Source: Acetivibrio sp. MSJd-27 (GTDB lineage: Bacteria > Bacillota > Clostridia > UMGS1840 > HGM11507). Taken from it: a stretch of DNA of 44,767 nucleotides. A model generated the notes under the pieces. It did not search any database, was not told where the DNA came from, and saw only the letters and a list, made by a program, of their open reading frames with translations. The DNA is taken from contig NZ_JAHLPV010000023.1 in NCBI RefSeq assembly GCF_018918095.1, forward strand, positions 1 through 44,767. The letters are read 5' to 3'. This document shows, one piece after another, positions 1 through 44,767 of the stretch. Made by a program: the position numbers and the translations under genes. How positions within the stretch are numbered: the stretch's first letter is position 1; every line of letters starts with the position of its first letter.

Positions 1-78
1 GCTGGCCATGTGGAAGTGGCGGGATGGGAACCATGGCACGCTGCATCGGATACTCATGTTTTTATTCCCAATAGACAC
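1..78. other. left edge, no gene assigned
   Basis: These 78 bases end just before a strong terminator hairpin, so they may be the 3' end of a gene that lies mostly to the left. One plus-strand frame runs to a TAG at 72-74, another stays open through the hairpin. Neither short translation is recognisable, so no product is given. Confidence 0.2.
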
Positions 79-118
79 AAAAACGCGTGGATTCGCTTGA
101 TGGAATCCATGCGTTTTT
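79..118. terminator. strong intrinsic terminator hairpin
   Basis: A near-perfect 16-bp stem (79-94 with 103-118, one G-T pair) starts with an A-run and ends with a T-run, so it can terminate in either direction. It most likely ends a plus-strand transcript that enters from the left, because topA has its own terminator at 224-266. Confidence 0.75.
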
Positions 119-120
119 CG

Positions 121-170
121 ACAGGCTGCGCTTTTGCAAGGCAAAAGCTATCTTAAAATCATTTACGCGG
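121..170 (+). repeat. dispersed repeat family 1, short copy
   Basis: Bases 129-146 are an 18-base string that recurs exactly at 13356-13373. Both are followed by a related A-rich tail. The core resembles the longer copies around asd (9055-9135 and 10337-10412). It lies between two terminators, outside any gene. Confidence 0.55.
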
Positions 171-223
171 ACATAAAAGTAAAGTTGTATTCCGAGTTTC
201 CAGCCAATGCTGTTCTATGATAC

Positions 224-266
224 AAAAATACCAAGAGGATTCGTTGTAAATCTTCTTGGTATTGCT
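224..266 (-). terminator. topA terminator
   Basis: A 10-bp stem (227-236 with 254-263) is followed, read on the minus strand, by TTTTTG. It sits 25-65 bases after the topA stop codon and is well placed to end the dprA-topA transcript. Confidence 0.8.
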
Positions 267-290
267 TTTCATTTTGAAATAACGAATGTC

Positions 291-2483
291 TTATTCGACT
301 GTTTTCTTCTTTGCCGGAGATTTTTTCGCTGTTGTCTTTTTCGGAGCTGCTTTTTTTGCTGTCGTTTTCTTTGCCGCTGTCTTTTCCTCTTCCCCATCCG
401 CTTTTTTTCTGGTTTTTAAGGTATTGGGACATTCCTGGTTAATACAGTATAGCTTGGAGCCTTTACCATATCGCTTTTTCGCCATAACACTGCCGCAAAG
501 TTCACATTTTTCATTGGTGGGTTCATCCCAGGTCATAAATCCACAGGTAGGGTTATGTTCACAGCCATAGTAAACTTTGCCGCGCTTGCTTTTTTTCTGC
601 AATACCTTTCCGCCGCAGAGCGGACATAAAACACCGGACACTTCCACCGTAATCGGCTTGGCGTTTTTACATTCAGGAAACCCGGGACATGCAAGAAATT
701 TTCCGTATCTGCCGCTTTTGATAACCATATTCCTTCCGCATTTCTCACAGATGACATCAGTTACCTCTTCCTTCAACTTTACCTTTTCAATCGACTCAGC
801 AGCTTTTAATACCTTCTCAAATCCTCCGTAAAAATCATCGAGAACAGAAACCCAATCGATGTTTCCCTCCTCAATCTTATCCAGCTCTTCTTCCATATTT
901 GCTGTGAATTTAACATCTACGATATCTTTAAAATGATTTTTCATCAAATCCGTGATAATCATTCCCAGTTCTGTAGGCTTTAATGTTTTGCCTTCCTTCT
1001 CCACATACTCCCGGTTCAAAATGGTGGTAATAGTAGGCGCATAGGTACTTGGACGCCCAATTCCATTCTCCTCCATCGCTTTGATGAGGCTTGCCTCCGT
1101 ATATCTCGCCGGCGGCTTCGTGAAATTCTGCTTTGGATCCAGTTTATTGAGGGTTAATTTATCGCCCTCATTGAGAGCCGGCATCTTCTGGTTATCCTCT
1201 TCTTTTTCCTCATCCGTGCTTTCCACATACAACTTCATAAAGCCATCGAACAGAACCGTCGATCCACCTGTTTTAAACGTATAGTCCCCTGCTTTGATAT
1301 CTACCGATACCACATTGAGCATGGCGCTGCTCATCTGGCTTGCAATAAAACGTTCCCATATCAATTTATACAGCTTGTATTGATCGTTGGAAAGATACGC
1401 TTTGATGTCATCCGGTGCCAAATCCACGATGGAAGGACGGATCGCTTCATGTGCATCCTGCACATTTCCCTTTTTGGATTTATATACGTTATAGCTTTTT
1501 GGCGCGTATTCCCCGGAAAAACGGCTGACGATGTATTTTTTTGCCTCTTCCATCGCCTCCTGTGCAACCCGCAGACTATCGGTTCTCATATAGGTAATTA
1601 GCCCGACTAATCCCCGTTCTTTCAGATCAATTCCCTCATACAGCTGCTGCGCAGCCATCATTGTTCTCTTCGCTGTAAAGCCAAGTTTCCTGGATGCCTC
1701 CTGCTGCAGTGTAGAGGTGATAAAGGGCGGATAAGGCCTTCTGGTCTTCTTGCTTTTTTTCACCTTTTCTACAGCAAAGTCCTGATTTTTAATCTGCTCT
1801 ACCGCGGCGGAAGTTTCCTCCTCGTTGTGGAGATCAAATTTTTTCCCATTTTTCAAGGCCAGCTTTGCAAGAAAGCGTTCCGCTTCTTTATTTAAATCTG
1901 CAGTGACCGTCCAAAATTCCTCTGATTTAAAATTCTGTATTTCCAACTCCCGGTCGCACACGATTCTGGTTGCAACCGACTGTACGCGTCCGGCACTCAG
2001 CCCTTTTTTCACTTTTTTCCACAGCAAAGGGCTCAGTTTATAACCCACAATACGGTCGAGAATTCTTCTTGCCTGCTGGGCGTCCACTAAATCCATATCA
2101 ATGGAGCGCGGATGTTCTATCGCATTGGTAACCGCCGATTTTGTAATCTCATTAAACGTAATCCGGCAGTCGGATGCCTCATCTATTTTAAGCATCTGGG
2201 CAATATGCCAGGAGATTGCCTCGCCTTCTCGGTCAGGGTCAGTTGCCAGATAAACTTTTTCCGATTTTTTCGCTGTGTCTGAAAGCTCTTTGATCAATTC
2301 TTTTTTTCCTTTGATCGGCTGATACTTTGGCGTAAAGTGATTTTCAATATCCACACCGATATTTTTTTCCGGCAGATCCCGCAAATGCCCCATGGAAGCC
2401 AGCACTTTATAATCCTTTCCAAGATATTTCATGATTGTCTTGGCTTTTGCCGGCGACTCCACAATAACCAAATTTTTTGCCAA
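291..2483 (-). CDS. topA: DNA topoisomerase I (type IA)
   Basis: Relaxes negatively supercoiled DNA by transient single-strand cleavage. The 730-residue protein has the expected order: an N-terminal Toprim domain with VIVESPAKAKT near residue 7 and the metal-binding DPDREGE at 82-88; the type IA core with the active-site tyrosine in GLITYMRTDS (about Tyr298); then three C-terminal CxxC zinc ribbons between about 575 and 690. The last 30 or so residues are a low-complexity basic tail built of AKK and PKK units, which probably adds non-specific DNA binding. The start is TTG, fixed by the conserved N-terminus and a GAGGTG site 8 bases upstream. It follows dprA by 10 bases, the same dprA-topA order as in Bacillus, so the two are co-transcribed. 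Confidence 0.97.
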   Translation of the reverse strand: MAKNLVIVESPAKAKTIMKYLGKDYKVLASMGHLRDLPEKNIGVDIENHFTPKYQPIKGKKELIKELSDTAKKSEKVYLATDPDREGEAISWHIAQMLKIDEASDCRITFNEITKSAVTNAIEHPRSIDMDLVDAQQARRILDRIVGYKLSPLLWKKVKKGLSAGRVQSVATRIVCDRELEIQNFKSEEFWTVTADLNKEAERFLAKLALKNGKKFDLHNEEETSAAVEQIKNQDFAVEKVKKSKKTRRPYPPFITSTLQQEASRKLGFTAKRTMMAAQQLYEGIDLKERGLVGLITYMRTDSLRVAQEAMEEAKKYIVSRFSGEYAPKSYNVYKSKKGNVQDAHEAIRPSIVDLAPDDIKAYLSNDQYKLYKLIWERFIASQMSSAMLNVVSVDIKAGDYTFKTGGSTVLFDGFMKLYVESTDEEKEEDNQKMPALNEGDKLTLNKLDPKQNFTKPPARYTEASLIKAMEENGIGRPSTYAPTITTILNREYVEKEGKTLKPTELGMIITDLMKNHFKDIVDVKFTANMEEELDKIEEGNIDWVSVLDDFYGGFEKVLKAAESIEKVKLKEEVTDVICEKCGRNMVIKSGRYGKFLACPGFPECKNAKPITVEVSGVLCPLCGGKVLQKKSKRGKVYYGCEHNPTCGFMTWDEPTNEKCELCGSVMAKKRYGKGSKLYCINQECPNTLKTRKKADGEEEKTAAKKTTAKKAAPKKTTAKKSPAKKKTVE

Positions 2484-2493
2484 TTACTACACC

Positions 2494-3633
2494 TCATTCA
2501 TTTAAATTAAGTCTGTATCTTCTTCCCGCCAATGCTTGAACGGCTCCTTTGATCTCCAGCATTGTCATCGTCGAGATCACCTGTGCCGCAGTAAGACCTG
2601 TTAAGCTTACAACATCATCCGCCAGAAGCGGCTTTGAGGACAGCGTTTCAAGTATCAGCTTTTCCGTCTCGTTTAAATTTTGAAAGGAAGCGATATATTC
2701 GTCTCGTTTCATTTCATTTGTTTCATTTTCCGGCTTCTTTTCGGTTTTGCGAAAAGCATATTGCCCCTCATACTCGACAAGAATATCTTCCACCCGCGCC
2801 ACACATTTCGCCCCTTGCTGAATTAACCCGAGGGAGCCCTCGCTGTTTTGTGACAGAATACTATCCGGAACAGCGAAAACATCTTTTCCCTGCTCCAACG
2901 CACAATTGGCAGTGATCAAAGAACCGCTACCTCTCCCTGCCTCCACCACCAAAACACCAAGACTCAGAGCGCTAATCAGACGGTTTCTCGCCGGAAAATA
3001 GTACTTTTTTACTGAAGTGCCGGGAGGGTACTCGGAAATAACCGCTCCGTGTGCATATACCAAATCAAAAATATCCTTATTGGTTTTTGGATATATCACG
3101 TCAACTCCGCTTCCCAATACTGCCACTGTTTCGCCGCCCGCTTTCAGCGCACCTAAATGGGCATGGGCGTCAACACCGAGGGCCAAACCGCTTACAATCA
3201 GCATTCCGCGTCTGGAAAGTTCTTTCGAGAAACCTTCCGCAACCGCCTTGCCGTATGGGGTACATTTTCTTGTTCCAACAACCGCGAGAGCCGGCAGATG
3301 ATCAAAATCATACCACTTTCCGAAATGATAGATTACATAGGGAAAATCAGGAATATTTTTCAGTCTCTGCGGATATTCTTCATCTTCATAGGTTACGATA
3401 TTTATATGTTTTTTATGACACTCCGCAATAATTTGTTCCGCTTGGGCAAGATCCTTATTTTGTATTTTTTTCTTAAAATCCTCCGGAAACAGCTTTAGAT
3501 CTTCCGGAGCAATGTGATAGATAGCTTCTGGCGTCTTATAAATCTCAAGGATTTTTCGTGCCAGAAGATCCTGAAAAGTAAAAAGCTGAGAAAACCAAAT
3601 CCAATATTTCTGATCTGCCATCTTCCGCTTCAT
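2494..3633 (-). CDS. dprA: DNA processing protein DprA/Smf
   Basis: DprA binds incoming single-stranded DNA during natural transformation and loads RecA; most bacteria keep it even without known competence. The 379 residues show an N-terminal helical SAM-like part, the Rossmann-like core with AVVGTRKCTPYG near residue 116, SGLALGVDAHAHLGAL and GSGVDVIYPKTN, and a C-terminal winged helix (about 315-376). The chosen ATG has AGGAATGGG directly upstream; an ATG four codons later lacks good spacing. It is the first gene of a dprA-topA unit. No other competence gene lies in the window. Confidence 0.95.
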   Translation of the reverse strand: MKRKMADQKYWIWFSQLFTFQDLLARKILEIYKTPEAIYHIAPEDLKLFPEDFKKKIQNKDLAQAEQIIAECHKKHINIVTYEDEEYPQRLKNIPDFPYVIYHFGKWYDFDHLPALAVVGTRKCTPYGKAVAEGFSKELSRRGMLIVSGLALGVDAHAHLGALKAGGETVAVLGSGVDVIYPKTNKDIFDLVYAHGAVISEYPPGTSVKKYYFPARNRLISALSLGVLVVEAGRGSGSLITANCALEQGKDVFAVPDSILSQNSEGSLGLIQQGAKCVARVEDILVEYEGQYAFRKTEKKPENETNEMKRDEYIASFQNLNETEKLILETLSSKPLLADDVVSLTGLTAAQVISTMTMLEIKGAVQALAGRRYRLNLNE

Positions 3634-3663
3634 CCCATTCCTATAAAATGAATCTACCTATTT

Positions 3664-3692
3664 AAACTACTACATTTTTTCGTTCCTGTAAA
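3664..3692 (-). promoter_or_regulatory. weak candidate promoter for dprA-topA
   Basis: On the minus strand TTTACA (3687-3692) is separated by 17 bases from TAGTTT (3664-3669). The -35 is good and the -10 poor; position and spacing are the main support. Confidence 0.35.
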
Positions 3693-3769
3693 GTTTTTTT
3701 TCAAATTTTTCAATTTTTGCATGATCCGGTACTTCACTTATCAGACGATAAATGAGCCAAAAAAGCACA

Positions 3770-3811
3770 AAAGAAAAGTGCCCGCCGTTATAAGCGAAAC
3801 ACTTTTTCTTT
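3770..3811 (-). terminator. terminator after the Spo0E-like gene
   Basis: An 11-bp arm AAAGAAAAGTG (3770-3780) pairs with CACTTTTTCTTT (3800-3811). The hairpin starts 9 bases after the stop of the small minus-strand gene and is followed on that strand by a pyrimidine-rich stretch. It could also work on the plus strand. Confidence 0.6.
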
Positions 3812-3819
3812 CATACGCA

Positions 3820-3981
3820 TTATGCGTTTTTTTCTGCAGGGAAATACAGTTTGTTACTCAGTTTGTCAATCATCAGACTCACAAAGTAAATTTTTTTGTA
3901 TTCCGCTTCCTCCTCAATCAATGCATTTAAAACGAGTTTCAATACGTCGATTCGTTTCCGAATCTCTTCTCTCTTTGTCAT
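3820..3981 (-). CDS. Spo0E-like small protein (53 aa)
   Basis: Family members are aspartyl-phosphate phosphatases that dephosphorylate Spo0A~P and so restrain sporulation. The 53 residues are mostly charged helix and fit the two-helix Spo0E fold: an N-terminal helix (KREEIRKRIDVLKLVLNALI, residues 3-22), a short link, and a second helix containing the signature SxxxD as SLMIDKLSNKLY (Ser35, Asp39). The ATG has a clear GAGGGG site upstream, a promoter at 4015-4043 and a terminator just after the stop, so it is an independent small transcription unit. The family call rests on the SxxxD helix and the length; such short proteins are easy to misassign. If right, it indicates a spore former. Confidence 0.7.
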   Translation of the reverse strand: MTKREEIRKRIDVLKLVLNALIEEEAEYKKIYFVSLMIDKLSNKLYFPAEKNA

Positions 3982-4014
3982 AGCTTTGCACCCCTCTACG
4001 TTATTTTCAACTTA

Positions 4015-4043
4015 ATCGTACATTATTTAACATTCTTTGTAAA
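4015..4043 (-). promoter_or_regulatory. promoter of the Spo0E-like gene
   Basis: TTTACA (4038-4043) and TACGAT (4015-4020) on the minus strand have 17-base spacing. They lie 34 bases upstream of the ATG at 3981. Confidence 0.55.
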
Positions 4044-4097
4044 TGCTTTCACGGAAACTAGACGTAATGCGAAGCAAACAGACACCTTTCGACAAGC

Positions 4098-4907
4098 CTA
4101 TTTCTCGTTTTTCGGCTTATTTTCTCTTAAAAACAGATAAATACTCATAATTATTCCAAGAATAACGGATAGCACTGCTACTATCTGTGAGATTCGCAAA
4201 TGATAAAACATCAAGCTGTCTGTCCGCAATCCCTCTATAACGAAACGTCCGATTCCATACCAAATAAAATAGAGCCAGAAAATCTGACCATCCTGTTTTT
4301 TATGGCGAATCAGAACTGCCAGCAAGACAGCTCCGACCAAATTCCATACCGATTCATAGAAAAAAGTTGGATGAACGGTTGTCACTTTTCCATAAAAATC
4401 CGAATATATCTGCATTCCCCATGGTACAGAGGTTTCATAACCGTAGGCTTCCACATTGACAAAATTTCCCCACCGGCCCACTCCCTGACCAATCAGCAAA
4501 CCAATGGAACAAATATCAAATAGCTGCATCATATTTACTTTTTTTACCCTACAATAGATAACCGCAGCGATAACCGCAGCGATAATTCCGCCATAGATTG
4601 CTAAACCACCGCCGCGAATATTAAATATCTGCAATAAATTCTGACTGTAATAATCCCATTTGGAAAATACATAGTACAGTCTTGCACCTATAATAGCAGA
4701 CGGAAGACAAATGATTAAAATATCAAAGAAAATATCCGATTTTATATTTTCCCGTTTTCCTTCCCAAACCGCATATAAAAAAGCCAGAAGAATGCCGAAA
4801 CAGATAATCAATGCATACCAATAGATATTCTGTCCGAAGATAGAAAATGCTACCCGGTTTAGTGTAAAGGAAAGCCCCAGTCCGGGAAATCCAACTGAAT
4901 TGCTCAT
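4098..4907 (-). CDS. lgt: prolipoprotein diacylglyceryl transferase
   Basis: Transfers diacylglycerol from phosphatidylglycerol to the lipobox cysteine of prolipoproteins, the first step of bacterial lipoprotein maturation, in the cytoplasmic membrane. The 269-residue protein has about seven hydrophobic segments, the RGGGLAIYGG region (about 98-107) and the Lgt signature GRWGNFVNVEAYG. An in-frame TTG precedes the ATG by one codon; the ATG is preferred because GAGGTG lies 5 bases upstream. It is a single gene here. An lnt homologue for the third step of the pathway lies at 23939. Confidence 0.95.
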   Translation of the reverse strand: MSNSVGFPGLGLSFTLNRVAFSIFGQNIYWYALIICFGILLAFLYAVWEGKRENIKSDIFFDILIICLPSAIIGARLYYVFSKWDYYSQNLLQIFNIRGGGLAIYGGIIAAVIAAVIYCRVKKVNMMQLFDICSIGLLIGQGVGRWGNFVNVEAYGYETSVPWGMQIYSDFYGKVTTVHPTFFYESVWNLVGAVLLAVLIRHKKQDGQIFWLYFIWYGIGRFVIEGLRTDSLMFYHLRISQIVAVLSVILGIIMSIYLFLRENKPKNEK

Positions 4908-4960
4908 CAAAACACCTCTTTTGTAATGACCAAATCACAAATACTTCTTATTTTACAATG

Positions 4961-6247
4961 TTATACTGGTTCAATAATGGAAACGGCAAACATGTTCTCG
5001 TCGAAAAGTTCATGAAACCGATTCTGTACTTCAGAAAAATGAATGTCTTCATATACTTCAAAAAATGCAAAAGGTTCAATGCCCAGGAAATAGTCGGAGC
5101 AAAAAGAATTACCGATCGCCTCTATACTGTTGAAACTTTTTACATACTTCCCATACATCAGCTTTTTCGTCCGTTCGAAATCATCCTGGTTCAGACCATA
5201 TTCCTTGAGTTTTGCCGCCTGCTCTAAAATCATGGCCGCAACTCTCTTCGGCTCTTTGGATTCCCCTTCAAACTGAACAAAAGAATAATCATAAAAACAA
5301 GTCATATCAGTACCAAAGGAATCATTGATAAGCCCTTGTGAATAAAGCTTCTCATAAAGTTCAGAGCTTTCGGAGGCAAACATCTTCAGCAGAATAGAGG
5401 TCATCAGATTGCGCTTCAATAAATCTTTTCCCCTCAGATTCACGTTTTTATCCTTATAGCCGCAGTTAAAAATAGGAGTGGATACAGAAAGCTTCTGTAC
5501 TTTTTCTTTCCGGTTAATTCCGCCCGGTTCCTCAATCGGTTTTACTTCCGCATTAAACGGTACTTCTCTCTTAACGATATTACGGTCAATGATGTCTGAA
5601 ATCTCTTCCAGGTTAACATCACCTGCAATATACAGCACCATATTTTCCGGATGGTAGAAGGTATGATATGTGTCAAATAAAATATCCTTCGTGATTTTCG
5701 AGATACTCTCCACCGTTCCCGCAATATCCTTTTTTACCGGATGATTGATATACAAACAGTCTATCAGATTGAAAAAGACGCGCCAGTTTGCATCGTCATC
5801 ATACATCCTTATTTCCTGCGCAATAATTCCCTGTTCCTTTTCGACATTTTCGCGGGTAAAATACGGGTGGGAAACAAAATTCAGCAAATGATCAAAGTTT
5901 TCGTTAAAATGCGAGGTACAGGAAAATAAGTATGCTGTATTGTTGAAAGAAGTAAATGCATTGGCACTGGCTCCCAAAGCAGCATACTTGTCAAAAGCAT
6001 TCGTGCCATCCTCCTGTTCAAACAGCTTGTGCTCCAAAAAATGTGCGATTCCATCCGGTACTATCGTATATTCTCTGTCCCCCGGGAATTGAAACGCACT
6101 GTCAACCGAACCATAGCGGGTTGACAGGATCGAATAATATTTGGAATAGTTTTCTTTTTTTAAAACATATACCGGCAGTCCGCTTTCATGGACACCTTTA
6201 TAAAAAGTCTCTTCTATGACTGGATTAGCAATTTTCTCAAATTTCAT
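4961..6247 (-). CDS. M16 zinc peptidase, catalytic type (YmfH-like)
   Basis: The 428-residue protein resembles the insulinase/processing-peptidase family. It has the inverted zinc motif HxxEH in IAHFLEHKLFE (about residue 69), followed by the expected downstream glutamate region. It lies 3 bases after a partner M16 protein that lacks the motif. This matches the Bacillus YmfF-YmfH arrangement, where one active and one degenerate subunit are encoded side by side. The substrate is unknown. The start has AAGGAGG at a good distance. Confidence 0.88.
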   Translation of the reverse strand: MKFEKIANPVIEETFYKGVHESGLPVYVLKKENYSKYYSILSTRYGSVDSAFQFPGDREYTIVPDGIAHFLEHKLFEQEDGTNAFDKYAALGASANAFTSFNNTAYLFSCTSHFNENFDHLLNFVSHPYFTRENVEKEQGIIAQEIRMYDDDANWRVFFNLIDCLYINHPVKKDIAGTVESISKITKDILFDTYHTFYHPENMVLYIAGDVNLEEISDIIDRNIVKREVPFNAEVKPIEEPGGINRKEKVQKLSVSTPIFNCGYKDKNVNLRGKDLLKRNLMTSILLKMFASESSELYEKLYSQGLINDSFGTDMTCFYDYSFVQFEGESKEPKRVAAMILEQAAKLKEYGLNQDDFERTKKLMYGKYVKSFNSIEAIGNSFCSDYFLGIEPFAFFEVYEDIHFSEVQNRFHELFDENMFAVSIIEPV

Positions 6248-6250
6248 CCG

Positions 6251-7510
6251 TTACGCCTCCTTGCCTGTCAGATAATAAACCGTATCCAGCTGTATTTTAC
6301 CAGCCACCTTAACAACTTCCTCCAGAGTCGTCTCTTCTATTTTCCGGATATATTCCTCTATGTCAGTCACCTTGCCCGCAATCAACCCGCTTAAATAGAA
6401 ATCCTCCATAGAAAACGCACTGTCATTTAAGGACATCAAAATATTGACGATCGCTTTTTTGGAAGCATTCAATTCCGCATCACTCACTTTTCCTTCTCGG
6501 ATATCCTGAAGCTGAGCAAGAATTTCGTCATGTGCCTTTTTGAAATTTTCAAACTCAACCCCCGAGCTGACCAGCATAATCCCTTTTTGCTTTTCCAGCC
6601 TGGAATATGCGTAATAGCAGAGACTTAATTTTTCCCGAACATTGTTAAACAGCTTGGAGTGAGCGCCGGAGCCAAAAATACTGTTAAACAGGGTTAAAGC
6701 AAAGGCATCCTCGTCACAGAATCCGGTGTTTGTGCGGAATCCCATTGCCAGTTTTCCTTGTGCCACTTCAAATTTGTCTTCCGCCACTTGGATATCAGAT
6801 GATTTCTTTAGCACAGATGTTTTGGGATACTCATAGGAAACCAAGCTTCTCTCCACTCCGGAAAGCTTTTGTTCCAGAGGCTTCAAATCAACCTCCCCTA
6901 CCGCGAACACATCAATGACACTGGAGCGCAAAATATCCTGATAATGATTGTAAAGCACTTTTCCGTCAATGCGCTCCATATCCTCTATTCTTCCATACTC
7001 ATACAATGCATAATTTTCTCCTGTACACATTTGAGAAAGGCAGCGCAGGGAAGCATATTCTTTTTTGTCATTGATCAAGCCTTCAATATGATCTTTTAAA
7101 TTTTCTTTCTCACGGATAACATATTCTTCTTTGAATCCCCCGTCATAGATTAGTGGGTTTAATACAATATCAAAAACAAAACGGTAAATTTCATTTAAAT
7201 ACTGCGGATCGTTTTTCACATATTTCGGAGAGACAAACTCAAAATTGAAGCAAATAACCTGGTCTTCTCCCTTTTTGCGGATACCGCAGTCGAAAAATCC
7301 ACCGTAAAGCTCTTCCAGCTTTTTGCTGATTGCGGCAAGGTTGGGATACAGCCCGCTTCCCCGCTTCATGATAAAAGGAAGCAACGCGTTCAGTGTCACC
7401 TCTTCCTCTTTCAAAGGCCGGTGAATATAAAAACTCAGGGTAAATGTCTTAAACTTGTTTGTTTGTAGACTGTGCAGACTAATTCCATCCTTTATCTTTC
7501 TATCTTGCAT
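6251..7510 (-). CDS. M16 family peptidase-like protein, inactive partner (YmfF-like)
   Basis: A 419-residue M16 homologue without an HxxEH zinc site; at the expected place it reads LLPFIMKRGSGLYPNLAAI. It is therefore likely a non-catalytic subunit that builds the closed chamber with the next gene product, as in two-subunit M16 enzymes. Conserved features include GGFFDCGIRKKGEDQ and the second-domain motif NSIFGSGAHSKLFNNVRE. It is first in a two-gene unit with its own promoter at 7549-7577. The ATG has a modest GTAGGTG ribosome site. Confidence 0.85.
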   Translation of the reverse strand: MQDRKIKDGISLHSLQTNKFKTFTLSFYIHRPLKEEEVTLNALLPFIMKRGSGLYPNLAAISKKLEELYGGFFDCGIRKKGEDQVICFNFEFVSPKYVKNDPQYLNEIYRFVFDIVLNPLIYDGGFKEEYVIREKENLKDHIEGLINDKKEYASLRCLSQMCTGENYALYEYGRIEDMERIDGKVLYNHYQDILRSSVIDVFAVGEVDLKPLEQKLSGVERSLVSYEYPKTSVLKKSSDIQVAEDKFEVAQGKLAMGFRTNTGFCDEDAFALTLFNSIFGSGAHSKLFNNVREKLSLCYYAYSRLEKQKGIMLVSSGVEFENFKKAHDEILAQLQDIREGKVSDAELNASKKAIVNILMSLNDSAFSMEDFYLSGLIAGKVTDIEEYIRKIEETTLEEVVKVAGKIQLDTVYYLTGKEA

Positions 7511-7548
7511 ATTGACACCTACTTTTCTTAAATGATTTCATTTATTAT

Positions 7549-7577
7549 ATCATATTATATATTTCACTTTTTATCAA
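7549..7577 (-). promoter_or_regulatory. promoter of the M16 peptidase pair
   Basis: On the minus strand TTGATA (7572-7577) and TATGAT (7549-7554) are spaced 17 bases apart in an AT-rich region, 39 bases upstream of the first M16 gene. Confidence 0.65.
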
Positions 7578-7741
7578 TAAATTATCAGATATTTTTGGAA
7601 ATGTCTGATAAAAACTTGTTTGAACATTTATAAATCAAGTCTAACTATGCGTATATTTGTTAAATTTTCGTCTTTTGCGGGGAGATAGCCTGAAAGATGT
7701 TTACGGTTACAATCATTTTTATTCTAAGAAATGCAATCACA

Positions 7742-7804
7742 CTCCACACGATGTTTTTTGAAACATGCAACCGTGTACAATTCCCTGCAGATTCTCATGT
7801 AATA
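7742..7804 (+). repeat. dispersed repeat family 2, copy 1
   Basis: About 63 bases align with 16107-16169 in the same orientation, roughly three quarters identical, with shared blocks such as CTCCACA and TTTTTGAAACAT. Both copies lie just before a terminator hairpin. The rest of the 7578-7741 gap shows nothing I can call. Confidence 0.55.
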
Positions 7805-7850
7805 AAAACAGCGCCGCATCCTATAAGAAGTATAAGAGCGGCGCAGTTTT
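7805..7850 (-). terminator. yebC terminator
   Basis: AAAACAGCGCCGC (7805-7817) pairs with GCGGCGCAGTTTT (7838-7850, one bulge). On the minus strand the hairpin is followed by TTTTTATT, and it starts 4 bases after the yebC stop. Confidence 0.8.
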
Positions 7851-7854
7851 TATT

Positions 7855-8583
7855 TTATTCTTCATCCCAATTGTGCCAGATATTCTGAACGTCGTCATTG
7901 TCCTCCAGCGCATCAATCAGAAGCCCCATTTTTTTAAGATGGTCTTCATCTGTTAATTTCGTATAGGTTTGAGGAATCATGGAAATCTCCGCTTTGATAA
8001 AATGATAGTTTTTCGCTTCCAGCGCTTCCCTGACTTTTGAAAAATCTTCAGGTGCTGTCAAAATCTCGAAAATCCCATCCTCCGCGCTGAAATCCGCGGC
8101 ACCGGAATCCAAAGCATCCATCATAACATTGTCTTCTTCCAGACTTCCGTCATCCTCTACAATTAAAACACCGTATTTATCAAACATAAAAGTAACACAG
8201 CCGGTGGAGCCCAGATTTCCTCCGAATTTATCAAAATAGTGTCGAAGATCCGCCGCTGTCCTGTTCCGATTGTCTGTCAAAGTTTCTACAATAACCGCAA
8301 CACCATTGGGACCATAACCTTCATAGGTAATCTCTTCATAGTTGTCCGCCTCTCCTTCGCCTGCAGCTTTTTTGATACAGCGGTTAATATTATCATTCGG
8401 CATGTTGTTGGATTTCGCTTTCGCAATCACATCACGCAGTTTTCCATTGATTGCCGGATCCGGCCCGCCCTCTTTTACAGCAACAGCCAGCTCTCTTCCG
8501 AGCTTTGTATAAATCTTCGCTTTCTGCCCGTCTGTCTTTTCCTTTTTTCGTTTGATATTCGCCCATTTGGAATGTCCTGACAT
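7855..8583 (-). CDS. yebC: YebC/PmpR family protein
   Basis: A 242-residue protein of the conserved YebC/TACO1 family, described as a transcriptional regulator in some bacteria and, for related members, as a factor that helps ribosomes through proline stretches. The N-terminus MSGHSKWANIKRKKEK is diagnostic and sets the start, with GGAGG upstream. An in-frame ATG 15 codons earlier is ignored because it would precede this invariant start. Motifs TDNRNRTAADLRHYFDKFGG and GSTGCVTFMFDK fit the family. In many bacteria yebC lies beside ruvC; here it stands alone. Confidence 0.93.
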   Translation of the reverse strand: MSGHSKWANIKRKKEKTDGQKAKIYTKLGRELAVAVKEGGPDPAINGKLRDVIAKAKSNNMPNDNINRCIKKAAGEGEADNYEEITYEGYGPNGVAVIVETLTDNRNRTAADLRHYFDKFGGNLGSTGCVTFMFDKYGVLIVEDDGSLEEDNVMMDALDSGAADFSAEDGIFEILTAPEDFSKVREALEAKNYHFIKAEISMIPQTYTKLTDEDHLKKMGLLIDALEDNDDVQNIWHNWDEE

Positions 8584-8725
8584 TGTTGATAACCTCCATC
8601 TTTTGCAATCTATTCTCAGCGTCAGCAAATGGAACGGTCATGATCCAATTCACGAATGCTTTCGCTATTCTTTTTCATACGTTTGATATTCTATCACAAA
8701 CCGGCGTACTTTTTCAAGTTTTTAT

Positions 8726-8754
8726 TTGACATTGACCGAAAAAAATGGTATTAT
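8726..8754 (+). promoter_or_regulatory. promoter of the lysine-biosynthesis operon
   Basis: TTGACA (8726-8731) and TATTAT (8749-8754) with 17-base spacing. Transcription would start a few bases before the lysine riboswitch. Confidence 0.75.
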
Positions 8755-8773
8755 AATAAAAAATAAAATGTAT

Positions 8774-8960
8774 ATTTGAGATAGAGGCCGCGTGGTTCAA
8801 GAGTAAGTATAAGGAGAATTTCACAGTTCCGGGAATTATACCGAAAGGGGATTCACGCCGAAGGAGGCAGGTTTGTGAAGACCGCTGTCCTGGTTATAAA
8901 GTTAAGAGCTTTATAATTGTCATCAGTTCTGATGGAGAGCTAGTGGAGAGCTATTTCAAA
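8774..8960 (+). promoter_or_regulatory. lysine riboswitch (L box)
   Basis: The P1 arms TTTGAGATAG (from 8776) and CTATTTCAAA (8951-8960) close the element. Inside are the L-box core strings in order: GATAGAGG, TTCAAGAGTA, GGGGATTCACGCCGAAG, a CTGG-containing hairpin and TGTCATCAG with GTGGAGAGCTAT at the end. Lysine binding stabilises this fold and favours the terminator at 8991-9018. The downstream genes asd, dapA and dapB are the expected regulon. Confidence 0.92.
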
Positions 8961-8990
8961 GATAAAGTAACCCTTTCATTACTTGTCTTC

Positions 8991-9018
8991 GAAATCGGCT
9001 TTCAAAGCCGATTTTTTC
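8991..9018 (+). terminator. riboswitch expression-platform terminator
   Basis: AATCGGCTTT pairs with AAAGCCGATT and is followed by a T-run. It lies 30 bases past the lysine aptamer and 150 bases before asd, so it is the probable lysine-controlled attenuator. Confidence 0.85.
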
Positions 9019-9054
9019 ATGTCAAGACGAATCTTGACATATCTTGATATCATT

Positions 9055-9135
9055 TTATAACAAGATGAAACGCTTTTGCGAACAGTGTGCGGCAAAAGCC
9101 ACCTTAAAAAGCGTTTCAGCCTTGCGAAGCGAGGT
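9055..9135 (+). repeat. dispersed repeat family 1, long copy upstream of asd
   Basis: The element contains its own inverted repeat, GAAACGCTTTT (about 9067-9077) against AAAAGCGTTTC near 9108-9118. The complement of 10337-10412 matches most of its length, so inverted copies bracket asd. It lies between the riboswitch terminator and the asd ribosome site and would be part of the mRNA leader. Confidence 0.75.
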
Positions 9136-9167
9136 TATTTCATTCTTTATTGTTTGGAGGATTTATT

Positions 9168-10247
9168 ATGAAAACGTTCAACGTCGCCGTTGTAGGCGCA
9201 ACCGGCATGGTGGGTCAAAGATTTATCACCTTGCTTGAAAATCACCCTTGGTTCCATGTGAAGGCTCTTGCAGCCTCTGCAAGAAGCGCCGGTAAAACCT
9301 ATGAAGAAGCTGTGGGTAACAGATGGGCTATGAAAACACCTATACCCGAAGACATAAAAAAGATAACTGTTTTGGATGCAACCGCAGACGTGAAAAAAAT
9401 TGCATCCAGCGTGGACTTTATCTTCTGTGCCGTAGATATGAAAAAGGATGAGATCCGCGCATTGGAAGAAACTTATGCGAAAGCGGAATGCCCTGTCATT
9501 TCCAACAATTCCGCGCACCGAGGTACCGAGGATGTTCCTATGATTATCCCGGAAATCAACGCTGACCACGCACAGGTCATTGAAGCACAAAGAAAACGCC
9601 TCGGCACCAAAAGAGGCTTTATCGCAGTAAAGTCTAACTGTTCTCTGCAGAGTTATGTCCCAGCGCTTCACCCTCTGATGAAATATGGTGTGAAGAATGC
9701 TCTTGCGTGCACCTATCAGGCAATCTCCGGCGCGGGAAAAACATTCGAGACGTTCCCTGATATTATTGACAACGTCATTCCCTTCATCGGCGGTGAAGAG
9801 GAAAAAAGTGAACAGGAACCTTTAAAAATCTGGGGTGAGTTAAAGGATGGGAAAATTGTTCCGTCCTCCGCTCCAGCCATTACAACCCAATGTATTCGCG
9901 TCCCAGTCAGTGACGGACATCTGGCCGCTGTCTTTATGTCTTTTGAAAACAAACCAACCGTCGAAGAAATTAAAAAATGCTGGAAAGAATTTAAAGGAGA
10001 ACCGCAGGATTTAAAACTGCCATCCGCGCCAAAGCAATTCTTAAACTATTTTGAAGAAGACAACCGTCCCCAGACAAAATTGGATCGGAATCTGGAAAAC
10101 GGTATGGCGGTTTCCATCGGAAGATTAAGGGAAGATTCTCAATATGATTACAAATTTGTTTGTCTTTCCCACAATACACTTCGAGGAGCAGCAGGCGGCG
10201 CTGTTTTAATGGCGGAACTGCTGGCTGCGAAAGGATATCTGGACTAA
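9168..10247 (+). CDS. asd: aspartate-semialdehyde dehydrogenase, archaeal/fungal type
   Basis: Reduces aspartyl phosphate to aspartate semialdehyde with NADPH, the branch point to lysine, threonine and methionine. The 359-residue protein begins MKTFNVAVVGATGMVGQRF (NADP-binding loop), and the catalytic cysteine is in VKSNCSLQSYVPALHP. These features and its length match the archaeal/yeast class rather than the classical E. coli class. The ATG at 9168 has TTTGGAGG 8 bases upstream; an ATG six codons earlier would overlap that site. It is the first gene after the lysine riboswitch. Confidence 0.95.
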   Translation: MKTFNVAVVGATGMVGQRFITLLENHPWFHVKALAASARSAGKTYEEAVGNRWAMKTPIPEDIKKITVLDATADVKKIASSVDFIFCAVDMKKDEIRALEETYAKAECPVISNNSAHRGTEDVPMIIPEINADHAQVIEAQRKRLGTKRGFIAVKSNCSLQSYVPALHPLMKYGVKNALACTYQAISGAGKTFETFPDIIDNVIPFIGGEEEKSEQEPLKIWGELKDGKIVPSSAPAITTQCIRVPVSDGHLAAVFMSFENKPTVEEIKKCWKEFKGEPQDLKLPSAPKQFLNYFEEDNRPQTKLDRNLENGMAVSIGRLREDSQYDYKFVCLSHNTLRGAAGGAVLMAELLAAKGYLD

Positions 10248-10259
10248 TCAATTTATAGC

Positions 10260-10360
10260 GCGTTATAACCTTGCTCATATGCCCACTGCTTCTGTAAGCA
10301 GCGGGCTCGGACTCAGAAGCGGACGGGGCGCAAATTCCCCGCTTTGCAAGGTTGAAACGC
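10260..10360 (+). other. large stem structure between asd and dapA
   Basis: Bases 10260-10274 pair with 10346-10360 (15 positions, one mismatch and one G-T). Inside are two further hairpins: a 10-bp stem from GCCC at 10281 to GGGC at 10106+200 (10103-10106 offset, i.e. 10303-10306), and CGGGG/CCCCG at 10324-10341. It has no trailing T-run, so it may stabilise or process the operon mRNA rather than terminate it. Its right arm overlaps the repeat at 10337. Confidence 0.6.
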
Positions 10361-10412
10361 TTGTATGCGGCTTTTGACGCACACGATGCGCAAAAGCGTT
10401 TTATCTTGTATA
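10337..10412 (-). repeat. dispersed repeat family 1, long copy downstream of asd
   Basis: The reverse complement aligns with 9055-9135 over the whole length, including CAAGAT, AAACGCTTTTGCG, the GTGTGCG segment, CAAAAGCC and the GCGTTTCA-CCTTGC end. The copies point toward each other across asd. This copy ends just before the dapA ribosome site. Confidence 0.75.
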
Positions 10413-10426
10413 ACGAGGTGTGTATT

Positions 10427-11314
10427 ATGAAAAAAACAATTTTTACCGGTGCAGGTGTCGCCATTGTAACTCCTTTCGCAAACGGAAAAATCAACTATGA
10501 AGAATTGGGTAGGCTGATCGATTTTCAGATTGAACATTCCACGGATGCCATCATCATCTGCGGCACAACAGGGGAAGCTTCCACCATGCCGGACAGAGAG
10601 CATCTGGACGTTATTGAATACGCTGTAAAAAAAGCAAATAAAAGAGTGCCGGTGATTGCCGGTGCGGGAAGCAACGATACCGCTCACGGTCTGGAACTTA
10701 GCCGAGAATCTCAAAAACTGGGAGCAGATGGTCTGCTGATTGTCACCCCCTATTACAATAAAGCAAATACGAATGGACTGATTCAGCATTTTAACGCCTA
10801 TGCAGACGCGGTAGATATTCCGATTATTCTGTATAATGTTCCTTCCAGAACCGGTGTGAATATTACCACGGAAGTATTGAAGGAGGTTTCGAAAGCTGAC
10901 AATATTGTCGGAATCAAAGAAGCGAGCGGAAATATTTCCCATGTAGCTGATATCGCATACCGTTGCCCGAATATTGACATCTATTCCGGCAACGATGATA
11001 TGATTGTTCCGATTCTCTCACTGGGCGGAAAGGGTGTAATCTCTGTATTGTCTAACGTGATGCCAAAAGAAACCCATGACATTTGTCAGCTGTTTTTTGA
11101 TGGCAAAATAAAAGAGAGCGCATCCCTTCAGATAAAACTCATGGATCTGATTCAGAAGCTGTTTATCGAAGTAAACCCGGTGCCCGTCAAGACCGCTTTG
11201 AACTTGATGGGATTTGCCGCCGGAGACCTGAGGCTTCCGCTTGGAAAAATGGATGAGCGCAATCTCGATAAACTGCGCACAGCAATGATCAACTGCGGTA
11301 TTAAAGTAGTCTAA
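10427..11314 (+). CDS. dapA: 4-hydroxy-tetrahydrodipicolinate synthase
   Basis: Condenses pyruvate with aspartate semialdehyde, the first committed step to diaminopimelate and lysine. The 295-residue TIM-barrel protein has GTTGEASTM (about 44-52), the tyrosine-containing YNVPSRTG motif near 134-141 and the Schiff-base lysine in GIKEASGN (about Lys162). The C-terminal NPVPVKTAL motif is also typical. The ATG at 10427 has ACGAGGTG upstream and matches the family N-terminus; an earlier in-frame ATG lies in the repeat. Second gene of the lysine-riboswitch operon. Confidence 0.96.
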   Translation: MKKTIFTGAGVAIVTPFANGKINYEELGRLIDFQIEHSTDAIIICGTTGEASTMPDREHLDVIEYAVKKANKRVPVIAGAGSNDTAHGLELSRESQKLGADGLLIVTPYYNKANTNGLIQHFNAYADAVDIPIILYNVPSRTGVNITTEVLKEVSKADNIVGIKEASGNISHVADIAYRCPNIDIYSGNDDMIVPILSLGGKGVISVLSNVMPKETHDICQLFFDGKIKESASLQIKLMDLIQKLFIEVNPVPVKTALNLMGFAAGDLRLPLGKMDERNLDKLRTAMINCGIKVV

Positions 11315-11331
11315 AGAAGGATGTTTGACAA

Positions 11332-12090
11332 ATGATAAATATAATTTTAAGCGGATGCAATGGCAAAATGGGGCATGTGATATCCCGTTTGGCGGAAGCA
11401 GATGAAAATGTAAAAATAGTAGCTGGCTTTGATCTCAACACCGTCCAAACTTTCGACTATGAGATCTTTAAAAATCCGGCTGAATATGCCGGAACGGCCG
11501 ACGTTATCATTGACTTTTCCCATCCGGCAGCTCTTGATGGTCTTCTCCACTTCGCTTTGGACCGGAAAATTCCCGCTGTTGTTGCGACTACCGGTCTTTC
11601 CGCCGAACAGATCGAACAACTGCATGAGGTTTCCAGACAGGTTCCAATCTTTTTCTCCGCTAATATGTCTCTGGGGATTAACCTGCTGATCGATCTGGTA
11701 AAGCGTGCGACAAAATTGTTGGAGGATTCTTTTGATATTGAAATCATCGAAAAGCATCATAATCAGAAAATTGACGCCCCCAGCGGTACTGCCTTAGCCA
11801 TCGCAGATGGCATTAACGAAGCGCTGAGTCAGCCCTATCAATATGTTTATGATCGGCACAGTGTACGAAAAAAAAGAGATAAAAAGGAAATTGGGATTCA
11901 CGCTGTACGGGGCGGAACCATTGTTGGCGATCACGAGGTTATCTTTGCCGGCACAGATGAAATTGTCACCATATCCCACACGGCAACCAGCAAGGAAATT
12001 TTTGCTCAGGGCTCCATCAAGGCCGCAAAATTTCTGGCGGGAAAAGAGCCTGGCATGTATGATATGAATTCTCTGCTGGCTTCCCTGTAA
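11332..12090 (+). CDS. dapB: 4-hydroxy-tetrahydrodipicolinate reductase
   Basis: Reduces the DapA product with NAD(P)H in the diaminopimelate/lysine pathway. The 252 residues start INIILSGCNGKMGHVI (dinucleotide loop), contain the motif IEKHHNQKIDAPSGTAL, in which the histidine pair and the lysine form the active site, and GGTIVGDHEVIFAG. The start lies 17 bases after dapA with GAAGGA upstream. Co-transcribed with asd and dapA. Confidence 0.96.
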   Translation: MINIILSGCNGKMGHVISRLAEADENVKIVAGFDLNTVQTFDYEIFKNPAEYAGTADVIIDFSHPAALDGLLHFALDRKIPAVVATTGLSAEQIEQLHEVSRQVPIFFSANMSLGINLLIDLVKRATKLLEDSFDIEIIEKHHNQKIDAPSGTALAIADGINEALSQPYQYVYDRHSVRKKRDKKEIGIHAVRGGTIVGDHEVIFAGTDEIVTISHTATSKEIFAQGSIKAAKFLAGKEPGMYDMNSLLASL

Positions 12091-12123
12091 CCGCCGGAGA
12101 TTTCCGGCAGAACGGAGGTTTTT

Positions 12124-12579
12124 ATGAGTAGCTATTCCCTGTCGTATCAAGATAACGTGACTCTGGTTACCCTTCACAAAATTCCGAATCAAATCAAAGT
12201 CATCTCAGAAGTGTTTGCATTGGTTTCCCAAAAAAAGATCAACGTAGATATGATAAGCCAGACAGCCCCTTATATGGAAACAGTGAGCATCTCCTTTTCC
12301 ATTGAGGAGAGCGCCGTTTCCCATATCATCGAAATTCTCAGTCTTCTGAAGGAAAAGGCACCTGAATTGAAAACGGATATTGTCAGTAATCTCTCCAAAG
12401 TAGTTATTCAGGGCGAAGAGATGAAAACCGCCAGCGGTATCGCCGCGAAAGTATTTTTAGCTCTCAATGAGCTTGACACGGATCTCATCTCTATCACCAC
12501 TTCAGAAACCGAGATTTCCTTTTTAGTGGATGAAAGCAAAGTGAATGCTGTATTGGAAAAATTAGAATCCGAATTTTAA
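12124..12579 (+). CDS. stand-alone double ACT domain protein (aspartokinase regulatory-subunit-like)
   Basis: The 151 residues align in character with the C-terminal regulatory half of aspartokinase and with nothing else: a first ACT domain with IPNQIKVISEVFALV and KKINVDMISQTAP (about 19-50), and a second with GIAAKVFLALNE, SITTSETEISFLVDE and the C-terminal LEKLESEF. No kinase domain precedes it; the start has GGAGG and follows dapB by 33 bases. Its size is close to the beta subunit of Bacillus aspartokinase II, which is made by internal initiation. I infer that it binds lysine or threonine and acts as a separately encoded regulatory subunit, or as a free effector-binding protein. Last gene of the operon, followed by a terminator. 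Confidence 0.8.
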   Translation: MSSYSLSYQDNVTLVTLHKIPNQIKVISEVFALVSQKKINVDMISQTAPYMETVSISFSIEESAVSHIIEILSLLKEKAPELKTDIVSNLSKVVIQGEEMKTASGIAAKVFLALNELDTDLISITTSETEISFLVDESKVNAVLEKLESEF

Positions 12580-12619
12580 CGAAAGTTTCAATCGGAGATT
12601 TGCCCCTTATCGAAAATCA

Positions 12620-12653
12620 GCCCCATAGCCTGCAAAAGCTATGGGGCATTTTC
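12620..12653 (+). terminator. terminator of the asd-dapA-dapB-ACT operon
   Basis: GCCCCATAGC (12620-12629) pairs perfectly with GCTATGGGGC (12638-12647), followed by ATTTTCATTT. It lies 40 bases after the ACT gene stop. Confidence 0.88.
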
Positions 12654-12722
12654 ATTTCATAGAGTGGCTGTAATGAAAGTTATTCAAAGAATCTGATTTT
12701 CATGGGATGGCTCTTCAAAATG

Positions 12723-13307
12723 CTACCTGCTCTCCATCAGATAGGTTGCCTCCATATCCGCCAAATGCACTGCAAATGCAAGGGGAAACATCTCGAAAGC
12801 CGCACTGACATTCCGTGCGTCCTCTGTTCCGGCATGCCCCATATGGTATCGGATGGCAAAAGCCTCCTCCCGGGAAAGCCGCATAAAACCGGTGATAATA
12901 TAGACTGACTTTTCCCCATGGCCATAAGGAAGCTGATCGGCATAGTCATAAGTCGGCATTTGCTGCCACTTGCCATTCTCATCCTTCACATTGCGGAACC
13001 CCTTTTTATAGCAATTGATTTTGCAGATATCATGCAGAAGTGAAACAATTGCAACGGTTTCATCGTCAAATGTAAGTCCGCATTCCAGCTTGATTTTATC
13101 CCGGCTTAAATAGTCTTTCAGGCAGCGGTATACATTTAGGCTGTGCTCTGCAAGTCCCCCTTCATAGGAACCATGAAATCGGGTGCTGGCAGGTGCGGTA
13201 AAGAAATCACTTGCAGGAGAACAGAGATATTCCAGAAGCTTATCCGAGCCTTCCCTTGTGATATGTTTTTTATAAATCTCGATAAAGGTTTCTTTGATAT
13301 GTTCCAT
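12723..13307 (-). CDS. HD-domain phosphohydrolase-like protein
   Basis: A 194-residue protein with HD-superfamily metal-site residues: an upstream histidine in GGLAEHSLNVYRCL, the doublet HD in VSLLHDICKINCY, and further histidines in YGHGEKS and RYHMGHAG. Length and motif order suit a single-domain metal-dependent phosphohydrolase acting on a nucleotide or nucleic acid, but the substrate cannot be told. The start at 13307 has GGAAGGAG upstream; an in-frame ATG 27 codons earlier lies in a repeat. Monocistronic by appearance. Confidence 0.75.
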   Translation of the reverse strand: MEHIKETFIEIYKKHITREGSDKLLEYLCSPASDFFTAPASTRFHGSYEGGLAEHSLNVYRCLKDYLSRDKIKLECGLTFDDETVAIVSLLHDICKINCYKKGFRNVKDENGKWQQMPTYDYADQLPYGHGEKSVYIITGFMRLSREEAFAIRYHMGHAGTEDARNVSAAFEMFPLAFAVHLADMEATYLMESR

Positions 13308-13342
13308 TGGCTCATTCTCTCCTTCCGATATGCTTTTATTAT

Positions 13343-13384
13343 AACAAGATGAAAACGCTTTTGCAAGGCAAAAACATTTCAAAA
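13343..13384 (+). repeat. dispersed repeat family 1, short copy
   Basis: ACAAGATGAAAACGCTTTTG continues into GCAAGGCAAAA and an A/T tail. The first part matches the 9055 copy, and bases 13356-13373 are identical to 129-146. It lies just upstream of the HD-domain gene. Confidence 0.6.
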
Positions 13385-13443
13385 TCACAGAGCCTGGAAC
13401 ATAGACGTACGGTTATACACTCTGAAAAAAGATTGCAAATAGA

Positions 13444-13472
13444 TTGACAGCAATCAAAATCAAGATTATCAT
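13444..13472 (+). promoter_or_regulatory. promoter of the sirtuin gene
   Basis: TTGACA (13444-13449), 17 bases, TATCAT (13467-13472). It leaves a leader of about 115 bases before the ATG. Confidence 0.7.
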
Positions 13473-13504
13473 AAACATTGGAGCACAATATGTAACCTGT
13501 TTCT

Positions 13505-13575
13505 TGAACCATTTACCGTTATGGTTCCGTCAAGGTGCTTGCTTATTTATTAGAGAGCGGAACTCTCTCGTTTTT
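13505..13575 (+). promoter_or_regulatory. sirtuin leader with attenuator-like hairpins
   Basis: A first hairpin pairs CTTGAACCAT (from 13503) with ATGGTTCCGTCAAG. A second pairs AGAGAG (13552-13557) with CTCTCT (13563-13568) and runs into CGTTTTT (13569-13575), just before the AGAAGGAG ribosome site. The second looks like a weak intrinsic terminator inside the leader. Confidence 0.4.
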
Positions 13576-13596
13576 GAAACAGAAGGAGATGACTTT

Positions 13597-14310
13597 ATGG
13601 ATACCTTACAGGAAATGATCAATCAAAGCAACCGGATCGTTTTTTTCGGCGGTGCCGGCGTTTCCACTGAAAGCGGAATTCCTGATTTTCGCGGCACAGA
13701 CGGTCTATATCATCAGAAATACGACTATCCGCCTGAAACCATCATCAGCCATAATTTTTTTATAAAAAATCCGAAGGAATTTTATCGTTTTTATAAAAAC
13801 AAGATGATTTATCTTTCCGCCAAACCCAATGCTGCGCACTTAAAGCTGGCCGAGATGGAACGGAAGGGAAAACTGGACTGTGTTATCACACAAAATATTG
13901 ATGGTCTTCATCAGGCTTCCGGCTCACAAAAAGTATTGGAACTTCACGGTTCCGTGCTTCGGAATTATTGCATGAAATGCCATAGATTATATCCGGTTGA
14001 AGCTGTGATAGAAACACCTGATATCCCCTTTTGCAGCTGCGGTGGGATGATAAAGCCAGATGTTGTTCTCTATGAGGAAAGTTTGGATTCCAAAACGCTG
14101 ATGGATTCGGTGAAAGCCGTCAAAAAAGCGGACATGCTCATCGTAGGCGGTACTTCCCTAAATGTCTATCCAGCGGCAAGCCTGATTGATTATTACAGCG
14201 GCAACCGTCTTGTCCTGATTAATAAAACCGCTACCCCTTACGACAGACGAGCGGATTTAATGATACAGGACAGTATCGGCAAAATTCTTGGAAATATTAC
14301 CATCGAATAA
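13597..14310 (+). CDS. cobB: NAD-dependent protein deacylase (sirtuin)
   Basis: Removes acyl groups from protein lysines using NAD. The 237-residue protein shows the sirtuin signatures in order: FFGGAGVSTESGIPDFRG (about 15-32), TQNIDGLHQASG with the catalytic histidine in LELHGS (about 100-125), a four-cysteine zinc site (CMKCHRLY and FCSCGG), then GGTSLNVYPAASL and a C-terminal NKTATPYD. The ATG at 13597 has AGAAGGAG upstream; a longer in-frame extension has no family match. Monocistronic, with its own promoter and structured leader. Confidence 0.95.
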   Translation: MDTLQEMINQSNRIVFFGGAGVSTESGIPDFRGTDGLYHQKYDYPPETIISHNFFIKNPKEFYRFYKNKMIYLSAKPNAAHLKLAEMERKGKLDCVITQNIDGLHQASGSQKVLELHGSVLRNYCMKCHRLYPVEAVIETPDIPFCSCGGMIKPDVVLYEESLDSKTLMDSVKAVKKADMLIVGGTSLNVYPAASLIDYYSGNRLVLINKTATPYDRRADLMIQDSIGKILGNITIE

Positions 14311-14326
14311 ATTGAAATCTTATGAT
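14297..14326 (+). promoter_or_regulatory. candidate promoter of the structured RNA at 14333
   Basis: TTACCA (14297-14302), 18 bases, TATGAT (14321-14326). The start would fall at about 14333, exactly where the long stem begins. The -35 lies inside the last codons of the sirtuin gene. Confidence 0.45.
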
Positions 14327-14332
14327 ATGATT

Positions 14333-14474
14333 TAAGCATTAGAGAGTCGAACCCCATATTCCCTGCACAAAGGAAAATGCGCAGGGAATACTGACGTATG
14401 CGCGAGAATTTTGACGCAGGATTGCGGAAAACTGGCCTGTGAAAACCATATGGCGTTCAACTCCCTAATGCTTA
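14333..14474 (+). ncRNA. candidate structured RNA or small inverted-repeat element
   Basis: The ends TAAGCATTAG... (14333-14352) and ...CTAATGCTTA (14455-14474) form a 20-position stem with two mismatches. After one mismatch it continues with CCATAT (14354-14359) against ATATGG (14448-14453). The enclosed bases fold into a strong hairpin (TCCCTGC against GCAGGGA, about 14360-14388) and two weaker ones. A plausible promoter ends just before the stem. It does not match the RNA classes I tried by eye. A miniature transposable element with terminal inverted repeats is the main alternative. A second small hairpin (14493-14525) follows before the next gene. Confidence 0.45.
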
Positions 14475-14572
14475 TGCATGGAACATAGAATACGAACCCG
14501 TTTTTGGTTGGTTGCGGCGGGTTCGGGTACTGCGTTCTACGCTTATACAAAACGATCGAAAGGAGAAAACAA

Positions 14573-16069
14573 GTGACACGAAAACTTCTTAGCGTTCTTT
14601 TGCTTCTCTCTATTCTTTTTACGGCCGGATCCGGCGCTTATCCCGCGGAAGCGGAAATGAAAGCGGTATGGATCTCCTATATCGAATATCAAAGCTTACT
14701 TTCCGGAAAAAATGAGATGGACTTCACTTCATCGGTTGACAGGATGTTTGACAAGGTAAAATCCCTGGGATTAAATACCGTTATCATTCATGTTCGTCCC
14801 TTTGCCGACGCCATGTACCCCTCAAAATACTTTCCATGGTCAAAGTATATCTCAGGGACACCAGGCAAAAATCCTGGTTACGATCCCCTGGCTATTCTCT
14901 TAAAGCAAGCCCATGCAAAAGACTTGAAGCTACACGCCTGGATCAATCCTTACCGTATCGGTTCCCCCGCTAATGTGCCGGAAGGTTCCATTATTCACCA
15001 ATGGGCCCAGGAAAAAGAGGATTATATTCTGACATCCGGCGGAAACTGGTACTTGAATCCGGCAGTTCCGCAAGTCCAGCAGTTAGTTATCGACGGTGTA
15101 AAAGAAATCATTGAAAGCTATCCCGTGGACGGAATTCACTTTGACGATTATTTCTATCCCACTACAGATCCCGGTTTTGACAGCATTACTTATCAGAAAG
15201 CGCAGGCTGGGCTCAGTCTGGCAGAATGGCGTATGGAAAATGTAAACCAACTTATTCAGGGGGTTTATCAGGCGATTAAGTCCTTTAATTCCAATCTTTT
15301 ATTTGGAATCAGTCCCTCCGGAATTATAAAAGACAACTATGATTCTATCTATGCAGATGTAAGAAAATGGGGCACGCAAAAAGGATATGTGGATTATCTC
15401 TGTCCTCAAATTTATTTTGGATATGAAAACCCTTACGTCCCATATGACAAGGTTTTGAAAGAATGGAACGAAATCACTTCTCACGTGGATTTATATGTTG
15501 GTCTTGCCGCTTATAAAGTAGGCTTATCGGATCATTATGCTGGTACTGGAAAGTTGGAATGGCAGCAAAACAGTAATCTGCTGGCCCGTCAGTTAAGCGA
15601 TGCACGCAGCGTTTCCCGCTATAAGGGCTTTATGCTTTTCAGCTTCAATTCCTTATTTTATCCCTCCGCGGAAGCCGCTGATATTATGAATATTGAATTA
15701 CAGAATTTTAAGAGTGAATTAAACGGCATTCAAATTTATATTAACAACATGAAACAAAGATACGACGTGATGCCTGTCAAACAAAATGATCGCGTTTTAG
15801 TACCCGTCCGCGGGATATTTGAGGCTCTAGGCGCTGAAATTGAATGGGATGATGCACGGCAGAAGGTTACTGCCGTAAAGAGGAACCAGACCATCATCTT
15901 GACAATCGGAAGTTCTGTTATGACGGTCAATGGGAAAGAAATCTTTTTGGACGTGCCCGCTATTCTGAAAAATGACCGAACTTTGGTTCCTGTTCGGGCT
16001 GTGTCTGAAGCTTTGCAGGCGCGGGTAGAGTGGGATGGAGAAAATAATGCCGTTCATATTTTTCAATAA
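14573..16069 (+). CDS. secreted GHL10/DUF187-type glycoside hydrolase-like protein with copper-amine-oxidase-N repeat
   Basis: The 498-residue protein has a signal peptide (hydrophobic stretch 6-18, probable cut near AEAEM). A TIM-barrel domain of the glycosyl-hydrolase-like 10 family spans about 28-370, with the motifs MKAVWISYIEYQ, TVIIHVRPFADAMY, LHAWINPYRI and VDGIHFDDYFYP. About 115 C-terminal residues form the paired copper amine oxidase N-terminal-like repeat (DRVLVPVRGIFEALGAEIEWDD and DRTLVPVRAVSEALQ). The GTG start has AAAGGAG upstream. It probably acts on wall or capsule glycans, but the substrate is unknown. The same C-terminal repeat occurs in the lyase at 41780. Confidence 0.88.
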   Translation: MTRKLLSVLLLLSILFTAGSGAYPAEAEMKAVWISYIEYQSLLSGKNEMDFTSSVDRMFDKVKSLGLNTVIIHVRPFADAMYPSKYFPWSKYISGTPGKNPGYDPLAILLKQAHAKDLKLHAWINPYRIGSPANVPEGSIIHQWAQEKEDYILTSGGNWYLNPAVPQVQQLVIDGVKEIIESYPVDGIHFDDYFYPTTDPGFDSITYQKAQAGLSLAEWRMENVNQLIQGVYQAIKSFNSNLLFGISPSGIIKDNYDSIYADVRKWGTQKGYVDYLCPQIYFGYENPYVPYDKVLKEWNEITSHVDLYVGLAAYKVGLSDHYAGTGKLEWQQNSNLLARQLSDARSVSRYKGFMLFSFNSLFYPSAEAADIMNIELQNFKSELNGIQIYINNMKQRYDVMPVKQNDRVLVPVRGIFEALGAEIEWDDARQKVTAVKRNQTIILTIGSSVMTVNGKEIFLDVPAILKNDRTLVPVRAVSEALQARVEWDGENNAVHIFQ

Positions 16070-16106
16070 CAAAAAAAGATTTTCTTTCCGAAAAGCAACA
16101 AGTTTG

Positions 16107-16169
16107 CTCCACATGCTGTTTTTGAAACATACAATTGTGCACGATTCCGTGCAATTTTCTATGGTATAA
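16107..16169 (+). repeat. dispersed repeat family 2, copy 2
   Basis: Aligns with 7742-7804 in the same orientation. As there, it is followed at once by a terminator hairpin. Confidence 0.55.
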
Positions 16170-16179
16170 CTGAGAAAAT

Positions 16180-16235
16180 GCCAGCCTTCCCCAATCAATT
16201 GATTTGTAATTGGCGGGGTAAGGCTGGCATCTCTT
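16180..16235. terminator. bidirectional terminator between convergent genes
   Basis: GCCAGCCTT (16180-16188) pairs with AAGGCTGGC (16220-16228), and CCCCAAT pairs inside with ATTGGCGGGG. TCTCTTTT follows on the plus strand. It separates the secreted hydrolase from the convergent esterase gene. Confidence 0.75.
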
Positions 16236-16280
16236 TTGGTAACCGGATCTGAAAAATCTGCTTTTCTCTCATCGCCAAGC

Positions 16281-17204
16281 CTATTTTTTCAAAAAATCTG
16301 CAATCTGCTCATAAGCGGTTCTCACCTGCTGGAAAACCGGAGGCAATGTGATAAATCCGTGGAGAGAATCCTTCATTCTTATGTTTTTTACTCGATTCCC
16401 GAATTCCTTCAGCCTCTCCCCATAGTCCTCGCCTTCATCGCGAAGCGGGTCATATTCCGCTGTTATAATCAAAGTATTAGGCTGATTTGAGAGATCCTTG
16501 GATAAAAGGGGAGCAAAATAAGGATTATAAAAATCCTCGGGCTTACTGATATACAGCTCCATATAATCTCGTATGCGCTTGGACGTCAAAAAATAGTCTT
16601 TTCCGTTTGTCCGTATAGATTCATAGGGAGAATGCTCTGTATGGTCATTGTAGGTGGAAGGATAAAGCAAAATTTGCTTTTGGGGCAGAAACTCCCCCCT
16701 ATCCCGAGCCATCAGGCTGACGGCTGCAGCGAGATTTCCCCCTGCGCTGTCGCCGATCAAAGCAATTCTTTCTTTTGGTATATCAAACAATGCGTCATCT
16801 AAAAAAACATCTCTGGCAATCGCATAGCAGTCCTCCAATGCACAGGGAAATTTGTATTCCGGCGCAAGTCTATAATCCACAGATATCACGGTACTATTGG
16901 TAGCTTTCGCAAGGTTTGCGCAAACTTTATCATAGCTATCAATATTACCCGTCACCCATCCTCCACCATGATAAAAGATAAGAAGAGAATCATTCACCGA
17001 TTGGGGGGCCGGATAAAGACGCACCGGCACTTCATGATCGTCAACCTTTACTTTGTGATCCCAGAATTGATAAGCCAACTGTTTAATATAACGGCGGTGG
17101 GTAAGATTGACCAACTGCCGTTCCAACTTGTAATTTTTCTTTACATTGATATCCGCATAGGATACGGCTTTTAAAACTGTCAGCATCGCCTTGTTCAATG
17201 CCAT
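16281..17204 (-). CDS. alpha/beta hydrolase, HSL-type esterase
   Basis: A 307-residue carboxylesterase of the hormone-sensitive lipase (family IV) group: the oxyanion-hole motif HGGGWVTG (about 79-86), the nucleophile elbow GDSAGGN (about 151-157), the catalytic aspartate in AEYDPLRDEG and the histidine in DSLHGF near the end. No signal peptide is seen, so it is cytoplasmic and likely acts on short-chain acyl or acetyl esters. The ATG has GAGGCGGTGG upstream. Single gene. Confidence 0.9.
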   Translation of the reverse strand: MALNKAMLTVLKAVSYADINVKKNYKLERQLVNLTHRRYIKQLAYQFWDHKVKVDDHEVPVRLYPAPQSVNDSLLIFYHGGGWVTGNIDSYDKVCANLAKATNSTVISVDYRLAPEYKFPCALEDCYAIARDVFLDDALFDIPKERIALIGDSAGGNLAAAVSLMARDRGEFLPQKQILLYPSTYNDHTEHSPYESIRTNGKDYFLTSKRIRDYMELYISKPEDFYNPYFAPLLSKDLSNQPNTLIITAEYDPLRDEGEDYGERLKEFGNRVKNIRMKDSLHGFITLPPVFQQVRTAYEQIADFLKK

Positions 17205-17289
17205 ATACCACCGCCTCTTTTCTTTCTGAAATTAAAATCAGTATACCATACTTCTGCTTGCTTCACAACATCTTTCTGCAGAACAGCAA

Positions 17290-17323
17290 AATGAAAGGAG
17301 CCGCCTTTTATAAGCAGCTCCTT
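17290..17323 (-). terminator. terminator after the CYTH gene
   Basis: GGAGCCGC (17297-17304) pairs with GCAGCTCC (17314-17321, one mismatch). On the minus strand the hairpin is followed by TTTCATTTT. It lies about 150 bases past the CYTH stop; the bases between show nothing else. Confidence 0.6.
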
Positions 17324-17471
17324 CCCGAAAATAATTGATTGAGAAACAAAAATCCTTCCATTGAAACTGTGACTATTTCAATATCAGGGTATAAGGGTAG
17401 TATAGCACTCTCTCTAAAAAATGTCAATTAAATTCCTCTTATACGGAAATTTACCTTTTTGGAATTTCCGT

Positions 17472-17933
17472 TTATCGTATTTCCGGTACTCCTCCGTTAC
17501 TGCAAAGGGCGTTATTGGAATAGCGAGGGTCGTCTGTCACTTCCCTCTCGATGAAAGACGGAATCGCAACTTTCTCCTCCTCACTGACCATTTCAACCTC
17601 CGCTAAAATCAAATCCCTGTCGTTAAACCGATCGATCTCCCAAATTTTATTCTGGTAAGGATAAAGAAATCTTGTTTTATCCAATGTGCAGTAACAGGCG
17701 TTTTTTAAAAGCTTTAACGCGTCCTTAAAAGGAATCTCATATTCAAATTCTTCCCGCGTCAGCCTGTTTAAGCGGTATTTGATTGTCAGATAGGCTTTTT
17801 CATTCCAGGTTCGCACTCTCACAACCCCTTTAAAGGCCGTTTTAATATAGCCCTGGATAATATGAATTTCCCCGGTTGCCAGAGATTCATCAAACGTATT
17901 TACGATAAACTTCCTTTCAATTTCAAGAGCCAT
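17472..17933 (-). CDS. CYTH domain protein (triphosphate tunnel metalloenzyme)
   Basis: Proteins of this fold hydrolyse triphosphates, often inorganic tripolyphosphate, inside an eight-stranded tunnel. The 153-residue protein begins MALEIERKFIV, which carries the defining ExExK motif and sets the start. It also has the basic and acidic tunnel residues expected downstream (VRVRTWNEKAYLTIKYR, EFEYEIPF, LILAEVEM) and ends in the family pattern EVTDDPRYSNNAL. An earlier in-frame ATG overlaps the serA terminator and is rejected. The ribosome site is weak. Confidence 0.88.
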   Translation of the reverse strand: MALEIERKFIVNTFDESLATGEIHIIQGYIKTAFKGVVRVRTWNEKAYLTIKYRLNRLTREEFEYEIPFKDALKLLKNACYCTLDKTRFLYPYQNKIWEIDRFNDRDLILAEVEMVSEEEKVAIPSFIEREVTDDPRYSNNALCSNGGVPEIR

Positions 17934-17976
17934 TTTTTCACCGCTTTCTTTTTCATAGTATTGCCTGAATGAGATG

Positions 17977-18003
17977 AAAAAAGACACCCGAAAGTGTCTT
18001 TTC
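17977..18003 (-). terminator. serA terminator
   Basis: AAAAGACAC pairs with GTGTCTTTT around a CCGAAA loop, with TTTTTTCAT following on the minus strand. It begins 20 bases after the serA stop. Confidence 0.82.
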
Positions 18004-18022
18004 ATAGAATGATCTTCTATCA

Positions 18023-19186
18023 TTATTGAATCAGCCGCACCCGGATGATTCCATCTATTTTTGACAGGGATTCAATGACATTGCCATTTACTTCTGAATC
18101 GACATCCACAATGGTGTAAGCCACATCATTTTTGCTCTTATTCATCATGTTGTCAATATTCAAATCATTCTTTGCAAATTCATTGGAAATCTGGCTTAAC
18201 ATATTAGGAATATTTTTATGCATGATCGTGATTCTGGATTGAGAGGTCTTTGGAAGCTGAACGGATGGGAAATTGACGGAATTGGTGATATTGCCGCGTT
18301 CAATGTACTCTTTGATTTCACGAACCGCCATCACAGCACAGTTCTCTTCCGATTCCGGTGTAGAAGCTCCTAAATGCGGAATAGAAATCACATTCTTATA
18401 ATTCAAAAGCGCTTTATTCGGAAAATCTGTGACGTAGCAGGCAACCTTTTCACTGTCAAGCGCGGATTTCATTGCATCCGCATCCACCAGATCCGCCCGC
18501 GAACAGTTGATAATCCGTACGCCGTCTTTCATGGTTTCCAAAGCGACGGAGCTAACCATCTTTTCTGTTTCTTTTGTCAGCGGAACATGCAATGTAATAT
18601 AATCACAGTTTTCAAAGATCTCATTGCGGTTGATCGCACGTTTGACATTTGTGGAAAGCCCCCATGCAGCGTCAATTGAAATATATGGATCATACCCAAT
18701 CACATTCATACCAAGCGCCTCCGCTGCATTTGCGACCAGAACACCAATTGCCCCTAAGCCGACAACCCCCAAAGTTTTTCCCGCGATTTCAGGACCGACA
18801 AAAGCGCTTTTCCCCTTCTCAACATCTTTTTCGACCGTATCAGAAGAAACCAATTCCTTAGCCCAGTCGATTCCGCCGACAATATTACGGGAGGAAAGCA
18901 AAAGAGCCGCAATGACCAATTCTTTCACCGCATTTGCATTCGCTCCAGGTGTATTGAAAACCACGATTCCCTTTTCCGTACATTTATCGAGAGGAATATT
19001 GTTTACACCTGCGCCTGCACGGCCGATTGCCAAGAGAGATTCGGGCATATCGTAGTCATGCATGTTAAAGCTTCTTAATAAAATACCATCCGGCGTTTCC
19101 GTGTTGTCAGAAATCGCATATTTTGTCTGATCTAATTTTGATAATCCAACATGAGAGATTTTGTTTAATGTCAAAATATTATACAA
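18023..19186 (-). CDS. serA: D-3-phosphoglycerate dehydrogenase
   Basis: Oxidises 3-phosphoglycerate in the first step of serine synthesis. The 387 residues contain the D-isomer dehydrogenase pattern: GRAGAGVNNIPLDKC (about 54), the NAD-binding GVVGLGAIGVLVANAA (about 138), NCSRADLVD with the substrate arginine, and the catalytic histidine in SIPHLGAST (about 272). The C-terminal 75 residues are an ACT domain (ITIMHKNIPNMLSQISNEFAKNDLNIDNM), which often senses serine. The short form lacks the extra ASB domain. The start is TTG with GGAAGGTG upstream. It lies 14 bases after serC and is co-transcribed with it. Confidence 0.93.
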   Translation of the reverse strand: MYNILTLNKISHVGLSKLDQTKYAISDNTETPDGILLRSFNMHDYDMPESLLAIGRAGAGVNNIPLDKCTEKGIVVFNTPGANANAVKELVIAALLLSSRNIVGGIDWAKELVSSDTVEKDVEKGKSAFVGPEIAGKTLGVVGLGAIGVLVANAAEALGMNVIGYDPYISIDAAWGLSTNVKRAINRNEIFENCDYITLHVPLTKETEKMVSSVALETMKDGVRIINCSRADLVDADAMKSALDSEKVACYVTDFPNKALLNYKNVISIPHLGASTPESEENCAVMAVREIKEYIERGNITNSVNFPSVQLPKTSQSRITIMHKNIPNMLSQISNEFAKNDLNIDNMMNKSKNDVAYTIVDVDSEVNGNVIESLSKIDGIIRVRLIQ

Positions 19187-19200
19187 GGTAAATCACCTTC

Positions 19201-20283
19201 CTATTTATTTTCATTTTCAAATTTTTTCATAAATGCAACCAAAGCTTCTACGCCTTCTGCAGGCATTGCATTATAAATGCTGGCGCGCATACCGCCCACT
19301 GTCCGGTGTCCTTTCAAGTTGACAAAGCCGTTTTCGGTTGCCTCTTTGATAAATTTCGCATTTAAGTCATCATTCCCCGTAATGAAAGGTACATTCATCA
19401 AGGAGCGGTCTTCTTTTACAACGGTTCCTTTGAACATAGCGGAAGCGTCCAGATAATCATACAGTACCGCTGCTTTTTCCCGGTTGATTTTTTCAATTGC
19501 TTCCACACCGCCGATGCCTTTGAGCCATTCCAGAACCAGCTTACAGATATAGATAGAGTAGGTCGGAGGGGTGTTGTACATAGAGCCGTTGTCTGCATGT
19601 GTCTGATAGTTCAGCATGGTAGGAGTGATATCCAATGCTTTGCCGATCAAATCCTCACGGATTATTACGACCGTTAATCCGGCAGGGCCAATATTTTTCT
19701 GTGCTCCGGCATAGAGTAGTCCAAATTTGCTGACATCCAGCTTCTCAGAGAGAATACAGGAGGAGATATCTGCAACCAGCGGGACATCACCGACATCCGG
19801 CAATTGGTTATACTTTGTACCGTAAATCGTGTTATTCAATGTGATATGTACATAGTCCGCATCCGGATCAAACATATCCTTTGTAAGCTTCGGGATATAG
19901 GAAAACGTCTTGTCATCACTGGAGGCAACAATTCTTGCGTTTCCATAGCGTTTTGCTTCCTGATATGCTTTTTTTGCCCACTGCCCGGTGATTACAAAGT
20001 CTGCTTTTTTCTTTTCAGAATATAGATTCAGCGGAATCATCGCAAACTGCGTGGAAGCGCCACCCTGTAAAAAAAGCACTTTATAGTTACTGGGGATATC
20101 CATCAACTCATAAAAAAGCTCGGACGCCCGGTCAATGATAGCCTGATAATCTTTGGAGCGGTGACTCATTTCCATAACGGACATGCCGGTTTGACCATAA
20201 CAGGTCATTTCACCCGCCGCAGTTTTCAGAACTTCCTCGGGAAGCATGGACGGTCCTGCTGAAAAATTAAATACTCTTTGCAT
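19201..20283 (-). CDS. serC: phosphoserine aminotransferase
   Basis: PLP enzyme that transaminates phosphohydroxypyruvate to phosphoserine, the second step of serine synthesis. The 360-residue protein opens with VFNFSAGPSMLPEEVL, has MEMSHRSKDY, FLQGGASTQFAM (about 69-80) and the PLP-lysine region LLYAGAQKNIGPAGL (Lys about 194), and ends with the substrate-site GHRTVGGMRASIYNA. It is the first gene of serC-serA, with a near-consensus promoter. No serB is in the window. Confidence 0.96.
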   Translation of the reverse strand: MQRVFNFSAGPSMLPEEVLKTAAGEMTCYGQTGMSVMEMSHRSKDYQAIIDRASELFYELMDIPSNYKVLFLQGGASTQFAMIPLNLYSEKKKADFVITGQWAKKAYQEAKRYGNARIVASSDDKTFSYIPKLTKDMFDPDADYVHITLNNTIYGTKYNQLPDVGDVPLVADISSCILSEKLDVSKFGLLYAGAQKNIGPAGLTVVIIREDLIGKALDITPTMLNYQTHADNGSMYNTPPTYSIYICKLVLEWLKGIGGVEAIEKINREKAAVLYDYLDASAMFKGTVVKEDRSLMNVPFITGNDDLNAKFIKEATENGFVNLKGHRTVGGMRASIYNAMPAEGVEALVAFMKKFENENK

Positions 20284-20330
20284 AGAACAAATCCCCTTTA
20301 TATTATTTTTGAAAGAAAAATTTACTATTA

Positions 20331-20359
20331 ATTATACTACACATTTCCCCTTTCGTCAA
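20331..20359 (-). promoter_or_regulatory. serC-serA promoter, near consensus
   Basis: On the minus strand TTGACG (20354-20359), a 17-base spacer and TATAAT (20331-20336). AAAGGGG serves as ribosome site before the serC ATG. Confidence 0.85.
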
Positions 20360-20610
20360 TGATTGATTCGGAAAAATCAGCTTTTCCCAGCATTCCGGGA
20401 TTTCGACGAGATTCTTGTTTATGTTAATAAAATATTCATAATCCATTCATGAATTCCTCATATATGAACACTATAATACGAAGTGTAAAGGTTCTTACAA
20501 GAGCTTTTATAAAAATCCCTTAATAAAACCCTTTTATAAGAAATAACCCCTTTTATTTCTTATCCCCCCTTTCCGGAGCGGGAGCTCCGGTGCATACAAA
20601 TAAATCCCAC

Positions 20611-20640
20611 AAAAAAGGAAGCCAACATGGCTTCCTTTTC
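20611..20640. terminator. intrinsic terminator in the serC upstream gap
   Basis: GGAAGCCA (20617-20624) pairs perfectly with TGGCTTCC (20628-20635). It has TTTT on the plus side and TTTTTT on the minus side. On the minus strand it follows the short ORF at 20676 by 40 bases. Bases 20360-20610 between it and the serC promoter hold only AT-rich palindromes (20536-20562 and CCGGAGC/GCTCCGG at 20573-20590), no gene. Confidence 0.75.
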
Positions 20641-20675
20641 CCCTGTCTGGGGATAATTTCAAATCTTTTTTCTTC

Positions 20676-20828
20676 TTAAAACTTAAACGCTTCGAAATAC
20701 TTCAATGTTTGTATTCCATCTCTTACGCCTGTGCGTTGTGGTAAAAAATTCACAAAATAAACATCAAAAAATATGCGGCTGGAGCCGTCTGCTGCCCTGC
20801 AATATGGTTTATCTGTCACTGACAACAC
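20676..20828 (-). CDS. possible 50-residue ORF downstream of a structured element
   Basis: A GTG start with AAGGAG 9 bases upstream opens a 50-residue frame ending 40 bases before a perfect intrinsic terminator. An overlapping ATG four bases upstream gives only seven codons and could instead be a leader peptide. The translation has no domain I recognise; it contains the string LPQRTGVRDGIQTLKYFEAF near the C-terminus. The coding status is uncertain. Context (structured RNA, ribosome site, short ORF, terminator) is the main reason to record it. Confidence 0.35.
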   Translation of the reverse strand: MLSVTDKPYCRAADGSSRIFFDVYFVNFLPQRTGVRDGIQTLKYFEAFKF

Positions 20829-20859
20829 TCATAAATTCTCCTTCAAAGGAATTCTCTCA

Positions 20860-21041
20860 TCCCGTTGAACCGATATTTTCTTTGCATAGATTGTTATTCA
20901 CCTTCAATAAGGGCTTGCCCCGTCATTCAACGAGGACAAGGGCACTGCATAGCCGTGCCGCGATCAGCGAGAGATTGCACTCCCGCTGATTGCGGATATG
21001 GACCCCGCCGCCTTAAGAGGCGTGGGACATCTTGCCCGCAG
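20860..21041 (-). ncRNA. candidate structured RNA, class unknown
   Basis: Read on the minus strand, the GC-rich segment folds into consecutive hairpins: TGCGG/CCGCA (21036-21040 with 20992-20996) enclosing a CGCC/GGCG stem; a 15-position stem (20982-20996 with 20959-20973, one mismatch); GCAC/GTGC; and CTTGTCCT against GGGGCAAG (about 20937 and 20915), which uses two G-U pairs. Those G-U pairs would be mismatches on the plus strand, so minus is favoured. It is unlike SRP RNA, tmRNA, RNase P RNA or a T-box as far as I can tell. The string CTGCATAGC-GTGCC on the plus strand vaguely recalls IscB-type omega RNAs, from memory only. Confidence 0.45.
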
Positions 21042-21087
21042 TTATAAGAACGATATTTCACTTTACTGAATAATGAGTTTCGGAACA

Positions 21088-21124
21088 TAAAAACCCCGGC
21101 TTCATCCAATCAATAAAGCCGGGG
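21088..21124 (-). terminator. terminator of the metal ATPase gene
   Basis: CCCCGGCTT (21094-21102) pairs perfectly with AAGCCGGGG (21116-21124), followed on the minus strand by TTTTTATG. It begins about 40 bases after the ATPase stop. Confidence 0.88.
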
Positions 21125-21165
21125 ATGCCTATACTTATTCAAATGGCTATCTGTTTTTATTTAAT

Positions 21166-23232
21166 TCAAACCCGCAAACATCTCAGCGCATTCAAGACGG
21201 CCAGCAGGGACACCCCCACATCTGCGAAGACAGCCTCCCACATGTTTCCCAATCCAAAAACGGTAAGAATCAGGATAAGTGCCTTAATTCCAAGGGCAAA
21301 GGAGATATTTTGAGTGACTACCTTTCTGGTTTTTGCTGCAATGCGCTTTGCAACCGCTATTTTAGAAAGTTCATCCGTCATCAGAACGATATCGCTCGCT
21401 TCGATCGCCGCGTCGCTTCCTACGCCGCCCATAGCAAACCCGATATCGGCTATCTTCAGCACCGGCGCATCGTTGATACCATCCCCCACAAAAGCGGTTT
21501 TTCCAGTAGTATTTTTCTGCATAATTTCCTGAAGAAACCGTACTTTATCCTGAGGGAGAAGTTCGCTTTTGATCTCATCGATTCCCACTTCTCTTCCCAC
21601 TGTCTCGGCTACTTTCCGGCTGTCACCGGTTAACATAACGGTTTTTCGAATTCCGCTCTTCTTCAGTTTTTCAATTGCCTGTTTGGTATCCGCTTTTATT
21701 TTATCTGCAATCAAGAGCCTTCCCGCCAACTTACCGTCTACAGCAACATAGACTACGGTATCCGCAGTGTCTGTCTGTGGGAAACAGATCTTTTCTTTTT
21801 CCATCAATTTACGATTTCCCGCCAGGACTTTTTCTCCGTTCCATTCAATACGCGTTCCGTGTCCTGCTATTTCTTCATAAGAGTTGACTGTATCTTTATC
21901 CACCTCCGCACCGTATGCCTTCTGAATGGAAAGTGCAATCGGATGATTGGAAAAACTTTCACAGTATGCCGCATAGCGGAGTACTTCTTTCTCGCTGAAA
22001 CCACTTTCACTTTGAATCTGTCTCACTTCAAAGCTACCCTTTGTCAGAGTACCCGTCTTATCGAATACAATGGTGTTCACATCATTCAAGCCTTCCAGAT
22101 AATTGCTTCCTTTGATCAAAATACCGTTACGCGATGCCCCGCCGATCCCTCCAAAAAAACCAAGCGGAATGGAAATGACAAGGGCACAAGGGCACGAGAT
22201 AACTAGAAAGGTAAGCCCGCGGTACAGCCAGGAATCAAAATTTCCAAAACCGCTGAACAGTGGGGGTACCAACGATAGCAAGGCTGCAGCGAGAATCACG
22301 AAAGGTGTATAAACCTTTGCAAACTTCGTGATAAAGTGTTCTGTTCTGGACTTGTTTCCTGATGCGTTCTCCACCAAATTTAAAATTTTGGATACAGTGG
22401 AATCCTTGAATTCCTTGGTGACTTCTATTTTCAAAAGTCCGTTTAGATTGATCGAACCGGACAATACTTCGCTTCCTTTTGCCGTTTCCTCCGGCACGCT
22501 CTCCCCGGTCAGTGCCTTTTTATCCAGTGTTGACTGTCCCTCCAGCACAATACCGTCCAGCGGAATCTTTTCTCCGGGTTTTACGAGTATCCTGTCGCCG
22601 ATGTGCACCTGCCCAGGATCCGTCTTTTTTTCTCCGCCCTCTGTTATCAGATTTGCATAATCCGGCTTGATATCCATCAAATCCGTGATGGATTTTCTGG
22701 AACGTTCCACCGCCAAATCCTGAAAAAATTCACCTATGTTATAAAAAATCATGACTGCGACGCCTTCGGCGTATTCTCCGATCACGAATGCGCCAACCGT
22801 AGCGATACTCATCAGAAAATTTTCGTCAAAAATCTGTCCGCGGCGAATGTTTTTTAAAGATTTCAAAAGCACTTTATATCCAATCATCAAAAAACTGACA
22901 AGAAAGCCGGCCAACTGGATATCCTCCGGCAGAAAGAAGGTGGCTGCAAAAAGAAGAATCCCTAATCCAAACGGCAGATATGCAAGCCATCCGGATTTCT
23001 CTTCCTCCGGTTTCTCCCGTGCGTAAATTTCCACATCCGCTTCCAACTTCTTTGCCTCCCTGTTTATGCGGGGCAATATATATTTTTCGCTTTTCTCGGT
23101 CTCCACCGTAAGCGTCTTTTGAATAAAATCGAGTTTTACGCTGCTTAACTCCTCCATCTGGTTCAGCCGCTCTTCAATCTTCCCGGCACAATGGCCGCAG
23201 TCCAGATTTCTGATATAATACTTCTTTTTCAT
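21166..23232 (-). CDS. cadA: P1B-type heavy-metal ATPase (Cd/Zn/Pb export)
   Basis: Exports divalent soft metals from the cytoplasm at the cost of ATP. The 688-residue protein has an N-terminal heavy-metal-associated domain with the metal motif DCGHCAGK (about 10-17), transmembrane segments, the phosphatase-loop TGES, the intramembrane CPC in ISCPCALVIS (about 347), the phosphorylation site DKTGTLT (about 393) and the hinge GDGINDAP. CPC with a single N-terminal domain and an ArsR-type repressor beside it point to cadmium/zinc rather than copper. The ATG has GAGGAGG upstream. Second gene of a two-gene operon with the repressor. Confidence 0.9.
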   Translation of the reverse strand: MKKKYYIRNLDCGHCAGKIEERLNQMEELSSVKLDFIQKTLTVETEKSEKYILPRINREAKKLEADVEIYAREKPEEEKSGWLAYLPFGLGILLFAATFFLPEDIQLAGFLVSFLMIGYKVLLKSLKNIRRGQIFDENFLMSIATVGAFVIGEYAEGVAVMIFYNIGEFFQDLAVERSRKSITDLMDIKPDYANLITEGGEKKTDPGQVHIGDRILVKPGEKIPLDGIVLEGQSTLDKKALTGESVPEETAKGSEVLSGSINLNGLLKIEVTKEFKDSTVSKILNLVENASGNKSRTEHFITKFAKVYTPFVILAAALLSLVPPLFSGFGNFDSWLYRGLTFLVISCPCALVISIPLGFFGGIGGASRNGILIKGSNYLEGLNDVNTIVFDKTGTLTKGSFEVRQIQSESGFSEKEVLRYAAYCESFSNHPIALSIQKAYGAEVDKDTVNSYEEIAGHGTRIEWNGEKVLAGNRKLMEKEKICFPQTDTADTVVYVAVDGKLAGRLLIADKIKADTKQAIEKLKKSGIRKTVMLTGDSRKVAETVGREVGIDEIKSELLPQDKVRFLQEIMQKNTTGKTAFVGDGINDAPVLKIADIGFAMGGVGSDAAIEASDIVLMTDELSKIAVAKRIAAKTRKVVTQNISFALGIKALILILTVFGLGNMWEAVFADVGVSLLAVLNALRCLRV

Positions 23233-23245
23233 AGGTCAAGCCTCC

Positions 23246-23608
23246 TCACTGTTTTTCTTTGATATGCTCCAGACCGATATGGAAAATCTGTCCCACATGG
23301 GAATCCTTTAAGGAATAGTATACTACCTTTCCAACCTTAGTGGCTTTCACTAGATTGGTATTTTTTAAAATTCGGAGCTGATGGGATATCGCAGACTGCG
23401 TCATGTTAAGCAGGCAGGAAATATCACAGACACACATTTGCTCTTCCAGCAGTGCCGCAATAATCCGCATCCGCGTACTATCCCCGAAGACTTTAAACAG
23501 CTCTGCCAAATCATATAAATCTTCTTCCTCCGGCATTTTTTTACTCACTTCATCAATTACTTCCTGGTGAATGACGGTATTTGTACATTTCTCAATTTCT
23601 TTTTTCAT
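23246..23608 (-). CDS. ArsR/SmtB-family metal-sensing repressor (CadC-like)
   Basis: A 120-residue winged-helix protein that should release operator DNA when metal binds. The helix-turn-helix is in CDISCLLNMTQSAISHQLRILKNTNLV. Two possible sensor sites are visible: a CadC-type alpha3 motif CVCD (about 58-61) and an alpha5 site with Asp and His in DSHVGQIFHIGLEH near the C-terminus. Having both resembles CadC and its relatives. It precedes the ATPase by 13 bases and has AGGAGG before its ATG. Two operator palindromes flank the promoter upstream, so it likely represses its own operon. Confidence 0.9.
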   Translation of the reverse strand: MKKEIEKCTNTVIHQEVIDEVSKKMPEEEDLYDLAELFKVFGDSTRMRIIAALLEEQMCVCDISCLLNMTQSAISHQLRILKNTNLVKATKVGKVVYYSLKDSHVGQIFHIGLEHIKEKQ

Positions 23609-23630
23609 CGTATCCCTCCTATTTTAATAT

Positions 23631-23701
23631 ATGAACAACCGTTCATTTGTTTATAGTTTACCACGGCTCTTTTTAATTGTCAACACTTGAACAAATATTC
23701 A
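23631..23701 (-). promoter_or_regulatory. metal-operon promoter with two ArsR-type operators
   Basis: Palindrome ATGAACAACCGTTCAT (23631-23646) and the related TGAACAAATATTCA (23688-23701) lie on either side of a minus-strand promoter: TTGACA at 23678-23683, 17-base spacer, TAAACT at 23655-23660. The first palindrome overlaps the start region and the second abuts the -35, a repression arrangement typical of the family. Confidence 0.7.
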
Positions 23702-23774
23702 TATATTTTTTTGCTTTTTTTTTATTGTCGAGTGTGATATGATTAAAGATAGACAGTGAGGAAATAATTTAAAC

Positions 23775-23907
23775 ATGAATATACAAATGATAAAATGTAA
23801 TTATTGTAACCACGAATTCTCATTTATACCTTGCGCCGATTTCATAATATTTTTGCCCCCAATGTAAAAAAGAAATATATCTGGAGTGCGAATACGGAAG
23901 AATATAG
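23775..23907 (+). pseudogene. mini zinc-ribbon gene with a +1 frameshift
   Basis: An ATG at 23775 opens MNIQMIKCNYCNHEFSF with a CxxC pair and runs to an early stop 31 codons on. Skipping one T in the TTTTT at about 23851 restores FCPQCKKEIYLECEYGRI, ending at TAG 23905-23907. The repaired product of about 44 residues would be a CxxC...CxxC zinc ribbon. A single-base error in a T-run, a real decayed gene, or a programmed +1 shift would all explain it. Its function is unknown. Confidence 0.55.
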
Positions 23908-23938
23908 ACTCAATACGAAATAAAAGGAGACATATATC

Positions 23939-25507
23939 GTGAAAGCAAAGCAGAACTGGAAGGAAATATCGCTGATTACAGCTTCGGCTGTCTTAACAGC
24001 ACTTTCTTTCCTTTTCCCTGCTCTTTCCTGGCTTGCTTATATCTCCCTTGTACCGGTTTTTCTGCTGCTCTTTTGGAGCAAAAAGAAAAATAAAACGCTG
24101 TTTTTTTATGGATGGCTGTTTGGTACTCTGCTTTATCTTGCCGTCCTTCACTGGCTTTTACAACTGCATCCTCTTGATTTTTTAGACTTTTCCAAGCCTG
24201 TGAGCTTTCTTATTGTATTCACCGGCTGGATTTTGATCAGCCTGTTTGAAGGATTGTTCCACGGTTTCTTTTTTCTCCTGTTCCGCAGGCTGTCTTTGGG
24301 AGATTGGCGTGACATCTTTACGCTTTCCTTTCTCTGGATTCTCATGGAGTGGGCACAGGGACTTGGCATCCTGGGCTTTCCCTTCTGCCGCCTTTCTTTA
24401 ACACAGTATCAGAATCTTCCGTTCATTCAATCCGCTTCCCTGTTCAGCGCTTTTTTCCTCTCTTTCCTTCTCGTCTTTTGCAGCGCTTCCGCCGCCTTCT
24501 TTCTGACGAATCTCCGGAAAGGAAAGAAAAAAATACTGGCTGGGGCTCTTGCGCTGTGCCTGTTAAATAATTGCTATGGTATCATACAAATCAACAAGGC
24601 TTCCGAACCGGCCGGTACGCTGAGAATTGCATTGATTCAAGGAAATATATCCTCCAATCAAAAATGGGCTGACAATACTGCATCCGCCATTTTCCAAACC
24701 TACGAAGCATTGACAAAACAGGTATTGGAGGCGGAACAGCCGGATCTTGTCATTTGGCCGGAAACCGTTCTGCCTCTTGATTTAAACGATACCTCCTATC
24801 TGGAAAAACTGCAAAACACTGCAGCCGATTTTCAAACGCCTCTGATCGTGGGGGGATTTTACTATGACAGTCAAGAAAAAAAGGACTATAACGGTGTTTA
24901 CTATATTCAAAGCGATGGCATGGTAAGCTTTCCCATGTATGCAAAAAGAAAGCTGGTTCCTTTCGGCGAATTTCTTCCTTTCCGTAATGTTCTGGGAAAA
25001 CTTTTTCCTGTGTTAAAGGATATCAATGCGGCCGGCAGCGATTTGGAACCCGGCAGAGAAAGCGTCACACCCCCCCTTACTTCGCTCGGAACCTTTGGAT
25101 CCCTTGTCTGCTTCGATTCTATATTTCCGCATATCGCCCGGGAAAGTGTGAAAAATGGCGCCCAGCTCTTAAATGTTGTCACAAACGATTCCTGGTTTAA
25201 AGATTCTGCGGGGGTATACCAGCACAATGCTCATGCGGTATTGCGGGCTGTGGAAAACCGTCGTTGGATCACCAGAACCGCCAACACGGGAATCTCCTGC
25301 TTTATCAGCCCTGCAGGAGAAGTCACAGAACCGCTGGATCCGCTCACCACAGGCTATACGGTTTCTGAGGTATCCCTCTGTTCCGGGGAAACCTTTTATA
25401 CAAAAACAGGCGATCTGCTGCTTTATGCAGGAATTTTTTATCTATTGCTTATCAGAAAGGAGAAAAAATGGAAAATATTCTCGTCAAAACGGCGTCGTTT
25501 GCATTGA
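23939..25507 (+). CDS. lnt: apolipoprotein N-acyltransferase
   Basis: Adds the third acyl chain to lipoproteins on the outer face of the membrane. The 522-residue protein has a hydrophobic N-terminal half of about seven membrane segments (to about 215) and a nitrilase-type domain with the catalytic triad: glutamate in VIWPETVLPL (about 278), lysine in YAKRKLVPFGEF (about 340) and cysteine in SLVCFDS (about 391). GTG start with AAAGGAG upstream. Its stop overlaps the next gene by 40 bases. Lnt is classical in Gram-negatives and less expected in Firmicutes; together with lgt it suggests triacylated lipoproteins here. Confidence 0.9.
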   Translation: MKAKQNWKEISLITASAVLTALSFLFPALSWLAYISLVPVFLLLFWSKKKNKTLFFYGWLFGTLLYLAVLHWLLQLHPLDFLDFSKPVSFLIVFTGWILISLFEGLFHGFFFLLFRRLSLGDWRDIFTLSFLWILMEWAQGLGILGFPFCRLSLTQYQNLPFIQSASLFSAFFLSFLLVFCSASAAFFLTNLRKGKKKILAGALALCLLNNCYGIIQINKASEPAGTLRIALIQGNISSNQKWADNTASAIFQTYEALTKQVLEAEQPDLVIWPETVLPLDLNDTSYLEKLQNTAADFQTPLIVGGFYYDSQEKKDYNGVYYIQSDGMVSFPMYAKRKLVPFGEFLPFRNVLGKLFPVLKDINAAGSDLEPGRESVTPPLTSLGTFGSLVCFDSIFPHIARESVKNGAQLLNVVTNDSWFKDSAGVYQHNAHAVLRAVENRRWITRTANTGISCFISPAGEVTEPLDPLTTGYTVSEVSLCSGETFYTKTGDLLLYAGIFYLLLIRKEKKWKIFSSKRRRLH

Positions 25508-26055
25508 GCGTATTAGCGCATTATATCCGTCCCGGCGACTGTGTCGTGGATGCCACGATCGGAAACGGAAACGATACATTAAAGTTGTGTCAACTGGTTG
25601 GCGAAACAGGAAAAGTGTATGGGTTTGACATTCAGGAAAAAGCTCTTAAAAACACGGCTTCCCTGTTACAGAAAAACGGATGGAACAACGCTGTTCTCCT
25701 GCATGTATCCCATTCCGCGATATCGGAATTTATAAAGGAAAAGATACAGGCAGCCGTCTTCAATCTAGGCTATCTTCCAGGCGGCGATCATAGTGTGACA
25801 ACCTGCACGGATGAAACAAAAAAAGCAATTCTCTCCTGTTTGAAACTCCTGAACAAGGACGGTGTCCTTGCCATTGTATTCTATCCCGGTCATCCGGCAG
25901 GGGCGGAGGAAAAATCTCAGCTGCTGCCCTGGGCTTCCGGTTTGAACGCCGGCTGTTTTCACTGCGTTCACACGGAGATGATAAATCAGTCTCAGACGGC
26001 GCCGTCTGTTTTGTTTATCACGAAGAAAAAGGAGGGTTCTGACGTTGAAGCATAA
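25468..26055 (+). CDS. mnmM: tRNA wobble-uridine methyltransferase MnmM (YtqB-like)
   Basis: A class I SAM methyltransferase of 195 residues. The SAM loop is VVDATIGNGNDTLKL (about 28-42), the acidic residue is in GFDIQEKAL, and the YtqB/MnmM family motif FNLGYLPGGDH is at about 98-108. In Bacillus this enzyme methylates aminomethyl-2-thiouridine at position 34 of some tRNAs. It starts inside the end of lnt (AAAGGAG spacing is good) and overlaps the next gene, so the three are translationally coupled. Confidence 0.88.
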   Translation: MENILVKTASFALSVLAHYIRPGDCVVDATIGNGNDTLKLCQLVGETGKVYGFDIQEKALKNTASLLQKNGWNNAVLLHVSHSAISEFIKEKIQAAVFNLGYLPGGDHSVTTCTDETKKAILSCLKLLNKDGVLAIVFYPGHPAGAEEKSQLLPWASGLNAGCFHCVHTEMINQSQTAPSVLFITKKKEGSDVEA

Positions 26056-26815
26056 AATAGTTCATGGCATCCTAGTATTCCTCTGCCTTTTCTGTCTGTC
26101 TTTCGCCTTGGTTCCATCCTGCATTTACGGCATCTGGAATATCGGTGTTTTGTTTCTGTATGCAGTGGGAATTGCTTTTCTTCTCCTTCTTCGGTTTTAT
26201 GCGCAAATCTCACTTTTTTTGAAAAAACACAGAAAAATAGGTGTGTCTGCTGTAATTCTATTCTTTCTGGCTTTTGGCGCTTTCTGTTTTGCAAACGGCA
26301 TTTTATTTCAGTACGCTTACGGAAAACAGCCTTCTTCAGAAAATGCAAGGGACACGGTTGTCGTTTTGGGATGCCAGATTATTGGTGACCGACCTTCCCT
26401 GTCTCTGCAAAAACGATTGGATAAAGCGACGGAATATTTAAGCAGCTGCCCAGAGGCAAACTGTATTGTAACCGGAGGAATCGGAAAGGGAAAACAGTAT
26501 TCAGAGGCGGAAATCATGAAACGCTATCTGATGGAAAAAGGAATCGAACCATCCCGCATTTATCTGGAAGATCGATCGACAGGGACAAGGGAAAATTTAA
26601 ATTTTGCCATGTCGGTTGCACAACAAAATCAGCTTTCCACCCATTTTGTTATTGTCAGCGACAACTATCACCAGTACCGTGCAGCAGTATATCTCAAGAG
26701 AGACTTTTCCAAAACCGCTGCTCACCTTTCTTCCGACGGTCCATGGGGAATTGTTCCATGCTATTGGATGCGGGAGGTTTTAGGCGTATTTTATCTGTTT
26801 GCGGAAGGAATTTGA
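26045..26815 (+). CDS. YdcF/SanA-like DUF218 membrane protein
   Basis: A 256-residue protein with two or three N-terminal hydrophobic segments (to about 95) and a DUF218 domain: VVVLGCQIIGDRPSLSLQKRLDKA, NCIVTGGIGKGKQYSEAEIM, the ED-containing IYLEDRSTGTRENL and VSDNYHQYRA. The family is tied to cell-envelope functions (ElyC, SanA) with unproved chemistry. The start is TTG, overlapping mnmM by 11 bases with GGAGG upstream. A short gap with no clear hairpin follows. Confidence 0.82.
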   Translation: MKHKIVHGILVFLCLFCLSFALVPSCIYGIWNIGVLFLYAVGIAFLLLLRFYAQISLFLKKHRKIGVSAVILFFLAFGAFCFANGILFQYAYGKQPSSENARDTVVVLGCQIIGDRPSLSLQKRLDKATEYLSSCPEANCIVTGGIGKGKQYSEAEIMKRYLMEKGIEPSRIYLEDRSTGTRENLNFAMSVAQQNQLSTHFVIVSDNYHQYRAAVYLKRDFSKTAAHLSSDGPWGIVPCYWMREVLGVFYLFAEGI

Positions 26816-26899
26816 AAAAAACAGCGAAAGAGGTAGAAAAAGAGCTGTCAGTTGTGATATACTATTTAATAAAAGGCAATAACGTCGGAGGAAAAGCAA

Positions 26900-27640
26900 A
26901 TGAATGACAACGTGAAAATTTTAGGAGTCAGAATCGATAATCTCACAATGGATGAAGCGGTAAGCAAACTTGCTTCTATGGCAAAGGAGGACAAGGTACA
27001 TACCGTTTTCACCCCTAATTCCGAAATTCTCTATGTTGCAAAAAACGATCCGGAATTCCGTGGGATTCTGAACGCATCCGATTTAAATACCGCGGATGGC
27101 ATCGGTGTTGTATACGCAGGAAAAATTTTAAAGGATCCCATCAAGGAAAGAGTCGCCGGATACGACCTGGCCTCCGCCTTTCTCCCCGTGATGGAGCAGG
27201 AAGGGCTCAAGCTATTTTTATTCGGCAGTGTGGAGGGAGTTGCGCAAAAGGCACGAGATAACCTTCTGAAACAGTATCCCAATCTGCAGATTGTCGGAAC
27301 GCGCAACGGCTTTTTCGAAGATGAGACTGCAGTGATTGAAGAGATTAACCGAACAGAACCCGATGTGGTATTCGTCTGTCTCGGTGCACCAAAACAGGAA
27401 AAATTCATTGCGAAATATCGGAATCAATTTCATGCTAAAATTCTGATGGGGTTGGGTGGAAGCATCAATGTTTTTGCCGGCGAGGCAAAACGCGCCCCGG
27501 ACTTTTTCATCAAAACCCATCTGGAATGGTTCTACCGGATTGCGACAAATCCCACCCGGATAGGACGTATGATGGCGCTGCCCAAGTTTGCTTTCGCTGT
27601 ATTGCAATCCAGAAAAAACGGAGGGAATCAAAATGATTAA
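26900..27640 (+). CDS. WecG/TagA/CpsF family glycosyltransferase
   Basis: A 246-residue GT26 enzyme; relatives transfer ManNAc or a similar sugar onto undecaprenyl-PP-GlcNAc in teichoic acid or capsule synthesis. Motifs: LGVRIDNLTMDEAV (7-20), FTPNSEILYVA, NTADGIGVVYAGK with the catalytic-site aspartate (about 70), GYDL, FLFGS and VCLGAPKQEKFI (about 159). It ends with the conserved WFYRIATNPTRIGRMM region. ATG with GGAGG upstream. It overlaps thyX by 8 bases. No tagO-like partner is in the window. Confidence 0.9.
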   Translation: MNDNVKILGVRIDNLTMDEAVSKLASMAKEDKVHTVFTPNSEILYVAKNDPEFRGILNASDLNTADGIGVVYAGKILKDPIKERVAGYDLASAFLPVMEQEGLKLFLFGSVEGVAQKARDNLLKQYPNLQIVGTRNGFFEDETAVIEEINRTEPDVVFVCLGAPKQEKFIAKYRNQFHAKILMGLGGSINVFAGEAKRAPDFFIKTHLEWFYRIATNPTRIGRMMALPKFAFAVLQSRKNGGNQND

Positions 27641-28394
27641 AGTGACATTGCTGTCCCACACGCCGGAACCGGAAAAACTTGTGGCTTCCGCCGCAAAGCT
27701 CTGCTACTCCAACGCCTCCATTGAGCAAATCGGCGCAAACCTGACACCCGAAAAGGTGGACAAGTTCTTAAATATGCTAGTGGATCTGGGACATGAAAGT
27801 CCCATTGAGCATATTTGCTTCACGTTCGGCATCGAAGGAGTTTCCAGAACTCTGCTTGCCCAAATCACCCGCCATCGCATTGCCTCCTTTTCGGTCAAAT
27901 CTCAGCGCTATGTGAAGGAAGGCAGTTTCAGCTTTGTGGTGCCTCCGGAAATCGAAAAAAACGAAGAGACGAAAGCATTATTCTTAAAAACAATGGAAGC
28001 GGATCAGAAAGCTTATGATCAGCTTTCCGAAATTCTGTTTGAAAAACATTTGAAAGAACTGACCGCACAGGGAATTCCCGAGAAAACCGCAAAATCAAAG
28101 GCGGAAAAAATGGCAATTGAGGATGCGCGGTTTGTTCTGCCCAATGCCTGCGATACCTCCATGGTGGTAACCATGAACGCGCGCAGCCTTCTGAATTTCT
28201 TCCGTCTGCGCTGCTGCAGCCGTGCACAGTGGGAGATTCGTGAGCTGGCTACCAAAATGCTGGCGCTTGTCAAGCAGGCGGCCCCTACTATCTTCCGCTA
28301 TGCTGGTCCTGGCTGTGTCAACGCTCCTTGTCCCGAGGGAAAAATGAGCTGCGGAAAAAAACAGGAAATGATGGATTATTTCCGGAATTTATGA
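27633..28394 (+). CDS. thyX: FAD-dependent thymidylate synthase
   Basis: Makes dTMP from dUMP using methylene-THF, FAD and NADPH. The 253-residue protein carries the ThyX motif RHRIASFSVKSQRY (about 78-91), which binds dUMP and FAD, and conserved regions SPIEHICFTF and FRLRCCSRAQWEIR. The ATG at 27633 (GGAGG 7 bases upstream) gives the normal N-terminus MIKVTLLSHTPEPEKL. The next gene makes the following nucleotide step. Confidence 0.95.
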   Translation: MIKVTLLSHTPEPEKLVASAAKLCYSNASIEQIGANLTPEKVDKFLNMLVDLGHESPIEHICFTFGIEGVSRTLLAQITRHRIASFSVKSQRYVKEGSFSFVVPPEIEKNEETKALFLKTMEADQKAYDQLSEILFEKHLKELTAQGIPEKTAKSKAEKMAIEDARFVLPNACDTSMVVTMNARSLLNFFRLRCCSRAQWEIRELATKMLALVKQAAPTIFRYAGPGCVNAPCPEGKMSCGKKQEMMDYFRNL

Positions 28395-28407
28395 TGGAAC
28401 AGGTGAA

Positions 28408-29088
28408 ATGATGCTGATTGTGATTGAAGGTCTGGATGCCAGCGGAAAGGAAACACAGACCAATCTATTATATAAAAATTTGAAAACGGTGCATGATAAT
28501 GTTAGAAAAGTTTCGTTTCCCGACTACAAAAGTGATTCTTCCGCTTTGGTCAAGATGTATTTAAACGGTGACTTCGGCAAAAGCGCAGATGATGTGAGTC
28601 CTTATATCGCTTCCACCTTTTTTGCGGCGGATCGCTATGCCAGCTTCAAAAAGGACTGGGAGAAAGATTACCGGGATGGCTGTATCATTTTGGCGGATCG
28701 TTATGTGACGGCAAACATGCTGCATCAGGCTTCCAAACTGGAGAAACCAGAGGAAAAGGAAGTCTTTTTAAACTGGCTTGCCGATTTTGAATACCGTCTG
28801 TATGGACTCCCTCAACCGGATCTGGCCTTTTTTCTAAACGTTCCTCCCGGAGTCAGCCGGAAACTGATGGAAAGCCGTTCCAACAAATTTACCAAGCAGG
28901 AAGAAAAGGATATCCATGAAAAGGACAGCCGCTATCTGGAAAAAACATATCAAAATGCGCTTTTTGTGATCCAGCGTTATCCGTTTATTGAAATAGACTG
29001 CGTCACAGAGGATAACCAAATGCGGACAATCGAAGAAATCCAACAGGAAATTCTGACGCATGTGAACCGTAAATTAAAAGAGGTGTAA
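28408..29088 (+). CDS. tmk: thymidylate kinase
   Basis: Phosphorylates dTMP to dTDP. The 226 residues hold the P-loop GLDASGKET (about 8-16), the DRY motif in LADRYVTANMLHQ (about 93-105) and a C-terminal lid region (SRSNKFTKQEEKD). Two adjacent ATGs are possible; the second (28411) has slightly better spacing to AGGTG. Following thyX by 13 bases, it forms a dTTP-supply pair. It is somewhat diverged from the classical enzyme, so tmk is a family-based call. Confidence 0.88.
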   Translation: MMLIVIEGLDASGKETQTNLLYKNLKTVHDNVRKVSFPDYKSDSSALVKMYLNGDFGKSADDVSPYIASTFFAADRYASFKKDWEKDYRDGCIILADRYVTANMLHQASKLEKPEEKEVFLNWLADFEYRLYGLPQPDLAFFLNVPPGVSRKLMESRSNKFTKQEEKDIHEKDSRYLEKTYQNALFVIQRYPFIEIDCVTEDNQMRTIEEIQQEILTHVNRKLKEV

Positions 29089-29093
29089 TCATT

Positions 29094-29978
29094 TTGGAAT
29101 TCAAAAAAATAACATTGGATGACAGGGAACTTTTCCTAAATTATTATAAATCGAATCCGCAGTATGCATCCTACAAAAGCTTTGCCAATCTGTTTATCTG
29201 GCGGAATTTTGAGGATATCCGCTATGGGCTTGTAGACGGGCACATTGTCATCACCGGAGAGCTTACCCCCGGAAACCATACCTATTTCTTGCTCCCCCAA
29301 ACGGAGAAAGCGGGAATGCAAGCTGTGACGGAACACCTTTTTCAGGAATATGGAAAGAAATTTCGCCTCTCCTGCCTGACAAAAGAGCAAAAAGAATTGC
29401 TGGAAGAGCTCTATCCTGAAAAATTTGATTTTTCCTATGACCGGAATTCCGACAACTACTATTATTCTACCGAAGCGCTCGCCACCCTTGCCGGAAAAAA
29501 GCTTCATGGAAAACGGAATCATATCAATAAATTTAAATCCCTTTATCAGTGGGAATACATTCATCTTGACCATGAGGCGGCAATGGAATGTGTCGATATT
29601 GCCAAGGACTGGTGCAAACAAAAGAATTGTGAAAAAGACGCTGTTCTGCGCAATGAAGTCAAAGGCTGTATTGAAGCGTTAAATCATATGGAGGAATTGA
29701 ATCTGAAAGGCGGAGCAATCCGTGTGGACGGCACCATTGTCGCTTTCAGTCTTGGGGAGCGTCTAAACGAGGAAACCGCGTTGATCCATATTGAGAAGGC
29801 GAATACCGATTATCAGGGCGCCTACACCATAATTAACAACGAATTTGTAAAAAATGAATGGGCGGACACCAAATATATCAATCGGGAAGAGGATATGGGG
29901 ATTGAAGGATTGCGAAAGGCGAAGCTGAGTTACCGTCCGGAATTTCTTTTGGAAATGTTTCACGCAAAACCGCTTTAG
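29094..29978 (+). CDS. DUF2156 protein (phosphatidylglycerol lysyltransferase C-terminal-like)
   Basis: A 294-residue soluble protein with the double GNAT-like fold of the DUF2156 family, related to the cytoplasmic half of MprF. Recognisable are the N-terminal FKKITLDDRELFLNYY, SYKSFANLFIWR and the C-terminal YQGAYTIINNEFVKNEW, YINREEDMGIEGLRKAKLSYRP. It has no membrane flippase domain, so it is not MprF; the acceptor is unknown. The TTG start lies 5 bases after tmk with AGAGGTG upstream. Clustered with a GNAT protein next door. Confidence 0.85.
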   Translation: MEFKKITLDDRELFLNYYKSNPQYASYKSFANLFIWRNFEDIRYGLVDGHIVITGELTPGNHTYFLLPQTEKAGMQAVTEHLFQEYGKKFRLSCLTKEQKELLEELYPEKFDFSYDRNSDNYYYSTEALATLAGKKLHGKRNHINKFKSLYQWEYIHLDHEAAMECVDIAKDWCKQKNCEKDAVLRNEVKGCIEALNHMEELNLKGGAIRVDGTIVAFSLGERLNEETALIHIEKANTDYQGAYTIINNEFVKNEWADTKYINREEDMGIEGLRKAKLSYRPEFLLEMFHAKPL

Positions 29979-29987
29979 GAGGTAATT

Positions 29988-30830
29988 ATGCAGATTATAC
30001 ATCCGAATTTGGATGATACCGCCGAATTAAAAGCTTTATGGAAGAATATTTTTCAGGATACCGATTTCTACATCGATCTATTTTTCCAAAAAAAATATGT
30101 ACCAGAAAACACCTTTCTGGTGAAAATAGATGGATGTATCGCCTCCATGCTGTACTTCTTCCCTGCCGATTTTTATTTTTGTGAATGCTCTGTTCCCGCG
30201 GCTTACATCTGCGGTGTAGCGACCAGACCGGAATACCGAGGGCAGGGGTACTCCCGAGAAATCCTATTCAAAGCAATTGATGCAATCCGGCAAAGGGGTT
30301 ATAAAGCCGCTTTTCTGATACCAGCGTCGGAATCCCTGTTTGCATTCTATCAAAAAAACGGCGGCTTTCAGCCCTATTTTTATCTAAAAAAACGTGAGAT
30401 GGAAAGGAACAACACACCTACGGAAAAACAAAAAGAATTTCCTTTTTCCGCAAAAAAGTTCTCTGAATTTTATGCTAAGCTCAACCAGGACAACCAGTTT
30501 TACTGTGAAAAGAAGGAAAAGGATTTTGAAGAACTTTTTGCCTTCTATCAGCCCGAGGGATGTCAATTTCACCTATTTGAGGAAGGTTATCTGATTTTTT
30601 ATATAGAAAAACAAATCTTGTATGTCATGGAATCTTTTTTTGAATCGGAGGATACACTCGAAAAGGCGATACAGTTTTATATGGCGGAAAACAACTGCAA
30701 AAAAGCGTTTTTGACTGTTCCGGCCTGCGGTGAAAAAGCCACCCCTTACGCTTCCCTTCTGATTCTGGACAATCATTTTAAAAAAATTTTCAATACAGAA
30801 AAAAATTATGTGAATCTGATGTTAAATTGA
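29988..30830 (+). CDS. GNAT-family N-acetyltransferase
   Basis: A 280-residue protein with the GNAT acetyl-CoA motif VATRPEYRGQGYSREIL (about 75-91) and the following helix, then FYQKNGGFQPY. The extra C-terminal half suggests a two-domain enzyme. TTAGGAGG precedes the ATG. Substrate unknown; it overlaps no neighbour but sits 9 bases after the DUF2156 gene. Confidence 0.85.
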   Translation: MQIIHPNLDDTAELKALWKNIFQDTDFYIDLFFQKKYVPENTFLVKIDGCIASMLYFFPADFYFCECSVPAAYICGVATRPEYRGQGYSREILFKAIDAIRQRGYKAAFLIPASESLFAFYQKNGGFQPYFYLKKREMERNNTPTEKQKEFPFSAKKFSEFYAKLNQDNQFYCEKKEKDFEELFAFYQPEGCQFHLFEEGYLIFYIEKQILYVMESFFESEDTLEKAIQFYMAENNCKKAFLTVPACGEKATPYASLLILDNHFKKIFNTEKNYVNLMLN

Positions 30831-30844
30831 GGAGGAATTCATTT

Positions 30845-31384
30845 ATGCTATATCTGTTTTTGGCTGACGGCTTTGAGGAAACGGAGGCGATTGCCTGTCT
30901 TGATGTGATCCGCCGCGCCGAGATAGCCGTTCAAACCGTCAGCATAGATAAACCGCTGGTAAAAGGCTCTCATGGGATTTCTGTCAAAGCGGATATTTCA
31001 ATGGATGAAATCACCACCGAGCATTTGGAAGGTATCATCCTGCCCGGCGGAATGCCCGGAACGCTGAATCTGGAAAAGGACGAACGGCTTTCCGCCTTGA
31101 TCGAATACTGCTGTCAAAACAATCTTTTGATTGCCGCTATCTGCGCCGCACCGAGTATTCTTGGAAAACGCGGACTTTTGAAGGGAGAAAAGGCTGTTTG
31201 CTTCCCCGGATTTGAAGACTTTCTGGAAGGAGCCGATGTCTTGAAGGAAAAATGTGTGGAATCAGGGCAGTTTGTCACTGCGAAAGCTATGGGAGCCGCT
31301 ATTGACTTCGGGATCGCCATTGTTGCACGATTAAAATCGCCGGATTTGGCAGAGCATATCAAAAGGAGCATCTGTCATGGATAA
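30845..31384 (+). CDS. DJ-1/PfpI family protein (YajL-like)
   Basis: The 179 residues have the DJ-1 layout: FADGFEETEA-like start (LADGFEETEAIACLDVIRRA) with the conserved glutamate, and the reactive cysteine in IAAICAAPSILG (about Cys100). Reported roles of the family are deglycase or chaperone activities, still debated. The start at 30845 has TTGAGGAGG upstream; an ATG six codons earlier lies inside that site. It overlaps the next gene by 8 bases. Confidence 0.9.
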   Translation: MLYLFLADGFEETEAIACLDVIRRAEIAVQTVSIDKPLVKGSHGISVKADISMDEITTEHLEGIILPGGMPGTLNLEKDERLSALIEYCCQNNLLIAAICAAPSILGKRGLLKGEKAVCFPGFEDFLEGADVLKEKCVESGQFVTAKAMGAAIDFGIAIVARLKSPDLAEHIKRSICHG

Positions 31385-31946
31385 AAAAGAACTGCGCAAA
31401 CATATGCTTCAAAAAAGAAACCGTCTGGAAGAAAATTATCGGAAGAATGCCAATGCTGCAATCACGAAAGCATTTCTTTGCTCTTCCGTCTATCAGGCAT
31501 GTAAAAATATATTTATCTACATATCCTACAGCTCAGAGGTAGATACAAACGAAATCATCACAAGAGCTATCTCTGATGGAAAAACTGTGCTGGTTCCCCT
31601 CACCGATCAGGTGGAAAAGAGAATGGACGCCGTTCAGATTACGGATTTCAATACCCAGCTTTGTCAAAGATGCTGCGGGATTCTGGAGCCCAATTTTGCC
31701 TCAAAAAAACCTTATCCTCCGGAAAAAATTGATTTAATCGTGGTTCCCGGGGTAGCATTTAACCGCAAAGGATATCGCGTCGGCTACGGAGGCGGTTATT
31801 ATGATAAATATCTGTCTCAATCACTGAACGCAGTAACCATTGGTTTTGCTTACGAGCAGAGCCTGATTGACGAAATTCCGTCGGAAGGCCATGATCAAAA
31901 AGTGGATATCATTCTGACAGAAAGCGGGGAACATCACGTATCATGA
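31377..31946 (+). CDS. 5-formyltetrahydrofolate cyclo-ligase
   Basis: Converts 5-formyl-THF to methenyl-THF, recycling the folate pool. The 189-residue protein starts with the basic KKELRKHMLQKRNRL, and has the motifs IYISYSSEVDT, VPGVAFNRKGYRVGYGGGYYDKYL (about 123-146), the last being the family signature. AAAGGAG with correct spacing. It overlaps both neighbours, and may serve the folate demand of ThyX. Confidence 0.94.
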   Translation: MDKKELRKHMLQKRNRLEENYRKNANAAITKAFLCSSVYQACKNIFIYISYSSEVDTNEIITRAISDGKTVLVPLTDQVEKRMDAVQITDFNTQLCQRCCGILEPNFASKKPYPPEKIDLIVVPGVAFNRKGYRVGYGGGYYDKYLSQSLNAVTIGFAYEQSLIDEIPSEGHDQKVDIILTESGEHHVS

Positions 31947-32896
31947 GTATCACGGCACTGCTTGTACTGATCAGTTTTTTACAGCTGGCAATCCGTTTCC
32001 TGCTGGATTTACTGTTTCCAACCCTTTTTGAGGTGAATGGCTTTTTGTTTTTTTACCTGGCCTTCTCTACCCTTCTCAGCATCGCGCTTCCCACATTTCT
32101 CTATATGAAGAATGAGGATAAACCCTATTTCTGTAACGTATACAAGGATGTCAGGCCGGATCGCCTGCTTCTGCTGACGGTGCTTTTGGGAGTTGTGTGC
32201 CAGTTCGCCGGAATGGCGTTGAATCTGCCTGTGATAAGCGCTGTCACCAAATGGATCGGACCTATTTCAAACAGAGTCCCGGAAATTACAACACCGGGAG
32301 GGCTTCTTCTCGGCATAGTGGTGATGGGGCTAATCCCAGGTGTCTGTGAAGAGATTCTCTTTCGCGGTGTTATTTTTAATGCATTTCGTGAATACGGCAC
32401 AAAATGTTCGGTTGTTTTTTCCGCGCTGATGTTTGCCATGCTCCATATGGATGTGACAAATTTTGTGGGTCCTTTTGTTATGGGGATTGTGTTTGGTGTG
32501 ATGGCTGCAAAAACAAATCGGCTTATCTATCCCATGATCGCCCATTTTTTCGTCAACACAACAGCGACCGTATTAACCTATGCGACCCAGTTTGATGTCT
32601 TTAATGACTTTTATAACGATTTTATCCTCTTCATTATGCTTGCATCTTTGATCGCAATCTTTCCTTTGACTTCCCTGTTTGTAAAATGGAGTGAGAAAAG
32701 GGAACTTCAATACTATGTGGATTACAAAGAAAAAGTGACGGAAATCAATGACGGACGGAACAGCATCCGTATTATTGAACACGATATTAAGGAGAACAAT
32801 TTTAAACTTGCACTGCAGGCGCTTTTTGCAAAGCCTTCCTTTTACCTGCTGATTGCACTGTTTATTATTGTTGGAGGGAGTATCTTTTATGCTTAA
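31943..32896 (+). CDS. CPBP-family intramembrane metalloprotease
   Basis: A 317-residue polytopic membrane protein with the Abi/CPBP motifs: EEILFRG (about 132-138), the histidine in FAMLHMDV and the HFFVN motif (about 206). A C-terminal cytosolic stretch (from about 250) is followed by a last hydrophobic helix. Relatives cleave CAAX proteins or act as bacteriocin immunity or signalling proteases; the substrate here is unknown. ATGA overlap with the folate gene; its 3' end overlaps mltG. Confidence 0.88.
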   Translation: MSITALLVLISFLQLAIRFLLDLLFPTLFEVNGFLFFYLAFSTLLSIALPTFLYMKNEDKPYFCNVYKDVRPDRLLLLTVLLGVVCQFAGMALNLPVISAVTKWIGPISNRVPEITTPGGLLLGIVVMGLIPGVCEEILFRGVIFNAFREYGTKCSVVFSALMFAMLHMDVTNFVGPFVMGIVFGVMAAKTNRLIYPMIAHFFVNTTATVLTYATQFDVFNDFYNDFILFIMLASLIAIFPLTSLFVKWSEKRELQYYVDYKEKVTEINDGRNSIRIIEHDIKENNFKLALQALFAKPSFYLLIALFIIVGGSIFYA

Positions 32897-33893
32897 AAAA
32901 ATCATAATCGGAATCGTCTTTGTCGCAGTCTTAGTGCTGGGTTATTCCATTCTGGAAATCAACACCGTATTCAGTGCAAAAAGCGATGTGCAGATTACAG
33001 TGGCTCAAGGTGATAATCTGAATACCATCATCAGCGATTTAAAGGAGCAGAAGGTTATCACAAACAAATTCTTATTTAAGCTTTACAGCAAATTCCACGG
33101 CAGTATCGAAACCATCCGCCCCGGAATCATTTCGATCCCCAAAGGAGCGGATTACAAAGAGATTTTTGGATTGATCTCAAAACCGGATTCTGATGAAGTT
33201 GCCGTCACGATTCCGGAAGGGTTTGAACTGCGTGAAATTGCGGACAAACTGGAAAAAGAAGGACTGATTGATAAAAACAAATTCTATGACACTGTAAAGA
33301 ATCATTCTTTCGACTACGAATTTTTGAAGGGGATTCCGTTCGGAGACAATCGGCTGGAGGGTTTTCTGTTTCCCGATACCTATACCTTTTCCAAAACGCT
33401 GGATAATGAGACCACAATTCTTGAAAAAATGCTGAAGCGATTTGAACAGATTTACAGCAAGAGTATGACAGAAAAAGCCAATCAGCTCTCTATGACGGAT
33501 TATGAAGTGATTACCCTTGCTTCCGTCATTGAGCGGGAAGCAAGGACAACAGACGATTTTTATCTGGTTTCCAGTGTGTTTCACAATCGATTAAAACGCA
33601 CCGACAGTCTGAAATATCTGCAGTCCTGCGCAACCGTGCAATATATCTTAAAAGAGCGAAAAAGTGTGCTCAGCGAGAAGGACACAAAGATCGACTCCCC
33701 CTACAACACTTACCGCTATCCCGGTCTGCCTGCCGGTCCGATCTGTTCCCCGGGAAAAGCAGCAATCGACGCCGCTTTAAATCCGAAGCAAACCGATTAT
33801 CTCTATTTTCTCAATGACAGCGACGGAAAGCTGCACTTTTCCACAACCTATGCGGAGCATCAAAAATTAATGGAACAGTACGGGCTGAAATAG
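32889..33893 (+). CDS. mltG: endolytic transglycosylase MltG
   Basis: Cleaves nascent peptidoglycan strands and sets glycan length. The 334 residues have one N-terminal membrane helix (3-21), a LysM-like part (about 30-90) and the YceG catalytic domain with TIPEGFELREIADKL, LEGFLFPDTYTF, the catalytic glutamate in LASVIEREA (about Glu216) and YNTYRYPGLPAGPICSPG. The ATG at 32889 gives the usual membrane anchor. In Bacillus the mltG-like yrrL precedes yrrM and yrrN/O, as here. Confidence 0.95.
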   Translation: MLKKIIIGIVFVAVLVLGYSILEINTVFSAKSDVQITVAQGDNLNTIISDLKEQKVITNKFLFKLYSKFHGSIETIRPGIISIPKGADYKEIFGLISKPDSDEVAVTIPEGFELREIADKLEKEGLIDKNKFYDTVKNHSFDYEFLKGIPFGDNRLEGFLFPDTYTFSKTLDNETTILEKMLKRFEQIYSKSMTEKANQLSMTDYEVITLASVIEREARTTDDFYLVSSVFHNRLKRTDSLKYLQSCATVQYILKERKSVLSEKDTKIDSPYNTYRYPGLPAGPICSPGKAAIDAALNPKQTDYLYFLNDSDGKLHFSTTYAEHQKLMEQYGLK

Positions 33894-33894
33894 T

Positions 33895-34554
33895 ATGCTG
33901 GAAGAGAATATCAATTATCAATATATCACAGAATTTATCAATCAGAATACGCCGGATACCACCCCCTTTCTCGCTGAATTGGAGATCTATGCAAAAGAAA
34001 ATTTCATCCCCATTATCAACAGGGAGACGCGGCGTTTTCTTGAAATGCTATTAAAATTAAAGCAGCCGAAAAGAATTCTGGAAATCGGCACGGCGATCGG
34101 CTATTCTTCCCTTGTCTTTGAGGAAGCCACCGGCGCATTGGTCGACACCATTGAAATCGATGACAAAGCGGCCGGACTTGCGCTGAAAAACATTCAAAAG
34201 GCCGAAAAAAGTGAAAAGATAACCGTTTATCACGGAGATGCACTGACGGTTCTGAAGGTTCTCAAACAGGAGAGCTACGATGCCGTCTTTATTGACGCTG
34301 CAAAGGGAAAATATCCTGAATTTTTCAGGCTGTGCTTTCCCCTCCTGAAACAGGGCGGCCTGTTGATCTGTGACAATATCCTATATAAAGGAATGGTGGC
34401 AAACGAAGCACTGATTCCCCGCAAAAAAAGGGCGCTTGTCCATAAACTGCAGCGTTTTATCGCTTATCTGATGCGCCATACCAATCTTACTTCCTCCATC
34501 GTCCCCATCGGCGATGGACTTATCGTATCAATCAAAAGGAGTGCAACATGTTGA
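33895..34554 (+). CDS. trmR: tRNA 5-hydroxyuridine methyltransferase TrmR (YrrM-like)
   Basis: A 219-residue class I O-methyltransferase with the SAM loop ILEIGTAIGYSSLVF (about 61-75), EIDD, and the metal-binding YDAVFIDAAKGKYPEFF and LLICDNILYKG motifs. In Bacillus it methylates ho5U34 to mo5U34. The next gene belongs to the U32 family that makes ho5U, so both steps of mo5U formation are side by side. Starts 1 base after mltG. Confidence 0.9.
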   Translation: MLEENINYQYITEFINQNTPDTTPFLAELEIYAKENFIPIINRETRRFLEMLLKLKQPKRILEIGTAIGYSSLVFEEATGALVDTIEIDDKAAGLALKNIQKAEKSEKITVYHGDALTVLKVLKQESYDAVFIDAAKGKYPEFFRLCFPLLKQGGLLICDNILYKGMVANEALIPRKKRALVHKLQRFIAYLMRHTNLTSSIVPIGDGLIVSIKRSATC

Positions 34555-35774
34555 GTAAAAAACCGGAATTGCTGGCCCCTGCCGGTGATCTGACAAAACT
34601 GAAAACGGCAATTGACTATGGTGCGGATGCCGTCTACATCGGCGGAAAAGCGTTCTCTCTTCGCACCGCTTCCGACAATTTTTCCAGAGAAGAAATGGAG
34701 GAAGGGATTCGCTATGCCCACGCCAAGGGGAAAAAGTGTTATGCAGCTCTTAATATCATTGCACACAATGACGACTTAAAAGAGCTGGAGAGCTATTTAA
34801 AAGAGCTGCAAGACTGCGGCATTGACGCAGTGATCGTTGCGGACATGGGAATCTTTGATATTGTCCGCAAAAAAGCGTCTTCTCTCCCTGTCCATATCTC
34901 GACGCAGGCAAGCAATACGAACTACGCTTCCGTTTCTTTTTTTAAAGAGCTGGGCGCCAAGCGGATTGTTCTGGCAAGAGAACTTTCTTTCCGTGAAATT
35001 CACGAGATAACCCAAAAAGTGCCGGATGTGGAGATAGAGGCTTTTGTGCACGGCGCAATGTGCGTTTCTTACTCCGGACGCTGTCTGCTTTCCAACTATA
35101 TGGCGGGAAGGGATTCCAACAAGGGAGACTGCGCGCAGCCCTGCCGCTGGAAATACAGTCTGGTAGAGGAAAAACGTCCCGGCGAATACATGCCGGTCTA
35201 TGAGGATGACCGAGGCACCTTTCTCTTCAACTCCAAGGATCTGTGCATGATTGAATACATCGGCGAGCTGGTCAAAGCAGGAGTCACCTCCTTTAAAATT
35301 GAAGGGCGCGTAAAAAGCGAATATTATGTGGCAACGGTTGTGAAGGCATACCGGGACGCCATCGACGAATATTTCGAGGGAAAACCGTTTGATCCCCGGC
35401 ACATAGAAGAGCTGAGGAAAATCAGCCATCGCCAGTATACCTCCGGCTTTTATTTTGACAAACCGAAGGATACTGCACAGGTCTATGCAACCAGTTCCTA
35501 TATACGCGATTATGAATTAATTGGAACGTCGATAGCGTACGACGATGAAAAGAAAGAACTGACGCTGGAACAGCGGAACCGTTTCTTTCTGGGCGATGAA
35601 GTCGAGATTCTGATGCCCGGCGAGCCGTTCTACTGCATGAAAATAACCGATATGAAAAACGAATGGAACGAAACCATTGAGGTTGCTCCCCATCCTCAGA
35701 TGAAAGTAAAAATCCCCTGTGATAAGAAAATTTATCCAGGTTCCTTTATCCGAAAAAAGAAACCGCTTGTTTAG
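34548..35774 (+). CDS. trhP: U32-family tRNA hydroxylation protein (TrhP/YrrO-like)
   Basis: A 408-residue collagenase-like U32 protein; relatives form 5-hydroxyuridine at tRNA position 34 with prephenate dependence. Motifs: ELLAPAGDLTKLKTAIDYGADAVY (start), STQASNTNYASV, EAFVHGAMCVSYSGRC (about 163-178) and GDCAQPCRWKY with clustered cysteines, and FKIEGRVKS. Bacillus has two paralogues (YrrN, YrrO) after trmR; here there is one, of the longer YrrO length. Overlaps trmR by 7 bases. Confidence 0.9.
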   Translation: MLSKKPELLAPAGDLTKLKTAIDYGADAVYIGGKAFSLRTASDNFSREEMEEGIRYAHAKGKKCYAALNIIAHNDDLKELESYLKELQDCGIDAVIVADMGIFDIVRKKASSLPVHISTQASNTNYASVSFFKELGAKRIVLARELSFREIHEITQKVPDVEIEAFVHGAMCVSYSGRCLLSNYMAGRDSNKGDCAQPCRWKYSLVEEKRPGEYMPVYEDDRGTFLFNSKDLCMIEYIGELVKAGVTSFKIEGRVKSEYYVATVVKAYRDAIDEYFEGKPFDPRHIEELRKISHRQYTSGFYFDKPKDTAQVYATSSYIRDYELIGTSIAYDDEKKELTLEQRNRFFLGDEVEILMPGEPFYCMKITDMKNEWNETIEVAPHPQMKVKIPCDKKIYPGSFIRKKKPLV

Positions 35775-35783
35775 GAGGCTGTC

Positions 35784-38700
35784 ATGTCCTATTTTTATCT
35801 CAGTTTGATCCTATCCTTTTTCTTTCTTTTCTTTTGCTGGTATACCTACCGCAAAGAAAGAAAGCTTTCCGCTGCGAATAAAATGTCTTATATGGCTATT
35901 ATCATAGGTGCAGGCCTTTGCATTCGCTTTGTGTTTGGATTTTCCAGCAAGGGTTATGGAACGGATATGTCCTGTTTTGCCAGCTGGTCCTATCATATAT
36001 TTGAAAACGGATTTCGGGAATTTTATGATTCCATCAGCTTTTGTGATTATCCCCCGGGATATCTGTACATTTTATACATACTGGGATTTCTGACAAGAAT
36101 CTTTGATCTGTCTTATCAGTCGGCCGGTGCAAATTTTCTGTTGAAGCTGCCTGCTGTTTTGTGTGATATTGGATTAATTGTCATGGCATGCCGCTTTGCA
36201 AAACGGGAAAAAGCAAGCGGTATACTTCTTGCCCTGCTGCTTGCATTTTCCCCGGCTCTCATCATGACTTCCGCGGTCTGGGGACAGGTGGACTCGGTTT
36301 TATGTGTTCTCCTTCTTCTCTGTTTTTTATACGGAACAAAGGGAAAGCTGGAATGGTCGGCCCTGTTCTTTACGCTGGCAGCACTGGTAAAACCACAGGC
36401 TTTTCTGTTCACCCCGCTTGTCATGATTCTTTTCGCATACCATGACAAGGTAATGTTCGGATTCTGCAAAAAGAAGCTTTCCAAAGTATCTACTGTTTTC
36501 TGGAATTATCTGATTACGCTTCTTTTCAGCGGTTCCATTTTTTACATCTTATCCGTCCCCTTCTTTGGTTTTAACTGTTTGCCGGGACTGATCGAAAAAT
36601 ACTACAGCACCCTCTCCTCCTACGCGTATGCGTCGGTGAATGCTCTGAATTTAAACTTTCTTTCCGGCGGCAACTGGGCGGAACTGAACACGCCTTTTCT
36701 GTTTTTAACCTATGGAACATGGAGCACTCTGCTGCTTACGGCAATTGTGATCGTTTCCGTGTGGCTTTTCATAAGAACCAAAGAAAAAAAAGCCGTCTTT
36801 CTAACCTCCGGAATATTCCTGCTCTCGGTTTACACACTGACGGCTAAAATGCATGAGCGCTATTTCTTTTTCTGTGTTCTGCTTTTTGCCTTTGCTTACG
36901 CGGTTCACAAAAGAAAAGAACTTTTTATTTTATTCAGCGGAATCTCGGTTACCTATTTTCTGAATTTGGTGCTGGCCTACATTGATCAGGTAAATCATAT
37001 TCCGAAAGACAGCGGCTGGGGCATGATTCTCTCAGCTGTACACATCGCCTTTTTGGTTTTGTCCTATTTGACATACTTCCGGATTTATCCGCTTAGAAAG
37101 AGGGATTCTATGAAAAAGACGACTCCTTTTTTAAAGGAAAAGAAAACCAAGAAAATTCAAAAAATCGATTACATCATCATGGCTGTCATCACTCTGATAT
37201 ACGGTGTTTTGGCATTTGTCAATCTCGGAGATACCGCTTCTCCTCAGACAAGCATCGCCCTTAAGCAGGGAGATATCGTCACTTTCACCCTTTCGCCGGG
37301 GAATTATGATGCAATGATGGTATTTGAGGGAATGGATCTTGGAGATATTGTCATTCATGGTTCCACAGACGGAGTGAACTATGAAAAAATAAGCGACTTT
37401 GAAAAGAGAAGTGTTTTTTCCTGGAAACGATTTGAACTGGAACAGGACTATCAGAAAATACGGCTGACAGTCGAGAAAACGGACAATGCTTTCATTGAGC
37501 TTTTGGAAACCGGTTTTCTGGATGCCGGGACAAGAAAGCCCGTGATGCCCTTATCCGTTACGGTAAACGGCAGAAGCGTTACGGAACTCAGTGATGAGCA
37601 GAATCTGGTTCCCTCCTATCCCACTTGTCAGAACGGCACCTATTTTGATGAAATATACCATGCGCGTACTGCGTATGAATTTAATCATGACTTGACCATC
37701 TATGAGAACACCCATCCCCAGCTTGGAAAGCTTATCATGGCGCTGGGGGTAAAGCTTTTCGGAATGACTCCCTTTGGATACCGCTGTATGGGGACTCTTC
37801 TCGGCGTTTTGATGCTTCCCATCCTCTATCTCTTCATCAAACGGATGTTTCGAAGCACGTTTCTTTCTACCGTGGGAACCCTGCTGTTCGCAGTGGATTT
37901 TATGCACTTTACACAGACAAGAATTGCGACAATCGACGTATTTATCGTATTCTTCATTCTGTTGATGTATTACTTTATGTACCGGTTCTATGAACAGTCG
38001 AAGGAAGCGGTCAATCTAAAAAAATATGTATTATACCTGTTTCTGAGCGGATTGATGTTCGCCCTTGGAATCTCCTCAAAATGGACAGGCGCATACGCGG
38101 GAGTCGGCCTTGCCCTTATTTATGCCATTTCTATTTATAATATTTGGAAACAGGCAAAGGCAGAAAACAAAAATTTCGGGAAAATTCTTGCTGTTCTGCT
38201 CAGCTGCGGCGTCGGCTTCTTTGTACTGATCCCTGCAGCGGTTTACTTTATTGTTTATATCCCTTATTTTATATGTATGAAGGATCCCATTAATCTGGAC
38301 AGTTTCATGCGGATTAACACCCATATGTTCAATTATCATTCCAAACTAAATGATACCCATCCTTTTGCTTCCAAGTGGTATGAATGGATTCTGGATCTCA
38401 AACCAATTTGGTATTACCAGAGCCTGAATCCCTATGCGGAGGGCATCAAAGGCACCATTGCGGCTTTTGGCAATCCTCTTGTTTGGATTGGAGGATTCGC
38501 CGCAGTTCTGTATATGCTGAAGGATACGATAAACAAGAAAAACGGGATTGGGCTGTTTCTCTTTATCGCATATATCGTGCAAATTCTTCCCTGGATTCCA
38601 GTGGCAGAGGCAAGAACAACTTTTATTTACCACTACTTCCCCGCGGTTCCCTTTTTGATAATGGGAATCTGCTATGTCTTTGACATCTATCTGAAGAGAT

Positions 38701-38852
38701 ATAAAAACGCCAAAGGAAGTGTGATTGCCATATGCGCTTTCACCGCAACCGCTGTTTTGCTGTTTTTTGTCTACTATCCGGTTCTATCCGGTCTGGAATG
38801 TAGTACAGGGTATATCAATGCTCTGAAAATTTTACCAACTTGGATCTTTTAA
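35784..38852 (+). CDS. two-headed membrane glycosyltransferase: Gpi18-like half fused to PMT-type mannosyltransferase
   Basis: A 1022-residue polytopic GT-C protein. The N-terminal part (about 1-430) resembles GT-C mannosyltransferases, with the acidic pair GYGTDMSCFASW, FCDYPPGYLY and SAVWGQVDSV. A soluble beta-rich segment (about 475-600) follows. Then comes a PMT-like domain with the catalytic DE motif FDEIYHARTAYEF (about 615), ENTHPQLGKLIMALG, and the RIATIDVFIVFF loop, up to about 1020. Such enzymes use a polyprenyl-phosphate sugar on the outer face. The next two genes could provide and flip that donor. Acceptor (surface protein or glycan) unknown. RBS AGGAGG. Confidence 0.85.
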   Translation: MSYFYLSLILSFFFLFFCWYTYRKERKLSAANKMSYMAIIIGAGLCIRFVFGFSSKGYGTDMSCFASWSYHIFENGFREFYDSISFCDYPPGYLYILYILGFLTRIFDLSYQSAGANFLLKLPAVLCDIGLIVMACRFAKREKASGILLALLLAFSPALIMTSAVWGQVDSVLCVLLLLCFLYGTKGKLEWSALFFTLAALVKPQAFLFTPLVMILFAYHDKVMFGFCKKKLSKVSTVFWNYLITLLFSGSIFYILSVPFFGFNCLPGLIEKYYSTLSSYAYASVNALNLNFLSGGNWAELNTPFLFLTYGTWSTLLLTAIVIVSVWLFIRTKEKKAVFLTSGIFLLSVYTLTAKMHERYFFFCVLLFAFAYAVHKRKELFILFSGISVTYFLNLVLAYIDQVNHIPKDSGWGMILSAVHIAFLVLSYLTYFRIYPLRKRDSMKKTTPFLKEKKTKKIQKIDYIIMAVITLIYGVLAFVNLGDTASPQTSIALKQGDIVTFTLSPGNYDAMMVFEGMDLGDIVIHGSTDGVNYEKISDFEKRSVFSWKRFELEQDYQKIRLTVEKTDNAFIELLETGFLDAGTRKPVMPLSVTVNGRSVTELSDEQNLVPSYPTCQNGTYFDEIYHARTAYEFNHDLTIYENTHPQLGKLIMALGVKLFGMTPFGYRCMGTLLGVLMLPILYLFIKRMFRSTFLSTVGTLLFAVDFMHFTQTRIATIDVFIVFFILLMYYFMYRFYEQSKEAVNLKKYVLYLFLSGLMFALGISSKWTGAYAGVGLALIYAISIYNIWKQAKAENKNFGKILAVLLSCGVGFFVLIPAAVYFIVYIPYFICMKDPINLDSFMRINTHMFNYHSKLNDTHPFASKWYEWILDLKPIWYYQSLNPYAEGIKGTIAAFGNPLVWIGGFAAVLYMLKDTINKKNGIGLFLFIAYIVQILPWIPVAEARTTFIYHYFPAVPFLIMGICYVFDIYLKRYKNAKGSVIAICAFTATAVLLFFVYYPVLSGLECSTGYINALKILPTWIF

Positions 38853-38891
38853 CAGACAGATGAATTTTTTGTGACTTTTTTCAAAAAACTA

Positions 38892-38920
38892 TCGAATTTT
38901 ATGACGGAAAGTTGTATAAT
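38892..38920 (+). promoter_or_regulatory. possible promoter of the GT2-GtrA genes
   Basis: TATAAT (38915-38920) is a perfect -10, but the -35 about 17 bases upstream is poor. It lies 28 bases before the GT2 ATG, in the only sizeable gap of this stretch. Confidence 0.35.
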
Positions 38921-38947
38921 AAAACTACAAAGAAAGAGGTTCTGGAC

Positions 38948-39895
38948 ATGCCAAAGATATCGGTGATCATTCCGGTTTTTAACGAAACTGAAGTGATTGA
39001 TGTTACTTATAAGCGAATGAAATCCGTCATGGACGGAATCGAAATGGAATACGAACTGATTTTTGTCAATGACGGCAGCCGGGATGATACCGAGCATAAA
39101 ATTGCCGGCTATGCAAAAAAAGACAGAACGGTAAAGCTGCTTAGCTTTTCCCGGAATTTTGGACACCAATGTGCTATCTCAGCCGGAATGGATTATGCCT
39201 CGGGTGATGCGGTTGTTGTCATTGATGCAGATCTTCAGGATCCTCCGGAACTGATCCCAGAAATGATCAAAAAATGGCAGGAAGGCTATGAAGTTGTCTA
39301 CGGAAAGCGTCTGAAACGCAAGGGAGAAACCCTCTTTAAAAAAGCAACTGCAAAGTTGTTTTACCGCACGTTAAAGCATTTGACCAGCGTTGACATTCCG
39401 GTTGATACAGGGGATTTTCGGCTGATTGATCGAAAGGTCTGTGATGTTTTCAGACGCTTACAGGAGAAAAATCGTTTTATCCGCGGGCTGGTCAGTTGGA
39501 TCGGCTTTCGGCAGACTTATGTGGAATATGTGCGGGAGGAGCGTCTGGCAGGTGAAACCAAGTATCCGCTGAAAAAAATGATGCGGTTTGCCATGGATGG
39601 AATTCTTTCTTTCAGTTATATTCCGCTGAAAATTGCAAGTTTCCTCGGATTTCTGATATCCGGTCTCAGCTTTCTCTATCTGATTTTTGTATTGATTCAG
39701 AAGCTGTTTTATCCGGCGGGACTGGTGCCCGGCTGGACATCCATTGTTGCAGTTCTGTTGATATTTAATGGAATTATCCTGATTCTCTTGGGTGTAATCG
39801 GCGAATATATCGGAAGAATTTACGATGAGGTCAGAAACCGTCCTCTTTACATTATTGATAAGAAGGTAAATTTGGATGATGAAGGAGTGGAGTAA
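38948..39895 (+). CDS. GT2 polyprenyl-phosphate sugar synthase (GtrB/DPM-like)
   Basis: A 315-residue enzyme with the GT2 core ISVIIPVFNETEVID, FVNDGSRDDT, and VIDADLQDPPELI (DxD-like), then VYGKRLKRKGET, DTGDFRLIDRKV, and two C-terminal membrane helices (about 225-290). It should load a sugar onto undecaprenyl phosphate on the cytoplasmic side. The ATG at 38948 has AAAGAGG upstream. Neighbours: a PMT-type transferase before and GtrA after, overlapping by 20 bases, which together make a donor synthesis-flipping-transfer set. Confidence 0.92.
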   Translation: MPKISVIIPVFNETEVIDVTYKRMKSVMDGIEMEYELIFVNDGSRDDTEHKIAGYAKKDRTVKLLSFSRNFGHQCAISAGMDYASGDAVVVIDADLQDPPELIPEMIKKWQEGYEVVYGKRLKRKGETLFKKATAKLFYRTLKHLTSVDIPVDTGDFRLIDRKVCDVFRRLQEKNRFIRGLVSWIGFRQTYVEYVREERLAGETKYPLKKMMRFAMDGILSFSYIPLKIASFLGFLISGLSFLYLIFVLIQKLFYPAGLVPGWTSIVAVLLIFNGIILILLGVIGEYIGRIYDEVRNRPLYIIDKKVNLDDEGVE

Positions 39896-40286
39896 ATTTA
39901 TCAAATTCGGATTGGTTGGAATTCTGAACACCGCAATTGATTTTCTTGTGTTTAACCTGTTTTTGTTTTTCGGCTGTCCGCCAACTGCATCAAAGGCATT
40001 CTCCTATACCGCGGGGATGGTCAACAGTTTCTTTTTCAACAAAAACTGGACCTTCCAGGTGAAGGGAAACGGAAGAAAACAATTTATTGCCTTTCTTCTG
40101 CTGAATTTGGCAACGCTGGCTGTCAGCGTTGGACTGATGAAAGGGTTCACACCCTTTCTTGCGAGAGTGGATTTTTTAACCGACTATCCCCTTTTATCCA
40201 ACAATCTTGCAAATTTGATTGTTATTGCTATTACTATGATTTTGAATTTTATCGGTTCAAAAGCCTTTGTTTTTTATCATAAATAA
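39876..40286 (+). CDS. GtrA-family membrane protein
   Basis: A 136-residue protein of four membrane helices, with FIKFGLVGILNTAIDFLVF at the start and the family pattern SFFFNKNWTF (about 50-59). GtrA proteins are thought to flip the polyprenyl-phosphate sugar made by the GtrB-type enzyme. Two ATGs are adjacent (39876, 39879). Overlap with the GT2 gene implies coupling. Confidence 0.9.
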   Translation: MMKEWSKFIKFGLVGILNTAIDFLVFNLFLFFGCPPTASKAFSYTAGMVNSFFFNKNWTFQVKGNGRKQFIAFLLLNLATLAVSVGLMKGFTPFLARVDFLTDYPLLSNNLANLIVIAITMILNFIGSKAFVFYHK

Positions 40287-40304
40287 GTTTAAGGAGTGTC
40301 ATTC

Positions 40305-41144
40305 TTGCGTACAATAAACAGTGACGAAATCACAGCAGCAATCAAGGAAATGTGTATCCGGGCAAATATTCATCTGCCCTGTGATGTGATGAACCGTTTG
40401 AAGCAGACTGCTCAGACGGAAATCAATCCGTTGGGACAGGATACTTTGCAAAAGCTGGCGGAAAACGCGCAGTATGCCGAAACCGCCGAAATGCCTATCT
40501 GCCAGGATACCGGGATGGCTGTTATATTTGCAGAGATCGGTCAGGAGGTACATATTCTCGGAAATCTGGAAGAAGCGATTCATGAAGGTGTGCGTCAAGG
40601 ATATACGAAAGGCTATCTCAGAAAATCGGTAGTCAGTGATCCTTTAAACCGTATCAATACCAACGATAATACACCCGCAGTCATCCACTATCAGATAACG
40701 CAGGGAGATAAGATAAAGCTAACGGTGGCACCGAAAGGCTTTGGAAGCGAGAATATGAGCGCTCTTAAAATGCTGAAACCCGCTGACGGCAAAGAAGGCG
40801 TTATTGATTTTGTGATAGATACCGCAAAAAATGCCGGTTCCAATCCATGCCCGCCAATTGTGGTCGGCGTGGGGATTGGCGGAGATTTTGAACTCTGTGC
40901 GAAGCTGGCCAAGCAAGCCCTGCTGCTTCCGCTTGACCACAAGCCTGAAAATGAATATTATTACAATATGCAATGTGAAATTCTGGAACGGATCAACCAA
41001 CTCGGTATCGGTCCCCAGGGTTTTGGCGGCAACACAACTGCCCTTGGAGTGAACATCCTGAACTACCCGACTCATATAGCGGGTCTGCCTGTTGCAGTTA
41101 ACATCAGCTGCCATGTCACAAGACATATTGAAAGAATAATATAA
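40305..41144 (+). CDS. class I fumarate hydratase / tartrate dehydratase alpha subunit
   Basis: The 279-residue protein holds the 4Fe-4S cysteines of the alpha chain in [11 protein letters not shown] (about 64), [18 protein letters not shown] (about 183) and [11 protein letters not shown] near the end, plus [12 protein letters not shown]. It should interconvert fumarate and malate only together with a beta chain. The usual beta-subunit gene does not follow here. Start: TTG at 40305 is preferred because AAGGAG lies 8 bases upstream, while an in-frame GTG at 40296 overlaps that site. Confidence 0.9.
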
Positions 41145-41165
41145 TAAACTAAAGGAGTGGACTGT

Positions 41166-41690
41166 ATGAACACACGTATCATTGAGAGAAAATTTAAGGC
41201 AACAGACAGAATGAAGGAAAAGATCGAAGCGAAACTGTCTAAGTTTGATAAGATCTTTGACAACGGGGCAAATGCCGATGTTGTTTTAACCGACTTAAAA
41301 GGCAGCAACATCTGTGAAATTACGGTGTATGCAGGTGACACGATTTTCCGGGTGGAGGAAGCGACTGAAAATATGTATGCTTCCTTTGACGAGTGTATTG
41401 ATAATTTGAAAAAACAGATCCGTAAATATAAAACCAGGCTGGAAAATAAATTTAAAAATTCCGGACTGTATTTTGAAGAAGATGATGCGGATGAGGAAGA
41501 GGAGGAATCCGCTTTTCAGATCATCCGCAGCAAAACCGTTTCTGTAAAACCCATGTTTGTGGAGGAAGCCATTTTACAAATGAATCTCTTGGGCCATCAG
41601 TTCTTTGTTTTTACCAACGCGGAAACAAATGATGTCAATATTGTTTATAAAAGAAAGAACAGCGGATACGGTTTAATTGAAACAAGATAG
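41166..41690 (+). CDS. hpf: ribosome hibernation promoting factor, long form
   Basis: Dimerises ribosomes into inactive 100S particles in stationary phase. The 174 residues have an N-terminal S30AE domain (1-95), an acidic linker with a run of D and E (about 106-115), and the C-terminal dimerisation domain with VKPMFVEEAILQMNLLGHQFFVF. The ATG at 41166 has AAAGGAG 8 bases upstream; an in-frame GTG three codons earlier overlaps that site. Followed by a strong terminator. Confidence 0.95.
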   Translation: MNTRIIERKFKATDRMKEKIEAKLSKFDKIFDNGANADVVLTDLKGSNICEITVYAGDTIFRVEEATENMYASFDECIDNLKKQIRKYKTRLENKFKNSGLYFEEDDADEEEEESAFQIIRSKTVSVKPMFVEEAILQMNLLGHQFFVFTNAETNDVNIVYKRKNSGYGLIETR

Positions 41691-41700
41691 TACAAAATTA

Positions 41701-41740
41701 CGGCACAGAACAAAAATGTTCTGTGCCGTTCTTCTTTTTT
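41701..41740 (+). terminator. hpf terminator
   Basis: CGGCACAGAAC (41701-41711) pairs perfectly with GTTCTGTGCCG (41718-41728), followed by TTCTTCTTTTTT. It begins 10 bases after the hpf stop. Confidence 0.92.
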
Positions 41741-41779
41741 CCCTATTAACACAAAATATTCGCGTCGATTCGTTTTCTT

Positions 41780-44116
41780 TTATTGCAGCAGCGCAATCGT
41801 CTTATCAAAATATGCTTTGTCCACCTGCAATTTCTCATTTGCCGTGATTAGAATATATCCCCGGTCATCCCAGTGAACGGTTTTCGAGATCGCTTCAACA
41901 GCAGCCCGAAGCGGGATATAGGTTCTGTCATAAAGAAGCATTGCGGGAACGTCCAGCTGGCTTTCAACGCCATTTTTTGTCATTTTATCACTGCCGATGA
42001 AGAACTCCACGTAATTGACACCCTGATCCTTTTTCAGTTTTACCTTTTGCTCTGTTTCAAACCAAACGACTTCGAAGCCAAAGGTTTCGCTAATAAAACG
42101 AAGCGGCACTAAGGTTCTGCCATCCTGTTCAATCGGCGTTATTTCACAGTTTTCATCAATCACTTCGGTGCCGCATAGATAATTATAAGCTTTATTGTTA
42201 TTCAGTTCCAGAAGAACAATTTCATCCTTTTTTTCGATCTCCATGGAAAGCTCATTCACCGCATAATCCGGATCGCCTGACAGGATCTTTGATTGGATCC
42301 ATTCTGGAAGAAATTGCATTGGAGAGGTGTAAGCCTTGGATACCACCTCATAATCAGCGCCAATGTTTTCTTTCGGAAAATACAGTCCGTTTTCCTTCTT
42401 TTCCAGTTCCATTTCCCTTTGAAGAATCCCGGCAGTTTGATATGCCGTGTTTCCTGTGACAATATTGTTGCTGTAGGTGACTTTTGTTGTTTTTGGATCA
42501 TCCAGAGAAAAAGCCTGGTAGGTTTCATAATTGTTAAACAGATAATTGTCGGTCACGTTTCCTTCCGGCGGATAAATCCGCGGAAATTCCGCGTCTGTTC
42601 GGTAGCTGAAGGTACCGACTGATATACCGGTGCCGCAGTTGATAAGAGTATTATGTTCCACCTTTGCATTCTTCACAAGCTCATAGGCCGCCGGATTGGG
42701 ATCCGTGCCGTTGGTAAGAGCAATCGCATAGGAGGACGGGGTAATATTATAGAAATAATTATTTTTTACAGTATGATCCTCGTCCATAATTCCCACCCCA
42801 GTGACACCGCTGTAATCATTCTTTCCGCCGGCAAAAATGTTTCCTTCCACCAAGCAGCGCTTGCCGATTCTCAGGCTTAAGCCTCCCTTTGAGTCAAAAA
42901 AGGTATTATTGATAAAACGATTGTCATTGGATTTGTTTGAGATGATCTCATTTTCTCCGGAGCAGTTATCAAAGAAATTATTCTGCACAACCGAAAAACA
43001 GTTTGCCGAGGTATCCGTAGTGTTACAAAGGCGAACCGTTTCGCATCCGTTTTTTATTCCCTGTTCGTAATAGCCGAAATAATTGTTATCAATCAGGTTA
43101 TGCTGTTCTTCATTAAGAGAGCGCATCACTTCCAAAAGCTGACCCTGTGTATTTTTCCCTCTGAAAAAGCAGTGATCCACACGGTTATAGGTTCCATAGA
43201 TCTGAATCCATTTGGTGACATCTTCCTTATTGGGTTTATTCCAATTTACCATTGCGGTGTTTGTCAGCCGGCAGCCGATAGAAAGGGGCGCAAAAATAAT
43301 TGCCTTGTTCTTATCGCCGCCCTCAAACAACAAGCCATCCACCGTGACATATTCTCCGCCTATAATCATTCGGGAAGATCCGGTGATTTTGACGCCACCC
43401 GGCGTTTGGGCTTTTAACGTAATCGGTTTATCCGCTGTCCCTTTTCCGCGGAATATCATGCTAACGTTACGATATGTTCCGTTTTTCAAGGTAATTACAT
43501 CTCCCGGTTTCGCCGACTGCACCGCCGCTTCCGCCCTATCCATCTCTTTCTGTCCTTCGGACAGTATGGATTCTTGCTGCGGATGATAGAAAGAGAAAGA
43601 TTTTATGAAAACCTTTGCCTCCTCACCGGTTTCATTGATAGCATCTATCCGGATCCGTTTGATCTTGTCACCCGGCATCAGCGGTGCTGACCCAAGACGG
43701 TACTGAATATCCTCCAAAACCGCTTCGCCGTCATACCATTTTCCGCTTTCCGGCTCCTTGCCCATATAACCGGTCTGACACAGAGAGGAATTCTCACCAT
43801 AAACACGCATGGAAACATATTTCAAGGTTCCCTTGCTTTCCACTTTAAACGAATAGCGCAGGAGCATATTCAGATCCTCTACCACAACCGGCTCATTAAA
43901 ATTGATTACAAAACCGATATTCTCTGAGGATACGGCTTCAATCAGTCCATTATTCACCATCACTTCGCCCGTTTTTCTGCTCAGTGAAAAAGCCGCTTCA
44001 TCTTCCGCTGAAATTTCAGCGATTAACCCGCCGTCCATTTCTACAGCCAATCCGTTTACCGGTACCACACTAAGAAAAAGAACCATACTCAACAGCATCG
44101 CCAGATATTTTTTCAT
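41780..44116 (-). CDS. secreted PL6-type polysaccharide lyase with copper-amine-oxidase-N repeat
   Basis: A 778-residue protein with a signal peptide (to about AVEM, residue 27), a beta-sandwich-like part (about 35-180) and a right-handed beta-helix of the chondroitinase B/alginate lyase family (about 195-520). Diagnostic are NRVDHCFFRGKNTQG, NYFGYYEQGIKNGCETVRL and ENEIISNKSNDNRF with the catalytic lysine, then LSLRIGKRCLVEGNIF with the catalytic arginine. The C-terminal 110 residues carry the repeat also seen at the end of the GH-like protein (DGRTLVPLRFISETFGFEVVW, DRTYIPLRAAVEAI). Activity on alginate, chondroitin or another uronate is not decided by sequence. ATG with AAGGAAG upstream. 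Confidence 0.9.
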   Translation of the reverse strand: MKKYLAMLLSMVLFLSVVPVNGLAVEMDGGLIAEISAEDEAAFSLSRKTGEVMVNNGLIEAVSSENIGFVINFNEPVVVEDLNMLLRYSFKVESKGTLKYVSMRVYGENSSLCQTGYMGKEPESGKWYDGEAVLEDIQYRLGSAPLMPGDKIKRIRIDAINETGEEAKVFIKSFSFYHPQQESILSEGQKEMDRAEAAVQSAKPGDVITLKNGTYRNVSMIFRGKGTADKPITLKAQTPGGVKITGSSRMIIGGEYVTVDGLLFEGGDKNKAIIFAPLSIGCRLTNTAMVNWNKPNKEDVTKWIQIYGTYNRVDHCFFRGKNTQGQLLEVMRSLNEEQHNLIDNNYFGYYEQGIKNGCETVRLCNTTDTSANCFSVVQNNFFDNCSGENEIISNKSNDNRFINNTFFDSKGGLSLRIGKRCLVEGNIFAGGKNDYSGVTGVGIMDEDHTVKNNYFYNITPSSYAIALTNGTDPNPAAYELVKNAKVEHNTLINCGTGISVGTFSYRTDAEFPRIYPPEGNVTDNYLFNNYETYQAFSLDDPKTTKVTYSNNIVTGNTAYQTAGILQREMELEKKENGLYFPKENIGADYEVVSKAYTSPMQFLPEWIQSKILSGDPDYAVNELSMEIEKKDEIVLLELNNNKAYNYLCGTEVIDENCEITPIEQDGRTLVPLRFISETFGFEVVWFETEQKVKLKKDQGVNYVEFFIGSDKMTKNGVESQLDVPAMLLYDRTYIPLRAAVEAISKTVHWDDRGYILITANEKLQVDKAYFDKTIALLQ

Positions 44117-44315
44117 TTTTCCTGTCTTCCTTTCTTCTTTCTTTCCCTTTTATTATAACTTTTTTCATACAGTCTGTATTTAGACAATTTTGAAAATAAT
44201 TTGCACAAAATTGATGTGATGGAATCAATCGTTCCCAATTTATTGTCTATTTTTGATATCTATCTGCCAATTGCGACCACAATTTATACAATTTTGACCA
44301 AATGTAAAAATTATA
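44117..44315. other. intergenic gap between divergent genes
   Basis: AT-rich. An open frame from 44201 overlaps the next gene but has no ribosome site and a composition typical of chance. I see no RNA structure. TATAAT on the minus strand near 44150 could serve the lyase, without a matching -35. Confidence 0.3.
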
Positions 44316-44343
44316 TTGCAAACAGCATCTCCTATTATATAAT
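44316..44343 (+). promoter_or_regulatory. promoter of the short right-end gene
   Basis: TTGCAA (44316-44321), 16 bases, TATAAT (44338-44343), 38 bases before the ATG. Confidence 0.6.
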
Positions 44344-44381
44344 AAAAGAAATAATAAAAGAAAAACGAGAGGTTACGCACA

Positions 44382-44663
44382 ATGAAAACAATCAAGGAAA
44401 CGATGCTCCAAACGATGGTAAAAATTTATGGCAAGGTATCCGCCCAGCAAAAAGAAAATGGAAAATCACTGTTCGGTGACGGCACATTTGTCATTTACGG
44501 ACAGTGCACCGGCGTTTACTATGCCGCCCTGTATACGAAAAACAATCCCCTCAATCCCTATTATCATGACAAAACCGTTCTCCAAAAAGCAATCAAAAGC
44601 TGGGATTACTATCTGACGCTGCTCAATGAGGAAGGACAGACGCATATTATCACGTATAATTAA
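44382..44663 (+). CDS. 93-residue protein, probably a truncated N-terminal fragment
   Basis: It starts at an ATG with GAGAGG upstream and a good promoter. The sequence is soluble and helical: KETMLQTMVKIYGKVSAQQ, then GTFVIYGQCTGVYYAALYT and KAIKSWDYYLTLLNEEGQ. This looks like the first helices of a larger (alpha/alpha) barrel, as in many polysaccharide-active enzymes, but I cannot place the family. The stop is followed at once by a hairpin, and the frame beyond does not continue the pattern. It is divergent from the PL6 gene, which suggests a related role. It may be a decayed gene or a real short protein. Confidence 0.55.
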   Translation: MKTIKETMLQTMVKIYGKVSAQQKENGKSLFGDGTFVIYGQCTGVYYAALYTKNNPLNPYYHDKTVLQKAIKSWDYYLTLLNEEGQTHIITYN

Positions 44664-44690
44664 ACCATCTCGAAAGGGGTGGTTTTAATT
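44658..44690 (+). terminator. hairpin at the stop of the 93-residue gene
   Basis: AATTAAACCATC (44658-44669) pairs with GGTGGTTTTAATT (44678-44690) with one bulge. The stem begins within the last codon and contains the stop. It looks like a terminator whose T-run is in the stem. The last 75 bases of the window after it show no feature I can support. Confidence 0.6.
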
Positions 44691-44767
44691 ATATCTCCTT
44701 TCTTAAAGTTTTTGATTATATTTGCAGGAGTAGCTACCTGCGATATAATAAAGACAAGCACTGTGGA

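Follow-up and report, generated by a model that had tools for sequence, protein, structure and literature searches.

Is the hairpin-rich sequence in the gap between serC and a metal pump gene a structured RNA in its own right, serving this one locus, or does it stand here as one instance of something more widespread? A sequence-only reading of the window (the whole stretch of 44,767 nucleotides analyzed here) had placed an unclassified structured RNA element at 20676-21060, followed by a ribosome site, a short reading frame and a terminator, and had offered three identities for it: a cis-regulatory RNA for a small protein, a trans-acting RNA, or the relic of a mobile element. By a genome-wide sequence search, the real repeat unit at the locus has sharp ends at window positions 20903-21046 and a length of 144 nt, and the element in the gap is one copy among many, not a single RNA gene. 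We consider it probable that it is a copy of a mobile repeat that is non-autonomous and has hairpin ends.

The unit is found at about 40 places in the 3.05-Mb host genome (G000), with 86-96% identity and in both orientations, and the total for that genome is about sixty dispersed copies of the hairpin-rich repeat. When the copies are aligned together with their flanks, they have a common start, TTCAATAAGG, and a common end, CAGTTATA, and the sequence outside is unrelated. The left end, whose exact matches in Table 1 were counted with the pattern TTCAATAAG-N4-20-NTYATTCAACG, is the best-conserved part. No open reading frame lies inside the unit. The adjoining 20660-20902 is unique flank that does not recur in the genome; thus the interval 20676-21060 does contain a repeat copy, but mixes it with unrelated sequence, and only 20903-21046 is the unit.

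Table 1. Coordinates (window numbering) of the repeat copies, of the parts of the copy in the serC–metal pump gap, and of two nearby hairpins
Feature	Position	Strand	Remarks
Family-A repeat copy	20903..21046	-	40 genomic places, common boundaries, unrelated flanks, 163.7 bits
Left end, TTCAATAAG-(short hairpin GGGC..CCCC)-CGTCATTCAACG	20903..20932	+	58 in G000, 24 in G018, reversed-pattern control 0
Outer stem, 5' half (plus strand), GGACAAG	20934..20940		Helix 1
Hairpin 2, GGCACTGC ATA GCCGTGCC	20941..20959		Helix 6
Hairpin 3, long stem seen in the sequence-only reading	20958..20995		Helix 5
Hairpin 4, core GAUGUCCC..CGCC/GGCGG..GGGUCCAU (minus strand)	20998..21030		Helices 2-4
Outer stem, 3' half (plus strand), CTTGCCC	21031..21037		Paired with the GGACAAG half
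Right boundary, GTTATAA	21041..21047	+	90 right ends
Second window copy, distant, family-D-like	10264..10412	+	19.8 bits, E 0.0012
Third window copy, short, D-like	9055..9139	-	Match on the window minus strand
Perfect 12-bp terminator-like hairpin, outside the repeat	20613-20639		Stem search
Hairpin outside the repeat	21094-21124		Stem search

The signals around the element do exist: AAGGAG (minus strand, 20843-20838), a 7-codon frame (20832-20809), a 50-residue GTG frame (20676-20828) and the perfect terminator. Their presence favors an RNA unique to this locus, acting in cis or in trans and serving the 50-residue frame or the 7-codon leader. But Shine-Dalgarno site, frame and terminator lie outside the repeat, which is found some 40 times without these features, and the stretch with the reading frame does not recur, so that we regard a locus-unique RNA, including a cis-regulatory RNA for a small protein, as very improbable.

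The strong consecutive stems that had drawn attention to the locus are real, both within the repeat and in the two hairpins outside it, and the 421-nt region folds modestly better than dinucleotide shuffles (z of -2.29 for the plus and -2.71 for the minus strand). The arms of hairpin 3 (20958-20973/20980-20995) are 16 nt long and 88% complementary. The stems are conserved in relatives. In 60 family-A-type copies, 91% of the cells pair in the fold, and slid versions of the fold pair only 39-50%. Compensatory changes, which the sequence-only reading had proposed to look for, alter 22 of 43 pairs on both sides, versus 12.6±2.1 in shuffles (0/500 reach the observed number), a control that is lenient because the copies are related. 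Helix 1, the outer stem, is 89.5% paired and has double-sided changes in 6 of its 7 pairs; in helix 5 (hairpin 3) they affect 10 of 14. As evidence for the fold, more weight falls on cases in which the outer stem has changed independently, to ACGACTT/AAGTCGT in a viral contig (L152) and to GGCAAG/CTTGCC at two other loci (L116 and L118), than on the shuffle control. The left hairpin also differs in sequence, with compensation, in other genomes, and its variants in single copies there include GGAAC-GAA-GTTCC, GGCGC-ACA-GCGCC and GGGCC-AAA-GGCCC.

Covarying secondary structure is thus present, and it could be the fold of an RNA or of single-stranded DNA. An alternative hairpin that uses the same CUUGUCC strand as the outer stem has nearly equal support; therefore, the element may alternate between the two, or the second hairpin may be there by chance. 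The remark that G-U pairs point to the minus strand holds across the 60 copies, in which G-U-type cells lean that way by 145 vs. 87, or 97 vs. 77 when the outer stem is left out; overall, the strand preference that these cells give is weak. The minus strand of the family-A copy (5' TATAACTGCGGGCAAG...CTTATTGAA 3') is treated here as the likely RNA, or sense, strand.

In Rfam 15, queried with the window and with copies of several subfamilies, there is no family for the repeat, in agreement with its being called unclassified; the only matches are a lysine riboswitch and tRNAs. A loose resemblance to HEARO/IscB omega RNAs had also been suggested. Size, multi-hairpin form and the motif behind that suggestion would favor a HEARO/IscB or TnpB omega-RNA, or the relic of one, and like HEARO the repeat is a dispersed structured unit of about 150 nt. 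However, the motif, CTGCATAGC/GTGCC, comes down to hairpin 2, GGCACTGC-ATA-GCAGTGCC, the HEARO covariance model (RF02033) has no match even at E<=10, and no accompanying nuclease is seen, with no obvious IscB candidate among the reading frames near loci L116-L122. TnpB was not found in the host genome or in four other carriers (G018, G154, G261 and G155), no copy lies at a TnpB locus found, and the arrangement of a TnpB reRNA, with TnpB in the genome and 5' of the RNA, was not found. We find an omega-RNA origin hardly credible.

The repeat belongs to a larger set of subfamilies. The host genome holds full copies of 144 nt, copies of 94-97 nt without hairpin 3 and a 53-nt copy with ends only; the internally deleted copies, 53 to 97 nt, retain both ends. 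Family B (about 118 nt in this genome) has the ends of family A and different hairpins, family C is about 176 nt long with an end near CCGATTTAAA, and family D reads TATAACGAGG...CTTGTTATAA. D ends in TATAAC..GTTATA, whereas A-C are without inverted repeats; the hairpin-4 core is common to all four. Across the family, units are 90-180 nt long, with several hairpins and two distinct ends. D-like repeats are abundant in the host genome too, and two of them lie in the window around asd and dapA: one between the two genes, ending shortly 5' of the dapA start codon, and one with the lysine-riboswitch region on one side and the start codon of asd on the other, in the orientation opposite to asd. The riboswitch itself (RF00168, 96.5 bits, window 8774-8961) is upstream of asd and dapA, and the asd gene flanked by D-like repeats is in the same operon.

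Beyond the host genome, homologues occur across Clostridia, at 77-84% identity in other taxonomic families of the class. With a covariance model, relatives turn up in 38 of the 391 Clostridia genomes sampled, several of them multi-copy, and only as weak matches in 10 other genomes in a 398-genome sample of the phylum. The same architecture, in different sequences, is seen in those 38 genomes and in one viral contig from IMG/VR, where the copy with the fully changed outer stem (L152:9194-9337) sits among prophage tail genes, which suggests that phages carry the repeat. With the queries used for families A, C, D and E, plasmid and phage collections gave no match. Within the literature searched, which included work on REPs, REPINs and MITEs, we found no description of the repeat. 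The family thus appears to be uncatalogued, as a member of a kind, the short non-autonomous dispersed repeat, that is already known.

Does the repeat move? At a conjugative/ICE-like locus (L118, genome G084), it is missing in five relatives, with the empty site reading ...TATTTTTATGGAGG and the filled one ...TATTTTT[ CAATAAGG...GTTTTAT ]ATGGAGG. A second empty site is in the greA leader, filled in genome G376 versus its genus. In addition, four copies of the A and B types in the host genome are nested in the end of a D-like repeat, as CTTG-TT-[element]-TTATAA. The empty sites in relatives, together with the copies lodged inside a second repeat, show that the repeat is mobile. Of the three identities first offered for the locus, the mobile element is the closest, as an abundant repeat and not as a lone relic, and that earlier interpretation is partly supported, in favor of a repeat that moves and against a regulatory RNA of this locus that has a reading frame of its own.

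The ends constrain how it might insert. TT precedes CAATAAGG in 97-100% of 103 left ends; 93-100% of 90 right ends have GTTAT, followed by A in 87%. The TTATA at the right boundary is nearly invariant and could be either the end of the element or its target. The nested copies interrupt CTTG|TTATAA and have TTATAA on the right in 4/4 cases, as a TTATAA-like target and duplication of TT would give; against a background of 52%, this is not decisive. Insertion sites resemble TT|A or TTATAA, inverted repeats are lacking, and any duplication is of at most 2 bp; since the empty-site relatives are only moderately identical, target and duplication are fixed only approximately. As insertion targets, terminators are only slightly enriched (p 0.04), and the upstream promoter signal is weak. 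Other repeats meet this one. In the host genome, copies at L042, L043, L081 and L112 (contigs C7, C4, C1 and C26) are interrupted by another miniature element, which has GCATTAGAG/CTCTAATGC as its ends and is flanked by TTAA in L042 and L043. In several copies (L010, L031, L037 and L110), a dispersed repeat of yet another kind (GCAGCCGCGCTTCGCACGCTGTTTTTTGAAACATGCAATT) directly adjoins the right end.

The copies are not oriented at random with respect to genes. Both neighbors are co-directional with the minus strand in 27 vs. 6 cases (p 3e-4), and 32/107 copies have a Shine-Dalgarno site plus start codon no more than 70 nt away on the side of the minus strand, vs. 6/107 on the opposite side (p ~2e-5), with gene calls by simple ORF heuristics and p-values that are somewhat optimistic because the families are pooled and a few loci are orthologous (L176/L208). 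Selection, a preference in insertion, or function could each lie behind this bias. One way to read it is as a mobile cis-acting RNA, spreading as a transposable unit, with its minus-strand transcript retained in 5' leaders and 3' ends and its fold modulating the neighboring genes through mRNA stability, termination, or protein or ligand binding. Besides the two orientation counts, the conservation of the hairpin-4 core across subfamilies, the lean of G-U-type cells to the minus strand and the D-like copies adjoining asd and dapA speak for it. Yet the copies have unrelated flanks and show no consistent downstream gene function, let alone a conserved position before genes of one function; the promoter signal is weak, insertion or purifying selection could yield the same bias, and family A alone has a start-codon bias of only 14 vs. 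4 (p 0.03). A regulatory RNA role is possible; as the explanation of the repeat, we think it rather unlikely.

Which enzyme could move the repeat? One candidate is an IS200/IS605 derivative of the palindrome-associated type, which the HUH Y1 transposase TnpA would move as single-stranded DNA. In its favor, the repeat lacks inverted terminal repeats and has asymmetric ends with subterminal hairpins at both, IS200-type tnpA fragments occur at contig ends in the host genome, and G018 has two Y1 genes. Against it, the IS200 ends in the host genome appear unrelated to those of the repeat; Y1_Tnp was not found in the carriers G376 (86% complete), G151 (complete) and G153; and conserved bases flank the insertion on both sides, which may not suit elements of this kind, inserted 3' of a fixed target of 4-5 nt on one side and duplicating nothing. 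We judge such a derivative unlikely. The tnpA fragments occupy five contig ends (L059, L061-L064), where two collapsed multi-copy insertion sequences break the assembly. No repeat copy is at, or overlaps, any Y1 or TnpB locus found, and with both missing from carriers, neither is a consistent partner.

Among known systems, the repeat is like the bacterial miniature elements of the MITE type that are non-autonomous, such as RUP, BOX, ERIC and Correia, in being short, non-coding, folded, dispersed in tens of intergenic copies per genome, and patchy across species. The difference is that families A-C have no terminal inverted repeats, and that the repeat shows no clear target-site duplication beyond possibly TT and no recognized parent insertion sequence. 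REPs and REPINs resemble the repeat in that an unpaired tag accompanies a hairpin (here CGTCATTC, which follows the left hairpin; CGTC is present), but they are single palindromes of 20-40 nt with a GTAG/CGTC tag, unlike this longer multi-hairpin unit. CGTC-tagged REPs likewise have no dedicated transposase, and the main text of that study does not mention Firmicutes or Clostridia (PMC3733652). No RAYT was found in the host genome, and no RAYT gene is flanked by the repeat. In G018 (loci L076, L078 and L060), a REP-like palindrome, GGCGATTCGTGAATCGCC, lies within hairpin 2 of two copies and also surrounds a RAYT-like Y1 gene.

In the non-autonomous mobile repeat that we favor, TTCAATAAG and CGTCATTCAACG bracket the left-end hairpin of a unit of about 144 nt, three more hairpins are enclosed by an outer stem, and the unit ends in NAGTTATA. 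An enzyme acting in trans would recognize the folded ends, as in single-strand or RNA-templated systems, and place the unit between genes, in AT-rich DNA, where the site reads TT|A or resembles TTATAA; the insertion would have no inverted repeats and would duplicate no more than TT. The minus strand would then usually be co-transcribed with neighboring genes, and the rarer copies in opposite orientation would be selected against, or insertion would be strand-biased. Against the mobile-repeat reading, the internal hairpins are conserved beyond the ends, more than a simple miniature element needs, and the candidate enzymes Y1 and TnpB are missing from carriers, with none at the copies. A more speculative extension, which we hold doubtful, is a mobile RNA-like superfamily in Clostridia, comprising at least families A-D, whose folded ends are read by an unrecognized recombinase or reverse transcriptase and which has been recruited repeatedly as orientation-specific leader RNAs; it would be the counterpart, in bacteria, of SINE-type elements that spread regulatory structure.

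What looked like an isolated oddity is a genome-wide family of covarying multi-hairpin repeats with asymmetric ends and no recognizable transposase, widespread and strongly biased to one orientation before genes. Finding the mobilizing enzyme could reveal a new transposition route, and leader copies such as the one before dapA could show whether a mobile structure rewires gene expression in these Clostridia. The same covariance model also picks up two more distant structured repeat types, of uncertain membership, which start TTTATCTTAGTCGG (G294, L193-L197) and TTTAACCGACGG (G261, L199-L204). At two loci (L049 and L050, in G068 and G036), a left-end-like sequence near position 1501 overlaps the 5' end of the ileS reading frame and apparently codes for N-terminal residues of the protein.
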